Origin: Pseudomonadota bacterium
GTDB lineage: Bacteria; Pseudomonadota; Alphaproteobacteria; Micavibrionales; UBA2020
Direction of reading: 5' to 3'
Assembly (NCBI GenBank): GCA_021845905.1
Contig: JAJZVA010000003.1
Location: forward strand, 75,169-139,168
DNA length: 64,000 nucleotides
In this document: positions 1 through 64,000 of the stretch, one piece after another
Layout: the number at the start of each line of letters is the position of its first letter
Position numbering within the stretch: position 1 is the first letter of the stretch
The notes under the pieces: generated by a model
What the model was told of the DNA's origin: nothing
What the model saw: only the letters and a program-made list of their open reading frames with translations
Database searches by the model: none
Translations under genes and position numbers: made by a program

Positions 1-316
1 GCTCGGGCTCTTCATGGTGTGCGCCGCCTTGCTGCAAATGGCATGGGGGCGCGGCAAACGCGGCCTTGCGCTGACCTTCGGACTTCTGTGGTTCGCGGCG
101 GCGCAGTCCCCCAACACCGGCATCGTCGTGCCGGTTGACGGCATCGTCTCGGAACACTGGATGTATATGCCGACCATGGGGCTGTTCCTCGGCATCGCCG
201 AAAGCTTCAGCGGGATTCTTCGCGAGCGGCGCAAAGCCGGTGTCCTGCTGGTCGCGGCGATGACATCGGCGCTCTGCGTCGCGACCTTCCGGCAGAACAT
301 GGTCTGGCGCAACATC
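1..316 (+). repeat. Near-identical DNA block shared with 1737-2052
   Basis: Bases 1-127 match 1737-1863 exactly. A short divergent patch follows at about 128-153 (VVPVDGIVSEH versus VTPIDALISEH), then near-identity resumes to about 310 before the sequences part. Alternating identical and divergent patches between tandem paralogues are typical of gene conversion. Confidence 0.85.
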
Positions 317-763
317 GACACGCTTTACAAGAACACCAGGGCGCACGGCGGCAGGGCGCGCCTGATGAGTTGCGACGAGGGATTGTATCTCCTCAAGCGC
401 GGCAGCTTCGGCAGGGCGCGGCAAACGCTGCAATATTGTCTCAACAACCTCCCGCAAACCGACGCTTACGACAGATCGCGCCTCCACGCGGAGCTCGCCA
501 TGACGTGGCTTCACGCCGCCGCCGGGCAAGGCGAAATGACCGCCGCCGACCTCCGGCGCGCGCGGCCCGCCGATATCGAGGCGGCGAAAAAAGAACTGCA
601 AGCCGCGGTGCGCGAAGCGCCGCGCTATGACTGGGCGCGCAATGCTCTCGCCGTCATCGATACCGGTCAGCGCCGCGCGCATGAAACCGCGCCCCGCGCT
701 CAAAAAGAAAAAGCCCTCCGGGACATGAAGGGCGCCGTTCAACAAGGCAAAGGCGTTCCATGA
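1..763 (+). CDS. GT-C/TMTC-like membrane protein with C-terminal TPR-like region (5' end outside window)
   Basis: Only the C-terminal part is present; the frame is open to the window edge. The first roughly 100 residues are hydrophobic and nearly identical to the middle of the next gene. The tail is soluble and helical, as expected of TPR-like repeats (residues about 105-250). The family resembles bacterial relatives of TMTC/PMT-type membrane glycosyltransferases; the substrate is unknown. Its stop codon overlaps the next start by 4 nt (ATGA), so the two genes are probably translationally coupled. The near-identical DNA stops sharply where the soluble tail begins, which points to recent duplication or gene conversion. 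Family level is fairly sure; function is inference. Confidence 0.75.
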   Translation, partial: LGLFMVCAALLQMAWGRGKRGLALTFGLLWFAAAQSPNTGIVVPVDGIVSEHWMYMPTMGLFLGIAESFSGILRERRKAGVLLVAAMTSALCVATFRQNMVWRNIDTLYKNTRAHGGRARLMSCDEGLYLLKRGSFGRARQTLQYCLNNLPQTDAYDRSRLHAELAMTWLHAAAGQGEMTAADLRRARPADIEAAKKELQAAVREAPRYDWARNALAVIDTGQRRAHETAPRAQKEKALRDMKGAVQQGKGVP

Positions 764-2490
764 ACGACGGCATTCTCTCGAAATACGCGAAGGAGATGCG
801 CGCGCCCGGGTCTTTCTGGCGCGACCGGACGCTCATCTGCCTTGCCGTCGTCCTTTCTTATGCCAGCGTCTGGCCGAACAGGTTCCTGTTCGACGACATC
901 CTGCTGATCCGCAACAACGCCTTTTTCAGGACGCCCGCCGGACTGCTCAAGATCTTCTTCCACCGCAACGGCGACGGCGGCGGCTGGAGCGGCGGCTTTT
1001 ACCGCCCCGTGCCGATGGCGGCGCACTTTTTCATCTACTGGTTCTCTTACCAGCTGCGCGCCCTGCTGGATACGCCGCTGACGCTCGGCTTCCACGCGCT
1101 CAATATCGCCCTGCAGGCGCTGAACGGCTGCCTGCTGCTCGCCTTCGGCGTGCGCGCGGGCTTCAACAGATATGCCGCCCTCGCCGCCGCGCTCCTGTGG
1201 GCCGTGCATCCGCTCCATACCGAGGCCGTCGCCTACATGTCCTCGACGCCGGAGCTGATGTGGAGCACGTTCTGCCTGCTTGGGCTGATCACACTCCTCC
1301 CGAAGGAAGCGCCGGTCGACGGCGTCGTCGATCAGGCGGACGCCTTCACTCCGAGGAAAATAAAGCTGTCGCTGGTCCTCTTCACGCTCGCGCTCCTCAG
1401 CAAGGAATCCGCCGTCGTCTTCCCCGCGCTGGCGACGGCGACGCTGTTCTTCATCAGCAAGGACCGCCTGCGCCTTTCGACCTACGCGAAAACAAAGCCG
1501 TTATGGATCTTATCTTTCCTTTATATCCTCGTGATCGCCGCTTTCATCCTCCGTTTCTCGCTGATCGGAACGCTTGATCCCGCCGTCGAGCGCCTCTATC
1601 AGACGCATGCCGCCGTGCGCGTCTGGACGGCGCTCGCCACCCTGCCGACATATGCGCGTCTTATCGTATGGCCGGAAAGCCTTTACTTCCGCCGCGCATT
1701 CCCCGTCTTCGCAAGCCCGTGGAACGCGCCATCCCTGCTCGGGCTCTTCATGGTGTGCGCCGCCTTGCTGCAAATGGCATGGGGGCGCGGCAAACGCGGC
1801 CTTGCGCTGACCTTCGGACTTCTGTGGTTCGCGGCGGCGCAGTCCCCCAACACCGGCATCGTCACGCCCATCGACGCGCTCATCTCCGAACACTGGATGT
1901 ACATGCCGACCATGGGGCTGTTCCTCGGCATCGCCGAAAGCTTCAGCGGGATTCTTCGCGGGCGGCGCAAAGCCGGTGTCCTGCTGGTCGCGGCGATGAC
2001 ATCGGCGCTCTGCGTCGCGACCTTCCGTCAAAATATGGTCTGGCGCAACATCGACACGCTTTACAAAAACATCAAGCGCAACCATGGCAGCCTCATTATC
2101 ATCAACGGCGATGAAGCGGTCTACCTCATGGCGCAACGGCAGTTCGTTCAGGCCCGCGCATTGCTGCAAAGCTCCATCGCCGCCCTGCCGGACAGCCTCG
2201 CCCCGGACAAGGCCGGCATGTATCAAACCCTGGGGCTGACGTGGATTCATGTCATCCCCAAAGACCGCTGGGAATTCACCGAAGGCACCGTGCGCGAAGC
2301 GCTGCCCAAGGCCACGCCCGCGCATATCGCCAAAGCCGTCGCGGATCTCGAAAACTCCATACGTCTTGCGCCGCGCGGCAGCATCTGGTCGCATAAGTTT
2401 CTCGCCGTCATCTACGATTATCAGGGCGATAAAAAGAAGGCCGCGGCGGAACGCGCAATCGCCAAACAACTCAAAACGGAGGATCAATAA
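760..2490 (+). CDS. TMTC/PMT-like GT-C membrane glycosyltransferase with C-terminal TPR
   Basis: This 576-residue protein has about ten hydrophobic segments. It shows the layout of bacterial TMTC-like proteins: an acidic FDD motif in the first loop (about residue 44), an FYRPV motif (about 86), and the signature HPLHTEAVAYMSSTPELMW (about 149-167). A helical TPR-like tail runs from about residue 440. Proteins of this type are GT-C fold enzymes that use lipid-linked sugars at the membrane; the acceptor here is unknown. It follows its paralogue with a 4-nt overlap, and purA starts 3 nt after its stop. The central part shares DNA with the upstream copy while the TPR tails differ, so the two may have different targets (inference). 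Confidence 0.8.
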   Translation: MNDGILSKYAKEMRAPGSFWRDRTLICLAVVLSYASVWPNRFLFDDILLIRNNAFFRTPAGLLKIFFHRNGDGGGWSGGFYRPVPMAAHFFIYWFSYQLRALLDTPLTLGFHALNIALQALNGCLLLAFGVRAGFNRYAALAAALLWAVHPLHTEAVAYMSSTPELMWSTFCLLGLITLLPKEAPVDGVVDQADAFTPRKIKLSLVLFTLALLSKESAVVFPALATATLFFISKDRLRLSTYAKTKPLWILSFLYILVIAAFILRFSLIGTLDPAVERLYQTHAAVRVWTALATLPTYARLIVWPESLYFRRAFPVFASPWNAPSLLGLFMVCAALLQMAWGRGKRGLALTFGLLWFAAAQSPNTGIVTPIDALISEHWMYMPTMGLFLGIAESFSGILRGRRKAGVLLVAAMTSALCVATFRQNMVWRNIDTLYKNIKRNHGSLIIINGDEAVYLMAQRQFVQARALLQSSIAALPDSLAPDKAGMYQTLGLTWIHVIPKDRWEFTEGTVREALPKATPAHIAKAVADLENSIRLAPRGSIWSHKFLAVIYDYQGDKKKAAAERAIAKQLKTEDQ

Positions 2491-2493
2491 ACC

Positions 2494-3774
2494 ATGACAA
2501 ACGTAACCGTGATCGGCGCGCAATGGGGCGACGAGGGCAAAGGCAAGATCGTCGACTGGCTGGCCGAAAAAGCCGACGTCGTGGCGCGCTTTCAGGGCGG
2601 ACACAACGCGGGCCACACGCTCGTCATCGGCAATCAGGTTTACAAGCTGCACCTCCTGCCCTCGGGCATCGTGCGCAAGGGCAAGCTTTCGATCATCGGC
2701 AACGGCGTGGTGATCGACCCGTGGGCCCTGCTTGCGGAAATCGAAACGTTGCGCGGTCAGGGCGTTGAAGTCTCGCCGGACAATCTGCTGGTGTCGGAAG
2801 CCGCGCCGCTGATTTTGCCGCTGCACGGCGCGATCGACCGCGCGCTGGAAGAAGCCCGCGGCGCTTCCAAAATCGGCACCACGGGGCGCGGCATCGGCCC
2901 CGCGTATGAAGACAAGGTCGGCCGCCGCGCGCTCCGCGTCTGCGATCTCGCCCATCCCGAAACCCTGGGCAAAAAGCTTGAAAGCGCGCTGATGTATCAC
3001 AACGCGCTGCTCAAAGGCCTCGGCGCCGCGCCGCTCGACGCCTCTGCGCTGGTCAAATCGCTCGCCGACATCGCGCCGCAAATCACGCCCTACGCCGGTT
3101 CCTGCTGGCAGGCGCTCGATCGCGCGCGCAACGACAACAAGAAAATCCTCTTCGAGGGCGCGCAAGGCATCATGCTCGACGTCGATCATGGCACTTACCC
3201 CTTCGTCACCTCATCCAACACCGTCGCCGCCAACGCCGCCACCGGCACCGGCACGAGCAAACCCGGCACCGTCCTCGGCATCACCAAGGCCTACACGACG
3301 CGCGTCGGGTCGGGCCCGTTCCCGACGGAGCTCGACGACGACATCGGCGAAACGCTCGGCCAGCGCGGACACGAATTCGGCACCACCACGGGGCGCAAGC
3401 GCCGTTGCGGCTGGTTCGACGCCGTGCAGGTGCGCCAGGCGGTCAAAACCGGCGGGCTCGATCATCTCGTGCTGACCAAGCTCGACGTCATGGATACGCT
3501 GGAAGAAATAAAAATCTGCGTCGCTTACGAAGCGCGCGGCAAAAAATACGGCTATCTGCCCGCGTCGGCCGATTTGCAGGCGGAGGTCAAACCGGTCTAC
3601 GAAACCGTGCCCGGCTGGAAAACATCCATTCAGGGCGCGCGCACCTTCAAAGATTTGCCGGACAATGCGGTGAAATACATCCGCCGCATTGAAGAGCTGA
3701 CCGGCGCGACCACCGCCGCCATCTCGACCAGCCCCGAACGCGATGACACGATTTTGGTGAAAAACCTCTTTTAG
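2494..3774 (+). CDS. purA: Adenylosuccinate synthetase
   Basis: PurA joins IMP and aspartate using GTP, the first committed step from IMP to AMP; it is cytoplasmic and homodimeric. At 426 residues it has the usual length. Visible signatures are the P-loop [11 protein letters not shown] (residues 12-22) with catalytic Asp, the HNAGHTLV segment with catalytic His, [18 protein letters not shown] (about 128-145) at the IMP site, and [12 protein letters not shown] near residue 268. The start is fixed by a good Shine-Dalgarno (GGAGG at 2479-2483) inside the end of the upstream gene. Pairing with the glycosyltransferase-like genes looks positional rather than functional. Confidence 0.98.
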
Positions 3775-3780
3775 AGGATT

Positions 3781-3951
3781 TTACGCCTGCGGCTTGGGTG
3801 CTTTGACGGAAGAGGCCTGCAAGGCGTAAAGCGCGGCCGGAACTTCGCCGACCAAGAAGCCCGCGGCGGCAATGGCGACGCCCGCGACGGCGGGACTGAG
3901 GTTTTGCGCCTTGAGGAAAATATTCTTCAGGGTGTTGTTCATGTTTTTCAT
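3781..3951 (-). CDS. Small hydrophobic/amphipathic protein, 56 aa
   Basis: This small reading frame starts MKNMNNTLKNIFLKAQNLSP, continues with an Ala/Gly/Val-rich segment (about residues 21-44) that could insert in or lie on a membrane, and ends KAPKPQA. A clear ribosome-binding site (AAGGAAATC) sits just before the ATG. It converges on purA, with 6 nt between the stops. I recognise no family. Codon use resembles the neighbours, which with the ribosome-binding site argues for a real gene. Confidence 0.6.
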   Translation of the reverse strand: MKNMNNTLKNIFLKAQNLSPAVAGVAIAAAGFLVGEVPAALYALQASSVKAPKPQA

Positions 3952-4139
3952 GGCTGATTTCCTTTTAAAAAAAATATTATCGCTATTAATTATGGTTAAA
4001 AAAATAAAAATGTCAATATAAATTATAAATATTATTTATAATCAAATACTTATCATGTACCGTGCTTCGTATTTTCATAGAAAATAAATATTCCGCGTCG
4101 GTTTATATTCACGGTCACAGCGCGTATCCTGCCTCATAT
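3952..4139. other. AT-rich divergent intergenic region
   Basis: This is a strongly AT-rich stretch between the small reverse gene and the forward DUF3108 gene, so it should carry both promoters. Low complexity gives several possible -10 elements and I cannot pick one with confidence. No repeat or RNA structure stands out. Confidence 0.5.
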
Positions 4140-5018
4140 ATGAACAAGCGCATGAAAAAAGCCGCTCTTGCCCTGCTGGTTATGGCGATGGCTTGCACCG
4201 CCCCGTCCGCACGGGCGCGCTTCGGCAAAGATCCCGATCTTTCCGCCGCCGGCCTGCGTTATGCCGCGCAGAAAAAACAGGCGATCCATCTGCGTTACAG
4301 CGTTTACGCGAGCGGGTTCGAGGCGTTGCACGCCACGCTCACCATGAATCTCGGCGCGAAAGCCTATAGGGTCAAGGTCAGGGCGAAAACACAAGGCCTC
4401 ATCGGCGCGCTTTTTCCATGGCGGGGCTCTTATATCACCGTCGGCCACGCCGATCATGGCAGGCTGGTGCCCGCCGTCTATACGGCGCGCAGCACCTGGC
4501 GCAAGACGGAGGAAACAACCCAAATGAAATACGCATGGAACGGCAGGCTTCTCAAATCCACCACGCGGGACGGCAAGAAAATCACCGTCAGGCATGATTT
4601 CAAGCCCGCCCTCACCCGGCACGCGCTCGACATGCTGACCGGCGTCCTCGCCATGCTGCAAAACGCGGGGAAAATCCATGCCTGCGCGGGGATATTTCCG
4701 GTTTTCGACGGCAAGCGCCGCTTCGACATCGTCCTCAAGGACGACGGACGGGAGATGCTCGAACCGTCGCGCTATTCCGGCTACAAGGGCATGGCCCTGC
4801 GCTGCACGCTGACCGTGCGGCCGGTCGCAGGCTTCAGCAAGGAAGACCAAAAGCGCGGCTGGCTCGCGGTGCAAAGCCACACCGAGGCGCGCCACATGCT
4901 ACCGACCCTGTGGCTCGGGCGCCTGAAAGGCTCCGGCGCGGTCGTGCCCGTGAAAATGGAAATTGCCAGCGCATTCGGCGCGGTCGTCGCGCATCTTTCC
5001 AAGCCCGGGGCCGACTGA
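4140..5018 (+). CDS. DUF3108 domain exported protein
   Basis: The protein begins with a typical signal peptide (basic MNKRMKKAA, hydrophobic core, likely cleavage after SARA). The mature part fits DUF3108: a repeated beta pattern beginning IHLRYSVYASGFEALHATL, then KTQGLIGALFPWRG and a long C-terminal beta domain. Such proteins are periplasmic or outer-membrane associated with no established reaction. The frame is open further upstream through a GTG at 4062, but the signal peptide argues for the start used here (a second option is 4152). A short gap separates it from glmU on the same strand. Confidence 0.8.
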   Translation: MNKRMKKAALALLVMAMACTAPSARARFGKDPDLSAAGLRYAAQKKQAIHLRYSVYASGFEALHATLTMNLGAKAYRVKVRAKTQGLIGALFPWRGSYITVGHADHGRLVPAVYTARSTWRKTEETTQMKYAWNGRLLKSTTRDGKKITVRHDFKPALTRHALDMLTGVLAMLQNAGKIHACAGIFPVFDGKRRFDIVLKDDGREMLEPSRYSGYKGMALRCTLTVRPVAGFSKEDQKRGWLAVQSHTEARHMLPTLWLGRLKGSGAVVPVKMEIASAFGAVVAHLSKPGAD

Positions 5019-5108
5019 TAGAATGTCATTCAATGCAACAAACTGTGATTTGCCCCGCGGCGGCGCGGTCTGCAATGAATAAACCATGATGAACGGGGAA
5101 TACCGGAC

Positions 5109-6452
5109 ATGAACAGGAAAATCGGCTGCATCGTCCTTGCGGCGGGCGAAGGCAAGCGCATGAAATCGGCCCTGCCCAAGCCGCTGCATCAAGTCGCGGG
5201 GCGCGCGATGGTCTTGCACGTCATCGCCGCGGCGGAAGCGCTGTCTCCGGAAAAGATCGTCGTCGTCGTCGGCCCCGGCATGAAGCAGATGGAAGACGCG
5301 GTGCGCCCGCACAAAACCGCCGTGCAGCAGCAAGTCAACGGTACGGGCGGCGCGGTGATCGCTGCGAAGGAGCATTTCAGGAATTTCGACGGCGATATCC
5401 TCATTCTCTATGGCGACACGCCGCTGGTCACAACGGCGACCCTGCAAAGGATGATCGACATCCGCCGCCAGTTCCCCGCCGTGGGGCTGACGTTCTCCGG
5501 CATGCGGGTGACGGAGCCGAACAATTACGGCCGCATGGTGCTGGACGAAGACGGCACGCTCAGGAAAATCGTCGAGTTCAGGGACGCGACGGCCGAAGAA
5601 AAGAAAATCACCCTGTGCAACGGCGGCATCGTCTCTGCCGACGGCGCGAAACTGTTCGACTGGCTCGACCAGATCGGCAACGACAACGCGCAAGGCGAAT
5701 ATTATCTCACCGACCTGCCCTTGATCGCCCGCAAGGACAACCGTCTGACGCACGTCGTCGAGGTTCCGGCGGAAGAGATGGACGGCGTCAATTCGCGCAT
5801 CGATCTCGCCCGCATCGAAAAACTCTGTCAAAACCGCCTGCGCGCGCGACACATGCTGAACGGCGCGACGCTGATCGATCCGGAGACGGTCTATTTCAGC
5901 TTCGATACGCAAACCGGCCGCGACGTCGTGATCGAACCGAACGTTTTTTTCGGCGCGAACGTCACCGTGCATGACGGCGCGCATATTCTCGCCCACTGCC
6001 ACATCGCCGGCGCGGAGATCGGCGCTGGCGCATCGGTCGGCCCGTTCGCCCGCTTGCGTCCCGGCACCAAAATCGGCAAGGGCGCGAAGGTCGGAAATTT
6101 CGTCGAGGCCAAGAACGCGCGTCTCGGCGACGGCGTGAAAGCGGGGCACCTCTCGTATCTCGGCGACGCGGAGATCGGCGAAAACGCCAACATCGGCGCG
6201 GGCACCATCACCTGCAACTACGACGGCTTCGAAAAACACCAAACCAAAATCGGCAAGGACGCTTTCATCGGCTCGAACACCGCGCTGATCGCGCCCGTGA
6301 GCGTCGGCGACGGCGCCATTACCGCCGCGGGCAGCGCGATCGGAGAAGACGTTCCGGCAGGCGCGCTCGGGCTCGCCCGCGCGGCCCAGGTCAACAAGAC
6401 AGGTTGGGCAAAAGCGTTCAGAAACGAAAAAACAAAAAAGAAGGATGGATAA
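5109..6452 (+). CDS. glmU: Bifunctional GlcN-1-P acetyltransferase / GlcNAc-1-P uridyltransferase
   Basis: GlmU makes UDP-GlcNAc, the precursor of peptidoglycan and lipid A. The N-terminal pyrophosphorylase domain (about residues 1-230) has the nucleotide loop AAGEGKRMKSALPKPLH; the C-terminal left-handed beta helix (about 250-440) shows hexapeptide repeats, the GHLSYLGDAEIG segment with the acetyltransferase His, and TITCNYDG. The 447-residue length is normal. It sits 2 nt before glmS, so consecutive pathway steps are probably co-translated. Confidence 0.97.
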   Translation: MNRKIGCIVLAAGEGKRMKSALPKPLHQVAGRAMVLHVIAAAEALSPEKIVVVVGPGMKQMEDAVRPHKTAVQQQVNGTGGAVIAAKEHFRNFDGDILILYGDTPLVTTATLQRMIDIRRQFPAVGLTFSGMRVTEPNNYGRMVLDEDGTLRKIVEFRDATAEEKKITLCNGGIVSADGAKLFDWLDQIGNDNAQGEYYLTDLPLIARKDNRLTHVVEVPAEEMDGVNSRIDLARIEKLCQNRLRARHMLNGATLIDPETVYFSFDTQTGRDVVIEPNVFFGANVTVHDGAHILAHCHIAGAEIGAGASVGPFARLRPGTKIGKGAKVGNFVEAKNARLGDGVKAGHLSYLGDAEIGENANIGAGTITCNYDGFEKHQTKIGKDAFIGSNTALIAPVSVGDGAITAAGSAIGEDVPAGALGLARAAQVNKTGWAKAFRNEKTKKKDG

Positions 6453-6454
6453 TC

Positions 6455-8278
6455 ATGTGCGGCATCGTCGGCATCATCGGCAAGAAAGACGCAGCGCCCC
6501 TGCTGGTCGAGGGATTGAAAAGGCTTGAATACCGCGGCTACGACAGCGCGGGGATAGCGACGCTGGTCGGCGGCAAAATCGAGCGCCGCCGCGCCGAGGG
6601 CAAGCTGGTCAATCTCGCCGCACGGCTTGAAAAAGAGCCTCTCGGCGGCACGGTCGGCATCGGCCATACGCGCTGGGCGACGCACGGCATCGCCAACGAG
6701 ACCAACGCCCACCCGCACGCGACGGACAGGGTCGCCGTGGTGCACAACGGCATCATCGAGAATTATCAGGAGCTGAAGAGCGAGCTGGAACAGTCGCAGT
6801 GCCGCTTCGAGACCGATACGGACACGGAAGTCATCGCCCATCTCGTCACGCACCATTTGAAACAGGGCATGAGCCCAGGAGCCGCGGTCGACGCGGCGCG
6901 CGCGCGCCTCAGAGGGGCCTTTTCCATCGCCATGATCTTCGCGGGCGAGGAAGACCTGATGATCGGCGTGCGTTGCGGCACGCCGCTGGCCGTCGGCTAC
7001 GGGAAGGGCGAGATGTTCCTCGCGTCCGACTCATACGCGCTTAGCGCCATGACAGACAAGATCAGCTTCCTCGAAGACGGCGACTGCGTGCATATGACGC
7101 GCGGCGGCGTTGCGATTTATGCCTCCAACGGCGACAAAGTCGCGCGCGAAATCCGCACCACCGCGCAGTCCGGCGCGATCATGGGCAAGGGCAAATACCG
7201 CCACTTCATGCTGAAGGAGATTTACGAGCAGCCCGCCGTCATCGCCGAGACGCTCAATTCCTTCATCAACCCCGCGACAGGCCACATCACCCTGCCCGAC
7301 GGCATTCTCGCGCTCTCCGCCGCGCCGCGCCTGACGATCTCCGCCTGCGGCACTGCCTTTTATGCCGGCATGGTGGCGAAATACTGGTTCGAGCAGATCG
7401 CGCGGCTGCCGGTCGAGACGGACATCGCCTCCGAGTTCCGCTACCGCGAAGCGCCGCTGCCCGAAGGCGGCGCGGCCCTGTTCATCTCGCAATCGGGCGA
7501 AACGCTCGATACGCTCGAAGCCCTGCGCACTTGCAGGAAAGAGGGCCAGAAAATCATCTCGTTGCTCAACACCATCGAAAGCACCATCGAGCGCGAGTCG
7601 GATCACGTTTTGCGCACGCTCGCCGGCCCGGAGATCGGCGTCGCCTCGACCAAAGCCTTTACGACGCAGCTCACCACGCTCGCCTGCCTTGCCGTCGCCT
7701 TCGCCAAGCAACGCGGCAAGATCGACCTCGCGCAGGAAAAGCATCTCACCACCGCCTTGCGCGAACTGCCCGCCCGTTTCGCCGCGCTGCTCAATCACGA
7801 CGAGAAAATTCAGGATATCGCGCACCAGATCGCCGAGGCCCGCGACGCGCTCTATCTCGGCCGCGGCACCGCCTATCCCATCGCGCTCGAGGGCGCGCTG
7901 AAACTGAAAGAGATCTCCTACATCCACGCCGAAGGTTACGCTTCCGGAGAAATGAAGCACGGGCCGATCGCGCTGATCGACGAAAACGTGCCGGTGATCG
8001 TGATCGCGCCCCACGACGAATTGTTCGAAAAAACCGCCTCCAACGCGCAGGAGATCGTCGCGCGCGGCGGCAAGGTCTTGCTGATTTCCGATCACAACGG
8101 CATCGCCAAGCTCAAGAACATCGCCACCTGGACGATTGAAATTCCCGAGGCCGATCCCTTCGTCGCGCCGATCCTCTACACCCTGCCGGTGCAGCTTCTG
8201 GCCTATCACACCGCCGTCATCAAGGGCACGGACGTCGACCAGCCGCGCAACCTCGCCAAGTCGGTCACGGTCGAGTAA
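6455..8278 (+). CDS. glmS: Glutamine-fructose-6-phosphate aminotransferase (isomerizing)
   Basis: GlmS turns fructose-6-P and glutamine into glucosamine-6-P, feeding GlmU after GlmM. The start is decided by the catalytic N-terminal cysteine: MCGIVGIIG must begin the protein because Cys becomes residue 1 after Met removal, so the longer in-frame extension (start at 6404) is rejected. The 607-residue protein has an N-terminal glutaminase domain (HTRWATHG near residue 73), two SIS domains (SISACGTAFYAG; SQSGETLDTLEA), and the family C-terminus DQPRNLAKSVTVE. No glmS riboswitch is expected or seen. Confidence 0.98.
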   Translation: MCGIVGIIGKKDAAPLLVEGLKRLEYRGYDSAGIATLVGGKIERRRAEGKLVNLAARLEKEPLGGTVGIGHTRWATHGIANETNAHPHATDRVAVVHNGIIENYQELKSELEQSQCRFETDTDTEVIAHLVTHHLKQGMSPGAAVDAARARLRGAFSIAMIFAGEEDLMIGVRCGTPLAVGYGKGEMFLASDSYALSAMTDKISFLEDGDCVHMTRGGVAIYASNGDKVAREIRTTAQSGAIMGKGKYRHFMLKEIYEQPAVIAETLNSFINPATGHITLPDGILALSAAPRLTISACGTAFYAGMVAKYWFEQIARLPVETDIASEFRYREAPLPEGGAALFISQSGETLDTLEALRTCRKEGQKIISLLNTIESTIERESDHVLRTLAGPEIGVASTKAFTTQLTTLACLAVAFAKQRGKIDLAQEKHLTTALRELPARFAALLNHDEKIQDIAHQIAEARDALYLGRGTAYPIALEGALKLKEISYIHAEGYASGEMKHGPIALIDENVPVIVIAPHDELFEKTASNAQEIVARGGKVLLISDHNGIAKLKNIATWTIEIPEADPFVAPILYTLPVQLLAYHTAVIKGTDVDQPRNLAKSVTVE

Positions 8279-8316
8279 CCCTTTAACTACATTGAAATAT
8301 CTATATATTTCTCATA

Positions 8317-8344
8317 TTGACAAAATAAATATACTTTTTATAAT
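8317..8344 (+). promoter_or_regulatory. Consensus sigma-70 promoter
   Basis: TTGACA (8317-8322) and TATAAT (8339-8344) are both perfect hexamers separated by 16 bp. Transcription should begin near 8350-8352, downstream of the ATG at 8345. That ATG is therefore unlikely to be the translation start of the following gene. Confidence 0.75.
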
Positions 8345-8389
8345 ATGAAAAATAAAAAGATCAAAGTAAATTTATCCAAGAGCCTCCTC

Positions 8390-9031
8390 ATGGAATATAT
8401 GTACCATTACACGACGCAAAAAAACTGGGAGCGCATTCAGGCTTCCGGACAGTTGCGCCCCGTGAGATCCATCGCAATGGGGAGCCGCATCGGCGGCGAT
8501 TATTTCAGCGCCGCAACCCGCATTGCCTACGAACCCGCCGTTTTCGGGCTGGATACGCCGAAACCGCCGAAGTGGCTGTCTTATGAAACGCCTTATTTCT
8601 CCCGGGGAGCCGCGTGCGATATTCTAACATGCCTCCTCTATATACGGTCAAGCCATGCCCGGGAGCCGCTGGTCCTGCTGAAAATTCGCCTGTTGCCGGA
8701 AGACAATGTTCAGGTCGGCGACTATAAACAAATAGCTGGAAGGAATACGAAAACATTCGACGGCAAAAAAGAGGCGATGGAAGGCTACTGCGGATCGATG
8801 ACCTCGCTGAAAGACCACTTCAACGCCGCCAGCGCGGACAAACGCATTCCCGAATTTTTATGCTTCAACGACATTCCGCTCGAGCGGATCTCCTGCGTGC
8901 GGGAAATTCCGCTGAAATCTCTGGAGGACGTCATCGCCTACGTGCATGAAGACGGCCCCGAAGCCGCCGCCGCGGTCACGGCAGAAGACCGTTTTTTTCA
9001 AGCAACGCGCGCAATTCGCCCGATGCGTTGA
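8390..9031 (+). CDS. Orphan protein resembling ADP-ribosyltransferase-fold (DarT/DUF4433-like) enzymes
   Basis: The start is set at 8390 because the consensus promoter places the RNA start just before it; an upstream ATG at 8345 and a downstream one at 8399 are alternatives. The N-terminus YHYTTQKNWERIQASGQLRP matches the opening of ART-type proteins, where the His binds NAD. Near the C-terminus, PEFLCFNDIPLERI resembles the segment with the catalytic Glu in DarT-like enzymes. If so it would modify a nucleic acid or protein; the target is unknown. No antitoxin-like gene adjoins it. Its 3' end overlaps the facing glutaredoxin gene by 56 bp. Lower GC than its neighbours suggests transfer (inference). 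Confidence 0.6.
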   Translation: MEYMYHYTTQKNWERIQASGQLRPVRSIAMGSRIGGDYFSAATRIAYEPAVFGLDTPKPPKWLSYETPYFSRGAACDILTCLLYIRSSHAREPLVLLKIRLLPEDNVQVGDYKQIAGRNTKTFDGKKEAMEGYCGSMTSLKDHFNAASADKRIPEFLCFNDIPLERISCVREIPLKSLEDVIAYVHEDGPEAAAAVTAEDRFFQATRAIRPMR

Positions 9032-9302
9032 GCTCCTTCACCGTGTCGCTGCCGCCGATGAACGCGCCCTTGATGTAAAGCTGCGGCACGCTCGGCCAGT
9101 TGGCGAAATCCTTGACGGCCTGATAAAGCAAGTCATCCTCCAGCACGTCGACGCTGCAATAGGCAACGCCCAGCCCGCGCAACACTTCGGCCAGCGCGGC
9201 GGAGTAACCGTCCTTGGGAAATGTCGGCGCGCCCTTCATGTAAAGGACGATGTCGTTCTCCGAGATGTCTTTGCGAATGCGTTCGAAAAGAGCGTTTTTC
9301 AT
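8976..9302 (-). CDS. grxD: Monothiol glutaredoxin (Grx4 family) lacking the CGFS cysteine
   Basis: The 108-residue protein aligns in pattern with Grx4: IVLYMKGAPTFP, then VDVLEDD, FANWPSVPQLYIKGAFIGGSDTVKEL, with the cis-Pro (PSVPQ) and glycine patch (GG) that bind glutathione. The active-site CGFS is DGYS here, so the cysteine that binds glutathione and the shared [2Fe-2S] cluster is missing. The reading was checked on the reverse strand (GACGGTTACTCC). The start at MKNALFERI agrees with family length; the frame is open further upstream. Family assignment is sure; loss of Fe-S transfer is inference. Confidence 0.85.
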   Translation of the reverse strand: MKNALFERIRKDISENDIVLYMKGAPTFPKDGYSAALAEVLRGLGVAYCSVDVLEDDLLYQAVKDFANWPSVPQLYIKGAFIGGSDTVKELNASGELRALLEKNGLLP

Positions 9303-9475
9303 TTTTTTCTTATGCTCCCTGGATAACATTTTACAAAAAATACGATTCTCCGCAAGTTTCATGCGCATTTTGTCTTTATGAACAGTGTTCGGCACGCCGT
9401 TACTGTTTTTTAACAATGATTGTAATATCATGGACTTGAGAAATTCCACGGCCATTTTTTGGGAAAAGAAAACAT

Positions 9476-10786
9476 ATGACCCCGTCAGAAGACGAACAGG
9501 AGCTTGAAAAAGTCAGCCAGGCTGAGCTGAACGAAATCATCCGCAAGCACAATATGTTCCTCACCGCGCGGCCCGGCGGACGGCGCGCCGTCGTCAAGGA
9601 CAAGGATCTCTCCGGCCTCTCGTTCGTTGGGCAAAACCTTTCACAGTCGGACCTCACCGGCTGCGTTCTCGCGGGCTGCGACCTGACCAACACCAACTTC
9701 GAAAGCGCGACGCTCTTCGGCTGCGACTTCACCCACGCCAAGATGACCGGCGCGCGCATGATACGCGCGGACATGCGCGGCTCCGAGGTCAGCAAGGCCG
9801 ACCTCACAAAAGCGGACATGACCGGCGCCGACCTGCGCGAGGGCAAGACCATCGTCAAGCGCCGCGCGCGCAGCATGAGCGAGGATTTCGACGGGCCGGA
9901 GCCCACCCCGGCGCAGTTCGTCGGCAGCAACCTCAACAACGTCAAGCTCAACAACGCGACGGCCATCGCCGCCAATTTCACCGACGCCAACATGCAGGGC
10001 GTCAGCATGCAGGGCGCGAACCTCCAGCACGCCAACTTTCAAGGCACGGATTTGAGCCGCGCCGACCTTTCCGCCTCCGATCTGCGCAACGCCAACTTCG
10101 CGCAAGCGACCATGGTCGACGCCAAAACCGACGGCGCGGAGAAAAACGGCACGAACTTCACCCTCACCCTCACGCAAGAGGCCGTCGGCAAGGATTTCTC
10201 CGAAGTCGAAATGACGCTCGACGAGCTTTTACTGAAACATACAACCTGGGTCGCCTCCGGCGGCAGGCAGGGCTTCCAGCTCGATCTCGCGGGAACCGAC
10301 ATGCGCAAAGGCCCGTCTCTGGCCGCCAAGAAGCTCACCGCCATCAAGGCGCAGGGCGCGACCTTCGCCGAGATGGACATGCGCGGCGTGGAAATTCAGG
10401 GCGCGCACCTCGAAAAAGCGGATTTTCGCAAATGCCTGCTGCAAAACGCCGACCTGCGCGGCTCGAACTTCAAGGACGGGCTGTTCCAGCGCGCCGACAT
10501 GTCCAAGGCCAACCTCAACCCGCTCCAGTTCAAAAAGCCCGACGGCGTCGAATACACCATCCCCTGCAACTTCGAGCGCGCCGTGATGCGGCAGGTGGTT
10601 TTCGCGGGCGCGCGCATCATGGAAGGAAAATTCGCCGGCGCAGACCTCACCGAAGCCGATTTCTCGAACTGCGACCTGCGCCGCGCCGATTTCACCGGCG
10701 CCGACCTCACCGACGTGAAATTCGACGGCGCGGTGCTGACCGGCACGATTCTCGATGCCGCGACATCGGAAAACGCCGAACAATAA
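9476..10786 (+). CDS. Pentapeptide-repeat protein
   Basis: The 436-residue protein has a short helical N-terminus (EQELEKVSQAELNEIIRKHN), then two long stretches of A(D/N)LXX pentapeptides (about residues 45-215 and 265-430) separated by a non-repeat linker with basic residues. Pentapeptide repeats fold as right-handed quadrilateral beta helices. Some members mimic DNA and protect gyrase, but this length and two-part layout give no specific function. No signal peptide is seen, so it is probably cytoplasmic. It stands alone between the glutaredoxin and mutL. Confidence 0.85.
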   Translation: MTPSEDEQELEKVSQAELNEIIRKHNMFLTARPGGRRAVVKDKDLSGLSFVGQNLSQSDLTGCVLAGCDLTNTNFESATLFGCDFTHAKMTGARMIRADMRGSEVSKADLTKADMTGADLREGKTIVKRRARSMSEDFDGPEPTPAQFVGSNLNNVKLNNATAIAANFTDANMQGVSMQGANLQHANFQGTDLSRADLSASDLRNANFAQATMVDAKTDGAEKNGTNFTLTLTQEAVGKDFSEVEMTLDELLLKHTTWVASGGRQGFQLDLAGTDMRKGPSLAAKKLTAIKAQGATFAEMDMRGVEIQGAHLEKADFRKCLLQNADLRGSNFKDGLFQRADMSKANLNPLQFKKPDGVEYTIPCNFERAVMRQVVFAGARIMEGKFAGADLTEADFSNCDLRRADFTGADLTDVKFDGAVLTGTILDAATSENAEQ

Positions 10787-10843
10787 ATATATTATGACTA
10801 TGCGTTTCAGCCTGTTTTTCCGGCCACGCGGGCGAGGATCGCT

Positions 10844-10872
10844 TTGTCAAAAAACGGCGACTGCGCTATAAA
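10844..10872 (+). promoter_or_regulatory. Putative mutL promoter giving a leaderless message
   Basis: TTGTCA (10844-10849), a 17-bp spacer and TATAAA (10867-10872) make a good sigma-70 match. The expected transcription start falls on or next to the mutL ATG at 10879, and no Shine-Dalgarno is present. This would make mutL leaderless. Confidence 0.5.
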
Positions 10873-10878
10873 AGAAGC

Positions 10879-12699
10879 ATGCAGATCCGCCAGCTTCCAG
10901 AAACCCTGATCAACCAGATCGCCGCGGGCGAGGTGATCGAACGCCCCGCCGCCGCCGTCAAGGAATTGGTCGAAAACGCCATCGACGCGGGCGCGACGCG
11001 CATCGACATCCTGATCCGCGAAGGCGGCGCGAGCCTGATCACCGTGCAGGACGACGGCATCGGCATGACGGCGGACGAGCTTTCCCTCGCCGTCGAGCGC
11101 CACGCGACTTCGAAACTGCCGGACGACAATCTCGTGCATATCGCCGCGCTCGGTTTCCGCGGCGAGGCGCTGCCCTCGATCGGCGCGGTTTCGCGCCTCA
11201 CGCTGACCAGCCGCCCGCGCGACGCGAAAAACGCCGACGCCGCCGCCATCACCGTCGACGGCGGAAAAAAATCGAAACCCGCTCCCGCCGCGCATCCCGC
11301 CGGAACCAGGGTCGAGATCCGCGATCTCTTCTACGCCACGCCCGCGCGGCTCAAGTTCCTCAAAACGCCCCGCGCCGAAGCGCAGGCCGTGCGCGACATC
11401 GTCACGCGCCTCGCCATGGCCTATCCCGACATTTCCTTTTCCCTGACGCACGACGACAAGAGCGTGCTCGAGCTGCCTGCCGCTGACAGACTCGAGCGCC
11501 TGCAGCAGATCATGGGGCGGGATTTCGCCGAAAACGCCCTGCCCATCGCGGCGGAACGCGACGGCATCAGGCTTTCCGGCTTCGCCGCCCTGCCGACGCT
11601 CAACCGCGGCACCAGCCAGTATCAGTATTTCTTCGTCAACGGCCGTCCGGTGCGCGACAAGCTGACGGTCGGCGCGGTGCGCGGCGCCTATGCCGACTTT
11701 CTCAGCCACGACCGCCACCCGATGCTCTGCCTGTTCCTCGACATTCCGCCCGAACTGGTGGACGTCAACGTGCATCCGGCGAAATCCGAAGTGCGCTTTC
11801 AGGACACAGCCCTCGTGCGCGGGCTGATCGTCGGCGGCCTCAAACACGCCATCGCGGCGGCGGGGCACCGCGCCTCGACCACCGTCGCGGAGCAAACCCT
11901 GCAATCCTTCCGCGCGCCCGCGCCGTCAAGCGCGGTATCCCGCTGGGACGGCGAATACCGCCAGCGTCCGCCCTCCTACAAAAATCTCAAAGGCATGGCG
12001 GGCGCGGCCTATACGGGCAGTTATTACGCCAGCAATCTCGCGCTCGATGACGCGCCCGCAACGCGGAATTTCGCGCAAGACGCGCCCGCCGCATCGGCGC
12101 CCGAACAGCAAAATCTCTCTTTTCCGCTCGGCGCGGCCGTCGCGCAGGTGCATGAAACCTATATCGTCGCGCAAACCGCCGACGGCCTCGTGCTGGTCGA
12201 CCAGCACGCCGCGCACGAACGGCTCGTCTACGAGAAGATGAAGCAGGACCTCGCTTCCGGCGGCATCGCGCGGCAATCCCTGCTCCTGCCGGAAATCGTC
12301 GAAATGGACGCGCCCGCCGCCGAGCGTCTGCTCGGCCGCAAAGAGGAGCTGGAAGAACTCGGCCTCATGATCGAAAGCTTCGGTCCCGGCGCGATCGCCG
12401 TGCAGGAGGTTCCGGCGCTGCTCGGCGCGTCCGATATCCAGCAGCTCGTCCGCGACCTCGCCGACGACATCGCAGCCTACGGCCAGACCGTCGCGCTGAA
12501 AGAAAAGCTGGAGGGCATCTGCGGCACCATCGCCTGCCACGGCTCGGTGCGCTCCGGCCGCCGCCTGACTTCGAGCGAGATGAACGCGCTCTTGCGCCAG
12601 ATGGAGGCGACGCCCCATTCCGGCCAGTGCAACCATGGCCGCCCGACCTACGTCGAACTGAAACTGCATGACATAGAAAAACTGTTCGGGAGAAAATGA
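10879..12699 (+). CDS. mutL: DNA mismatch repair protein MutL
   Basis: MutL couples MutS mismatch recognition to strand incision. The GHKL ATPase domain shows ELVENAIDAGA, DDGIGM and GFRGEALPSIGAVS. After a proline-rich linker (about residues 340-415), the C-terminal domain carries DQHAAHERLVYE, fitting the endonuclease motif DQHA-x2-E-x4-E, plus ACHGSVRSGR and CNHGRP. This MutL should nick DNA itself, consistent with bacteria lacking MutH. At 606 residues it is normal in length. The stop overlaps the next start. Confidence 0.97.
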   Translation: MQIRQLPETLINQIAAGEVIERPAAAVKELVENAIDAGATRIDILIREGGASLITVQDDGIGMTADELSLAVERHATSKLPDDNLVHIAALGFRGEALPSIGAVSRLTLTSRPRDAKNADAAAITVDGGKKSKPAPAAHPAGTRVEIRDLFYATPARLKFLKTPRAEAQAVRDIVTRLAMAYPDISFSLTHDDKSVLELPAADRLERLQQIMGRDFAENALPIAAERDGIRLSGFAALPTLNRGTSQYQYFFVNGRPVRDKLTVGAVRGAYADFLSHDRHPMLCLFLDIPPELVDVNVHPAKSEVRFQDTALVRGLIVGGLKHAIAAAGHRASTTVAEQTLQSFRAPAPSSAVSRWDGEYRQRPPSYKNLKGMAGAAYTGSYYASNLALDDAPATRNFAQDAPAASAPEQQNLSFPLGAAVAQVHETYIVAQTADGLVLVDQHAAHERLVYEKMKQDLASGGIARQSLLLPEIVEMDAPAAERLLGRKEELEELGLMIESFGPGAIAVQEVPALLGASDIQQLVRDLADDIAAYGQTVALKEKLEGICGTIACHGSVRSGRRLTSSEMNALLRQMEATPHSGQCNHGRPTYVELKLHDIEKLFGRK

Positions 12700-13220
12700 T
12701 GGCAACGTTCCAAAACGGCGAAAACCTTACGGCTCTGCGCGATAAGTTCATCTGGATATACGCCATCGCGGCGGCGGGCGCGCTCGCGCAATACGCCGTC
12801 TCCTTCGCCATGGTGCTGTCGGGCTGCGTCATTCTCTGGGCGTGCGACCGCATGCTCGACAGGCAGCGCGCGGCGGCGCGGGGCACGCCGTTCGAAAGCC
12901 ACGCGACGTGGCTCCGCCGCACCCAGCGTATCGGCGGCACTTACCTCCTGCCGCCTGCCGTACTGGTGATGTTCTGGCTCATTTTCGAAGCGACGCCCGC
13001 CGCCACGCTGATGCGCGACATCATCCGAAACCAGATCACCAGCCCCGTGGGCATTGAAAACCTGCTCGCTGAATATCTTGCGCGGTACGGCGCGACGGTC
13101 AACCGCATCACGTATATCTGCATCTCCCCGCCGATCTTCTGGTGGGTCTGGCGCTGCTGGACGGGTTTCGCCCGCGCGCGCAAATCCGAACCGATCGGCA
13201 GCCCCACGGCCTTTATCTGA
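12696..13220 (+). CDS. Small integral membrane protein, paralogue of the next gene
   Basis: This 174-residue protein has about three hydrophobic segments and a conserved turn TPFESHATWLRRTQRIGG. The related turn TIFESHLRWMIRSLWIGG occurs in the next gene, so the two are tandem paralogues. The pattern resembles DUF4870-like bacterial membrane proteins; no function is established. The start overlaps the mutL stop (ATGA), so it is translated with mutL; a second ATG follows at 12699. Confidence 0.75.
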   Translation: MMATFQNGENLTALRDKFIWIYAIAAAGALAQYAVSFAMVLSGCVILWACDRMLDRQRAAARGTPFESHATWLRRTQRIGGTYLLPPAVLVMFWLIFEATPAATLMRDIIRNQITSPVGIENLLAEYLARYGATVNRITYICISPPIFWWVWRCWTGFARARKSEPIGSPTAFI

Positions 13221-13221
13221 C

Positions 13222-13728
13222 ATGAGCGAAGACATCAACCCTCAAAAATTCGACAAGCTGCAGGAAACCTGCCGGACGCTCTACATCGTCTACGCGCTCG
13301 GCGCGGTGTTGCAGTTTTTCGACGACACGATGCTGGCGGGCATGTTCGCCATCGCCGCAGCCGGCTTCATCGCCGGCCGCAACAAGGCGAAGTTCAGGGG
13401 CACGATCTTCGAAAGCCACCTGCGCTGGATGATCCGCAGCCTTTGGATCGGCGGGGTCTTCATGATTCCCGCGACATTGCTGCTGACCATGCTCCTCTTG
13501 TTCGCCTTCACCGATCTCGGGGCCCTCGTCCACGCCTTCATGAGCCGCGACACGGACGTCATCATGGGCGCGGTGCAAAATTATCTCGCCGCGAACATGA
13601 CGCGCCTTTCCGTCATCACCGGGCTGGTGACCGCGCTGCCCGTCGCGTGGTTCGTGCACCGCTGCTGGCGCGGCTACGAACTTTTGCGCGGCGGTCTGCC
13701 GGTCGACAACGTCACAAGCTGGATTTGA
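13222..13728 (+). CDS. Small integral membrane protein, tandem paralogue
   Basis: The 168-residue protein starts MSEDINPQKF one base after the previous stop. It has three or four membrane segments and the FESHLRWMIRSLWIGG turn shared with its neighbour. The last 17 bases overlap the end of the convergent ATP12-like gene. The function is unknown; the mutL link looks positional. Confidence 0.75.
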   Translation: MSEDINPQKFDKLQETCRTLYIVYALGAVLQFFDDTMLAGMFAIAAAGFIAGRNKAKFRGTIFESHLRWMIRSLWIGGVFMIPATLLLTMLLLFAFTDLGALVHAFMSRDTDVIMGAVQNYLAANMTRLSVITGLVTALPVAWFVHRCWRGYELLRGGLPVDNVTSWI

Positions 13729-14416
13729 GCAGGGAAAGAAAACGCGCGATATCCTTAAGCTCGCGGCGTTTCGTTTCCAGCACGCGCCGCGCCTCTTCAT
13801 CCTCGCCCCAGGCTTCGAGCTGGTGAAGCTCGTCGACGAACGCCGCCGCGTAAGCTTCCTCGGGCGCGCATTTTTCTTTCAGCAGCGCGAGGGCGACGAT
13901 AACCGATCCCGTCGTCGCGGCCGCCGCCTGCACCGCCGTGAAAGCGCCCGCATCGAGCCCTTCTATCAAAACGCGCAGTTTTTCGAGCGCCTCCGGTGGC
14001 TGTTGCCTGTACTGCACGCCGGAGACCGTATCGAAGGCGATGCCGTATGCTTCCTCCATCCATGAAAGCAACGGCCGCCATGCGGCTTCCTGCTTGCGGA
14101 GCAGATCCGCCGGATGCGGCGCGAAATAGCACACCAGATCCGAGCCGCCGTATTTCAAAAGCTCCGCGTTCATGCCCGCGCGATCCGCGCCCGCGGCCTT
14201 GTCCGTCATCGTATTGGCCAGACGCGTCAGCGGCATGGTCTCCGGTTTCAGTTCCGCGCCTTGCGCCGCCCATTCCGCCGCCACGGCTTCGGCCAGCGTC
14301 CGCGCAGGTAAAAACAGCGCTCCGCCGAGCGGCGTCCTGACGGCCTTTCCATCGAGCAAAACCGCATATCCGCCGTCCGCTCCTGACGCCCGCGCCGTTT
14401 TATAAAATCTTTTCAT
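13712..14416 (-). CDS. ATP12-type F1-ATPase assembly chaperone
   Basis: The 234-residue sequence fits the ATP12 family: MKRFYKTARA, a LLDGKAVRTP motif near the start, LAEAVAAEWAAQG, MPLTRLANT, then a helical C-terminal domain. In mitochondria ATP12 helps assemble the F1 alpha subunit; alphaproteobacterial members are assumed to act similarly. It is the last gene of the long reverse block and its ATG overlaps the stop of the AsmA-like gene (ATGA), indicating coupling. Confidence 0.9.
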   Translation of the reverse strand: MKRFYKTARASGADGGYAVLLDGKAVRTPLGGALFLPARTLAEAVAAEWAAQGAELKPETMPLTRLANTMTDKAAGADRAGMNAELLKYGGSDLVCYFAPHPADLLRKQEAAWRPLLSWMEEAYGIAFDTVSGVQYRQQPPEALEKLRVLIEGLDAGAFTAVQAAAATTGSVIVALALLKEKCAPEEAYAAAFVDELHQLEAWGEDEEARRVLETKRRELKDIARFLSLLKSSL

Positions 14417-15474
14417 TGTTTTTGGCTTTGGCGCTGTTTGAGAATGGCGGCGCAGGAGCCCTTGTAATCGTCGAAGCCCGACTGCATCAGCGGCAACAGC
14501 GCGAAGGCGGGATTGATGACGCCCAGCAGCATGCCGCCGATCTTCGTCGCCACGCCGTCCGCGTCCGGCGTTACCGTCGCGTCCGTGATCCGGCCGGTAA
14601 CTTTCACCGGCGTCGCGAGGCTGACGAGCTGCATGTCTTTCGGGTGCGGCGTCACGAGCATGTCAATCGTTCCGTCGGCAAGATCGATGCGCCCGCGCGC
14701 GAAGATGGTGTTGTCGCGCGTGTCGACGACGATCGCGCGGCTGTCGGCAATGCCTTGATCGACATTGAAATCGAGGATGGCGCAGTTGAGCGCCGTCTTG
14801 TCCTCGTTGCCCGGCAACAGGCTGGAGAGCAGCCCGTTCGACCAGAACCTCAGCGATGAACTGGTCAGCGTGCCGCCGTTGCTGGTGAGCATGAAGCGCC
14901 CGGCGAGATTTTTCAACAGCTCCTGCATCGTATCGCCCTTGCTTTGCAGGCGGAAAACCGCGTCAAGATCGCCTTGCGCGCTGTCGCCAAGGAAGAGAGC
15001 GAGCGGCAGTCCGGCCGCCCTGCCGTCGACGGCAAGCGTGCCGCCAGCGTAGCTGACTCTGCCGGACAGCGTCGCGTTTTTCAGCCGCCCGCGCAAAGGA
15101 TCGATAACGAAACCGTCCGGCAGGATGGCGAGCGGCAGATCAGCATCGCCGAGCGGCCGGCCGTCGATGTGAAGATCGTCGGCGCGTACGAAAAGCGCCC
15201 GCGACGGGTGCAGCCCGCGCAAGGCAAGATCGACGCTGTCCGCCTTTATATCCCTGCCGATCGCAACGTCATGCAACAAAAGCGCCGGGCGTCCTCCGAC
15301 CAGCCTGAACTTGATATCGTTGCCGATCACGACCTTCTGCCCGAGCAATGCCGACGTCTGCGCCTCGATGCGCGGGCGCAAAAACCCGAGATTGACGGTC
15401 AGCAGCAGCACGAACGCCGCCAGCAGCAGAAACACCGCGCTCCACGCACTGTGCAGCAAAGCCTTCAGCATCAT
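14413..15474 (-). CDS. AsmA-like C-terminal domain envelope protein
   Basis: An N-terminal membrane anchor (about residues 8-30) precedes a long beta-rich region with typical AsmA phrases such as LLGQKVVIGNDIKFRL, SGRVSYAGGTLAVDGRA and ARGRIDLADGTIDM. AsmA-family proteins span the periplasm and are linked to outer-membrane assembly or lipid transport. The start is one of two adjacent ATGs (15474 or 15471) preceded by AGGATGTGGA; it overlaps the end of rluC. In other alphaproteobacteria a HAD phosphatase often occupies this spot (recalled, not checked). Confidence 0.75.
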   Translation of the reverse strand: MMLKALLHSAWSAVFLLLAAFVLLLTVNLGFLRPRIEAQTSALLGQKVVIGNDIKFRLVGGRPALLLHDVAIGRDIKADSVDLALRGLHPSRALFVRADDLHIDGRPLGDADLPLAILPDGFVIDPLRGRLKNATLSGRVSYAGGTLAVDGRAAGLPLALFLGDSAQGDLDAVFRLQSKGDTMQELLKNLAGRFMLTSNGGTLTSSSLRFWSNGLLSSLLPGNEDKTALNCAILDFNVDQGIADSRAIVVDTRDNTIFARGRIDLADGTIDMLVTPHPKDMQLVSLATPVKVTGRITDATVTPDADGVATKIGGMLLGVINPAFALLPLMQSGFDDYKGSCAAILKQRQSQKQ

Positions 15475-16445
15475 TCCACATCCTGAAACGGGTCGGTCTT
15501 GTCTTCGGGGTTGAAGTTGAAGAACTCCCACGTCCTGCGCATGGCCCTGTCGAGCGGCGCGGCGATATCGAGCGTTTTTCCCGTCACCGGGTGGGGCAGG
15601 ATGATGCGCCGCGCATGCAGGTGCAGCATGTTCGGCAAGTCCGGCGTTTCCTCAAGCAGGTCCTGACGGCGTTCGTATTTATAGTCGCCGAGCAGCGGAC
15701 ATCCCATTTCGAGCGCGTGGACGCGGATCTGGTGCGTGCGCCCGGTGCGCGGCCAGAAGGCCACCCACGCCAGCTTGGTGCCCGCCGTTTCCAGCACCTG
15801 ATAATAGGTGAGCGCGGTTTTGCCTTTTTCGTCTTCCGTCCTGCGCATCTTCTCGCCGTCGTCTCCGGCGATCTTGGCGATGACGGATTTGATTTTTCCC
15901 TGATGGAGTTTCGGCGCGGGCACGGTGATCGCCCAGTAATATTTCCTGATATCGCGCCCCGAAAACAGCAGACCCATTTTCTTCGCGATCTGCGGATTGC
16001 GCGCGAGCAGCATCACGCCCGAAGTGTCCTTGTCGAGACGGTGGACGAGATGCGGCTTCACGCCGCCGACGGCAAGACCTTCCAGCAGGCCGTCGACATG
16101 ACGGGCGATTTTCGATCCGCCCTGCGAGGCGAGACCCGCGGGCTTGTTGATGGCGATGACGGCATCGTCTTCATACAGCACCAGAGAACGGATGAAATCC
16201 GCGTCCTTGCCGCTGACATGATGTTTTTTGTCCGCGACCTGCGCGGCGATTTGCGGCGGAATGCGGATCTGCTGGCCCGCCGCGAGGCGCGTCTCGCCCT
16301 TCGCGCGCCTGCCGTCGACGCGCACCTGCCCCGTGCGGAGGATTTTTTGCAAATTGCCGAACGCCACCGCGGGGTAATGCTTCTTGATCCAGCGGTCGAG
16401 CCGCAGGCCGTCTTCCGTTTGCGCGACTGTGACGTTTTCGGCCAT
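15471..16445 (-). CDS. rluC: 23S rRNA pseudouridine synthase, RluC/RluD family
   Basis: An S4 RNA-binding domain (about residues 10-75) is followed by the catalytic domain with HRLDKDTSGVMLLA, whose Asp forms the adduct with uridine, and RTGRTHQIRVHA. These enzymes isomerise specific uridines in 23S rRNA. At 324 residues it has normal length. The start MAENVTVAQT overlaps the crcB stop by 4 nt. RluC is favoured over RluD by context only. Confidence 0.93.
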   Translation of the reverse strand: MAENVTVAQTEDGLRLDRWIKKHYPAVAFGNLQKILRTGQVRVDGRRAKGETRLAAGQQIRIPPQIAAQVADKKHHVSGKDADFIRSLVLYEDDAVIAINKPAGLASQGGSKIARHVDGLLEGLAVGGVKPHLVHRLDKDTSGVMLLARNPQIAKKMGLLFSGRDIRKYYWAITVPAPKLHQGKIKSVIAKIAGDDGEKMRRTEDEKGKTALTYYQVLETAGTKLAWVAFWPRTGRTHQIRVHALEMGCPLLGDYKYERRQDLLEETPDLPNMLHLHARRIILPHPVTGKTLDIAAPLDRAMRRTWEFFNFNPEDKTDPFQDVE

Positions 16446-16828
16446 CAGGCGAATATCCTGCGCACGAGTTGCACCGCGGCGAACAAAACGGTGAAGGAAA
16501 TGCCGACCGAGAAAAGCACGTAGAGCAACGCCTGAAGATACTGGTCTGTATCCACCAGCTTGAAGACGTCGAACGAGAAGGTCGAAAAAGTCGTGAAACC
16601 GCCGAGAAAGCCCGTCACCAGAAAGGCCCGCGTTTCGAGCGAGACCTGCCATTTCAACGCCATGGTTTCCATCAGGATGCCGATGATGAGCGAGCCCGCG
16701 ATGTTGACCACCATCGTGCCGTAGGGGAAATGCGAGCCCGTCATGTCGTTCACCGCCGCGATCACGTAGTGCCGCGTGAGCGCGCCGAGGCCGCCGCCGC
16801 ACATCACCGCCAGAATCAATCCCATCAT
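16445..16828 (-). CDS. crcB: Fluoride ion channel CrcB/Fluc
   Basis: The 127-residue protein has four membrane segments and family motifs GGxLGALTRH (near residue 11), GTMVVNIAGSLIIGIL and GFLGGFTTFSTFS, where the Phe/Thr track and Asn line the fluoride path. Fluc works as an antiparallel dimer in the inner membrane. Two adjacent ATGs (16828, 16825) follow the ribosome-binding site GGAGAAAG; the gene overlaps the rarA stop. No fluoride riboswitch lies upstream. Confidence 0.95.
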   Translation of the reverse strand: MMGLILAVMCGGGLGALTRHYVIAAVNDMTGSHFPYGTMVVNIAGSLIIGILMETMALKWQVSLETRAFLVTGFLGGFTTFSTFSFDVFKLVDTDQYLQALLYVLFSVGISFTVLFAAVQLVRRIFA

Positions 16829-18138
16829 TCTTTCTCCTTTTCCTGCCGCAGCTTGTCCCAGTAATCGATGCGTTTCTTGATCTCGCGCTCGAAGCCGCGT
16901 TCGACGGGGCTGAAAAACCGCCGCCGCGGCATCTCCTCGGGGAAATAATTCTGCCCCGAGAACCCATGTTCGGCATCATGATCATATTGGTATCCCGCGC
17001 CGTAACCGATCTCTTTCATCAGCCTGGTCGGCGCGTTGAGGATATGTTTGGGCGGCATCAGCGAGCCGGTTTCCTTCGCCGCCGCGCGCGCCGCCCCGTG
17101 CGCGACGTAGGACGCGTTGGATTTCGGCGCAGTGGCGAGATAAATCAACGCCTCGCTCAAAGCCAGCTCGCCTTCCGGCGCGCCGAGGCGCTCGAATACT
17201 TCCCACGCGTGGAGGGCGATGCCCATCGCCTGCGGGTCGGCAAGGCCGATGTCCTCGACCGCCATCCTGACCATGCGCCGCGCGATGTAGCGCGGATCCT
17301 CTCCGCCTTCAAGCATGCGGCTGAACCAGTAGAGCGCGGCGTCCGCGTCCGACCCGCGCACGGATTTATGCAGCGCGCTGATGAGGTTGTAATGCCCTTC
17401 TTGCGCCTTGTCGTAGAGCGGCGCGCGTTTTTGTACCAGCCTGGCGAGCGCGGGCGCGTCGAGCACGCCTTTCTTTTGCGCCTGAAAAATCCGCTCGGCG
17501 AGGTTGAGCATGTAGCGCCCGTCGCCGTCGGCCATGGAAACCAGCGCGGCGCGCGCCTCCGGCGTCAGCGGCAGGGGACGGTTCAGCGTCTTCTCGGCGC
17601 GTTGCAAAAGCGTTTCCAGAGCCGCGTCGTCCAGCCGTTCCAGCACCATCACCTGACAGCGCGAGAGCAGCGCGGCGTTGAGCTCGAAGGACGGATTTTC
17701 CGTCGTCGCGCCGACCAGCGTGATCGTGCCGTCCTCGACATGCGACAAAAATCCGTCCTGCTGCGCCTTGTTGAAACGGTGGATCTCGTCGACGAACAGC
17801 AACGTACCGCGCCCGAGACGGCGGCGGTGCTGGGCGGACTCGAACACTTTGCGCAGATCGGCTACGCCGGAAAACACCGCCGAGATCGCCTCAAAATGAA
17901 GATCGGTATATTGCGCCAGAAGCCGCGCCAGCGTCGTCTTGCCGCACCCCGGCGGCCCCCAGAGGATCAGCGACGGAATATTCCCCGCCGCCGTCATTTG
18001 CGCCAACAGGCCGTCGTCCCTGGTCAGGTGATCCTGCCCGACGACGTCTTCCAGTTTCTGCGGGCGCAAAAGATCCGCCAGCGGATGCGGCGCGGCGGCG
18101 CTTTTGTCGTCTCCGGCGATGTCGAAAAGGCCGTTCAT
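16825..18138 (-). CDS. rarA: Replication-associated recombination ATPase RarA (MgsA)
   Basis: RarA is an AAA+ ATPase related to clamp loaders that acts at stalled forks. Seen here are PLADLLRPQKLEDVVGQDH, Walker A GPPGCGKTTLAR, Walker B LFVDEIHRFNKAQQD and sensor-type GATTENPSFELN, followed by the tetramerisation domain. The start MNGLFDIAG overlaps the protease stop by 4 nt; the longer frame through protease sequence is rejected. The length of 437 residues is typical. Confidence 0.95.
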   Translation of the reverse strand: MNGLFDIAGDDKSAAAPHPLADLLRPQKLEDVVGQDHLTRDDGLLAQMTAAGNIPSLILWGPPGCGKTTLARLLAQYTDLHFEAISAVFSGVADLRKVFESAQHRRRLGRGTLLFVDEIHRFNKAQQDGFLSHVEDGTITLVGATTENPSFELNAALLSRCQVMVLERLDDAALETLLQRAEKTLNRPLPLTPEARAALVSMADGDGRYMLNLAERIFQAQKKGVLDAPALARLVQKRAPLYDKAQEGHYNLISALHKSVRGSDADAALYWFSRMLEGGEDPRYIARRMVRMAVEDIGLADPQAMGIALHAWEVFERLGAPEGELALSEALIYLATAPKSNASYVAHGAARAAAKETGSLMPPKHILNAPTRLMKEIGYGAGYQYDHDAEHGFSGQNYFPEEMPRRRFFSPVERGFEREIKKRIDYWDKLRQEKEKE

Positions 18139-19613
18139 CCCGAAATGTTCAGGTTGATCGTCCGCCCGTCGCGCAGGATCTGCACCTGCCATTGCGCGGT
18201 GTTCGCCTTCTCCAGAAACGCCTTCAGTTGCGCGACAGCCGTCACCTGCAATCCGTTGACGTTGGCGATGACATCTCCCTTTTGCAAGCCGATGATCGCG
18301 GCGGTGCCGCCCCTGACGTTGTAAACGACGACGCCTGCGCCGGAGCTCAACGGCCCCATCTCCTGCGCCAGCGCGGGCGAAATATTGGCGATGACCGCGC
18401 CCGCGAGCGGGTTATGCCCCTTGATCAGCGTCTTGTCGGCGGGCGGAACGGCCGGAGCCGGTTCGGCAGGGATGTCGAAGTGCATGATCTTCCCTTCGCG
18501 CGAAACCTTGAGATGGATCGTGCTGCCGATCGGCACGGTGCCGAGACGGAATTTCAGCGCCTCGGGATCCTGCACTTCCTTGCCGTTGATGGCGAGGACG
18601 ACGTCGCCGCGGCGGATACCAGCCTTGTCGGCAGGGCCGCCCTTGACCACCACCGTCGTCAGCGCGCCGTAAGTATTCTTCAAATTCAGGCTCTGGAGCA
18701 TGTCCTGCGTGACCGGCTGGCCGACCATGCCCGTCCAGGCGCGCGCGACCTTGCCGCCGTTGAGCGCGTCGGCGACGATCGCCCGCACCATGTTGGCGGG
18801 AATGGCGAAGCCGATGCCGAGCGAGCCGCCGTCCTTGGAATAAATCTCGCTGTTGATGCCGATCAGCCGCCCCCGCATGTCCACCAGCGCGCCGCCGGAA
18901 TTGCCGGGATTGATCGCCGCGTCGGTCTGGATGAAATAGCGGTAGTCGGAAATGCCGACGTCGGTGCGCGCGAGGCCGGAGACGATGCCGTTGGTCACCG
19001 TCTGCCCGACGCCGAACGGATCGCCGACCGCCAGCACGAGATCGCCCACTTCGACGTTGTCGCTGTCCGCCATCTTCAGCACCGGCAATTTTTCGCCGTG
19101 CGTGTCGATTTTGAGGATCGCAAGGTCGGTGCGCGGATCATCGAGGATCTTTTTGGCGTCGAACTCGCGCCCGTCGGACAGCACCACCCTGATCTTGGTC
19201 GCATTGGCGATGACGTGATGATTGGTGGCGATGATGCCGTCCGCCCCGACGATCACGCCCGAACCGAGCGAATGCTCGATCCGGTCGCGCGTCAGGCTGC
19301 CGAACTGTTGCGGCGGCGCGAACTGGCTGAAGAACGGATTGTTGAAGAACGGGCTGACGATCCTGTATTGCTGTTTGACGACGCGCTTGGCGTAGATATT
19401 CACCACCGCGGGCACCACCCTTTTCACCAGCGGCGCGAAGGTCAGTTGCATCTCTGCGATGGAAACGGGAACCTGTTGCCTGACTTGCGCCTTCTGCTGC
19501 AGCGGAACGGACTGAAGCACCGGAGCCTGCTGCGACGCCTGCGACGCGCGCGCGGCGCAGGGCGCAGTGCAGAAAAACAGCGCGCATATAAAAATGGCCG
19601 AAATTTTCTTCAT
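18135..19613 (-). CDS. Periplasmic serine protease, DegP/DegQ (Do) family
   Basis: A signal peptide (MKKISAIFICALFFCTAPCAARA) leads into a trypsin-like domain with catalytic His (TNHHVIANATK), Asp (RTDLAILKID) and Ser (INPGNSGGALVD), then two PDZ domains (about residues 270-360 and 395-485). Such proteases degrade or refold damaged envelope proteins. The second PDZ ends right at the C-terminus. The gene follows rplQ across a terminator hairpin, an order I recall as common in alphaproteobacteria. Confidence 0.95.
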   Translation of the reverse strand: MKKISAIFICALFFCTAPCAARASQASQQAPVLQSVPLQQKAQVRQQVPVSIAEMQLTFAPLVKRVVPAVVNIYAKRVVKQQYRIVSPFFNNPFFSQFAPPQQFGSLTRDRIEHSLGSGVIVGADGIIATNHHVIANATKIRVVLSDGREFDAKKILDDPRTDLAILKIDTHGEKLPVLKMADSDNVEVGDLVLAVGDPFGVGQTVTNGIVSGLARTDVGISDYRYFIQTDAAINPGNSGGALVDMRGRLIGINSEIYSKDGGSLGIGFAIPANMVRAIVADALNGGKVARAWTGMVGQPVTQDMLQSLNLKNTYGALTTVVVKGGPADKAGIRRGDVVLAINGKEVQDPEALKFRLGTVPIGSTIHLKVSREGKIMHFDIPAEPAPAVPPADKTLIKGHNPLAGAVIANISPALAQEMGPLSSGAGVVVYNVRGGTAAIIGLQKGDVIANVNGLQVTAVAQLKAFLEKANTAQWQVQILRDGRTINLNISG

Positions 19614-19670
19614 AATCTTCCCTTTCGCATATTTTTCTCAAAAAGCCGCCTTCAGTACGCTCACAGCGCG

Positions 19671-19706
19671 AAAAAGGGCGGAAGAATGAACTTCCGCCCT
19701 TTTTTT
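19671..19706. terminator. Bidirectional intrinsic terminator after rplQ
   Basis: A 9-bp perfect stem (GGGCGGAAG / CTTCCGCCC, 19676-19684 with 19691-19699) with a 6-nt loop is flanked by A5 on one side and T7 on the other, so it can stop transcription in either direction. It separates rplQ from the protease gene on the reverse strand. Confidence 0.85.
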
Positions 19707-19711
19707 ATATC

Positions 19712-20206
19712 TTATTTCACAAAAGTTAACCAGCGGCGGCTTTCTTTTTGGCCGGAGCTTTTTTTGGCTTTTGCCTTCTTTTCAGCAACCGGAGCGGCGG
19801 CGGCTTCTTCAGCCTTGTCCTGTCCGCTGTCCTTGCCCTTGGCGGCGCGGTCGCGGTCGACCAGCTCGATGATCGCGACGGCGGCGTTGTCGCCATGGCG
19901 GTAACCGGCCTTGTAAATACGGGTATAGCCGCCCTTGCGCTCCTGATAGCGCGGCGCGAGCACGTCGAACAGCTTCTTCAGCATCTCCGGATCGCGCAGG
20001 CGCGACTGGGCGAGGCGGCGATTGGCAAGACCGCCTTTTTTGCCGAGGGTGATCAGCTTCTCGACGAAGCCGCGCAGTTCTTTCGCTTTCGGCAACGTGG
20101 TGGTGATCTGCTCGTGCTTGATGAGGGCGACGGCCATGTTGGCGAACATCGCTTTGCGGTGAGGTGTTGTGACGCCGAGTTTACGGCCCGATTTGCTATG
20201 ACGCAT
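19712..20206 (-). CDS. rplQ: 50S ribosomal protein L17, with apparent C-terminal frameshift
   Basis: The core [24 protein letters not shown] and [24 protein letters not shown] is standard L17. A Lys/Ala-rich tail follows. In a run of seven A residues the frame reads [15 protein letters not shown]; deleting one A gives [10 protein letters not shown] ending at a TAA (19726-19728), the tail type expected in this lineage. Either the A run has slipped or this is a sequence error. The last gene of the alpha operon, after rpoA. Confidence 0.95.
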
Positions 20207-20319
20207 AGCGCGGTTCTCCTTACGGTTGTCGCCTTACGCATAAGGCGGATTGCATGCACGATACCCTGTTTTCAGCAGTACCGCTTCGGGCACGATGCCC
20301 GTTTTAGTTCAAACTTGAC

Positions 20320-21336
20320 TCAAAACGGCTCTTCGAGACGTTTTGCGAGGTCTTCGATGTTCTCGGGCGGCCAGCCTTCGACTTTCATGCCGAGGTGCAG
20401 ACCCATATTGGTGAGGACTTCCTTGATCTCGTTGAGCGACTTGCGACCGAAGTTCGGAGTGCGGAGCATGTCCGCTTCCGTCTTCTGGACGAGGTCGCCG
20501 ATGTAAATGATATTGTCGTTCTTGAGGCAGTTGGCCGAGCGCACCGAAAGCTCCAGCTCTTCGACCTTGCGGAGCAGGTGGCGGCTGAACGGCAGTTCGT
20601 CCTTGTCTTCTTCCTTGGCGACCGATTCCGGCTCCTGGAAGTTGACGAACACCTGCAACTGGTCTTGCAGGATGCGCGCGGCATAGGCCACGGCGTCTTC
20701 CGGCTTGATCGTGCCGTTGGTCTCGACGTCGAGCACCAGCTTGTCGTAGTCGGTGATCTGGCCGACGCGGGTGTCTTCCACCTTGTAGGACACGCGGCGG
20801 ACGGGGCTGAAAATGCTGTCGACCGGGATGAGGCCGATCGGCGCGTCTTCGGCGCGGTTCTGCGCCGCCGGGCGGTAGCCCTTGCCGGTGCTGACCGAGA
20901 ACTCCATGTTGAGCTTGGCGCCGTTACCGAGCGTGCAGATGACGAGATCGGGGTTGGTGATTTCGATGTCGGCGCTCGTCTCGATCATGCCGGCCTTGAC
21001 CTCGCACGGCCCTTCGGCGCGCAGGGAGACTTTTTTCGTGCCTTCGGCGTGCATGCGGAGCGCGATGTTCTTGACGTTGAGGACGATGTCCGTCACGTCT
21101 TCGCGCACGCCGTCGATGGAGGAAAACTCGTGGAGCACGCCGTCGATCTTGATCGAGGTGATCGCTGCGCCTTGCAGGGAAGACAAAAGAACGCGGCGAA
21201 GCGCATTGCCGAGCGTCAGGCCGTAGCCGCGTTCCAGCGGCTCGACGACGACGGTGCCGTGGCGGGCGGGATCTTTGGACGTGGTGACTTCAATCTTGTT
21301 CGGTTTGATAAGCTCTTGCCAATTTTTCTGTATCAA
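20320..21336 (-). CDS. rpoA: RNA polymerase alpha subunit
   Basis: The 338-residue protein has the N-terminal dimerisation domain ([24 protein letters not shown]) that nucleates polymerase assembly, an acidic linker, and the C-terminal DNA/activator-binding domain ([16 protein letters not shown] through [14 protein letters not shown]). The length is normal. It lies between rpsK and rplQ in the conserved alpha operon order. A 113-bp gap with two small hairpins separates it from rplQ. Confidence 0.98.
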
Positions 21337-21389
21337 GGTCAGCCCCTCTTTTTGCGGTAAACGTTTATGACGGAACGGGTATTATAAAC

Positions 21390-21809
21390 TTAAACGCGGC
21401 GGCGCTTGCGCGGGCGGCAGCCGTTGTGCGGCACCGGCGTGATGTCGACGATCGAATTGATCGTGAAGCCGACCGACTGCAACGCGCGCAAAGCCGATTC
21501 GCGGCCCGAACCCGGACCCTTGACCAGCACTTCGAGCGTCTTGACGCCGTGTTCCTGCGCCTTGCGCCCGGCATCTTCCGCGGCGATCTGCGCGGCATAG
21601 GGAGTCGATTTGCGCGAGCCCTTGAAGCCCTGATGGCCGGCGGTGGACCAGGCCAGCGTGTTGCCTTGCGCGTCGGTGATGGTGACGATGGTGTTGTTGA
21701 ACGTGGAATTCACGTGCGCCGTGCCCGTCGTCACGTTCTTGCGTTCTTTTTTGCGCGGGCGGGCTGCCGACTTGTCGGAAGACGCTGCTTTTTTCTGTTC
21801 TTTGGCCAT
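21390..21809 (-). CDS. rpsK: 30S ribosomal protein S11
   Basis: The S11 platform protein shows the core [22 protein letters not shown] and the conserved end [18 protein letters not shown]. At 139 residues it carries about ten extra basic residues at the N-terminus ([21 protein letters not shown]). It lies between rpsM and rpoA. Confidence 0.98.
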
Positions 21810-21832
21810 TGTTTATTCTGCTTTCACTGGGA

Positions 21833-22216
21833 TTATTTCTTCGTCGCCGCCATCTTCTTGCCGGCAATCGTCTTGCGCGGACCCTTGCGCGTGCGCGCGT
21901 TGGTCTTGGTGCGCTGGCCGCGGACAGGCAGGCCCTTGCGGTGGCGCAGGCCGCGGTAGCAACCGAGGTCCATCAGGCGCTTGATGCTCATGGCGATTTC
22001 GCGGCGCAGTTCGCCTTCGACCTTGCAACTTGCCTTGATCGCATCGCGGATGCGGTTCAGCTCGTCCTCGGAGAGCGCGTTGACGCGCTTGCCCCAGGGA
22101 ACGCCAGCCGTTTCAAGAAGCTTCTTGGCGGTCGTGCGGCCGATGCCGTGGATATAGGTCAGCGCAATGCCGACGACTTTTTCGGTGGGTATATTGACAC
22201 CTTCGATACGTGCCAC
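21833..22216 (-). CDS. rpsM: 30S ribosomal protein S13
   Basis: S13 sits in the 30S head and contacts the P-site tRNA. The sequence opens [26 protein letters not shown] with the helix-hairpin-helix region and ends in a basic tail ([19 protein letters not shown]). It is the first gene of the alpha operon here and has its own promoter about 60 bp upstream. Confidence 0.98.
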
Positions 22217-22280
22217 TGAGAATCTCCTTCATTCAGGACAAAAATTACATCTCGCAGGCCAGAACCAGGCGAGTCGGCGC

Positions 22281-22308
22281 ATTATAGGAGAAGAGCGGGA
22301 TACGTCAA
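22281..22308 (-). promoter_or_regulatory. Sigma-70 promoter for rpsM-rpsK-rpoA-rplQ
   Basis: On the reverse strand TTGACG (22308-22303), a 16-bp spacer and a perfect TATAAT (22286-22281) stand 65 bp before the rpsM start, inside the 157-bp gap after adk. The alpha operon can therefore be transcribed independently of the spc operon. Confidence 0.75.
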
Positions 22309-22373
22309 CAGTATATTTACCTTATTGAAGAGAAAACCCGGTTTTTCATGCTTTTGGCATAAAAAGTTAATTT

Positions 22374-23066
22374 TTAGCCGTTTTTCTTGGCCTGAACACC
22401 CTGAGACGATGCCTTTTTCGCTCCGAAAAGGGCGAGAATCGCCGCCGTGACATCTTTCATGGGAGCCATGCCGTCGACTGTTTTCAATAATCCGCGCTCC
22501 TCGTAGAAGGGGAGAATCGGTTTGGTCTGGCTGTGATAGGTCTCGAGACGGGTGCGAACAGTCTCGGCATTGTCGTCGGCGCGGCGGGTGAACTTGCCTT
22601 GCGCGCCGCATTTGTCGCAGGTATCGGGGGCGTGCGGCTTCTTGAACGTGTCGTGATAGCCTTCGCCGCAAACCGCGCAGGTGAAGCGGCCGGAAACGCG
22701 CTCGACCAAAGCCTCGTCGTCCACGGCCATCTGCACCGCCGCGTCGAGCGCGATGCCCTTGTTCTTCAGCATCTCTTCCAGCGCCTCGGCTTGCGCGACC
22801 GTGCGCGGGAAGCCGTCGAGGATGAAGCCGTTCTTGCAGTCCGGCTGGTCGAGCCGCGCGGCGATCATCTTGATGGTGATTTCGTCCGGCACCAGCGTGC
22901 CGGCCTTGAGGATCGCCTCGACCTGCTGCCCCAGCGCCGTCTTGTTCTTGATGTTCTCGCGGAAGAGATCTCCGGCGGCGATGTGGACGATGCCGTATTC
23001 TTCCGTCAGGATGCGCGCCTGCGTGCCTTTGCCCGCGCCCGGCGGCCCCAGAAGGATGATCCTCAT
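22374..23066 (-). CDS. adk: Adenylate kinase, zinc-LID type
   Basis: Adk interconverts ATP, AMP and ADP. The P-loop GPPGAGKGTQA begins the protein; the AMP site ILDGFPRTVAQAEAL follows. The LID domain has two CxxC pairs (CAVCG and CDKCG, about residues 131-154), implying a structural zinc ion, unlike the E. coli enzyme. A basic C-terminal extension (KKASSQGVQAKKNG) is unusual. The start overlaps the secY stop by 4 nt (ATGA). Confidence 0.97.
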   Translation of the reverse strand: MRIILLGPPGAGKGTQARILTEEYGIVHIAAGDLFRENIKNKTALGQQVEAILKAGTLVPDEITIKMIAARLDQPDCKNGFILDGFPRTVAQAEALEEMLKNKGIALDAAVQMAVDDEALVERVSGRFTCAVCGEGYHDTFKKPHAPDTCDKCGAQGKFTRRADDNAETVRTRLETYHSQTKPILPFYEERGLLKTVDGMAPMKDVTAAILALFGAKKASSQGVQAKKNG

Positions 23067-24412
23067 TTGCGCGACCCTCTCAGCTTGGTTTTCTTGATCA
23101 GGCCTTCATACTGGTGGGCGATCAGATGGGAGTGGATCTGCGCCACCGTGTCCATCATCACGACGACGGTGATGAGCAGGCTCGTGCCGCCGAAATAAAA
23201 CGGCAGGCTGAACTTGGAGATCAGAAACTCCGGCAAAAGGCACACCACGACCAGATAGGCCGAGCCGATGACGGTAATGCGGGTCAGCACGTAATCCATG
23301 TAATCCGCCGTCGCCTGCCCCGGACGGTAGCCCGGAATGAACCCGCCGTATTTGCGCAGGTTGTCCGCTGTTTCGTCGGGATTGAAGACGATCGCCGTGT
23401 AGAAGAACGTGAAGAACACGATCAAAAACCCGTAAGAGAACATATAAAGCGGCTGGCCGTGCTGCAGGTTGCGCGACATCCAGTCCATGATCGAGCTGTT
23501 TTTGCCGATGCCGGAGAAGTTGACGATCGTCAGCGGCAACAGCAACAGCGACGAGGCGAAGATCGGCGGAATGACGCCCGAGGTATTGAGCTTGAGCGGC
23601 ATATGGCTCGAATCGCCGCCGGACATGCGGTTGCCGACCATGCGCTTTGGATATTGCAGGATGATGCGGCGGTAGGCGCGCTCCATGAAGACGATGAAGC
23701 CGACGACGACGATCACCATGACGATGATGCCGAGAATGGTCAGCGGCGACAGCGCGCCCTGCTGACCGAGCGCGAGGACCGCGCCGACCGCGCTCGGAAT
23801 GCGCGAGACGATGCCCGCGAAGATGATCAGCGACTGGCCGTTGCCGACGCCGCGCGCCGTGATCTGCTCGCCGATCCACATCAGGAAGATCGTGCCGCCG
23901 ACGATGGTGATGACGGTGGTGATGCGGAAGAAGATGCCGGGATCGATCACCGCGGACATGCCGCCGGGGCCTTGCATGTGCTCCAGCCCGGCCGCGAGGC
24001 CGTAAGCCTGCAACGCCGCGAGCAGGATGGTGAAATAGCGCGTGTACTGGTTGATTTTCTGGCGTCCCGCCTCGCCTTCCTTCTTCAGGGCTTCGAGTTG
24101 CGGGTTCATCGACGTCAAAATCTGGATGATGATCGACGCCGAGATGTAGGGCATGATGTTGAGCGCGAAAATCGACATGCGCTTCAGGGCGCCGCCCGAG
24201 AACATGTTGAACATGTCGAGCACGCCGCCGGAATGCTGCTGGAAAATGCTCTGCCAGATCTGCGGGTCGATCCCCGGCAGCGGGATGAACGTGCCGATGC
24301 GGAACACCAACAGCGCGCCGAGGGTGAACCACAGGCGCTTTTTCAGCTCCGTCGCCTTGGAAAAAGCCGAAAAGTTGAGATTGGAGGCGAATTGTTCGAT
24401 ATCCGATGACAC
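23063..24412 (-). CDS. secY: Protein translocase subunit SecY
   Basis: SecY forms the inner-membrane protein-conducting channel with SecE and SecG. Ten membrane segments are recognisable, with the plug region near LPGIDPQIWQ and the conserved loop GEQITARGVGNGQSLIIFAGI. The start is a GTG (VSSDIEQFAS) chosen because AGAGGAG lies 8 nt upstream; upstream alternative codons lack such a site. At 449 residues it has standard length. A hairpin and a promoter precede it, so it can be transcribed apart from rplO. Confidence 0.97.
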   Translation of the reverse strand: MSSDIEQFASNLNFSAFSKATELKKRLWFTLGALLVFRIGTFIPLPGIDPQIWQSIFQQHSGGVLDMFNMFSGGALKRMSIFALNIMPYISASIIIQILTSMNPQLEALKKEGEAGRQKINQYTRYFTILLAALQAYGLAAGLEHMQGPGGMSAVIDPGIFFRITTVITIVGGTIFLMWIGEQITARGVGNGQSLIIFAGIVSRIPSAVGAVLALGQQGALSPLTILGIIVMVIVVVGFIVFMERAYRRIILQYPKRMVGNRMSGGDSSHMPLKLNTSGVIPPIFASSLLLLPLTIVNFSGIGKNSSIMDWMSRNLQHGQPLYMFSYGFLIVFFTFFYTAIVFNPDETADNLRKYGGFIPGYRPGQATADYMDYVLTRITVIGSAYLVVVCLLPEFLISKFSLPFYFGGTSLLITVVVMMDTVAQIHSHLIAHQYEGLIKKTKLRGSRK

Positions 24413-24464
24413 TGGCGGGCTCCTCTGAAGTGGGGTCGTGCAAACATGACCTTGAACGGGCACA

Positions 24465-24493
24465 AGTCTAGGGCGATGAAATCACCGGGTCAA
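24465..24493 (-). promoter_or_regulatory. Putative secY promoter inside the spc operon
   Basis: Reverse-strand TTGACC (24493-24488), a 17-bp spacer and TAGACT (24470-24465) lie about 50 bp before the secY GTG. It is a moderate match but well placed after the hairpin at 24553-24581. Confidence 0.5.
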
Positions 24494-24548
24494 TAGCTAT
24501 AAAGTTTGAGCGATGACGCAGATTGCCCCCCCGAAACGCCCGGGCATG

Positions 24549-24581
24549 AAAACGCGCGGGAACAAAAAACGCTCCCGCGCG
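24549..24581 (-). terminator. Hairpin between rplO and secY (attenuator or weak terminator)
   Basis: A 9-bp GC stem (CGCGCGGGA / TCCCGCGCG, 24553-24561 with 24573-24581), loop of 11, is followed on the reverse strand by only four T residues. It sits in a 198-bp gap, far longer than most other gaps in this ribosomal block, so it may reduce read-through into secY. Confidence 0.55.
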
Positions 24582-24610
24582 GCTTTTCGCGCCTGAAACC
24601 GAATTCAGGC

Positions 24611-25150
24611 TTATTTTTTTGCGGTCTTTTTGGCCAGCTTGGCTTGCTCTTTTTTGCCGGGCTTGCCTTTGAGGAGCTTGTTGACCTTCGCGGGCAAAAT
24701 CTCGACCTTGCCGCCCGCTTTTTCAACGGCGGTGACGGCGCCCTTGGTCGCGCCCGTCACGACGACGGTCAGCTTGTCTTTCAGCGGCTTGCGGCCGGCG
24801 ACGACACGCAGGCCATCCTTGCCGCCGCGGACAACGCCCGCATCGAGCAACAAGGCGAGATCGATCGTCTTGGCGGCGGAAATCTTCTTCGACGCCACGG
24901 CTTCCTGCAAATCGTCGAGATTGATCTCGGCATAGGATTTGGCGGTGTAATTTTTGAAACCGCGCTTCGGAATGCGGCGGAGCAACGGCATCTGGCCGCC
25001 TTCAAAGCCCTTGATGGCCACGCCGGAGCGCGCCTTCTGACCCTTGACGCCGCGGCCGGACGTTTTGCCCTTGCCGGAACCGATGCCGCGGCCGACGGTG
25101 ATTGGCGCCTTGCGGGCGCCGGGATTGTCTCTGAGTTGATTGAGTTTCAT
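24611..25150 (-). CDS. rplO: 50S ribosomal protein L15
   Basis: L15 is an assembly protein of the large subunit. The start [34 protein letters not shown] is characteristic, with [17 protein letters not shown]. The C-terminus extends the usual fold with a Lys-rich tail ([15 protein letters not shown]), making 179 residues rather than about 145-160. The small unknown gene at 25183-25440 separates it from rpmD. Confidence 0.98.
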
Positions 25151-25182
25151 GATCTTCTTCCTTATTTTCGAATTTCCGGCGT

Positions 25183-25440
25183 TTAAATCCTGGGACCTTT
25201 GTGTTCCCTGATAATGTCATGCGCCTTCCAAAGAAGGCCGACCATCTTCTTTCCCTCTTCGAAAGAGGATTCGACTTGCGTCACCCTGTACACAAGCCCC
25301 TTCATCGGCAGGGAAATATCATCATCCGTGATATGCTCCCTGCAAAAGCGCAATGCGGAATCGAAAACGCTCCGCCCGGCGGGAATGGCCCTGCTGGCGG
25401 CGTTGAAATGATCCTGCAATTTTGCGTAGAGCGTCGTCAT
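25183..25440 (-). CDS. Unknown 85-aa protein inserted in the spc operon
   Basis: This gene lies between rpmD and rplO, where other bacteria have no gene. The 85-residue product begins [20 protein letters not shown] and is predicted mostly helical ([33 protein letters not shown]) with one short beta-like part ([11 protein letters not shown]). It has no signal peptide or membrane segment. The ribosome-binding site AGGGA lies 6 nt before the ATG, 10 nt after the rpmD stop, so it should be translated with ribosomal proteins. I know no family. DHFNAAS also occurs in the ART-like protein at 8390-9031. Confidence 0.75.
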
Positions 25441-25450
25441 TTTTTCCCTG

Positions 25451-25693
25451 TTATGCGGCGTCTTCGACCACAACGAGATGTTTGACCACGTTGATCATTC
25501 CGCGCACCGCGGGCGTGTCTTCCAGCACCTTCGAGCGGTGGCGCTTGTTGAGACCGAGGCCGATCAGCGTCGCCTGCTGCACGTCGATGCGGCCGATCGG
25601 GCTGCCGACTTGCGTGACTTTTATCTTCTTGCCGGATTTGGCGGCGGCTTTGGGCGCGGCCTTCTTCGCGGTCGTCTTTTTCGCTTCAGCCAT
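25451..25693 (-). CDS. rpmD: 50S ribosomal protein L30 with basic N-terminal extension
   Basis: The L30 core ([31 protein letters not shown], ending [14 protein letters not shown]) is preceded by about 21 extra residues rich in Lys and Ala ([20 protein letters not shown]), giving 80 residues where about 60 is usual. The ATG overlaps the rpsE stop (TAATG). Confidence 0.96.
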
Positions 25694-26265
25694 TATGCAG
25701 TCTCCTTCGCATCGTTCTTGCGGCCCAGCACTTCGTTGACGCGGCGGCCGCGGCGGCCTGCGACCATGCGCGGGCTTTCCATGATTTCGAAAGCGGCGAG
25801 CGCGGCCTTCACCATGTTGTAGGGATTGGGCGATCCAAGGTTCTTCGCCACGACGTCATGCACGCCGAGCACTTCGAACACGGCGCGGAGCGGGCCGCCG
25901 GCGATGATGCCGGTACCGGCGGGCGCGGTGCGCAAGCGCACGCGGCCTGCGCCGAAACGCGCCTCGACGTCGTGATGGATCGTGCGGGCATCACGCAGGG
26001 GCACGCGCACCATATGGCGCTTGGCCTGGTCCGTCGCCTTCTTGATCGCTTCGGGAACTTCGCGCGCCTTGCCGGAACCGACGCCGATGCGGCCGCGGCC
26101 GTCGCCAACCACCATGATCGCCGCAAAACCCATGCGGCGGCCGCCTTTGACCGTCTTGGAGACGCGGTTGACAGCGACAAGGCGTTCCTGCAGTTCACTG
26201 CCTTCTTCACGGCCCTCGCGCGGCTTGCCTTTGTTTTCTCTCGGAGCTTTTTTCGGTTCTGCCAT
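25693..26265 (-). CDS. rpsE: 30S ribosomal protein S5
   Basis: The 190-residue protein carries the double-stranded RNA-binding N-domain ([20 protein letters not shown]) and the C-terminal domain ([22 protein letters not shown]) typical of S5, which affects decoding accuracy. The N-terminus has a charged extension ([20 protein letters not shown]). It follows rplR by 12 nt. Confidence 0.98.
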
Positions 26266-26277
26266 TTTTCTCTTCCT

Positions 26278-26640
26278 TTAAAACGATAAGCCGGCTTCGC
26301 GCGCCGCTTCAGCCAAGGCCTTGACGCGGCCGTGATACATGTAGGAGCCCCGGTCGAACGCGACCTGCTCGACGCCCGCCTTCTTGGCGCGCTCGGCGAC
26401 GAGCTTGCCCACGGCGGCGGCGGCGTCCTTGTTATGCGTGCTCTTCAGGCTTTTGCGCAGACCCGCGTCCATCGTCGAAGCGGCGGCGAGCGTCAGCCCG
26501 GTCGCGTCGTTGATGACTTGCGCGTAGATATGGTGCGCGGAGCGATGCACGCTGAGGCGCGGACGGTTGTTCTTTTCCGTCGCGTGCTTGACGGCTTTGC
26601 GGACCCGCCACTTGCGGCGCTGTTCTGACGTTGTTTTCAT
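26278..26640 (-). CDS. rplR: 50S ribosomal protein L18
   Basis: L18 binds 5S rRNA. Recognisable parts are [23 protein letters not shown] and the end [28 protein letters not shown]. The 120-residue length is normal, and it lies between rplF and rpsE in the usual order. Confidence 0.98.
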
Positions 26641-26649
26641 GGTTTCACC

Positions 26650-27183
26650 TTACTTCTTTTTGCCTTCCTTGCGGCGGATGATTTGACCTTCGTAACGGAA
26701 GCCCTTGCCTTTGTACGGCTCCGGCGGCTTCATGTGATAAATCTCGGCGGCGACCTGACCGACCTTCTGCTTGTCGATGCCGGAAATTTCGATCTCCGTC
26801 TGCTTCGGCGCCTTGATTTCGATGCCTTGCGGCGTCTTGTAGTTGACTTCGTGGCTGAAGCCGATCTGCAGGACGAGATCCTTGCCCTTCATCGCGGCGC
26901 GGAAGCCGACGCCTTCGAGCAGGAGCTTCTCCGAATAACCTTCGGTCACGCCCTTGATCATGTTGCGCAGGTTGGAGGCCGTGGTGCCCCACATGTCCAT
27001 GGCGAAGCGCGCCTTGGACAAGGGTTTCAACGTCACCGCGCCGTCCCTGACCTCGGCGGAGACGTCGCTGACGAGATTGAGATGGAGCTCGCCCTTCTTG
27101 CCCTTGACCGTCATCTTGCCGCCGGCGACCTTGACGTCGACGCCTGCGGGGATTTTGATCGGGTGTTTTGCAATTCTTGACAT
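26650..27183 (-). CDS. rplF: 50S ribosomal protein L6
   Basis: L6 contacts the sarcin-ricin loop region. It begins MSRIAKHPIKIPAGVDV, has the duplicated fold, and ends with PEPYKGKGFRYEGQIIRRKEGKKK, the family signature. The 177-residue length is standard. It sits between rpsH and rplR. Confidence 0.98.
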   Translation of the reverse strand: MSRIAKHPIKIPAGVDVKVAGGKMTVKGKKGELHLNLVSDVSAEVRDGAVTLKPLSKARFAMDMWGTTASNLRNMIKGVTEGYSEKLLLEGVGFRAAMKGKDLVLQIGFSHEVNYKTPQGIEIKAPKQTEIEISGIDKQKVGQVAAEIYHMKPPEPYKGKGFRYEGQIIRRKEGKKK

Positions 27184-27201
27184 GACTTCAATACCCTTCG
27201 A

Positions 27202-27597
27202 TTAAAAGACCCGGCAGAGCAATTCGCCGCCCACATTCGCTTCGCGTGCTTCCTTGTCGGACATCACGCCACGCGAGGTGGAGAGGATCGAAATACCAAG
27301 GCCGTTGTAAACCCGCGGAACGTCCGCGACCTTTGAATAGACCCGGCGGCCGGGGCGGGAGATGCGCGCGATGTTGCGGATCACCGGCTGGCCTTCGGAA
27401 TACTTCAGCTCGACGCTCAGCTCGTTGGCGCCGTTTTCTTTTTGCGAAACGCTGTAGTCGCGGATGTAGCCCTCGCGCTTCAGAACCTCGAGCACGTTGA
27501 TGCGGTGCTTGGACGCCGGGCTGGAGACGGCCGTGAGGCGCGCCATCTGGCCGTTGCGGATGCGGGTGAGCAAATCTCCAAGAGGATCGTTAACCAT
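27202..27597 (-). CDS. rpsH: 30S ribosomal protein S8
   Basis: S8 is a primary 16S rRNA binder, and in E. coli represses the spc operon by binding the rplE leader. It opens MVNDPLGDLLTRIRNGQMA and ends with GISILSTSRGVMSDKEAREANVGGELLCRVF. The 131-residue length is normal. I did not find an obvious S8-site mimic here. Confidence 0.98.
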   Translation of the reverse strand: MVNDPLGDLLTRIRNGQMARLTAVSSPASKHRINVLEVLKREGYIRDYSVSQKENGANELSVELKYSEGQPVIRNIARISRPGRRVYSKVADVPRVYNGLGISILSTSRGVMSDKEAREANVGGELLCRVF

Positions 27598-27616
27598 TGT
27601 GTATTCTCCTTTCCTC

Positions 27617-27922
27617 TTACCAGCTTGATTTCGTGACGCCCGGGATCATCCCCATGGACGCGAGTTCGCGGAACATCAGGCGCGAGATGCCGAATTTCCT
27701 GTAGTTGCCGCGGGCGCGGCCCGTGAGCGCGCACCGGTTGCGGATGCGCGTCGGGTGCGAGTTGCGCGGCAGCGTCGCCATTTTCAGGCGCGCGGCGAAG
27801 CGCTCGTCCGCAGGACGCGACTCGTCGCATGCGATCTCTTTCAGCTTCGCCCATTTGGCGGCGTACTGCTTGACCATCTTCTTGCGGCGGTTGTTTTTTT
27901 CGATTGAACTTGTCTTGGCCAT
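27617..27922 (-). CDS. rpsN: 30S ribosomal protein S14, zinc-free form
   Basis: The 101-residue long form of S14 lacks the CxxC pairs of the zinc-binding version. It ends CALTGRARGNYRKFGISRLMFRELASMGMIPGVTKSSW. It lies between rplE and rpsH as usual. Confidence 0.98.
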   Translation of the reverse strand: MAKTSSIEKNNRRKKMVKQYAAKWAKLKEIACDESRPADERFAARLKMATLPRNSHPTRIRNRCALTGRARGNYRKFGISRLMFRELASMGMIPGVTKSSW

Positions 27923-27942
27923 ACTTGAAAAATCCTTCCTGA

Positions 27943-28488
27943 TTAACGAATCCTGAAGGGCATTTTGAATGCCTTCAGCAAAGCTCTTGCGTGGTCATCC
28001 TTGACTGCCGTGGTGCAGATGATGATGTCCATGCCCCGGATCGCGTCGACCTTGTCGAAGTTGATTTCGGGGAAAATGATCTGTTCCTTGATGCCGAGGG
28101 CGTAGTTGCCGTTGCCGTCGAAGCTCCTGTCCGACACGCCGCGGAAGTCGCGGATGCGCGGCATGGCGATGGTGATCAGGCGGTCGAGGAATTCATACAT
28201 GCGTTCGCCGCGCAGGGTGACCTTGCAACCGATCGGCACGCCTTCGCGCAGCTTGAAGGTCGCGATCGACTTCCTGGCGCGCATCACCACCGGCTTCTGG
28301 CCGGAGATGGCGGTCATGTCGGCGACGGCGCCGTTGATCTTCTTGCTGTCGGAGGCGTTTTCACCCACGCCCATGTTGATGACGATCTTGTCGAGGCGGG
28401 GAATCTGCATGTCGTTCTCGAATCCGAACTGCTGCTTCAACGCCGGCCTGATTTTATCCAGATATTCTTTTTTAAGACGCGCTACCAT
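27943..28488 (-). CDS. rplE: 50S ribosomal protein L5
   Basis: L5 binds 5S rRNA with L18. Visible signatures are [19 protein letters not shown] and the C-terminal [21 protein letters not shown]. The 181-residue length is standard. It lies 11 nt after rplX. Confidence 0.98.
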
Positions 28489-28499
28489 AGCTTCCTCAC

Positions 28500-28820
28500 T
28501 TATTCCATCTGCTCGCCGGAGCGTTTCGCGACGCGCACCTTGCGGTCGCCGACTGTTTTGTATCCGACACGGGTCGGCTTGCCGGATTTCGGGTCGACAA
28601 GCGAGACGTTGGAAATGTGCAACGGCTTTTCGATCTTCTCGATGCCGCCGGGATTGGTCTGCGAAGGCTTGCGGTGCTTGGTCACGGCATTGACGCCCGC
28701 AACCGTGACGCGCGCGGCAGCCGTGTCGACGTGCTTGACCTCGCCCTTCTTGCCTTTGTCCTTGCCGGTGAGGACGACGACGGTGTCGCCCTTCTTGATC
28801 TTGAATTTAGGAGCGGTCAT
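28500..28820 (-). CDS. rplX: 50S ribosomal protein L24
   Basis: L24 is an early assembly initiator. The KOW motif [20 protein letters not shown] lies near the N-terminus. The start [11 protein letters not shown] is chosen over a longer frame because it fits L24 length (106 residues) and overlaps the rplN stop as TAATG. Confidence 0.98.
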
Positions 28821-29188
28821 TAGAGCACCTCCGGCGCGAGAGAAATAATCTTCATGAAGTTCTTGCCGCGCAGTTCGCGGGTGACGGGCCCGAAGATACG
28901 GGTGCCGACCGGCTCGCCCGCCTGATTGATCAGCACGGCGGCGTTGCGGTCGAAGCGGATCGACGTGCCGTCGTCGCGCTTCAGCGGCGTGGACGTGCGG
29001 ACGATGACCGCCTTGTGCACGGTGCCCTTCTTGACGCGGCCGCGCGGAATGGCGTCCTTCACCGAAACGACGACGATGTCGCCGATCCCGGCCGTCCGGC
29101 GGTGGGAGCCGCCCAGCACCTTGATGCACTGGACCCGGCGCGCGCCGCTGTTGTCGGCAACATCCAGATTAGTTTGCATCTGTATCAT
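28820..29188 (-). CDS. rplN: 50S ribosomal protein L14
   Basis: L14 lies at the subunit interface. It begins [27 protein letters not shown] and contains [24 protein letters not shown] at the end. The 122-residue length is standard. Confidence 0.98.
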
Positions 29189-29216
29189 GTTTTTGACCTT
29201 TCTTGATAAACTCTTC

Positions 29217-29570
29217 TTACTTCTCTTTTTTCGCCGCGGGCTTTTTGTCCGCCGCTTTTGTTCCGGAGAGATCGCGCTTCACGGATTTTTTGCCGTGGTC
29301 GCCGTCGTCAACCGTTTTCGCCTGGCTTTCGCCGGTCGCCTTGCCGCTGATCACGCGCCAGTTCTTGGATTTGGAGAGCGGACGGCATTCCTCGATCGTC
29401 ACGATGTCGCCGACGTTCCACTGGTTCGTCTCGTCATGGGCGGCGTATTTCGCGGAACGGCGGATGATCTTGCCGTACATCGGGTCCTTGACCCGGCGCT
29501 CGACCAGAACGGTCACCGTTTTGTCGCACTTATTGCTGACGACTTTGCCTTCAAGTACACGACGTGGCAT
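29217..29570 (-). CDS. rpsQ: 30S ribosomal protein S17 with C-terminal extension
   Basis: The S17 OB-fold core ([22 protein letters not shown] through [20 protein letters not shown]) occupies about 80 residues. About 35 extra residues follow, ending [15 protein letters not shown], part of a general pattern of Lys/Ala tails in this genome's ribosomal proteins. Confidence 0.98.
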
Positions 29571-29575
29571 TTGTT

Positions 29576-29830
29576 TTACTCCTTGGCTTTCTTTTTGGCC
29601 GGCGCTTTTTTGGCCGCTTTCGCCTTGGCGGGCGCGGCTTTGCCGGATTTCATTTCGTTCAAAAGCGTCTTGATCTTGGCGATGTCGCGGCGCACGGTGC
29701 GGATGCGCGACGTGTCTTCGATCTTGCCGGTGGTCTTCTGGAACCGGAAGTTGAACTGCTCCTTGCGCAGGTCCATCAGGCTCTGCTGCAGCTCGTCTTG
29801 GCTTTTTGATCTCAAATCTGCGGTTTTCAT
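29576..29830 (-). CDS. rpmC: 50S ribosomal protein L29 with C-terminal extension
   Basis: L29 lies at the peptide exit and helps recruit SRP and trigger factor. Core: [30 protein letters not shown], then [16 protein letters not shown] tail rich in Lys, Ala and Pro extends it to 84 residues from the usual 60-70. It lies 5 nt before rpsQ. Confidence 0.98.
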
Positions 29831-29842
29831 TTTCTTCTCTTT

Positions 29843-30250
29843 CTAGTCGCGGGACACGAAACGCACTTTGATCGGCAGTTTGGCGGAGGCGAGCGAGAAC
29901 GCTTCTTCCGCGACTGCGCGGGGCACGCCGTCCAGTTCAAACATGATCTTGCCGGGCTTGACGCGCGACACGTAAAATTCGGGCGAACCCTTGCCGGAAC
30001 CCATACGCACTTCGAGCGGCTTCTTCGAAACCGGCACGTCGGGGAAAATGCGGATCCACAAACGGCCCTGGCGCTTGATGCAGCGGCTGATGGCACGGCG
30101 CGCGGCCTCGATCTGACGCGCGGTGATGCGCTCGGGGCTGAGCGCCTTCAGGCCGAAAGCGCCGTAAGCAAGGTAAGTGCCGGAGGTCGCTTTTCCGTGG
30201 ATGCGCCCTTTGTGCTGCTTCCTGTACTTCATTTTCTTTGGTGACATCAT
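29843..30250 (-). CDS. rplP: 50S ribosomal protein L16
   Basis: L16 helps position A-site tRNA. The sequence [30 protein letters not shown] and the basic [20 protein letters not shown] are family hallmarks. Two adjacent ATGs (30250, 30247) are possible starts. It lies after rpsC by 31 nt. Confidence 0.98.
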
Positions 30251-30281
30251 GGCCGTAATTCCTTTTTTCTCTTAAAACCTT

Positions 30282-30962
30282 TTAAGCCCGTTGCTGATGC
30301 TGATCGGTCAGACGCTTGTCGTGCGCCATCGGATCGTGCGCGAGGATCTCGCCCTTGAAGATCCAGACCTTGATGCCGATGATGCCGTAGGTCGTGCTGG
30401 CGCGCGAGATGGCGTAATCCATGTCCGCGCGGAGCGTATGCAGGGGCACGCGGCCTTCGCGGTACCATTCGCGGCGCGCGATTTCCGCACCGGCCAGACG
30501 GCCGGCGCAGTTGACGCGGATGCCGCCCGCGCCGAGGCGGAGGGCGGACTGCACCGCGCGCTTCATCGCGCGGCGGAAAGAGACGCGGCGCTCGAGCTGC
30601 TGGGCGATGCCGTCGGCAACAAGTTGCGCGTCCATTTCCGGCTTGCGGATTTCGACGATGTTCAGCGTCACGTCGCCGCCGGTGAATTTGGACAGGTCTT
30701 TGCGGAGCTTCTCGATGTCGGAGCCCTTCTTGCCGATGATCACGCCCGGACGCGCCGTATGGATGGTGACGGCTGTCTTGTTCGCGGCGCGTTCGATGAC
30801 GACGCGCGCGACGCCCGCCGTTTTCAGCGCGGCGAGAACGTGATTGCGGAGCTTGATGTCCTGCAACAACTTGACCGCGTAGTCCTTGCCGGCGTACCAG
30901 CGGCTGTCCCACGTGCGGTTGATGCCCAGTCTCAGCCCGATCGGGTTAATCTTCTGACCCAT
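30282..30962 (-). CDS. rpsC: 30S ribosomal protein S3
   Basis: S3 lines the mRNA entry tunnel. It opens [28 protein letters not shown]; the KH domain carries [20 protein letters not shown] and the C-terminal domain [12 protein letters not shown]. The 226-residue length is normal. The start is 2 nt after the rplV stop. Confidence 0.98.
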
Positions 30963-30964
30963 AC

Positions 30965-31474
30965 TTATTCTCCAGCTTTCGTTTCGGTTGCAGCGGATTT
31001 CTTGGCCGCGGGTTTCTTCGTTGCGGCCTTCTTCGCCGCGGGTTTCGCCTTGCCGCCGTCTTTCACTTTGGCTTCGGCAGCGGCCTTTTTCGTCTTGTGC
31101 TTTTCAGCGCCGCCTTCGCCGACGACGATCGTGATGTTGGCGAAGGGTTTTTCAACCGAGGCGGAACGGCCGCGGCCGCGCGCGTGGAAGCGGCGCATGA
31201 CCATGGTCTTGCCGACGGTCGCCGATTTCACGATCAGGCGGTCAACGTCGAGATTGTGGTTGTTCTCGGCGTTGGCGATCGCAGATTCGAGGACTTTCTT
31301 GACCTCGATCGACATGCGCTTGCGGGAAAACTCGAGATCGATCAGCGCGCGCGAGGCGAGCTTGCCGCGGATCATTTCAGCCAGCAGGTTGAGCTTGCGC
31401 TCGCTGCCCTTGATGTATCGTGCCTTGGCGATGGCTTCGTTTTCGGCGCGGCGGGGTTTGTTTGTTTTCGACAT
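30965..31474 (-). CDS. rplV: 50S ribosomal protein L22 with long basic C-terminal tail
   Basis: The L22 core ([23 protein letters not shown] through [25 protein letters not shown]) takes about 125 residues. A further 40 or so form an Ala/Lys tail with repeated AAKK and PAAKK units. L22 shapes the exit tunnel; the tail would project from the ribosome surface. The order rpsS-rplV-rpsC is conserved. Confidence 0.98.
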
Positions 31475-31478
31475 GGTT

Positions 31479-31766
31479 TTACGCCTTCTTCGCTGTCTTG
31501 TCGGCCCCGGCGGCGGTATGCGCGACGAAGTGACGCGTCGGCGCGAATTCGCCCAGCTTGTGGCCGATCATGTTGTCCGTGACCAGCACGGGGATGAACT
31601 TCTGGCCGTTATAGACGCCGAACGTCAGGCCGATGAACTGCGGCAGGATGGTGGAACGGCGCGACCAGGTCTTGATGACCTCGTTGCGACCGGATGCCCG
31701 CGCCTTGTCCGCCTTTTTCAGCAGATAGCCGTCGATGAACGGGCCTTTTTTGACTGAACGTGCCAC
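31479..31766 (-). CDS. rpsS: 30S ribosomal protein S19
   Basis: S19 pairs with S13 in the head. It begins [22 protein letters not shown] and includes [25 protein letters not shown] and [11 protein letters not shown]. The 95-residue length is normal. Confidence 0.98.
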
Positions 31767-31781
31767 TCTTGCTCTCCTCTA

Positions 31782-32627
31782 TTAACCTTTGCTCAGACGC
31801 TTGTTCTTGCGGCGACGCAAGATGTATTTGTCTGTGGATTTGTTCTTGCGCGTCTTCGCGCCCTTGGTGGGCTTGCCCCACGGCGTGACCGGATGACGGC
31901 CGCCGGAAGATTTGCCCTCGCCGCCGCCATGCGGGTGGTCGATCGGGTTCATGACGACGCCGCGGTTGTGCGGACGCCAGCCCATCCAGCGCTTGCGGCC
32001 GGCTTTGCCGATCTGCACGTTGGAATGGTCGGCGTTGGAAACGATGCCGACCGTGGCAAGGCACTCGCCGCGCACCAGGCGAAGCTCGCCCGAGCTCATC
32101 TTGATTTGCGTGTAGCCGCCGTCGCGACCGACGATCTGCACCGACGTACCTGCGGAGCGCGCCATCTGGCCGCCTTTTCCGGGGGTCAGCTCGACGTTGT
32201 GCACCAGCGTGCCGACGGGGATGTTCTTGATCGGCAAAGCGTTGCCGGGAAGAATGTCCGCGCGCTCGCCGGAGACGACCTTGTCGCCCTTCGCCAGACG
32301 CGCCGGCGCGAGGATGTAGGCGAGCTCGCCGTCCTTGTATTTGACCAGCGCGATCCACGCCGTGCGGTTCGGGTCGTATTCGAGACGCTCGACCACGGCC
32401 TCGACATCGAACTTGCGGCGCTTGAAGTCGATCATGCGGTAACGCTGCTTGTGGCCGCCGCCGCGGTGCCACGCGGTGATGTGACCGTGGTTGTTGCGGC
32501 CCGTGCCGTAACTGTGCTTGCCGTCGATCAGCGTCTTCTCCGGCTTGCCTTTCCACAGCTCGCTGCGGTCGACACGCACCATCTGACGGATGCCGGGAGA
32601 TGTCGGGCGGTATGATTTGAGTGCCAT
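31782..32627 (-). CDS. rplB: 50S ribosomal protein L2
   Basis: L2 is essential for peptidyl transferase assembly and subunit association. It begins [17 protein letters not shown], and the C-terminal domain has [23 protein letters not shown] with the conserved histidine. The 281-residue length is standard. Confidence 0.98.
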
Positions 32628-32637
32628 TGTCTTCTCC

Positions 32638-32967
32638 TTAAACGCCTGTTGTCACATCGATCGACTGGCCCTTGGCCAGCGTCACGATGGCTTTTTTGGT
32701 GTCGCTGCGAAGCGCCGCGCGACCCTTGAATACCTTAAGCTTGCCTTTTTGCACGGACGTGTTGACCTTTACGACGTCGACCTTGAACACCGCTTTCACG
32801 GCAGCCTTGATGATCGCCTTGTCGGCCTCCAGCGGTACGCGGAAGGTCACCTGATTATATTGCGAACCCATGGTCGCTTTTTCCGTGATGACCGGAGTCC
32901 TGATCATCTGGTAAAGCGTTTCGGTCAGCTTCACATCTGTCTTTTTCTTCGTTGCGGCTTTGGTCAT
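32638..32967 (-). CDS. rplW: 50S ribosomal protein L23
   Basis: L23 lies at the exit tunnel, docking SRP and trigger factor. The core [23 protein letters not shown] and [20 protein letters not shown] is typical. The start overlaps the rplD stop by 4 nt. Confidence 0.97.
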
Positions 32968-33584
32968 TTCAGTCTGGCCTCCAGTTGGGCAACGGCGTCC
33001 TTGGTCAGCACCAGCGTGTCGCGGCGCAGGATGTCGTATACGTTGATGCCTTTTTGCGGCAGGACGTCCATCAGCGGAATGTTGCCGACGGCGCGGATGA
33101 AGTTCTGATCCGGCGTTTCATCGATGAACAGCGCGGACGTGACGCCGAGCGCGGCGAGCGTCTTCGCCATGTCTTTGGTCTTGTGCGACGTCGCCTTGGC
33201 GGCGTCGAGGACGATCAGCTTGCCTTCGGCCTGCTTGGCGGAGAGCGCAACGCGCAGCGCCAGCTTGCGGAAGTTCTTGGGCATGTCGATCGCATGGCTG
33301 CGGACAACAGGGCCGAACATGACCGCGCCGCCGACGTGACGGGTGGAACGGCGGGTCGCCGTACGCGCCTGGCCGGTGCCTTTTTGCGCATAAGGCTTCT
33401 TGCCCGTGCCGGACACTTCGGAGATGTCCTTCGTCTTGTGGTTGCCGGAGCGACGTTTCGCCAGCTGCCAGTTGACCATGCGGTGCAGGACGTCGGCGCG
33501 CGGCTTCAGGCCGAACACGGAATCGCTGAGATCGAGATCGCCCACTTTCTTGTTGTCGAGGCTTTTAACGGCGACTTTCATCAT
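32964..33584 (-). CDS. rplD: 50S ribosomal protein L4
   Basis: L4 forms part of the exit-tunnel constriction with L22. The long loop segment [40 protein letters not shown] is recognisable by its pattern. In E. coli L4 autoregulates the S10 operon; no such leader was identified here. The ATG overlaps the rplC stop (TAATG). Confidence 0.98.
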
Positions 33585-34312
33585 TAACCTTCCTTCTGCT
33601 CAACCGCAGGCGCTTCAGCCGGGGCGGCAGTTTCTTTTTTGCCCTTCAGACCGGCCGGAGACGGCGCGTCCTTCGGCAGTTTTTTCTTGACGGCGTCGCG
33701 AACGGTGACCCACGCGCCCTTGTGACCGGGGATCTGCCCCTCGACCATCACCAGACCATGCTCCGGCTCAACCGCGACGACGCGCAGATTGATGACCGTG
33801 CGGGACTTGTCGCCCATGTGGCCCGGCATTTTCTTGTTCTTGAACACGCGGCCCGGATCCTGACGCATACCCGTCGAACCGAGCGAACGGTGCGACACGG
33901 ACACGCCGTGGGTGGCGCGCAGACCGCCGAAGTTCCAGCGCTTCATGACGCCTTGATAGCCGCGGCCGATCGTCACGCCGGTGACGTCGACGAATTGTCC
34001 GGTGACGAAGTGCGAAACGCACAGTTCCGCGCCGACCTCGAGAACCTTGTCGTCATCCACGCGGAATTCGACGACTTTCTGCTTCGGCTCGACCTTCGCC
34101 TTGGCGAAGTGGCCGCGCTCGGCCTTGGTGAGACGCGTGGCTTTTTTGCTGCCGGCGCCGAGTTGCAGCGCGGTGTAGCCGTTTTTCTCTTTCGTCTGCA
34201 CGGCGACGACCTGGCAGTTATCGACCTTGAGAACGGTCACGGGAACGTGTTTCCCGTCCGCGTCGAAAACGCGCGACATGCCGAGCTTTTGTGCAATCAA
34301 TCCGGTACGCAT
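33584..34312 (-). CDS. rplC: 50S ribosomal protein L3
   Basis: L3 reaches into the peptidyl transferase centre. Signatures are [39 protein letters not shown] (with the modified-Gln region) and [11 protein letters not shown]. About 25 extra residues at the C-terminus ([19 protein letters not shown]) extend it to 242. Confidence 0.98.
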
Positions 34313-34339
34313 TTTTTTGTCCTTACCTTAAATAACCTC

Positions 34340-34648
34340 TTAAAGCTTGATCTCGACATCGACGCCGGCGGCCAGATCGAGCTTCATCAGCGCGTCGATG
34401 GTCTGCGGCGTCGGATCGACGATATCCAGCAAACGTTTGTGCGTGCGCATTTCGAACTGCTCGCGCGACTTCTTGTCCACGTGCGGCGAACGCAAAACGG
34501 TGAATTTCTCAATCCGGGTCGGCAACGGAATCGGGCCGCGCACCTGCGCGCCGGTTCTCTTGGCCGTGTTCACGATCTCTTTCGTCGATTGGTCGAGGAT
34601 ACGATGGTCGTAAGCCCGGAGCCTGACGCGGATATTCTGAGAGTCCAT
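34340..34648 (-). CDS. rpsJ: 30S ribosomal protein S10
   Basis: S10 (NusE) is both a ribosomal protein and an antitermination factor. It contains [21 protein letters not shown] and [33 protein letters not shown]. The 102-residue length is normal. It starts the S10 cluster after a hairpin downstream of tuf. Confidence 0.98.
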
Positions 34649-34680
34649 TTTTTAGTCCCTTACCTTCTTTTTCCCTCATC

Positions 34681-34705
34681 CCCGCCCGTCACGATGACGG
34701 GCGGG
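34681..34705. terminator. Strong hairpin between tuf and rpsJ
   Basis: An 11-bp perfect GC-rich stem (CCCGCCCGTCA / TGACGGGCGGG) with a 3-nt loop lies in the tuf-rpsJ gap. No T run follows directly on the reverse strand, so it may be an mRNA end-stabiliser, processing site or partial terminator rather than a full stop. Confidence 0.55.
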
Positions 34706-34720
34706 TGAGAAGAGAACCTG

Positions 34721-35911
<1,191 letters not shown>

Positions 35912-35961
35912 TTTCTAGTTCCCTTCCTTTCAAGTTGAATGTAGTAGTTCCCCGTTAAAAT

Positions 35962-38043
<2,082 letters not shown>

Positions 38044-38067
38044 TTTTATTCCCTATTATCCTTGTCG

Positions 38068-38538
38068 TTACCAGCGGAAGTGCGCGAAAGCCTTGTTGGC
38101 TTCGGCCATCTTGTGGGTTTCTTCGCGTTTCTTGATCGCGGAGCCGCGCTCGGCGTGGGCATCCATCAGTTCGCCCGCGAGCTTCTGCTCCATGGTCTTC
38201 TCGCCGCGCTTCTCGGCCGCGGCCTTGAGCCAGCGCATGGCGACGGCCTGCGCGCGCGCGGGGCGCACTTCGATCGGCACCTGATAGGTCGCGCCGCCGA
38301 CGCGGCGGGACTTCACTTCGACCATCGGTTTGATTTTGTCGAGCGCTTCCTGAAAGAACACGATCGGATCCATCTTCGACTTGGCGGCGACGATCTCGAG
38401 CGAGCCGTAAACGATGCGCTCGGCGACGGACTTCTTGCCCGATTCCATGATGCAGTTCATGAATTTCGCCAGAACGATGTTGTTGAACTTCGGATCGGGG
38501 AGAACTTCGCGTTTTTTGGCAGAGTGGCGACGTGACAT
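38068..38538 (-). CDS. rpsG: 30S ribosomal protein S7
   Basis: S7 organises the 30S head. It begins [20 protein letters not shown] and contains [20 protein letters not shown]. The 156-residue length is standard. In E. coli S7 represses the str operon from the rpsL-rpsG gap, but here that gap is only 23 nt. Confidence 0.98.
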
Positions 38539-38561
38539 TTATATATACCTCTTGATTACCT

Positions 38562-38933
38562 TTATTTCGGACGTTTCGCGCCGTAGCGGGAGCGCGCCTT
38601 GCGGCGTTTGTCGACGCCCTGCGTATCGAGCGCGCCGCGGATGATTTTGTAGCGCACGCCCGGCAAGTCTTTCACGCGGCCGCCGCGCACCAGCACGACG
38701 GAGTGTTCCTGCAGGTTGTGGCCGACGCCGGGGATGTAGCACGTGGCTTCGCGGCCGTTGGTCATGCGCACGCGGGCAACCTTGCGAAGCGCCGAGTTCG
38801 GCTTCTTCGGCGTCGTGGTATAGACGCGCGTGCAAACCGCGCGCTTCTGCGGATTCTGCTGCAGATCCGCGTTTTTCTTTTTCTTCACCTGCGGTGTGCG
38901 GCCTTTGCGCACGAGCTGGTTATAAGTTGGCAT
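38562..38933 (-). CDS. rpsL: 30S ribosomal protein S12
   Basis: S12 acts in the decoding centre. [13 protein letters not shown] holds Lys43, the residue of wild-type streptomycin-sensitive proteins, and [13 protein letters not shown] holds the aspartate that is often methylthiolated. The 123-residue length is normal. It is the first gene of the str transcript, preceded by a 300-nt structured leader. rpoBC, which often lie upstream, are absent. Confidence 0.98.
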
Positions 38934-38952
38934 TATATCTATACCTTCTCTC

Positions 38953-39000
38953 TTTTGTTTTGCGGATAAAGTCCGCTTTTGTTTTGCGGATAAAGTCCGC
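38953..39000 (-). repeat. Perfect 2 x 24-bp tandem repeat in the rpsL leader
   Basis: Two exact 24-bp units (38953-38976, 38977-39000). Each encodes a small hairpin in RNA, GCGGA-CTTTA-TCCGC, followed by a single-stranded AAAACAAAA spacer. They lie about 20 nt before the rpsL start, where such hairpins could affect ribosome loading. Confidence 0.9.
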
Positions 39001-39083
39001 GCTGTTGCACGAAAAAACCCGCATTACCGTTCAACACATACCTGCATGTTGCGCATGCAAATAAAAAATCCATCTGACTGTAC

Positions 39084-39230
39084 GGATGACCTGGAGAAAA
39101 CAAAACCCGTCGGTGCATCGATACACGACAGGCTCCTGATTTAAAATCAGCCCGCTTCCACTTTTCCCGCGGAAGCATCGGTTAAAAACCGGACTGCGTT
39201 TAGACCCAGAGGCCTACTACCAGTCCATCC
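39084..39230 (-). ncRNA. Structured RNA element at the 5' end of the str operon transcript
   Basis: On the reverse strand this 147-nt stretch is enclosed by a long-range stem (GGATGGACTG with CAGGTCATCC, one mismatch and one G-U). Inside are hairpins at 39179-39191 (CGGTT/AACCG), 39154-39176 (8 bp, GCTTCCGC/GTGGAAGC), 39136-39150 (CTGAT/ATCAG) and 39109-39129 (GTCGTG/CACCGAC). Two pairs are G-U only if read from the reverse strand, supporting that strand as template product. GGACTG in the closing stem can instead pair locally with CAGTCC, giving a possible two-state switch. No tRNA, tmRNA, 6S, SRP or riboswitch consensus fits. Confidence 0.55.
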
Positions 39231-39244
39231 TTACGAGCGTGGGA

Positions 39245-39272
39245 AATATAACACGGAAAACGCCCGCGTCAA
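39245..39272 (-). promoter_or_regulatory. Sigma-70 promoter of the str operon
   Basis: Reverse-strand TTGACG (39272-39267), a 16-bp spacer and TATATT (39250-39245) predict a start near 39238, about 8 nt before the structured RNA and 305 nt before rpsL. Confidence 0.7.
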
Positions 39273-39373
39273 CGATTCGTCGCGGCTTTTTTGATATTTA
39301 TTGCTAATTTTATGATTATTTCTTTATTTTTCATAAACTTAATGGAGGGGATTTTTTTAGACTATATATATTA

Positions 39374-39408
39374 TTCTGCCCCGATCCGAAAACCGAACCG
39401 GGGCAGAA
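39374..39408. terminator. Hairpin downstream of the small gene at 39443-39640
   Basis: A 10-bp stem (TTCTGCCCCG / CGGGGCAGAA, 39374-39383 with 39399-39408) with a 15-nt loop, followed by AT-rich sequence rather than a clean T run. It probably ends the reverse-strand transcript of the small gene. Confidence 0.6.
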
Positions 39409-39442
39409 AATTAAATTTTTCAGAAATATCGCCTGACGGGGG

Positions 39443-39640
39443 TTAACCCAGCTTGCGGCGCTTTATTTCCTGATTGACGGCCAGCAGAGCCTGCGATGTA
39501 GTGGCAAGGACGGTGGCAGGCCCCACAAACGCCTCAGGCTCCCAACGATTTTTCTCTCTTTCACAGTAAATCGACGCCAGCCCGAAAGCCTCTTTCAGCT
39601 TTTCTTCCATATCCAAAAGTTCTTTATTCGTCAGCGCCAT
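39443..39640 (-). CDS. Small helical protein, 65 aa
   Basis: The product MALTNKELLDMEEKLKEAFG... is helical and charged, with one Cys, and ends ALLAVNQEIKRRKLG. A ribosome-binding site GGGAG precedes the ATG. It resembles in length, LT-start and LxAVNQ end the small protein at 61925-62116, so they may form a family. Function unknown. It stands alone between the str operon and rplU, with a likely promoter and terminator. Confidence 0.65.
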   Translation of the reverse strand: MALTNKELLDMEEKLKEAFGLASIYCEREKNRWEPEAFVGPATVLATTSQALLAVNQEIKRRKLG

Positions 39641-39683
39641 GATTCTTGAGCTCCCTTTTATATTATGATTATTTTATGCGGTC

Positions 39684-39710
39684 ATATTATACGGAAAAAG
39701 AATCCGTCAA
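39684..39710 (-). promoter_or_regulatory. Possible promoter of the small gene
   Basis: Reverse-strand TTGACG (39710-39705) with TAATAT (39689-39684) at 15 bp; a perfect TATAAT overlaps at 13 bp, too close to be ideal. A GATTC (GANTC) site lies in the spacer. Confidence 0.35.
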
Positions 39711-39830
39711 TAATTATCTATACAAAAAACAGATCAAACCGCATTTTGCCGCATTTTATTGACCTCACCCTCACATATGTGCTATGTAAAAAATAGACGC
39801 CGCCATGTCTTCAAAAACGGAATCAAATCC

Positions 39831-39858
39831 TTGACATAGTGGGGTTTAAGGGTATATT
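39831..39858 (+). promoter_or_regulatory. Sigma-70 promoter of rplU-rpmA
   Basis: TTGACA (39831-39836), 16-bp spacer, TATATT (39853-39858). Transcription should start near 39865, about 60 nt before rplU. Confidence 0.7.
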
Positions 39859-39925
39859 TCCTCCTCTCGGGCAGAATCACGCCTTGCGCGCGAAGCCCCT
39901 GTTGGAACATATGAAAGAGAAGGCC

Positions 39926-40237
39926 ATGTACGCAGTCATCAAAACCGGCGGTAAGCAATACCGCGTCGCCAAAGACGATATCATTGAAGTCGAAATGCTC
40001 GACACGCCCAAGGACGGCTCCGTCACGCTCGACGACGTGCTGATGGTTTGCGACGGCGCGACGCTGAAAGTCGGCGCGCCCACGGTTTCCGGCGCGAAGG
40101 TTTCGGCCACGGTGCTCGACCAGAAGAAAGGCGACAAAATCATCGTCTTTAAAAAGAAGCGCCGCCAGAACTACCGCCGCAAGAACGGCCACCGTCAAAA
40201 CCTGACGGTGCTCAAGATCACGGACATCAAAGGTTAA
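39926..40237 (+). CDS. rplU: 50S ribosomal protein L21
   Basis: L21 binds 23S rRNA. The start [18 protein letters not shown] is chosen because it matches the family N-terminus and gives 103 residues; the longer frame from 39839 would overlap the promoter. Another in-frame ATG is at 39911. [23 protein letters not shown] is diagnostic. It precedes rpmA by 15 nt. Confidence 0.98.
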
Positions 40238-40252
40238 TAGGAGAAAAGAACA

Positions 40253-40519
40253 ATGGCACACCATAAAACCGGCGGCTCATCCAGAAACGGTCGCGACTCA
40301 AAAGGCCAGCGCCTCGGCGTGAAAGTCTACGGTAGCCAGGAGATCGACGCCGGCGGCATCATCGTCCGTCAGCGCGGCACGCAATATCACCCCGGCAAGT
40401 TCGTCGGCATCGGGAAAGACCACACGCTGTTCGCCAAAGTCGCGGGCACGGTCAAATTCCACGGCGGTTTGAAAGATCGCCAGTACGTGTCGATCATCCC
40501 CGCCGATACGGCGGCTTAA
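40253..40519 (+). CDS. rpmA: 50S ribosomal protein L27
   Basis: L27 reaches the peptidyl transferase centre with its N-terminus. [24 protein letters not shown] starts directly, without the cleaved prepeptide known from Firmicutes. The 88-residue length is standard. Confidence 0.98.
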
Positions 40520-40543
40520 TCGGCCCTTTTAATATTTTCAAAG

Positions 40544-40573
40544 GCCGGGGACATCACTCCCCGGCTTTTTTTT
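40544..40573 (+). terminator. Intrinsic terminator between rpmA and obgE
   Basis: Perfect 8-bp stem GCCGGGGA / TCCCCGGC with a 6-nt loop, followed by T8. It lies only 12 nt before obgE, so obgE must rely on read-through or a promoter within this short region. Confidence 0.9.
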
Positions 40574-40584
40574 GAGCAAGAAAC

Positions 40585-41619
40585 ATGAAATTCCTCGATG
40601 AAGCGAAGATCTATCTTGAAAGCGGCAAGGGCGGCGCGGGGTGCGTCGCCTTCCGGCGCGAAAAGTTCATCGACATGGGCGGGCCCGACGGCGGCAACGG
40701 CGGGCGCGGCGGGCATATCATTCTCGAATGCGTGCAGAACCTCAACACGCTGATCGACTTCCGCTACGCACAGCACTTCCGCGCCGAAACGGGCCATCAC
40801 GGCGAAGGCAGCAACCGCACGGGGCGCGACGGCAAGGATCTCGTCGTCAAAGTGCCGTGCGGCACGGTGATCCTCGATGAAGACAAGGAAACCGTCCTCG
40901 CCGACATGACCCGCCCGGGCGAGCGCATCGTGTTCCTGAGAGGCGGAGACGGCGGCTTCGGCAACGCGCATTACAAGTCCTCCACCAACCGCGCGCCGCG
41001 CAAGGCGCTGCCCGGCTGGCCGGGAGAAGAGCGCGCGGTGTGGCTGCGCCTGAAATTGATCGCCGACGCGGGCATCGTCGGCCTGCCCAACGCCGGAAAA
41101 TCGACGTTCCTTTCCGTCGTCTCGCGCGCGAAGCCGAAAGTCGCCGATTATCCTTTTACGACGCTCACGCCCAATCTCGGCGTCATCCGCGTCCACGATC
41201 ATGAATTCGTCATGGCCGACATTCCCGGATTGATCGAGGGCGCGCACAAAGGCCACGGACTCGGCACGCGGTTTCTCGGTCACGTCGAGCGTTCGGGCGT
41301 GCTGCTGCATCTTGTCGACGCGACCGGAGACGATATCGTCGGCGCCTACAAAACCATCCGCGGCGAACTGAAGAAATACGGCGGCGGCCTCGCCAAAAAG
41401 CCCGAGGTGATCGCGCTCAGCAAGGCCGACGCACTGGGGCCGGAACTCGCGGAAGACCAGCGCAAAACACTTTCGAAAGCGATCCGCAAAAAAGTGCATG
41501 TCCTTTCCGCCGTCAGCCGCGACGGGATCGAGAACGTTCTCAATGAACTGTGGAAACATATCGAAAAATCGCGCCAAGACGATGCGCCGCCCGCGGCGGA
41601 TATCGTGTTCGACGAGTAA
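40585..41619 (+). CDS. obgE: GTPase Obg/CgtA
   Basis: Obg is a ribosome-associated GTPase involved in large-subunit assembly and cell-cycle control. The glycine-rich Obg domain ([29 protein letters not shown]) covers about residues 1-158; the G domain has [12 protein letters not shown] and DIPGLIEGA. The 344-residue length suits alphaproteobacterial Obg. A strong terminator precedes it, and the start has only a weak ribosome-binding site. Confidence 0.98.
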
Positions 41620-41632
41620 TTATCGTGTTCGA
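41601..41632 (+). repeat. 12-bp direct repeat flanking the obgE stop
   Basis: TATCGTGTTCGA occurs at 41601-41612 and again at 41621-41632, with the obgE stop codon between. It looks like a partial tandem duplication of the gene's last codons. Confidence 0.7.
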
Positions 41633-41678
41633 TGGATGGTTTATTCCGTTCGACGCCGGATCTGCGGCGAGGCCCGCT

Positions 41679-42191
41679 TCAGGGGCGGAAGCCTTTTTTC
41701 TTTTTCCGTTGCGCGCTGTTTTTGAGCCGCTCGCGCCGTTCGGCGATATTGCGCGATGCACGCGTCTGTTGTAGCAATGCAACGATGTCGGCATGGCCGT
41801 TCTTTTGCGCCATGTCTTCCGCCGTCAGCCGCGCGGGGGATTTTTTGTCAAGATCCGCGCCTGCGGCGAGAAGCATTTTCACCATGTCCGCAAGGCCGTA
41901 GATCGATGAAATCATCAGCGCCGTGTGCCCGCCGCTGTTGGCGTCGTCGAGCCGCGCGCCGGACTTGATCAGCAAGGCCGCGCCCGCGCTGAAATCGCCG
42001 TTGACCCGCCAGTTGTAGGCGACCAGCATCAGCGGCGTAAAGCCCTGCTTGTCGGGGCAGTTGACGTCGGCGCCCTCGGCGATCAGCTTGCGCATGGCGG
42101 CGATGTCGCCGCTGGCGGAGGCCGCCAGCAATTTTTCGGACAGGGATCTCTGCCCGTTCCTCACGGCACGACCCTGATTTTCGGGCGACAA
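41679..42191 (-). CDS. Ankyrin-repeat protein (second of an overlapping pair)
   Basis: Three ankyrin-type units are visible: SEKLLAASASGDIAAMRKLIAEGADVN, GFTPLMLVAYNWR...LLIKSGARLDD and GHTALMISSIYGLADMVKMLLAAGADLD, followed by a basic tail (AQRKKKKGFRP). No ATG is available; the frame starts at a TTG and overlaps the previous ankyrin gene by 31 nt. It may be the continuation of that gene after a frameshift. Ankyrin repeats mediate protein binding; the partner is unknown. Confidence 0.7.
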   Translation of the reverse strand: MSPENQGRAVRNGQRSLSEKLLAASASGDIAAMRKLIAEGADVNCPDKQGFTPLMLVAYNWRVNGDFSAGAALLIKSGARLDDANSGGHTALMISSIYGLADMVKMLLAAGADLDKKSPARLTAEDMAQKNGHADIVALLQQTRASRNIAERRERLKNSAQRKKKKGFRP

Positions 42192-42706
42192 CGGGCCCGG
42201 GCGCGCAGGCGTGCGCGCGCGCTGGCCGCGGCATTAAACGAGGACTCCGCGCCGGTGACAAGCGCTTGCGCGTCGGCGTCGGCGCGCAATTCGGCAAGAC
42301 GGCGCGGGTAAAGCCTGACTCCTTCAATCAAAATGGCGCGGGCTTCGGCGTTGTCGGTTTCGAGGGCATAGCTCATGGCGGTTTTGCCGCTTTTCTCCCG
42401 CGCTTCCGGATCGACGCCGCGCGCGAGCAACACGCGCAGGATATTCATATCGTTCTTCAGCACCGCCATGGAGAGCGGCAGAATGTCGTTTCTGTCCGGC
42501 TTGTTCAGCACGGCGACGGGCAGGTTTTTGGCCAGCGCGGCCGCTTCCGACCACAGGGCATCGGTCATCATATCCGCCCCGGTGGGTTTCGGCACGTCGG
42601 CTTTTTTTTGTTCTTCTTGCATGCCTTCGAGCGCAAGCTGCACGGGGCTTTGGGGATCGGGGACGTTTTCTTGCGAGGCGGGGGTTTTCACAGGGGCGTT
42701 TTGCAT
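42161..42706 (-). CDS. Ankyrin-repeat protein (first of an overlapping pair)
   Basis: The 181-residue product has a Pro/Gln-rich N-terminus, then ankyrin units NDILPLSMAVLKNDMNILRVLLARGVDPEA and GKTAMSYALETDNAEARAILIEG. The C-terminus (ASARARLRARARCRPKIRVVP) is odd, low-complexity and Arg-rich, as expected when reading out of frame. Joining it to the overlapping gene would give a continuous protein of about 340 residues. Confidence 0.7.
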   Translation of the reverse strand: MQNAPVKTPASQENVPDPQSPVQLALEGMQEEQKKADVPKPTGADMMTDALWSEAAALAKNLPVAVLNKPDRNDILPLSMAVLKNDMNILRVLLARGVDPEAREKSGKTAMSYALETDNAEARAILIEGVRLYPRRLAELRADADAQALVTGAESSFNAAASARARLRARARCRPKIRVVP

Positions 42707-42845
42707 CGGGCGAATCTACCTTATCCACAGGAATGATCTGAAAATCAGACAATATGTTACATTGTGAAAACTATATGTCAATAGGTTGCCGCAGAATCCG
42801 CAAAAAACACAAAATAAATATACTTTAGTAATAAAAATCAAATAG
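42707..42845. other. AT-rich gap with a perfect DnaA box
   Basis: TTATCCACA at 42721-42729 matches the DnaA box exactly, followed by AT-rich DNA to 42845. A single box is not enough for an origin; it may regulate the ankyrin gene that starts at 42706 or occur by chance. Confidence 0.5.
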
Positions 42846-43652
42846 TTATATATTATGTAATTTTGTCGGCTGGCGCAACGTCAGCACGACAGGCACGTGA
42901 TCGGAAGCCTTGTCGGCGCCGCGCGGCGCCGGATCGACCGCGCAATCCGCCAAAAGGTCCGTAGCCTGCGGCGAGAGAAGAAAATGATCGATCCGCAGGC
43001 CGTGGTTGCGCGGCCAGGCGCCCGCCTGATAATCCCAGAAGGTATATTGCTCGGGTTTGTCGTTGCAGGCGCGCAAGGCGTCGGTCAGTCCGAGGTTGAG
43101 CAACGCGCGGAACTTGCGGCGGCTTTCAAGACGGAACAGCGCGTCGTCCGCCCACCCTTGCGGATCATGGCAGTCGCGCGCCTCGGGGATGATGTTGTAA
43201 TCGCCGCCGAGCACGAACGGCTGCTCGCGCCGGAGCAAACGCGCGGCATGGGCGCGCAACCGTTCCATCCATTTCAGCTTGTAGGGATATTTTTCGCTCT
43301 CCACCGGATTGCCGTTGGGCAGGTAAAGCGACGCGACGCGCACGCCCCCGCCGTTTTGATGACCGACGGTCGCCTCGATATAGCGCGCCTGTTCGTCGGT
43401 CGCGTCGCCCGGCAGGCCGGGTTCGACGGCGGTGATTTTTTCACGCGCGAGAATGGCGACGCCGTTCCACGCCTTCTGTCCGAAAACGGCGGCGTCGTAT
43501 CCGGCCACGGCGAACTCCATGCGCGGAAACTTGTCCTCTGTCGTTTTCAGCTCTTGCAGAAGAACGACATCCGGCCTGGCCTCTTCCAGCCACGCCAGAA
43601 CGTTGTGCAAACGCGCGTTGACCGAATTGACGTTCCATGTCGCGATTTTCAT
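42846..43652 (-). CDS. xthA: Exodeoxyribonuclease III
   Basis: This AP endonuclease/3'-exonuclease acts in base-excision repair. MKIATWNVNSVNARLHNVLAWL, LQELKTTEDKFP, GGDYNIIPEARDC, and LRIDHFLLSPQA...SDHVPVVLTL give the metal and catalytic residues (Asn, Glu, Asp-x-Asn, Asp-His). The 268-residue length is normal. It starts 2 nt after the pilin-like gene. Confidence 0.97.
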   Translation of the reverse strand: MKIATWNVNSVNARLHNVLAWLEEARPDVVLLQELKTTEDKFPRMEFAVAGYDAAVFGQKAWNGVAILAREKITAVEPGLPGDATDEQARYIEATVGHQNGGGVRVASLYLPNGNPVESEKYPYKLKWMERLRAHAARLLRREQPFVLGGDYNIIPEARDCHDPQGWADDALFRLESRRKFRALLNLGLTDALRACNDKPEQYTFWDYQAGAWPRNHGLRIDHFLLSPQATDLLADCAVDPAPRGADKASDHVPVVLTLRQPTKLHNI

Positions 43653-43654
43653 GA

Positions 43655-44290
43655 TTATCTTGCCCGAACGACGTTGACGTAGATATAACGCCCCGCGCCG
43701 GACGATTCCTGATAACACAGCTCGCGCACGCCGGTGCCGGGCGAAAGCGTCACGGCTGTCGCCGCGCCGTAGTTGGTGCCGTCGAAAGGCGTCACCGTGC
43801 TGAGCGCGCCGCCGCTGGGGATGGCGGTGCCGTAGCCGAGGACGCTGTTGATCTGGGCGCAAACCTCCTCGGGAATGTCGACAAGGATCATCGACAATTC
43901 CGGATTGGTATCGCTGCCCGCGCCCGTCACGGTGATCTGGCCGGTGAAGACGTATGAGCAGGTCGAAAGACAGGCGGCGGCGGGCGGCGTCTCATAAGTC
44001 GCGTTGCCGCCGGAAGGATCGAACAGCTCGCGCGTCAGCGGCGGCGTGCCCGCGCCCGGCGGATCGAACAGGATGCCTGAGCCCGCCGGAGAATCCGTAT
44101 CCGACACGCCGCCCAGCAGCATCATCCTGTCGATGATCGGCCTGAGGCTGTCGCCGTACTGGATCATGTCCATCGCCACCGTGCGCGCCTGATCGGCCGA
44201 GAGCGTGGATGACGACCCCGGGCTTCCCTTCACGATCGCATAGGCCAGCATGGCGAACAGCGCCACGCCGAGCAGAATGTAAAGCATCAT
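43655..44290 (-). CDS. Pseudopilin-like exported protein
   Basis: An N-terminal hydrophobic segment (MMLYILLGVALFAMLAYAIV) leads into a Gly/Ser/Thr/Pro-rich domain of about 185 residues with three or four Cys, as in pilin-like proteins of alphaproteobacteria. In-frame codons upstream read RRAAERGG just before MM, like a pre-pilin leader, but that part has no ATG, GTG or TTG; only a CTG is available. The start is thus uncertain. No pilus assembly genes adjoin. Function inferred weakly. Confidence 0.55.
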   Translation of the reverse strand: MMLYILLGVALFAMLAYAIVKGSPGSSSTLSADQARTVAMDMIQYGDSLRPIIDRMMLLGGVSDTDSPAGSGILFDPPGAGTPPLTRELFDPSGGNATYETPPAAACLSTCSYVFTGQITVTGAGSDTNPELSMILVDIPEEVCAQINSVLGYGTAIPSGGALSTVTPFDGTNYGAATAVTLSPGTGVRELCYQESSGAGRYIYVNVVRAR

Positions 44291-44370
44291 GCCGCCGCGC
44301 TCGGCGGCGCGGCGACAGGATGGACGACCGGAATGATCTCCCCGCCTTTGCGGAGACGCGGAATAAGACC

Positions 44371-44562
44371 TCAGGTTCCCGACCTCGCTTCCTCAGGCGG
44401 CGCATTCTCCATGCGCGCGATCAGCTCTTTGACGTGCAGCTTCTCTTTTTTCAGGCGCTCGATCAGGACGTCGTTGTGCGACGGGCGCACCCGCTCGTCG
44501 TGGATTTTGCGTTCCAGCCTGTCGTGTTTTTCTTTCAAGGACTTGAGATGAGAAGCCTGCAT
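44371..44562 (-). CDS. DUF465 (YdcH-like) small protein
   Basis: The 63-residue helical protein starts MQASHLKSLKEKHDRLERKIHDE and continues RPSHNDVLIERLKKEKLHVKELIAR, the coiled-coil pattern of DUF465. The start is chosen by GGGAG 9 nt upstream; an upstream ATG (44604) lacks a site. These proteins are common in alphaproteobacteria and have no assigned function. Confidence 0.85.
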   Translation of the reverse strand: MQASHLKSLKEKHDRLERKIHDERVRPSHNDVLIERLKKEKLHVKELIARMENAPPEEARSGT

Positions 44563-44642
44563 ATTTACGTCTCCCGTGTTGAGGATGTTGCTTAACATGT
44601 CCATTCTACCAGACCAAGGTTAAGGAAAGATTGAGCACGCCC

Positions 44643-45365
44643 TCAAGTCCGGCAGGATGAGACGAAAGCCTTGATTTGCCGCGTCATTTCGGCGGGCGTT
44701 TCCGCCATCGGCATGTGTCCGCACCCGTCGATCAGGCAAAAGCGGCCCTGCGGCATCATTTCCGCCAGAGCCTGCCCCGACGCGGCTTTCGCCAGCTTGT
44801 CGTCTGACCCCGATATTACCAGCGCGGGCTTACCGCAACCTGTCGCCGCATTTTCCCCTCCGGCATAGGCATCGCAGGCGGCAAGATCGTTCGCCAGCGC
44901 GGACGGACACATCCTTTCCTTCAAAAATGCGGCGGCGTCGGGATGGTGGCGCGGCACGCCCCATTTCAAAATCAGCGCGGCGGCGTCTTGCGGCGTTTCT
45001 CCGGCCTGCCGCAGCAAATCCGGATGCACCGGCATGGCCGCGGCGGCGCCCGCCAAAATCAGGCCGCAAACGGCTTGAGACCGCGCCGCCTCAAGCGCGA
45101 CCAGCGCGCCCATCGAATGACCGAGCAAAAATGTCGATTGCGGCGGGTTTTCACCTATTTCCCCGCGCAGCCAGTCCGCCATGGCTTCGACCGACGGCAA
45201 CAGATCGCCCTTGCGGTCTCCATGCCCCGGCAAAGACAAAGCCCTGCACGCCAGCCCCGCCCCCGTCAAATCCGGCAACAACAAATCCGCCAGCAACAAA
45301 TCCCATGCATTGGCCTGCATGCCCGCGCCGTGGATGGCGATGATCGTTTTCATCTTCTCCGTCAT
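44643..45365 (-). CDS. Alpha/beta hydrolase
   Basis: The fold is clear: oxyanion region AIHGAGMQANAWDLL, nucleophile elbow LLGHSMGALVAL, Asp region ISGSDDKL and His in DGCGHMPMAETP. The substrate is unknown. MTEKMKTIIAIHG is chosen as start, giving 240 residues; the longer frame would include the terminator at 45400-45424. A candidate CtrA site lies about 120 bp upstream. Confidence 0.85.
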   Translation of the reverse strand: MTEKMKTIIAIHGAGMQANAWDLLLADLLLPDLTGAGLACRALSLPGHGDRKGDLLPSVEAMADWLRGEIGENPPQSTFLLGHSMGALVALEAARSQAVCGLILAGAAAAMPVHPDLLRQAGETPQDAAALILKWGVPRHHPDAAAFLKERMCPSALANDLAACDAYAGGENAATGCGKPALVISGSDDKLAKAASGQALAEMMPQGRFCLIDGCGHMPMAETPAEMTRQIKAFVSSCRT

Positions 45366-45399
45366 GACGGCCAGTCTATACCAAAGCGGTCGCGGGCAC

Positions 45400-45424
45400 A
45401 AAAAAAACCGCCCCCGAAGGGGCG
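45400..45424 (-). terminator. Intrinsic terminator after the membrane protein gene
   Basis: On the reverse strand CGCCCC-TTCG-GGGGCG (45424-45409), a UUCG tetraloop hairpin, is followed by GG and T8. It ends the transcript of the gene at 45506-46117. Confidence 0.85.
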
Positions 45425-45485
45425 TTTGAAGGAGATATCGCGAGGAGGCACAGATGAAACCTGATTCCAAGGTATCATCCAATGG

Positions 45486-45501
45486 TTAACGTCCCGTTAA
45501 C
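45486..45501. promoter_or_regulatory. Candidate CtrA-binding site
   Basis: TTAA-CGTCCCG-TTAAC matches TTAA-N7-TTAAC exactly; a further TTAA follows at 45506. It lies between the membrane-protein stop and the hydrolase start. CtrA itself is not in the window, but the DivK and PleD pair is. Confidence 0.45.
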
Positions 45502-45505
45502 GGCG

Positions 45506-46117
45506 TTAAACTCCGGCTGCATCCGGTTTCTTGAGGAATTTTTCCTCATAAGCCATCCGCCCCGCCGTCAGGACGGTCACCACGCAGGCCATGACGGCGA
45601 AGCCTTCCCACAGGGTAATGAGACGGGGCATCTCCAGTTGCAGGGCGCACAGGGCGCAAACGCCGATTTCCGCCGCTTCAACCATCACCGTCACGAAAAC
45701 GTTCGTCTTGTCCGTGCTGCTCCACCACAACAGCGGCGATATCGACACGCCCGCGGCCCAAAGCAGGCCGGCCCTGATGGCAAAGGGCGCGATGGCATGC
45801 GTCACGTACCAGAACATCAGCGCGCACCAGGCCGCTATCAAAACGATCAGATACCCGACGCTGCAAAACATCATGGCCCGCTCGCCCGATTTCCGTCCGG
45901 CGGCGCGAAAAACCGTCATAAGGTGCGAGAAAATACCCGCCGGAATGCTGAAAACAGGAATGATGAAGAATGAGAAAAGCGCCGCGATGAACGGCATCCA
46001 CAAGGGGCCGTCCTGATTCAAGGACACCAGCCACGCCGCGCCACCGAGCATGGCCGCGAGATTGAGGTACAAAAGCGGGGCGAACAGACGGGAAACAATA
46101 CTCTTGTCAGCCGGCAT
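45506..46117 (-). CDS. Multi-pass membrane protein, unknown function
   Basis: The 203-residue protein has five or six hydrophobic segments (for example LLYLNLAAMLGGAAWLV, FIAALFSFFIIPVFSIPAG, YLIVLIAAWCALMFWYV). The start is supported by GGAGG 7 nt before the ATG. I recognise no family. It lies downstream of ssb on the same strand, 19 nt away, and ends at its own terminator. Confidence 0.7.
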   Translation of the reverse strand: MPADKSIVSRLFAPLLYLNLAAMLGGAAWLVSLNQDGPLWMPFIAALFSFFIIPVFSIPAGIFSHLMTVFRAAGRKSGERAMMFCSVGYLIVLIAAWCALMFWYVTHAIAPFAIRAGLLWAAGVSISPLLWWSSTDKTNVFVTVMVEAAEIGVCALCALQLEMPRLITLWEGFAVMACVVTVLTAGRMAYEEKFLKKPDAAGV

Positions 46118-46136
46118 GCAAAACCTCCGTCAGGGA

Positions 46137-46619
46137 TCAGAACGGGATTTCGTCGTCCATGTCGTTGTGGCCGCCCGCGGCGAAAGAGCCGGAGGAAGCC
46201 GATCCGCCCGCCGCCGCCATCGGCGGTTCGTCGGCGAAATCGTTGGCCGCGCCCGCGCCGGAGCCGCCGCGTCCGTCGAGCATCGTCAGCTCGCCGCGGA
46301 ACGGCGGCAGGACGACTTCGGTCGTGTATTTGTCGACGCCGTCCTTGTCGGTGTACTTGCGGGTTTCAAGCTGGCCCTCGAGATAAATCTTGGAACCTTT
46401 TTTGAGGAAGCGCTCGCACACGCCGACCAAAGGCTCGCTCTTGACGACCACGCGGTGCCACTGGGTCTTTTCCTTGCGCTCGCCGGTTTGCTTGTCCTTC
46501 CAGCTTTCGGAGGTGGCGACGGACAGGTTGGCGATGCGCCCGCCGTTCTGAAACGCGCGGATCTCCGGATCGTTGCCGAGATTGCCCACCAAAATCACTT
46601 TATTCACGCTGCCGGCCAT
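46137..46619 (-). CDS. ssb: Single-stranded DNA-binding protein
   Basis: SSB coats single-stranded DNA during replication and repair. The OB-fold begins MAGSVNKVILVGNLGNDPEIR and includes KTQWHRVVV and IYLEGQLETRKYTDKDG. A Gly/Ala/Ser linker leads to the acidic tip DMDDEIPF that binds partner proteins. The 160-residue length is normal. Confidence 0.98.
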   Translation of the reverse strand: MAGSVNKVILVGNLGNDPEIRAFQNGGRIANLSVATSESWKDKQTGERKEKTQWHRVVVKSEPLVGVCERFLKKGSKIYLEGQLETRKYTDKDGVDKYTTEVVLPPFRGELTMLDGRGGSGAGAANDFADEPPMAAAGGSASSGSFAAGGHNDMDDEIPF

Positions 46620-46692
46620 GTTAATTTTTCCTTCCTGTCATGTGCGTTAAAAACGCCTTATGTTTAACATGCTTTTGCGATTCTAAAAAGGG

Positions 46693-47295
46693 ATGATTTG
46701 GATGAGAGCCTGGCAAAGAATGCTCAGCGGACGCAGACTCGACCTGATCAACCCCGCCGCCGTGGATATCGAAATTGAAGACATCGCGCACGGCCTTTCC
46801 AGAGTCGCGCGATGGAACGGACAAACCACCGGCGACCATGCCTTTTCCGTAGCGCAACACTCGGTGCTGGTCGAAAAAATTTCCCGCACGCTTGATCCTC
46901 AGGCGGACAAAACCTGGCTCCTCGCCGCGCTTTTGCACGATGCGTCGGAATACGTGGCGGGCGACATGATCTCGCCGTTCAAGAACGCGCTCGGCCTCGA
47001 TTACCGCGCGTTCGAGGACAAACTGATGCAGGCGGTGCATATCCGCTTCGGCCTGCCCGCGGTCATCGCGCCGCAACTCAAAAAATTCATCAAGCGCGCC
47101 GACAAAATCTCCGCCTATCTCGAAGCGACGCAGATCGCCGGGTTCTCCCACGCCGAAAGCCGCAAGCTCTTCGGCCCGCCGCCGCTGCCGGTGAGCGGCT
47201 GGGAACTTCAGCCGCTCGCGCCCAATGTCGCAAAACAGCAGATGCTGGAGAGATTCGCCATTCTCGCCGAACAGGCGGAAAGCGCCGCCGCATAG
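46693..47295 (+). CDS. HD-domain hydrolase, YfbR-like 5'-nucleotidase family
   Basis: The 200-residue protein has an HD core: DHAFSVAQHSVLVEKI (metal His), LLHDASEYVAGDM (HD pair) and the later Asp in KRADKISAYLEA. This matches YfbR-type deoxynucleoside-5'-monophosphatases; the substrate here is inference. An alternative start is at 46702, better spaced from AAGGG. Its TAG stop is formed by the first bases of the repeat element at 47293-47589; without the element the codon would be TAA. Confidence 0.85.
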   Translation: MIWMRAWQRMLSGRRLDLINPAAVDIEIEDIAHGLSRVARWNGQTTGDHAFSVAQHSVLVEKISRTLDPQADKTWLLAALLHDASEYVAGDMISPFKNALGLDYRAFEDKLMQAVHIRFGLPAVIAPQLKKFIKRADKISAYLEATQIAGFSHAESRKLFGPPPLPVSGWELQPLAPNVAKQQMLERFAILAEQAESAAA

Positions 47296-47589
47296 GACCA
47301 ATCGACATATAGCACATGAGATTTTGAAGCCCGTAAACCGTTGAGGTGCAAGGAGAAGAGGCGCAGGTGTGGCGGCCCCCACAGCAAGCCGCTTTGACGC
47401 AGCAGATCGACGGTTTAAGGGCTTCCCTTCGGGCGCGGCAAACTGCGAAACGGAATAAGGAGTTTCGCAGCACCCTCGCGTCTTCAGAAAACTTGCCCAT
47501 AACCCCGCTATGCGCTGCGTTTTCTTCATAGCGAATGCCGCTTTTTTGCTTTCCCGCAAAATCCATGCGGTATATGTCGATTGGTCCTA
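47293..47589. mobile_element. MITE-like element with 17-bp terminal inverted repeats and TA flanks
   Basis: GGACCAATCGACATATA starts at 47295 and its exact reverse complement ends at 47587; both ends are flanked by TA, the target duplicated by IS630/mariner-type transposases. The 293-bp body encodes no transposase. An internal inverted repeat (47326-47340 with 47411-47425, one mismatch) could fold. It lies between convergent genes, and TAG at each end acts as stop codon for the HD gene and the methyltransferase. Confidence 0.75.
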
Positions 47590-49482
47590 ACCTTCTTTCT
47601 TTTTGCACCAGAACTGGTACATGCCGGCGAACGTGTAGGGGCGTTCTCTCTCGAACGCGTCCCAGTTGCCGAGATCGGATCCGGACGGATCGTCCGGATA
47701 AACCGCGCGGTAGGCGGCGGTGATTTTTTCATCGGCCATCTGCATGAATTCAAGCCCGAGAGTGTCCAGCGCGGCGGCGATCTTCGGAATATCGAAGCGG
47801 TGCTCCTGCACATGGAACAGAAGGTCGCGGCACATCGGCATGTAATAATAATCGTCGAACTGCGCGAGCTTGAGCAGCGTTGCGCGCGGCAGGATGTCCT
47901 TTGCGTCGCGGCGAAAGCGGCGGATGCCGTCCGCGGTCGCGGGATAGCCCTTCTCCCTGATGACCCTGATCGCCGTAACGATATCGCGCCGCGCGCTCTC
48001 GCTGTAAAGCGCGATGCGCATCAGTCCCCCCTCTTTCAGCAAACCGGCCAATACCCGCCATCCCGCCAGCGGGTCGGCCATGTGGTGCAGCACGCCGCCG
48101 CAGGAAATGAGATCGAACTTTTTATCGAGCGCGCCGAGCCGCAGGATGTCCGCCTGCGCGAAAGTCACGTTCTCCGTTCCGAACGCGGCGCTTTTGGCGG
48201 CGGCATAAGCGAGACTGGCGCGGGAGAGATCGACCGCGAGAACCGACGCGTGCGGCAGGGAGCGCGCAAGCCAGACGGCTTCCCGCCCCGTGCCGCAACC
48301 CGCGACCAGCGCCGCCGCGCCGCCGCGTTGCGCGAGATCGCGCATGAAGCATTCCTGAAACAGCATATGGGCGGGCAGCTCGTTCCACACCGGATAGGGA
48401 AAGCCTTCGTATTGTTCGCGCACCTTGAGGGAAACGGCATCGTCGATCTCCGTCAGCACGGCGACTTTCTCCGCGTTTTCGCGCAAGTCCTTCATCGCGG
48501 CGATTTGTTCAGTGATCAGGCCCGCGAGCAAAGGATCATCGCCGAGCGCGGCGGCGATGGCGCCGCTGTCGGCAAGCGCATGGAGCGGCGCGGCTGTGGC
48601 ATAAACGGCGATATGTTCTTTGAGCGCCGCCACATCGTCCGCATGATCGATTTTGGCGCGCAAGGCCGCAACCTTTTCCTTCTCCGCATCCGGCATGTCG
48701 ATGATGTAATCGACCGAGAAGCAATAACGCGCGACGTCCGCCGCCAGTTGCAGGCGCTTTTCCGCATCGAGGCCGGGCAGGGCCTGCGGGTCATCAAGTG
48801 CCGCGAGGAGACGCCCGCGCAGCGCCGCCAGCAGGTCCTCGAACGCCGTCTGCTTCACGACGATTTTTCCGTTGAGTCCGGCGCGGAAATAAGGCGAAGA
48901 AAACAGGCTGAAATCACCGAGCGCGGCGAACGCCGCGGCGTCAAAAACGCGCGCGCCGTCCTTGAGCGGGAACAGCCTGTCGCACGCACCGGTCACAAGA
49001 AGCGTATACCACAGGTTCGCCACCGAGGCGCAACCCAGGCCCGGCGTTTCAAGGCACGCCTGCACGATCTCCGCCAGCGGCGCATTGAACGCGTTGACGG
49101 CGACGGCGGGCGCGATCAGCAGGAACCGCGCCTTGTATTTCGCTTCGCCGGGCGCCATCTGCGCCGCCAGCATGTAATAGCCGAGCGCCTGCGCCGCCTG
49201 GTCGGCGGCGGCATAAACGTCGCCGAGCGCGCAAACCGTCTCAGCGTCTTCCTCGTCGATCTCCAGTGCGGCGTCGAGCAGCTCCAGCGCTTTGTCCTGA
49301 TCCTTGTCCATCGCCGCGACGAACCCGCGCATGCGCAAGGCTTCTTTCGTCGCCGCGCGTTGCAGAGAGCTGTCGAGATGGCGGCGCGCGCCGTCATAAT
49401 CCCGGCGCTGCAGGCATTCCTCCGCTTGCGCGTTCAGGCTGGCGGTTTCCGTTTGAACCGCCGTGAATTGTTTTTCTGTCAA
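47587..49482 (-). CDS. TPR-containing SAM-dependent methyltransferase
   Basis: The 631-residue protein opens with TPR-like helices (about 15-130: NAQAEECLQRRDYDGARRHL; LELLDAALEIDEEDAE), a helical middle, then VREQYEGFPYPVWNEL and a class I methyltransferase fold with the SAM loop LVAGCGTGREAVWLA and LISCGGVLHHMADPL. Similar TPR-methyltransferases act on unknown protein or small-molecule substrates. The stop lies in the end of the MITE-like element; without it the frame would run about 28 residues further. Confidence 0.85.
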   Translation of the reverse strand: MTEKQFTAVQTETASLNAQAEECLQRRDYDGARRHLDSSLQRAATKEALRMRGFVAAMDKDQDKALELLDAALEIDEEDAETVCALGDVYAAADQAAQALGYYMLAAQMAPGEAKYKARFLLIAPAVAVNAFNAPLAEIVQACLETPGLGCASVANLWYTLLVTGACDRLFPLKDGARVFDAAAFAALGDFSLFSSPYFRAGLNGKIVVKQTAFEDLLAALRGRLLAALDDPQALPGLDAEKRLQLAADVARYCFSVDYIIDMPDAEKEKVAALRAKIDHADDVAALKEHIAVYATAAPLHALADSGAIAAALGDDPLLAGLITEQIAAMKDLRENAEKVAVLTEIDDAVSLKVREQYEGFPYPVWNELPAHMLFQECFMRDLAQRGGAAALVAGCGTGREAVWLARSLPHASVLAVDLSRASLAYAAAKSAAFGTENVTFAQADILRLGALDKKFDLISCGGVLHHMADPLAGWRVLAGLLKEGGLMRIALYSESARRDIVTAIRVIREKGYPATADGIRRFRRDAKDILPRATLLKLAQFDDYYYMPMCRDLLFHVQEHRFDIPKIAAALDTLGLEFMQMADEKITAAYRAVYPDDPSGSDLGNWDAFERERPYTFAGMYQFWCKKKEG

Positions 49483-49812
49483 TCGATTTCTCCCTGAGGC
49501 ATTTTTTTATGGCGCTTTTCCCAAAACATAATAAACGCGCCGGAGCGCATTTCAAAACCGATAAATCGCCCGCGCCGAATTAGGACCAATCGACATATAG
49601 CACATGAGATTTTGAAGCCGCAAAACTGCCGATCTGCGGCGTCAAAGCAACTCAGCGTGGGATCCGCCACGCTTTCGTTGCTTTTCCTTGCATCCGATAC
49701 GGCGCAGGGCTTATATAATTCCATAGATTAATGAGGTCTGACCCTAAAGTTAACTTCCTGTTCATTGTTCATTAAGATGAGATTGCTATAAAGGTGAGAA
49801 AAGGCACGCGTC
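49483..49812. other. Gap before divK: repeat remnant and palindromic AGGTCTGACCCT
   Basis: Besides the degenerate element, AGGTCTGACCCT (49734-49745) resembles motifs often seen near REP-associated transposase remnants. A possible -10 (TATAAA, about 49786) precedes divK. No other gene is supported. Confidence 0.4.
49581..49726. mobile_element. Degenerate second copy of the repeat element
   Basis: The first 39 bp (49581-49619) are identical to 47293-47331, including TA and the inverted-repeat end. The interior then differs but again begins with an inverted repeat (GCCGCA / TGCGGC) and holds a second hairpin (AGCGTGG / CCACGCT). No exact right end is found; TATATAATTCCATA near 49713 may be a decayed one. 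Confidence 0.55.
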
Positions 49813-50196
49813 ATGAAAAACAAGGTTTTGATCGTCGAGGACAATGAGCTGAACATGAAGCTCTTCGACGACCTCCTCAGCGCCCACCAGTATCAGACCT
49901 TCAAAACCCGCGACGGCAATCATGTTCTGGAATTGGCGCGACAGCATATGCCCGACCTTATCCTCATGGACATCCAGCTGCCGGAAGTCTCGGGCCTCGA
50001 AGTCACCAGGCGGCTCAAGGCCGAGGCGGATCTCCGGCACATCCCCGTGGTGGCCGTCACCGCCTTCGCCATGAAAGGCGACGAGGAAAAAATCCGCAAC
50101 GGCGGCTGCGAGGATTACATTTCAAAGCCCATCGCCATCGGCGAATTCATAAAAATAGTCCAAAAATATTTGGATCGGCCGCGCACGGCGGGATAG
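49813..50196 (+). CDS. divK: Single-domain response regulator DivK
   Basis: The 127-residue receiver domain has the acidic pair ([10 protein letters not shown]), phosphoacceptor Asp53 ([10 protein letters not shown]), Thr (VAVTAFAM) and Lys (YISKPI). DivK relays polarity and cell-cycle signals through DivJ, PleC and DivL to CtrA in Caulobacter. Direct linkage to pleD 27 nt downstream is the classic arrangement. Confidence 0.95.
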
Positions 50197-50223
50197 TATT
50201 GCGATAGAGGAGTTTTTCCATTC

Positions 50224-51678
50224 ATGACAGCCCGCGTCCTGATCGTCGACGACATCCTGCCGAACGTCAAGCTGCTCGAAGCCAAGCTCTCGGGCGAGTA
50301 CTTCGACGTCATCACGGCGATGAGCGGCGCGGAGGCCCTCGAAAAAGCCGAGGCCGAAAGCCCCGACATCATCCTGCTCGACGTCATGATGCCGGAGATG
50401 GACGGCTTCGAAACCTGCCAGCGCCTCAAGGCCAACCCCGCGACCTCGCACATCCCCGTGGTGATGGTGACCGCGCTGACCGACGCGACCGACCGCGTGC
50501 GCGGGCTTGAGTCCGGCGCGGACGACTTTCTGAGCAAGCCTGTCAACGACGTCGCGCTGATGGCGCGGGTCAGGTCCCTGGTGCGCCTCAAGATGACCAT
50601 CGACGAATGGCGCGTGCGCGAAAACACCGCCAGCAAGCTCGGGCTCGCGGGACAGCCGTCCAGCGCTTTCGATGAATCCTACGACAGCGCCAAGGTGCTG
50701 GTGATCGAGGACAAGGCCTTCGAAAGCGAAAAAATCGTCGAAACGCTCAAGACGGACAACGCCGCGGTCATGCCAGTGCGCTCCGGCGAGCAGGGCATCG
50801 CCCTCGCCCAGCAGAACAACTTCGACATCATCATCGTCAGCCTCAGCCTCGCCGCGGAAGACGGCCTGCGCCTCTGCTCCCACCTGCGCTCCAACGAGCG
50901 CACGCGTGGCGTGCCGATCCTGCTCGTCAGCGAGGAGACGGACATGAAACGCGTCGCCGTCGGCCTCGAAATCGGCGCCTACGACTACATCCTGCGCCCC
51001 GTCGACCGCAACGAAATGCTCGCCCGCGTGCGCACGCAGGTGCGCCGCAAGCGCTATCAGGACAGGCTGAAAGCGAATTACGAAGCCAGCCTCTCCATGG
51101 CGCTGACCGACACGCTGACCGGCCTTTACAACCGCCGCTATCTGATGGCGCACCTTGAAAAGCTGGCGCGCAAGAACAGCGACGCGAGAAAAACATTCTG
51201 CCTGATGATGATCGACATAGACCACTTCAAGCAGATCAACGACGCCCACGGCCACGCCGCCGGCGACGAGACGCTCAAGATCTTCGCCGACCGCGTGCTG
51301 CAACGCCTGCGCGGCTTCGACCTCGTCGCGCGCTACGGCGGCGAGGAGTTCATCGTCGTGTTGCCGGACATCAACCTCGACATGGCCATGCAAGTGGCGG
51401 AACGCCTGCGCAAGGGCATCGCCGCCGAGCCGTTCAAGGCCGGCACGCCGGCGGCGCCGCTCGACATCAAGGTCACCATCAGCATCGGCGCCATGCTCGT
51501 CGACATGAGCCAGGGCGACATCACCATCGAGCAGATGCTCAAACGCATCGACGAAGAGGTCTACAAGGCCAAGGACGCGGGGCGCAACTGCGTCTTTTTC
51601 GCCGGCATCGGGCGCATCGGGCCGGAACCGCCTCAAGGCGATGAAAAGCCGGAAGACACTATCAAGAAAATGATCTGA
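50224..51678 (+). CDS. pleD: Response regulator / diguanylate cyclase PleD
   Basis: Two receiver domains and a GGDEF domain in 484 residues. The first receiver has Asp53 (IILLDVMMPEMDG). The second lacks the acceptor Asp (IIIVSLSLAAEDG), serving as a dimerisation adaptor as in Caulobacter PleD. The GGDEF domain has DTLTGLYNRRY and RYGGEEF; RGFD just upstream is an RxxD inhibitory site for c-di-GMP feedback. It should make c-di-GMP when phosphorylated. Confidence 0.96.
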   Translation: MTARVLIVDDILPNVKLLEAKLSGEYFDVITAMSGAEALEKAEAESPDIILLDVMMPEMDGFETCQRLKANPATSHIPVVMVTALTDATDRVRGLESGADDFLSKPVNDVALMARVRSLVRLKMTIDEWRVRENTASKLGLAGQPSSAFDESYDSAKVLVIEDKAFESEKIVETLKTDNAAVMPVRSGEQGIALAQQNNFDIIIVSLSLAAEDGLRLCSHLRSNERTRGVPILLVSEETDMKRVAVGLEIGAYDYILRPVDRNEMLARVRTQVRRKRYQDRLKANYEASLSMALTDTLTGLYNRRYLMAHLEKLARKNSDARKTFCLMMIDIDHFKQINDAHGHAAGDETLKIFADRVLQRLRGFDLVARYGGEEFIVVLPDINLDMAMQVAERLRKGIAAEPFKAGTPAAPLDIKVTISIGAMLVDMSQGDITIEQMLKRIDEEVYKAKDAGRNCVFFAGIGRIGPEPPQGDEKPEDTIKKMI

Positions 51679-51846
51679 TCCCCGGCGTTTTCTTGCCCAA
51701 TATTCTGAATTTCCTGCATTTTATCCGGATTAAATTTAATTCATCATGCCGTCATGGGCGGGCAATGCCGCGCGCGATAAAGTGAAGATATAGGCTGAAA
51801 TCTCTTCTCTTCAGCCGCACCGCAACAACCCTTTAAGGAGACTTCC

Positions 51847-52302
51847 ATGAAAAAGAGTATTTACATGCTGACCGCCGCCATTCTTCTGACGCCGGCCATG
51901 GCTTTCGCGCAAACCGACATGACGACGCCCGCAACACCGGCGACGCCCGCCACGCCGGTCACGGCGCCCGCCGCGCCCGTGGCGAACGCCCCCGGCGCCG
52001 AACAAGGCCAGCCGGGCGACGCGCACCGCGACACGCGCGACATCCGTCATGACAAAAACATGCGCAACGCCTACAACCGCAAACTGGGCCGCGAGCGCGG
52101 CGACATGAACCGCGACCGCCGCGAAATGAACCGCGACAAGGCGAACGGCAACAAAGAAGGCTATTTGAAGGAACGCCGCGACATGCGCCAGGACAAGCAC
52201 AGGATGAACCGCCAGAAGTTCCGCCGCAACCGGCTGAACAGGGACATCCGCCACGACAAGCATGACCGCCGTCATGACTGGCGTCATGAGGGACGCCGCT
52301 AA
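51847..52302 (+). CDS. Exported Arg/Asp-rich low-complexity protein
   Basis: A signal peptide (MKKSIYMLTAAILLTPAMAFA) is followed by a Thr/Ala/Pro linker with repeated ATPATP and a mature region dominated by Arg, Asp, His and Asn in dipeptides such as RD, RHDK and NRDRR. It is likely a periplasmic, disordered, highly charged protein. A strong AAGGAG precedes the ATG and a terminator follows. No domain recognised. Confidence 0.75.
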   Translation: MKKSIYMLTAAILLTPAMAFAQTDMTTPATPATPATPVTAPAAPVANAPGAEQGQPGDAHRDTRDIRHDKNMRNAYNRKLGRERGDMNRDRREMNRDKANGNKEGYLKERRDMRQDKHRMNRQKFRRNRLNRDIRHDKHDRRHDWRHEGRR

Positions 52303-52337
52303 TCACGTAGCCTCGCTTCCCGCACGACTAAAAAAAA

Positions 52338-52367
52338 GAACGCACCCCAAAGGGTGCGTTCTTTTTT
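52338..52367. terminator. Bidirectional terminator
   Basis: A 10-bp stem GAACGCACCC / GGGTGCGTTC with a 4-nt loop, A-run before and T6 after. It serves the forward charged-protein gene and the convergent rpmG. Confidence 0.9.
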
Positions 52368-52421
52368 ATTCACACATGCCGTTCGATGAATGAGGCAACG
52401 CCAAAAACCCGGCAAGGGGTT

Positions 52422-52592
52422 TTATTTCATCTTGCCTTCGACGTATTCGACGTGTTTGCGCACGACCGGATCATATTTCATGATCTTCAGCTTGTCGGTC
52501 GTGTTGCGGGTATTCTTGCTGCTGAAGTAGCAGTGTCCGGTGCCAGCCGAGCTTTCCAGCTTTATCGTCACGCGGGGGCCTTTTTTCGCCAT
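52422..52592 (-). CDS. rpmG: 50S ribosomal protein L33
   Basis: The 56-residue product reads [20 protein letters not shown], then [20 protein letters not shown] and ends VEYVEGKMK, which is L33. It has one Cys only, so it is the zinc-independent form. A ribosome-binding site AAGGA and a promoter (52653-52680) support it. It stands alone, far from the other ribosomal genes, as is usual for this gene. Confidence 0.95.
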
Positions 52593-52652
52593 GATCTTTT
52601 TTCCTTAATAAAACTACCGTGCAGACGCCCAAAGACGTGTGCAGAAGCGCAA

Positions 52653-52680
52653 AAGATACCTATCTGTTTCGTAAAGTCAA
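52653..52680 (-). promoter_or_regulatory. rpmG promoter
   Basis: Reverse-strand TTGACT (52680-52675), 16-bp spacer, TATCTT (52658-52653). The predicted start is about 54 nt before rpmG. Confidence 0.6.
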
Positions 52681-52710
52681 GCAAAAAGCGGCACAAACTG
52701 ACTGTTGGCT

Positions 52711-52738
52711 TTGGCGCGGAATAAGGCTAAACTATTAT
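52711..52738 (+). promoter_or_regulatory. Promoter of the IalB-like gene
   Basis: TTGGCG (52711-52716), 16-bp spacer, TATTAT (52733-52738); the start would lie about 26 nt before the ATG. It is arranged back-to-back with the rpmG promoter. Confidence 0.5.
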
Positions 52739-52770
52739 CCTATATAGCGTTTTTCTCAGAGAGGCGTGTG

Positions 52771-53292
52771 ATGAGAAAAAAAATTCTGCCGATATCCTTG
52801 TTTTTTTGGGGCCTTCTGACCGCGACGGCCGCGCATGCGGCGCCGGTGAAGCCCGTCATGACCGGCCATTACGACGGCTGGAAGGTCTACCGTTTTCATG
52901 ACGCGCACGGCCCCGTCTGCTTCATGACCGCCCAGCCGCAAAAAGAGCAGGGCCACTATGCGAGTCGCGGCGAAGTGTTCTTTTTCGTCACGCACTGGCC
53001 GGGCAAAAGCGGCAAGAACGTGGTCAGCATCTCCACCGGCTACACCTACAAGAAGGGCAGCCGCGTGACGCTTGAGGTCGAAGGCAAAACCTTCAACCTC
53101 TTCACGCAGGGCGAGATGGCCTGGACGCAGGACAGCACGGAAGACAACGCCGTCGTCCGCGAGATCAAAGCGGGAAGCCGCATGACGGTCAAAGGCACGT
53201 CGGACCACGGCACGCTCACCACCGACACCTACAGCCTCAAAGGCAGCACCGACGCCTACCGCGCCCTCACCCGCGCCTGCGACGGAAAATAA
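52771..53292 (+). CDS. IalB-like exported protein (invasion-associated locus B family)
   Basis: A signal peptide (MRKKILPISLFFWGLLTATAAHA) precedes a beta-rich domain with phrases of the IalB family: GWKVYRF, PVCFMTAQPQK, FFFVTHWPG and MTVKGTSDHGTLTTDTYSL...ALTRACDGK, with two Cys that could form a disulfide. The family is common in alphaproteobacterial periplasms; the name does not prove a role in invasion. The ATG follows AGAGAGG by 7 nt; a GTG one codon upstream is possible. Confidence 0.8.
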   Translation: MRKKILPISLFFWGLLTATAAHAAPVKPVMTGHYDGWKVYRFHDAHGPVCFMTAQPQKEQGHYASRGEVFFFVTHWPGKSGKNVVSISTGYTYKKGSRVTLEVEGKTFNLFTQGEMAWTQDSTEDNAVVREIKAGSRMTVKGTSDHGTLTTDTYSLKGSTDAYRALTRACDGK

Positions 53293-53310
53293 AAAGGAAC
53301 ACGCCCCGCC

Positions 53311-53778
53311 ATGAAGCATATCGAGGCCAGCAAGCTGATCCATATCCCCGGCGCGGTCGAGGCGTCGGCCGTCAAATACAGCCTCGTCGAACGGCTGCGC
53401 GGCATCTTCCACATCGAGACGGTGGGCGAAGGCGACGAGAATTTCTCGCTCGCCGCGACCGGCAAGGACATCCCCTGCCACTGCATGCTCAACGTGCTGG
53501 TGAAAACCGACGAAAAGCACGCGCGGGTGATCATCGACGGCAACGCGAAAATCACCGCCGCCACCAAAATCATCTATACGCTCGGCGTTCTCGTCCTGCT
53601 CGTGCTCGGGCAATTCCACGGCATCCTCAACACGCGCGCCACCGGCAACGCGGAAGATTTGATGGTCTTCCTGTTTCTCGGCATCTTCATGCTCTACGAC
53701 GTGGGCAAAAAGCTCTCCGAGCCGGAAAGGATGATCGACCGCGTCCTCGCCGCGCTCCACACGGAATTCGGGGCTTAA
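53311..53778 (+). CDS. Small membrane protein, unknown function
   Basis: The 155-residue protein has a soluble N-half (about 85 residues with a CHC motif) and two membrane segments (IIYTLGVLVLLVLGQF, LMVFLFLGIFMLY) before a helical tail. It follows the IalB-like gene by 18 nt and ends at a hairpin. No family recognised. Confidence 0.7.
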   Translation: MKHIEASKLIHIPGAVEASAVKYSLVERLRGIFHIETVGEGDENFSLAATGKDIPCHCMLNVLVKTDEKHARVIIDGNAKITAATKIIYTLGVLVLLVLGQFHGILNTRATGNAEDLMVFLFLGIFMLYDVGKKLSEPERMIDRVLAALHTEFGA

Positions 53779-53804
53779 AAAACTTTCCTCTCCCGCGCAA
53801 AAGA

Positions 53805-53831
53805 AAACGGCCCTGACATTCAGGGCCGTTT
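53805..53831. terminator. Bidirectional terminator between convergent genes
   Basis: A 12-bp stem (AACGGCCCTGA core with complementary TCAGGGCCGTT) and 3-nt loop; T3CT3 on one side. It lies between the forward membrane protein and the reverse lipoprotein gene. Confidence 0.75.
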
Positions 53832-53872
53832 CTTTGGGCTGTTTATCCGGCCCTTAGGGCCGTCACGACAGA

Positions 53873-53912
53873 TCAGTGTTCAACTGTCACAACACGTCAG
53901 TGTTCAACTGTC
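53873..53912 (-). repeat. 16-bp direct repeat (24-bp period) at the lipoprotein stop
   Basis: TCAGTGTTCAACTGTC occurs at 53873-53888 and 53897-53912. The second copy holds the last codons and stop of the reverse gene; the first is a duplicated tail. Confidence 0.8.
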
Positions 53913-54391
53913 CACGTGCCGTCCGGGTTGCGGCAGGCCGTGCTGACCGCCGTTTGCGCCTGGCCGTCGATCATGATCGCCTGACGGAACTCGCGGCAGG
54001 TGTCGCCGGTCGAAGCCTGCGTGCCTTGGCGAATCGGGGTGATCGAGCCGCTGTGGCCGGACTGCGGATTGCTCCAGCTGATCGTCTGGTTCAAAGGCGC
54101 CGTATAGGCCTGCTGCGCGGCCTGCTCGTGATAAGCCATGTCTGCCTTGTCGAGCGACTTGCCGATCTCGCTGCCCGCGAAAGCGCCGAGCAGCGCGCCC
54201 GCGCCCGTCGCCCAGAGCTGGCCGGAACCGCCGCCGACCTTCGAGCCGAGAATGCCGCCGATCAGCGCGCCTGCGCCGGTGCCGATGGTTTGTTTCGTGC
54301 CCATGCCCCACGGGTTTTGCTGGCCGTTTTGCGCGCAACCGGCCAAAGACAGCGCGGCGACGGCGGCGAGGACGAGAATCTTCGTTTTCAT
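53897..54391 (-). CDS. 17 kDa surface antigen-like lipoprotein with glycine zipper
   Basis: A lipoprotein signal (VAALSLAGC, Cys19) is followed by the glycine-zipper region TIGTGAGALIGGILGSKVGGG...GALLGAFAGSEIGKSLD, then a C-terminal domain with TCREF and GTWTVEH. This matches the Rickettsia 17 kDa antigen family, an outer-membrane lipoprotein type widespread in alphaproteobacteria. The two Cys in the C-domain may pair. Confidence 0.85.
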   Translation of the reverse strand: MKTKILVLAAVAALSLAGCAQNGQQNPWGMGTKQTIGTGAGALIGGILGSKVGGGSGQLWATGAGALLGAFAGSEIGKSLDKADMAYHEQAAQQAYTAPLNQTISWSNPQSGHSGSITPIRQGTQASTGDTCREFRQAIMIDGQAQTAVSTACRNPDGTWTVEH

Positions 54392-54533
54392 ATTTTTTAC
54401 CTTTCCTTGACTACGAGAAATTGAGGATCATCCTATGGATTTATAAATTTCGTCTTGTTATATCTAAACACAAGTCACGTTTACAGCAACACAAACTTGA
54501 CTACAATTTTTTGCAAGGTTCGGCACGCAAACG

Positions 54534-55127
54534 ATGGAAATCAATCCGCAGGAAAACCCGATCGAATTATTTAAAAAGTGGATGACCGAAGCCTATAAGA
54601 CGGAGATTTCGGATCCGGATGCCATGTCGCTTGCCACCGTCGGCAAGGACGGCAAACCCTCGGTGCGCATGGTTCTGCTGAAAAGGGTCGACGAGAACGG
54701 ATTCTGTTTTTATACGAATATGGAAAGCCGCAAGGGCGGCGAACTGGCGCACAACCCCAACGTAGCCCTGTGCTTTCACTGGAAATCGCAAACACGGCAG
54801 GTACGGGTCGAAGGCGTCGCGACGGAGATGCCGGCGCCGGTCGTCGACACCTACTTCAAGACGCGCCATTACCTAAGTCGCATCGGCGCCTGGGCGAGCC
54901 AGCAGTCGCGGCCGCTTTCCAGCCGCAAGGAGCTGGAGGACCGCGTCGCGGAATTCGAAAAGAAATTCGAAGGCGAAAACGACGTGCCGCGCCCGCCGCA
55001 CTGGGTGGGCTTTTGCGTCGCGCCGGAGAAAATAGAGTTCTGGCAGGAGGGCAAGGGCCGTCTGCACGACCGTTTCCTCTTCAGCCGCGAAAACGGCGTC
55101 TGGTCGATGACGCGGCTCAATCCCTAG
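54534..55127 (+). CDS. pdxH: Pyridoxamine 5'-phosphate oxidase
   Basis: PdxH oxidises PNP/PMP to PLP using FMN. Seen are PDAMSLATVGKDGKPSVRMVLLK, GFCFYTNMESRKGGEL, WASQQSRPLSSR and the C-terminal end RLHDRFLFSRENGVWSMTRLNP. The 197-residue length is normal. PLP is used by the cysteine desulfurase nearby at 57434-58552, though the genes are separate. Confidence 0.97.
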   Translation: MEINPQENPIELFKKWMTEAYKTEISDPDAMSLATVGKDGKPSVRMVLLKRVDENGFCFYTNMESRKGGELAHNPNVALCFHWKSQTRQVRVEGVATEMPAPVVDTYFKTRHYLSRIGAWASQQSRPLSSRKELEDRVAEFEKKFEGENDVPRPPHWVGFCVAPEKIEFWQEGKGRLHDRFLFSRENGVWSMTRLNP

Positions 55128-55157
55128 GGCAACTTTACAAGACATAAGGAGAACACC

Positions 55158-57047
55158 ATGTCTGAACAACACGCATTTCAGGCCGAGGTCGGCCGCCTGC
55201 TCGATATCGTCACGCACGCGCTTTACACCGACCGGGAGATTTTCCTGCGCGAGCTCGTCTCCAACGCGGCGGACGCGCTGGATCGCCTGCGCTATGCGGC
55301 GATCGCAAGCCCGCAGCTGCTCGGCGACGATCCGGAGCTCAAAATCTCCATCGCCTTCGACGCGCCCGCGCGCACCGTCACCATCGCCGACAACGGCATC
55401 GGCATGACCAAGGACGAACTCGCGCAAAACCTCGGCACCATCGCCAAATCCGGCACGCGCGAATTTGTGAACCAACTGTCGAAATCGTCCCCGGGCAACG
55501 CCGCAGAGCAGTCGCGGCAATCATTAATAGGCCAGTTCGGCGTCGGGTTTTATTCCGCCTTCATGGTCGCCGACAAAGTGACGGTTTTGAGCCGCAAGGC
55601 GGGAGAAGAAAACGCCTGGCAGTGGGAATCCGACGGCAAGGGCAGCTATAGCCTGGCCGAACACATCAAGGACGCGCGCGGCACGGAGATCACCCTCCAC
55701 ATCAAGGACGACGCCTCGGAATTCCTGCTCGAAGACCGCCTGAAGCAGATCGTCAAGAAATATTCCGACCACATCGGCTTCCCGATCGACGTCTCGGGCG
55801 CGACGGTCAACGAAGGCTCCGCGCTGTGGATGCGCCCCAAATCGGAAATCACCCAGGAGCAATATAAAGAGTTTTATCATCACGTCTCCGGCGCGATGCA
55901 GCTCGACGCGCCGTGGCTGACCCTGCACTGGAAGGCCGAAGGCGCGGTCGAATACACCAACCTCCTCTTCATCCCCGAGATGAAGCCGTTCGACCTTTAC
56001 GACCCGCGCCGCCCCCACGGGGTGAAATTGTACGTCAAGCGCGTCTTCATCACCGACGGGCTCGACGGTCTCATCCCGCCGTTCCTGCGTTTTCTGAAAG
56101 GCGTGGTGGATAGCGAAGACCTGCCGCTCAACATCAGCCGCGAGATGCTGCAATCGAGCCCGATGGTGGCGAAGATGAATTCCGCCATCACCAAAAAAGT
56201 CCTCGACGCGCTGCAGGAAAAAGCCGAGAAGCATCCCGGCGAATTCCACGAATTCTGGTCGCTGTTCGGCCCGGTCGTCAAGGAAGGCCTCTACGACGCG
56301 CACGCCCACCGCGCGCAACTCTGCAAGGTCGCGCGTTTTCATTCCACCTACAACAAGCACGCGGATCACGAAAAGGTCGCGCACCTCGTCTCTCTCGACG
56401 AATATATTTCCCGCATGAAGGACGGGCAGGAGCATATCTATTATCTCTCCGCCAGCGACCTCGAAACCGCGAAAAACAGCCCGCAGCTCGAAGCCTTCAA
56501 GGCCAGGGGCGTCGAGGTGCTGTTCATGACCGACACGATCGACGAATTCTGGCTGCCGATGCAAAACGATTACGACGGCAAAAAGTTCAAGTCCGTCACC
56601 CGCGGCGCGGCCGAACTCTCGAAAGTCAAAAGCGAAGAGAAAAAAGCGCCGCAAATGGAAAAAGAATCCGCAGCCGCAGCGCCGCTGATTGAAACCCTGA
56701 AGGAAATTCTCAAAGGCGAGGTGAAGGACGTCATGCTTTCCGAGCGTCTCGTCGACAGCCCCGTCTGCCTCGTCGCGCCGGAGAGCGACGTCGACATCCA
56801 TATGCAGCGGCTTTTGAAACGCTCGCAGGACTACGACGCCAAGCACCAGCATATCCTCGAGATCAACGCCGCGCATCCGGTGATCAAGAAGATGGAGGCC
56901 TTGTCGTCGAACGACGAACTGCTGAAAGACACCGCCTTCCTGCTGCTCGATCAGGCGAAGATCTTGCAGGGCGAGCCGCTCAAGAACCCGACGGAATTCG
57001 TGCGGCGCATGAGCCAGGCGATCGAGAAAGGTTTGCTGGCGGGATAG
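55158..57047 (+). CDS. htpG: Chaperone HtpG (Hsp90)
   Basis: The GHKL ATP domain has FLRELVSNAADALDRLRY, IADNGIGMTKDEL and GQFGVGFYSAFMVADKV; the middle domain includes LPLNISREMLQ; the C-terminal dimerisation domain ends normally. The 629-residue length is standard. The start follows AAGGAGAACACC. HtpG folds client proteins under stress. Confidence 0.98.
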   Translation: MSEQHAFQAEVGRLLDIVTHALYTDREIFLRELVSNAADALDRLRYAAIASPQLLGDDPELKISIAFDAPARTVTIADNGIGMTKDELAQNLGTIAKSGTREFVNQLSKSSPGNAAEQSRQSLIGQFGVGFYSAFMVADKVTVLSRKAGEENAWQWESDGKGSYSLAEHIKDARGTEITLHIKDDASEFLLEDRLKQIVKKYSDHIGFPIDVSGATVNEGSALWMRPKSEITQEQYKEFYHHVSGAMQLDAPWLTLHWKAEGAVEYTNLLFIPEMKPFDLYDPRRPHGVKLYVKRVFITDGLDGLIPPFLRFLKGVVDSEDLPLNISREMLQSSPMVAKMNSAITKKVLDALQEKAEKHPGEFHEFWSLFGPVVKEGLYDAHAHRAQLCKVARFHSTYNKHADHEKVAHLVSLDEYISRMKDGQEHIYYLSASDLETAKNSPQLEAFKARGVEVLFMTDTIDEFWLPMQNDYDGKKFKSVTRGAAELSKVKSEEKKAPQMEKESAAAAPLIETLKEILKGEVKDVMLSERLVDSPVCLVAPESDVDIHMQRLLKRSQDYDAKHQHILEINAAHPVIKKMEALSSNDELLKDTAFLLLDQAKILQGEPLKNPTEFVRRMSQAIEKGLLAG

Positions 57048-57074
57048 GCGGCATTTTACCAGAGGATGTCTTTT

Positions 57075-57126
57075 GCGCCTATTCGTTCCACGGCGCCTTC
57101 GCGCCTATTCGTTCCACGGCGCCTTC
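57075..57126 (-). repeat. Perfect 2 x 26-bp tandem duplication over the ferredoxin stop
   Basis: Units 57075-57100 and 57101-57126 are identical. The ferredoxin's last codons and stop lie in the second unit, so the extra copy lies just beyond the gene end and does not change the protein. Confidence 0.9.
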
Positions 57127-57434
57127 GCGCCGGGCAGCGCGACGACGAGCCCATCCAGCTCCTCGCTCATCAAAATCTGGCAGCCGAGGCGCGAGGTTTT
57201 TTTAAGGTCGAAGGCAAGATCGAGCATGTCTTCTTCTTCCTCTTTCTTTTCCGAGAGCTTCTCGAACCAGTCGGGGCGCAAAATCACGTGGCAGGTGGCG
57301 CACGAAAGGCAGCCGCCGCACGCGCCCTCGATATCGACGCCGTGCTTGTGCGAGATTTCCATGACCGACAACCCCAAAGGCGCATCCACTTCCAGCGCCG
57401 TGCCGTCTTTTTCGATGAAGGTCATTTTCGGCAT
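57105..57434 (-). CDS. fdx: [2Fe-2S] ferredoxin, adrenodoxin type
   Basis: The cluster ligands follow C-x5-C-x2-C (ACGGCLSCATC) with a fourth Cys in RLGCQI. The sequence around FIEKDGTALEVDAPLGLSVMEISHKHGVDIEGACGG is typical. Such ferredoxins give electrons for Fe-S assembly or to P450s. The start MPKMTF overlaps the desulfurase stop (ATGA); a GTG one codon earlier is possible. Confidence 0.93.
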   Translation of the reverse strand: MPKMTFIEKDGTALEVDAPLGLSVMEISHKHGVDIEGACGGCLSCATCHVILRPDWFEKLSEKKEEEEDMLDLAFDLKKTSRLGCQILMSEELDGLVVALPGAKAPWNE

Positions 57435-58552
57435 CACGAAGCCCTCTTTTGCCTGCGCTTATAGATCTCCGTCCATTTTTGAATGAACATATCCGCATCC
57501 GCATCCGTAGAGTTCCAGCCGAAGCTGACGCGCAGCGCGCAGGACGCAAGATCGTCGGCGACGCCCATCGCCTTCAAAACGTGCGAAGCCCTGACCGTGC
57601 CCGAGCCGCAGGCCGAGCCGTTGGAGACGCAGACGCCCGCAAGGTCGAGCGCGATCATCTGCGTGTCGGCCGTGAGCCCTTCATGGGCGAACATCGTGGT
57701 GTTGACGACGCGCGGCGCGTTCTCGCCGAACACATGCAACGCGGGCGCGGCCTTCTTCAATTCAGCTTCGACGCGGTCGCGCAGGCTTGCGAGCCTTTGA
57801 TAGGCTTCCATGTCTTCCGCCGCCAGTTCAGCCGCGACGCCGAAGCCCGCGATGGCGGAGACGTTCTCCGTGCCGGCGCGCATGTTCTTCTCCTGTCCGC
57901 CGCCGGAGATCTCCGGCGCGACGGCAACGCAATTCGCCATCACCAGCGCGCCCGCGCCCTGCGGACCGCCGATCTTGTGCGAAGAGAGCGTCATGTAATC
58001 GACGCCCAGCGCCTGAATGTCGACCGGCATCCGCCCCGCGGCCTGCACCGCGTCGCAATGCACCAGTGCGCCGCGTTTTTTGGCGATCTCCATCACCTTG
58101 CCGACCGGCTGGATGACGCCCGTCTCGTTGTTGACCAGCATGACGGAGATCAGCGTCTGCGCCGTGTTGCCCGCGAGCATTCTGTCGAGCGCGGCGAGAT
58201 CAACCAAACCGTCCGGCAAAACCGGGATCATCCCGATATCTTCGCGCGCCTGCAGGACGGAGGCATGCTCGGCGGCTGAGGCCAGCACGCGTTCGCACCC
58301 CGCGCCCTTCAAAACCAGATTGTTGGCCTCGGTCGCGCCGGATGTAAAGACGATCACCGCCTGCGGGCCCGCATTGACCAGAGCGGCGACTTGCGCCCGC
58401 GCGCGCTCGATCGCGGCCCGCGCGGCGCGGCCCGCCTTGTGCGTCGCCGAGGCGTTGCCCGGCAGAAGCAACAGCGCCTTCATCGCCTCCATCGCCGCAG
58501 GCTTGAGCGGCGTGGTGGCGTTGTGGTCGAGATATGTCAGGCTCTGCGTCAT
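57434..58552 (-). CDS. Cysteine desulfurase, NifS/IscS class
   Basis: This PLP enzyme removes sulfur from cysteine for Fe-S cluster and other sulfur pathways. It starts MTQSLTYLDHNATTPLKPAAMEAM; the PLP lysine lies in SSHKIGGPQGAGAL, and the catalytic Cys in NGSACGSGTVRASHVLKAMG, a group-I type loop. At 372 residues it is slightly short of IscS. Coupling to the ferredoxin suggests a two-gene Fe-S unit without IscU or HscAB nearby. Confidence 0.92.
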   Translation of the reverse strand: MTQSLTYLDHNATTPLKPAAMEAMKALLLLPGNASATHKAGRAARAAIERARAQVAALVNAGPQAVIVFTSGATEANNLVLKGAGCERVLASAAEHASVLQAREDIGMIPVLPDGLVDLAALDRMLAGNTAQTLISVMLVNNETGVIQPVGKVMEIAKKRGALVHCDAVQAAGRMPVDIQALGVDYMTLSSHKIGGPQGAGALVMANCVAVAPEISGGGQEKNMRAGTENVSAIAGFGVAAELAAEDMEAYQRLASLRDRVEAELKKAAPALHVFGENAPRVVNTTMFAHEGLTADTQMIALDLAGVCVSNGSACGSGTVRASHVLKAMGVADDLASCALRVSFGWNSTDADADMFIQKWTEIYKRRQKRAS

Positions 58553-58643
58553 ATTGCCCCGAAACGGCCTTTCTTACATGCCTTATTTTATATAAGGAAC
58601 GAATTGCAAGATACTGTTTTTAAAGGCAAAAACAAGATTTTTC

Positions 58644-58671
58644 TTGCTTTTGTCCGAAGGTTATGTATAGT
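58644..58671 (+). promoter_or_regulatory. Putative promoter of the hydrolase gene
   Basis: TTGCTT (58644-58649), 16-bp spacer, TATAGT (58666-58671). The predicted start is about 80 nt before the ATG. Confidence 0.45.
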
Positions 58672-58757
58672 TTCTACGTCCATCGCGCCGCGAAATCAAT
58701 TTAAAAGTTGAAACACGCCCGTCATTCAAACGTTCAAGCGAAAGGTTCGATATTTAA

Positions 58758-59423
58758 ATGCCAGAGATCATGATTACCGGCCCCGCCGGCAGACTGGAAG
58801 GCCGCTACAAGCACAGCAAAACCCCGGGCGCGCCGATCGCGCTGATCTTGCACCCCAACCCGCAGCGCGGCGGAACGATGAACAACAAGATCTCCTACAC
58901 CCTTTTTCAAACCTTCGCCGAACAGGGCTTCTCGACCTTGCGGTTCAATTTCCGCGGCGTGGGCCGCTCGCAGGGTGAATTCGCCTATGGCGAGGGCGAG
59001 CTCTCCGATGCCGCCGCCGCGCTCGACTGGCTGCAAAGCGTCAACCCCTCCTCTTCCGCCGTATGGGTGGCGGGCTTTTCGTTCGGCGCGTGGATCGGCA
59101 TGCAGCTTTTGATGCGCCGTCCCGAGATCCACGGCTACGTTTCCATTTCCCCGCCCGCCAACATCTATGATTTCAACTTCCTCGCCCCCTGCCCCAACGA
59201 AGGCATGATCGTTCAGGGCGATCAGGACACGGTGGTCAACATCGAATCCGTCAACAAGCTGGTCGAAAAACTGCGCGAGCAGCGCGGGCAAAACGGCGTG
59301 GATTACCGCGTCATCCCCGGCGCCGGCCACTTCTTCAACAACGACGGCGAAACCGAGACGATGACCCGTCACGTGAGCGATTACCTCGCCGGCGCCCTGC
59401 GCGAGCACAAAGCCGCCGCCTGA
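58758..59423 (+). CDS. Alpha/beta hydrolase (dienelactone-hydrolase-like family)
   Basis: A 221-residue hydrolase with [30 protein letters not shown], the nucleophile elbow [14 protein letters not shown], Asp in VQGDQDTVV and His in PGAGHFF. This family is widespread in alphaproteobacteria with no firm substrate. It ends at a shared terminator facing dnaA. Confidence 0.88.
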
Positions 59424-59450
59424 CCGGCGCCAAAGTCCCCCAAAAAAACA

Positions 59451-59480
59451 AAAACCCCGCTGCATTTCCGCGGGGTTTTT
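59451..59480. terminator. Bidirectional terminator between the hydrolase and dnaA
   Basis: Stem ACCCCGC / GCGGGGT (59454-59460 with 59470-59476) with A-rich left and T5 right flanks; works for both convergent genes. Confidence 0.85.
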
Positions 59481-59540
59481 ACATGACTGTCTGCACGGTT
59501 GCCGCGGCGGCGCTCTCTTGCGCGTCCGCTGGCAGGGGAA

Positions 59541-60995
59541 TTATCCCGCCAGCGCGCGCTTGAGCCCTTCCACGTCGTCGCGCAGCGCCGCGTCGGAAAA
59601 GACGAGCTCCTCGATGCGCCGGATGCCGTGCATGATGGTGGTATGGTCGCGTCCGCCGAACTTGCGGCCGATCTCCGGCAGGGAATGCTCCGTCATCACC
59701 TTGGCAAGATACATGGCGACCTGCCGCGGACGGGCGACGGCGCGCGCGCGGCGCGGCGAATGCATGTCGGCGAGACGGATGTTATAGTGTTCGGCGACGC
59801 GCTTCTGGATGTCTTCCACCGAAACGCGGCGGTCGCTGGCGCGCAGGATGTCCGACAAAAGGTCGCAGGCGGCCTCGACCGTCAGCAGGCGGCCGGTCAG
59901 CTCGGCATGGACGACGAGGCGGTTGAGCGCGCCTTCCAGCTCGCGGACGCTGGAAACGATCTTTTGCGCCAGCAGGACAAGCACCTCGCGCGGCACGGAG
60001 CGCTTCATCATCGCGCATTTCTTCTCGAGAATGCCGAGGCGCAGGTCATATGTCGTCGGCTTGAAATCCACGGCGAGACCGCCGCCGAGGCGCGAGCGCA
60101 GGCGCTCGTCCAGCCCTTCGAGGTCGGCGGGCGGGCGGTCAGCCGAAATGACGATCTGCTTGTTCTGCTGCACCAGCGCGTTGAAGGTGTGGAAAAACTC
60201 CTCCTGCGTCGCTTCCTTGCCGCAGATGAACTGGATGTCGTCGATCATCAGCACGTCGACGCCGCGGAGCATCTCCTTGAAGGAAACCGTGTCCTTGGTG
60301 CGCAGGGCGCGGACGAACTGGTACATGAACCTTTCGGCGGACATGTAAACGACGCGGCGGTCGGCCGCGCGCGCGCGGATGGCATGGGCGACGGCCTGCA
60401 TCAGGTGCGTCTTGCCAAGGCCGACGCTGCCGTAGAAGAACAGCGGATTGAAAAGGACGCCGTCGCTTTCCGCCACGCGGCGGGCGGCGGCATGGGCCAT
60501 CTCGTTGGGCTCCGCCACCACGAAGTTTTCAAAGGTGAAGCGCGGATCGAGCGGCGACGACATCGTGTCTTCGGCCGCGGAAACCGGCGCGGCGGCTTGC
60601 GGCGCGGCGGGCGCGGCAACGGCGCCGGACATTTGCGCGGGCGCGACGGCGCGGATGACGACGTCCACCCGCACGATGGCGGCGAATTTCGCCGCCCAGA
60701 TATGGCGGATGCGGTCGGCGTAATGTGTCTTCACCCAGTCGCGCACGAAGCGCGTGCCCACGGCGAGTTCGAGCACGCCTTTTTCAAGACGGGCGGGCTG
60801 AATAGGCGCGATCCAGCTCTTGCAGGCCGTCGGGCCGAATTCTTTTTGCAGCAAAGGCTGTATCTCCGCCCACATATTTTGCAACGCGGGCGCCGCGACG
60901 GGCGCATTGGCCGCCGCCGCGGGAATCATGTCGCGCGCGGACGTTTCACGGCCTGCCGCACCCTGGATTTTCGCGGCGTTCGCTGTCTCGGTCAT
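59541..60995 (-). CDS. dnaA: Chromosomal replication initiator DnaA
   Basis: DnaA opens the origin. Domain I begins at [17 protein letters not shown]; the AAA+ domain has [11 protein letters not shown] and [10 protein letters not shown]; the DNA-binding domain ends with [18 protein letters not shown]. Walker A has GSVG where GGVG is common. The start MTETANAAK follows GGGGTGG; a longer start at 61085 (514 residues) is possible but has no ribosome-binding site. An Ala-rich linker joins domains I and III. Confidence 0.96.
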
Positions 60996-61448
60996 GTTGG
61001 TCCACCCCTGATGTGCGTTCGAAAAAATCGCCGTGTCTTGCGCGTCCTTTGCGGACGATTCGAACGACGATTGGAATTTTCTCATGTGAAGATGTTAAGG
61101 ACATTACCGTTGCATGCGGTGAGTCGCAAGCCTTGAGTAGGACGCGGAAAAAAAAGAAATAAACGTTCTGAATTATGAACTTTTGTTCCTGTAAATTTTT
61201 CTCTTTGCACTTGATCTTGCTTTCATGAAACGATTCTGTTCGCGCCTCTTCACGTCGGACGCGGAGCATGAATAGCGCGCAAAGATTAAAATAAAGGAAA
61301 CGCCGCGATCTTTTTTTTCAAAGCGGCGAAAAAAATCGCGCGGCGCGGAAACCGGAAAATTCTTGCGCAGGAACGCGCGTAAAAAAAAACGCGCGCGTGA
61401 AAACGCGCGCGCGTAAAAATCCGATCTAGCGAAACCTGAAAGCGGAGA
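60996..61448. other. dnaA-rpsT intergenic region
   Basis: The region holds the rpsT terminator, a possible dnaA promoter (reverse TTGCGA 61129-61124, 17 bp, TAATGT 61106-61101) and one GANTC site (GATTC at 61232-61236), the CcrM methylation target that regulates dnaA in Caulobacter. I find no cluster of DnaA boxes, so there is no evidence for an origin here. Confidence 0.5.
61381..61414 (-). terminator. rpsT terminator
   Basis: A 9-bp GC stem (ACGCGCGCG / CGCGCGCGT, 61389-61397 with 61406-61414) with an 8-nt loop is followed on the reverse strand by T9, a strong intrinsic terminator. Confidence 0.85.
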
Positions 61449-61715
61449 TTATTTCTTCAGCGTCTTGACGCGCGCGGAGAGACGCGAAATCTTGCGCGAC
61501 GCGGTGCGCTTGTGCATCAGGCCTTTGCCCGCGCTACGCTGGATTTCCGGCTGCGCGGCTTTGAGGGCTTCCGTGGCAGCGGCATAGTCTCCGGCAGCGA
61601 CGGCCGCGTCGACTTTGCGGATCGCGTTGCGGGTGCGGGAGACGCGCGACGTGTTGATCTCTGCGCGGCGGGCGTTGCGGCGGATACGGGTTTTGGCGGA
61701 CTTATGCATAGCCAT
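61449..61715 (-). CDS. rpsT: 30S ribosomal protein S20
   Basis: MAMHKSAKTRIRRNARRAEINTSRVSRTRNAIRK and KGLMHKRTASRKISRLSARVKTL are diagnostic. The 88-residue length is standard. The rpsT-dnaA neighbourhood is conserved in alphaproteobacteria. Confidence 0.98.
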   Translation of the reverse strand: MAMHKSAKTRIRRNARRAEINTSRVSRTRNAIRKVDAAVAAGDYAAATEALKAAQPEIQRSAGKGLMHKRTASRKISRLSARVKTLKK

Positions 61716-61787
61716 GGTGCGAATTTCTCTTTCGAATCGTTAATTTCGTTCTGCGAAAAGCAGGGAATGCGTGTTTTTAAAGGTCTT

Positions 61788-61796
61788 TGTGGATAA
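61788..61796. promoter_or_regulatory. Single DnaA box upstream of rpsT
   Basis: TGTGGATAA is the exact complement of TTATCCACA. It lies 73 bp before rpsT, and a GAATC (GANTC) site lies at 61734-61738. It could let DnaA regulate rpsT-dnaA transcription. Confidence 0.45.
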
Positions 61797-61924
61797 AGTC
61801 AAGCGCGCCGTAAAACGATAATATAATATTGATTTTATTGCGCTTTTTTAAACCAAAAACCATTGACAGGGATGAAATTTGATGATACGTAAAATAAATT
61901 ACATATATTACAAGGAGAATCATC

Positions 61925-62116
61925 ATGAAAGACCTGACGACTGCAGAGCGCGAAGAACTGCAAAAAGACCTTCAGTCCCTGAAAGGGGAGCTTGTGCTAC
62001 GTTGGCGCGCCATGCGCCACTACACCGCCGCGCGGGAGATCATCGAGGTCGAACAGCTGATAGCCGTCAACCAAAGCGTCATCGACAAAGCCAAAAAAGC
62101 CCCGCCCGCGCCCTGA
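61925..62116 (+). CDS. Small helical protein, 63 aa
   Basis: MKDLTTAEREELQKDLQSLKG... with AREIIEVEQLIAVNQSVIDKAKK is a charged helical protein with a strong AAGGAG 9 nt before the ATG and TTGACA at 61863-61868. It resembles the 65-residue protein at 39443-39640 in length, opening and LxAVNQ motif. Function unknown. It faces the enoyl-CoA hydratase gene with one base between the stops. Confidence 0.7.
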   Translation: MKDLTTAEREELQKDLQSLKGELVLRWRAMRHYTAAREIIEVEQLIAVNQSVIDKAKKAPPAP

Positions 62117-62117
62117 C

Positions 62118-62894
62118 CTACTTGCCTTTAAACGACGCCTTGCGTTTTTCGACGAAGGCTTCCATGCCCTCTTTCTGGTCCTGGGTCGAGAAACTGGCGT
62201 GGAACAGGCGGCGTTCGAAGCGCAGGCCTTCGGCGAGCGTCGTCTCGTATGCGCGATTGACCGATTCCTTGACCATCATCGTCGCCAGCGGCGAGAAGGA
62301 GGCGATCTTCTCCGCGATCTTCATCGTTTCGGCCATCAGATCCGCCGCCGGAAAGACCCTTGCCACCAGCCCCGCCCGCTCCGCTTCCACCGCGTCCATC
62401 ATGCGGCCGGTGAGGCAAAGCTCCATCGCCTTCGATTTTCCGACAAGGCGCGTGAGGCGTTGCGTGCCGCCGGCGCCCGGCAGTGTGCCGATGGTGATTT
62501 CGGGCTGCGAAAACTTCGCCGTGTCGGCGGCGAGAATGAAATCGCACATCATGGAAAGCTCGTTGCCGCCGCCGAGACAATAGCCCGCCACCGCCGCGAT
62601 CACCGGCTTCCTGCACCGCGCGACGCGCTCCCAGTTTTTGGTGATGAAATCCTCCCTGAAAGTATCGACGAACGTCTTCTCCGCCATCTCCTTGATGTCC
62701 GCGCCGGCGGCGAAGACCTTGTCGCCGCCGGTGACGACGATGACGCGGATCGCGTCGTCGCTTTCGAAGTCGTCAAGCGCGCGCGTCGTCTCGTCCATCA
62801 GCGCGGCGCAAAAAGCGTTGAGCGCGTGCGGGCGGTTGAAGGTGATGACGCCGACGGCGCCTTTCTTTTCAGCGATGATGTTCTCGAAAGTCAT
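62118..62894 (-). CDS. Enoyl-CoA hydratase/isomerase family protein
   Basis: A 258-residue crotonase with the oxyanion-hole segment VFAAGADIKEM and the catalytic region GGGNELSMMCDFILAADTAKFSQPEITIGTLPGAGGTQRL holding the Glu pair typical of short-chain enoyl-CoA hydratase. It hydrates trans-2-enoyl-CoA in beta-oxidation. AAGGAG precedes the start. Confidence 0.93.
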   Translation of the reverse strand: MTFENIIAEKKGAVGVITFNRPHALNAFCAALMDETTRALDDFESDDAIRVIVVTGGDKVFAAGADIKEMAEKTFVDTFREDFITKNWERVARCRKPVIAAVAGYCLGGGNELSMMCDFILAADTAKFSQPEITIGTLPGAGGTQRLTRLVGKSKAMELCLTGRMMDAVEAERAGLVARVFPAADLMAETMKIAEKIASFSPLATMMVKESVNRAYETTLAEGLRFERRLFHASFSTQDQKEGMEAFVEKRKASFKGK

Positions 62895-62920
62895 GGCGCG
62901 TCTCCTTGTTAATCGTCCTG

Positions 62921-63277
62921 TCAGTCATCGGGGGTAACGGAAAAATCGACCAGCGTCTCGCCCGCCGAGCGCCCGAAACTCATCTTCAGCTTCTCATGCG
63001 CGCGGACGAACACGCCCTTCTTTATCTCTTTCCAGCCGAGCGGCGGCAGGCAACGATCATAAAACCCGAGCACGTCTTTTTCCGGCGTCGCGGTCGTGGC
63101 GCTGAACTCGACGATGCGCCCGGCGGGCTTGTCGAAGATGACCGTGTCCGCGGGCTGCTCGACCATGCCCTGCATCATCGGCAGGTCGTTCATCGCGCTG
63201 AAATAGGCCGTCTCCGCCGCAAAGGACGGCGTGGCGAGAAGGGCGAAAGCAAAGATCATGGCGAGTTTTTTCAACAT
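62921..63277 (-). CDS. Small exported protein, unknown function
   Basis: A signal peptide (MLKKLAMIFAFALLATPSFA) precedes a domain of about 95 residues (YFSAMNDLPMMQGM; DTVIFDKPAGRIVEFSA; VLGFYDRCLPPLGWKEI) that resembles small alphaproteobacterial periplasmic proteins found next to mutM. It starts 4 nt after the mutM stop, so the two are probably co-transcribed. Confidence 0.75.
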   Translation of the reverse strand: MLKKLAMIFAFALLATPSFAAETAYFSAMNDLPMMQGMVEQPADTVIFDKPAGRIVEFSATTATPEKDVLGFYDRCLPPLGWKEIKKGVFVRAHEKLKMSFGRSAGETLVDFSVTPDD

Positions 63278-63281
63278 GGGA

Positions 63282-64000
63282 TTATCCTAGCCCCGCTTGT
63301 TTGACGGGGCAATAGAATGTTGAACGCCCGCCCTGCGCGATGCGGCGCACGCCGCCCGTCTTTCTGATATCGCAAACGCAGCCTTTGCATTTTTGCCCCT
63401 CCCTGTCATAAACCGCGAACTGGTGCTGGAAATAGCCAAGCTCGCCGTCGGTCTGCACGTAATCGCGCAAGCTGCTGCCGCCCGCCTTGATCGCGCGTTT
63501 CAAAACGCGCTTGATCTCGGTCAAGAGCCGCTTGAGCGCGGCGGGGCCCACGTCTCCGGCGCGCGCTTCAGGGTCGATGCCCGCGGCGAACAAAGCTTCG
63601 GATGCGTATATATTCCCGACGCCGACGACGATGCGCTGGTCCATGATGGCGGGCTTGACCGCGACTTTTTTTCCTTTGAGTTTTTCCGCGAGATATTTGA
63701 CGGTGAAATCTTTGCCGAGCGGCTCCGGCCCCAAAGCGCGGAACAATTTGTGGTTTTCAAGCGCATCCGTTTGCGCCAGCGTGGCAAGCCCGAAGCGGCG
63801 CGGATCGTTCATCGCCACGCGCGCGCCGTCATCCATCGTCAGGACGAGATGATCGTGCGTCGCGGGTTTATAAACGTCTTCCTTGCCGAAAATCACCAGC
63901 CGCCCCGACATGCCGAGATGCAAGATCAGCGTGCGCCCGTCGGAAAGATTCATCAGAACGTATTTGGCGCGGCGGGAAATGGACGCGACCTTCACGTCGG
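63282..64000 (-). CDS. mutM: Formamidopyrimidine-DNA glycosylase, C-terminal part (5' end outside window)
   Basis: MutM removes oxidised purines such as 8-oxoguanine. The visible 239 residues include LILHLGMSGRL, NDPRRFG, VGNIYASEALF and the zinc-finger end GRSTFYCP. The catalytic N-terminal Pro lies outside the window. The last zinc ligand looks altered: where most members have CPxCQ this one reads CPVKQ, with three other Cys in KCKGCVC. Family assignment is certain; loss of zinc binding is inference. Confidence 0.95.
   Translation of the reverse strand, partial: DVKVASISRRAKYVLMNLSDGRTLILHLGMSGRLVIFGKEDVYKPATHDHLVLTMDDGARVAMNDPRRFGLATLAQTDALENHKLFRALGPEPLGKDFTVKYLAEKLKGKKVAVKPAIMDQRIVVGVGNIYASEALFAAGIDPEARAGDVGPAALKRLLTEIKRVLKRAIKAGGSSLRDYVQTDGELGYFQHQFAVYDREGQKCKGCVCDIRKTGGVRRIAQGGRSTFYCPVKQAGLG

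Follow-up and report, generated by a model that had tools for sequence, protein, structure and literature searches.

To our knowledge, little is known about how Alphaproteobacteria keep the supply of their ribosomal proteins in balance. In E. coli, uL4 is the regulator of the S10 operon, whose leader mediates both uL4-dependent attenuation and translational repression. The E. coli site for repression by uS7, located between rpsL and rpsG, works at the level of translation (PMC10931766). Leaders upstream of rpsL have been described as attenuators of many forms that share no global feature and whose ligand is unknown (Naville and Gautheret 2010, PMC2965389), and a family named rpsL_ricks is found among the rpsL-leaders (PMC4683814). 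Meyer 2009 (PMC2704228) describes the Pelagibacter rpsL motif as a bulged P1 leading into a three-stem junction that occurs in Pelagibacter and marine metagenomes only, and its authors argued for a single control over the joined str-S10-spc run. A list of 20 further leaders was given by Eckert and Weinberg 2020 (PMC7247131), and a text search of that paper returned no entry for uS12 or uS7.

We analysed a 64,000-nucleotide stretch (the window; positions 75,169 to 139,168 of contig JAJZVA010000003.1) from a bacterium of the order Micavibrionales, in which the minus strand carries a structured RNA at approximately 39238-39084, downstream of a strong promoter and ahead of rpsL. The gene for S12, rpsL (38562-38933), opens a run that continues on the same strand with rpsG, fusA, tuf and rpsJ (34340-38538) and then the S10 and spc genes. 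Over 15 genes for ribosomal proteins and elongation factors lie downstream of one leader with no strand break. We assign a probability of roughly 0.6 to the reading that this RNA is the 5' leader of the joined str-S10-spc run and represents a new ribosomal-protein leader family working by feedback. Its role as a cis-acting leader of the run is, taken alone, very probable; feedback by a ribosomal protein, to which its position and conservation point, is probable, and the most likely function is that of a feedback switch signalling when ribosomal-protein synthesis should stop.

The promoter (39245-39272, minus strand) is exactly the one named in the original prediction: TTGACG at 39272-39267, a 16-nt spacer and TATATT at 39250-39245. 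It also has an extended -10 TG. Both TTGAC and the -10 box align in all 16 relatives, and from the promoter position transcription is predicted to start near 39238. The 147-nt span that was proposed to be strongly structured (39230-39084) and its described helices are found in the minus-strand sequence. Folding of 39246-39090 gives -59.2 kcal/mol, compared with -47.0 +/- 3.7 for 200 dinucleotide-preserving shuffles (z -3.3), none of which equals it; for 39272-39084, z is -3.1. Further upstream, a 65-aa ORF occupies 39443-39640 on the minus strand, and between it and the leader promoter a strong palindromic hairpin (TTCTGCCCCGGTTCGG.., 39372-39410) resembles a bidirectional terminator.

The core of the element is a hairpin, P1 (39191-39226, minus strand), in which an outer helix GGACTG/CAGTCC and an inner helix TAGGC/GTCTA flank a 4x4 internal loop, GTAG/AACG. 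The covariance model R2 matches it at 39233-39188 with 53.6 bits (E 5e-13), and its consensus is [GRNCUG]-GNNG-[UAG..CUA]-RACG-[CAGNYC]. In the rpsL-upstream stretches from 100 genomes of the source's order, the same element recurs right after the promoter as GGAU-[GGRCUG]-GNNG-[UAG...CUA]-RACG-[CAGYYC]. The P1 pattern, which itself includes pairing, is matched in 66 of these 100 genomes, and an alignment of 25 such pairing-selected sequences has 97% of its cells paired, with 48 double changes against 11.5 in shuffled alignments (0/500). Because the first pattern selects for pairing, we re-tested the helix in 54 distinct leaders located by anchors, with the informative positions left free and no selection for pairing. 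Pairing at outer positions 5-7 and inner positions 3-5 is seen in 43-53 of these leaders, where permutation means are 23-49, and at most one of 5000 permutations was as good at any of these pairs (0-1/5000). Kinship remains in the permutations; however, the same pair changes recur in different families. The GNNG/RACG loop stays fixed while the helices on either side vary freely. Thus the conserved, selected RNA expected at the head of the str operon is borne out by compensatory changes among relatives. A coding sequence appears unlikely and is rejected, as the helices change pairwise and loop lengths vary by non-multiples of three.

The second conserved interaction is a long-range stem, P0, which joins strand A (GGATGGACTGG, 39230-39220) to strand C (CCAGGTCATCC, 39094-39084) through 10 pairs, one of them G-U, and one A-G mismatch. 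Strand C lies about 150 nt before the rpsL start codon, placing the element ahead of rpsL as proposed; its CATCC is invariant in the source's family. Elsewhere in the order the segment is found again, usually at a distance of 30-110 nt from the start codon on the 5' side. The two strands covary across the order, with 24 of 20,000 permutations reaching the observed interaction in 55 leaders. Among 28 leaders with a single ATCC, picked regardless of positions 5-10, position 6 is paired in 26 (16 G-C, 6 A-U, 4 G-U; 7/2000 permutations). The signal is weaker at position 7 (114/2000), and positions 8-10 have no covariation. The closing stem that had been predicted is therefore present and conserved, over 6-7 bp rather than the strict 10 bp.

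The GGACTG of strand A doubles as the outer 5' strand of P1, where, as was also foreseen, it can pair locally with CAGTCC (39196-39191). Positions 5-7 of strand A covary with this local partner, and with the distant partner position 6 does so clearly and position 7 weakly. The minimum-energy fold (-60.6 kcal/mol) combines the long-range stem and the local hairpin, each with 5 bp, and a version with the 10-bp long-range stem is nearly equal at -60.0, 0.6 kcal/mol worse. Two covarying pairings that have GGACTG in common thus stand from the claim of mutually exclusive folds; since conserved P0 overlaps P1 by only 2-3 bp and the helices can mostly coexist, exclusivity itself is possible rather than demonstrated. 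Covariation with both partners is what alternating pairings would require, and a switch between P0 and P1 is plausible.

Between P1 and strand C lie smaller minus-strand hairpins: P2 (GGTTTTTAACC, 39180-39190), found across the source's family; P3 (GCTTCCGC-GGGAAAA-GTGGAAGC, 39154-39176), with an invariant loop and two pairs showing double changes in that family; and P4 (CTGAT..ATCAG, 39136-39150), with a double change at one pair. A conserved internal loop together with alternative pairings might also be expected of a small-molecule riboswitch or thermosensor of the ribosomal operon; outside the source's family, however, no junction or pocket is kept apart from P1, and the element is seen with ribosomal operons only, which makes such a sensor very improbable. 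Separately from these hairpins, the region between leader and rpsL (38953-39000) holds two tandem copies of GCGGACTTTATCCGC-AAAACAAAA, each a small hairpin, and their ACTTTATCC could pair with strand A too.

In the source's genus the element also contains, before strand C, an intrinsic-terminator-like hairpin (CCTGTCG..CGACGGG, -17 kcal/mol) with the U-tract TTTTGTTTT, together at 39097-39132 on the minus strand. Present with its UUUUGUUUU tract in 6/6 leaders of the genus, it lies between promoter and first gene, as in attenuators. Across the order, terminator-like sites occur in 21 of 66 leaders, compared with 8% of shuffles; they vary between lineages while P1 stays. Attenuation is therefore likely in some lineages, and for the source's genus the chances that it operates appear evenly balanced. 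The hairpin was not found in other genera of the source's family, so attenuation is not a mechanism shared by all. A candidate antiterminator formed by the outermost 5' sequence (CGC..AGG with CCU..GYG) seems unlikely: the pairing exists, but it appears in the consensus fold only, has no double changes and costs about 11 kcal/mol.

The same hairpin, placed before rpsL, could instead end a free-standing, trans-acting small RNA at the U-tract (39105-39097), a stable transcript of about 140 nt, with rpsL expressed from its own downstream promoter. We regard this as quite unlikely: in the window no second promoter-like site was found on the minus strand between the element and rpsL, sister genera have no detected terminator though the rest is conserved, and strong matches never occur away from rpsL or rpsJ. 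In three leaders from part of family f3 (L040, L044 and L046) we noted by eye a second promoter-like site, TTGAC-N17-CTAAAT, just before a CATCC close to rpsL, and in these genomes rpsL may have two promoters.

The cis-acting leader reading draws on the distribution of the element. Leader DNA is found in 16 of 18 available genomes of the source's family, a single copy in each, with 79-100% identity and always adjoining rpsL. When 385 alphaproteobacterial genomes were searched with a covariance model restricted to P1 (49 positions), 36 gave a match at E <= 0.01. The 30 best matches come from 18 families; 28 of them are just upstream of rpsL and two (genomes G182 and G494) just upstream of rpsJ; no strong match lies away from these two genes. 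In a phylum search of 398 genomes, matches outside Alphaproteobacteria were weak and none was near rpsL or rpsJ. By eye, both rpsJ leaders carry a terminator-like hairpin. In G182, tuf and rpsJ are separated by 476 nt, and P1 has a promoter-like TTGACA ahead of it. Where P1 stands at rpsL, the two genes are 72 nt apart in the window and 22-57 nt apart in four other genomes. The element would thus be placed at the start of the transcript that includes the S10 genes, whichever that is. The terminator-like hairpin, the spread of P1 across Alphaproteobacteria and its placement at rpsJ go beyond the original prediction. A second recurrent hairpin, GCAACAUCC...GGAUGCUCUGC or GCAAGAC...GUCCUCUGC, occurs in 27 of 167 rpsL-upstream stretches (1.5% of shuffles) from alphaproteobacteria, among them L201, L205, L214, L229 and others of family f3, L064, L081 and L093 of Rhizobiales, and L100 (Parvibaculum); by the same pattern it was not found in the source's family.

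How might such a leader work? We propose that one of the ribosomal proteins encoded in the run would bind P1 once it exceeds free rRNA, and that binding would stabilise one of the two overlapping pairings, the base of P1 or P0, so that expression falls. In the source's genus the effect could be exerted as attenuation, through the terminator-like hairpin between P1 and the 3' strand of P0; in lineages without a terminator it would perhaps fall on translation or RNA stability. As the part of the run from rpsJ onward is common to both genomic positions, the gene for the ligand probably lies at or after rpsJ. If a single protein reads the element everywhere and comes from the controlled unit, this argues against uS12 and uS7, though the rpsJ placement is known from two genomes only. 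Because uL4 controls the S10 operon of E. coli, it is our first candidate, a tentative one that rests on this analogy. P1 compared by pattern and by model with the 16S and 23S rRNA of the same genome gave chance-level matches, although leader binding sites that mimic a protein's rRNA site may do so purely in three dimensions, and the P1 motif is absent from the E. coli S10 leader (NC_000913), where we had considered the same motif; with P1 unlike both, the ligand is a guess.

General factors might also read the element, which would then serve growth-rate control or decay through Nus/S10 antitermination, RNase III or RNase E; a ribosomal protein dedicated to repression would then not exist. S10 is NusE, the closing stem is long and paired, the promoter is strong, and terminator-like sites vary while P1 is constant, all of which would suit this explanation. 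Nevertheless, an internal loop that stays fixed while its flanking helices vary freely resembles a specific binding site, and no boxA-like string is apparent by eye in the alignments; we consider it unlikely. As to how Alphaproteobacteria balance their ribosomal-protein supply, the core motif occurs in at least 18 families and its natural relocation to the S10 operon narrows the ligand, which together make the question directly testable, for example in the predator Micavibrio aeruginosavorus or other cultured Alphaproteobacteria.

Ribosomal-protein leaders are recognised by a recurrent same-strand 5' position and a conserved structure with compensatory changes, and we find both here. The element also lies outside known RNA families, as had been claimed. 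No Rfam family reached its gathering score in the window, or, rpsL_ricks and other leaders included, on the element or its relatives; none covered the element even at E <= 10, and tRNA and tmRNA searches gave no match on it. We therefore rejected tRNA, tmRNA, 6S, SRP or any Rfam family as its identity; the element has no RF00013 match, and the 6S RNA of this genome is at G000:C8:262407-262563 (52 bits). A bacterial small SRP RNA gene (L023 2829-2923, 57 bits) lies near the rpsL leader of a relative, G011. The element is a real, conserved cis-acting RNA of a known kind, unlisted as far as the open-licence literature goes.

Among the described systems, the E. coli uS7 site resembles it in controlling rpsL-rpsG-fusA, but the element here is found ahead of rpsL or, in two genomes, ahead of rpsJ, where rpsG does not follow directly. 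Like the E. coli S10 leader, the element stands before rpsJ in G182 and G494, there with a terminator-like hairpin; in the window, and in most other genomes that carry it, it stands before rpsL. The Pelagibacter rpsL motif is likewise a structured RNA heading this gene run in an alphaproteobacterium; it is described as a bulged P1 with a three-stem junction and a conserved J2-3. Compared with the rpsL-leaders of Naville and Gautheret and with rpsL_ricks, the element is without an Rfam match even at that permissive threshold, and its core is conserved across the 18 or more alphaproteobacterial families while the terminator is present in some only. It is conceivable, if still doubtful, that P1 with its GNNG/RACG loop is one ancestral regulator-binding module of the str-S10-spc run across Alphaproteobacteria, able to move from one of the rpsL and rpsJ positions to the other and recognised, through a fold without a copy of rRNA sequence, by a protein encoded in the S10/spc part. 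If so, this module would be the shared trait missing from previous surveys of rpsL leaders.
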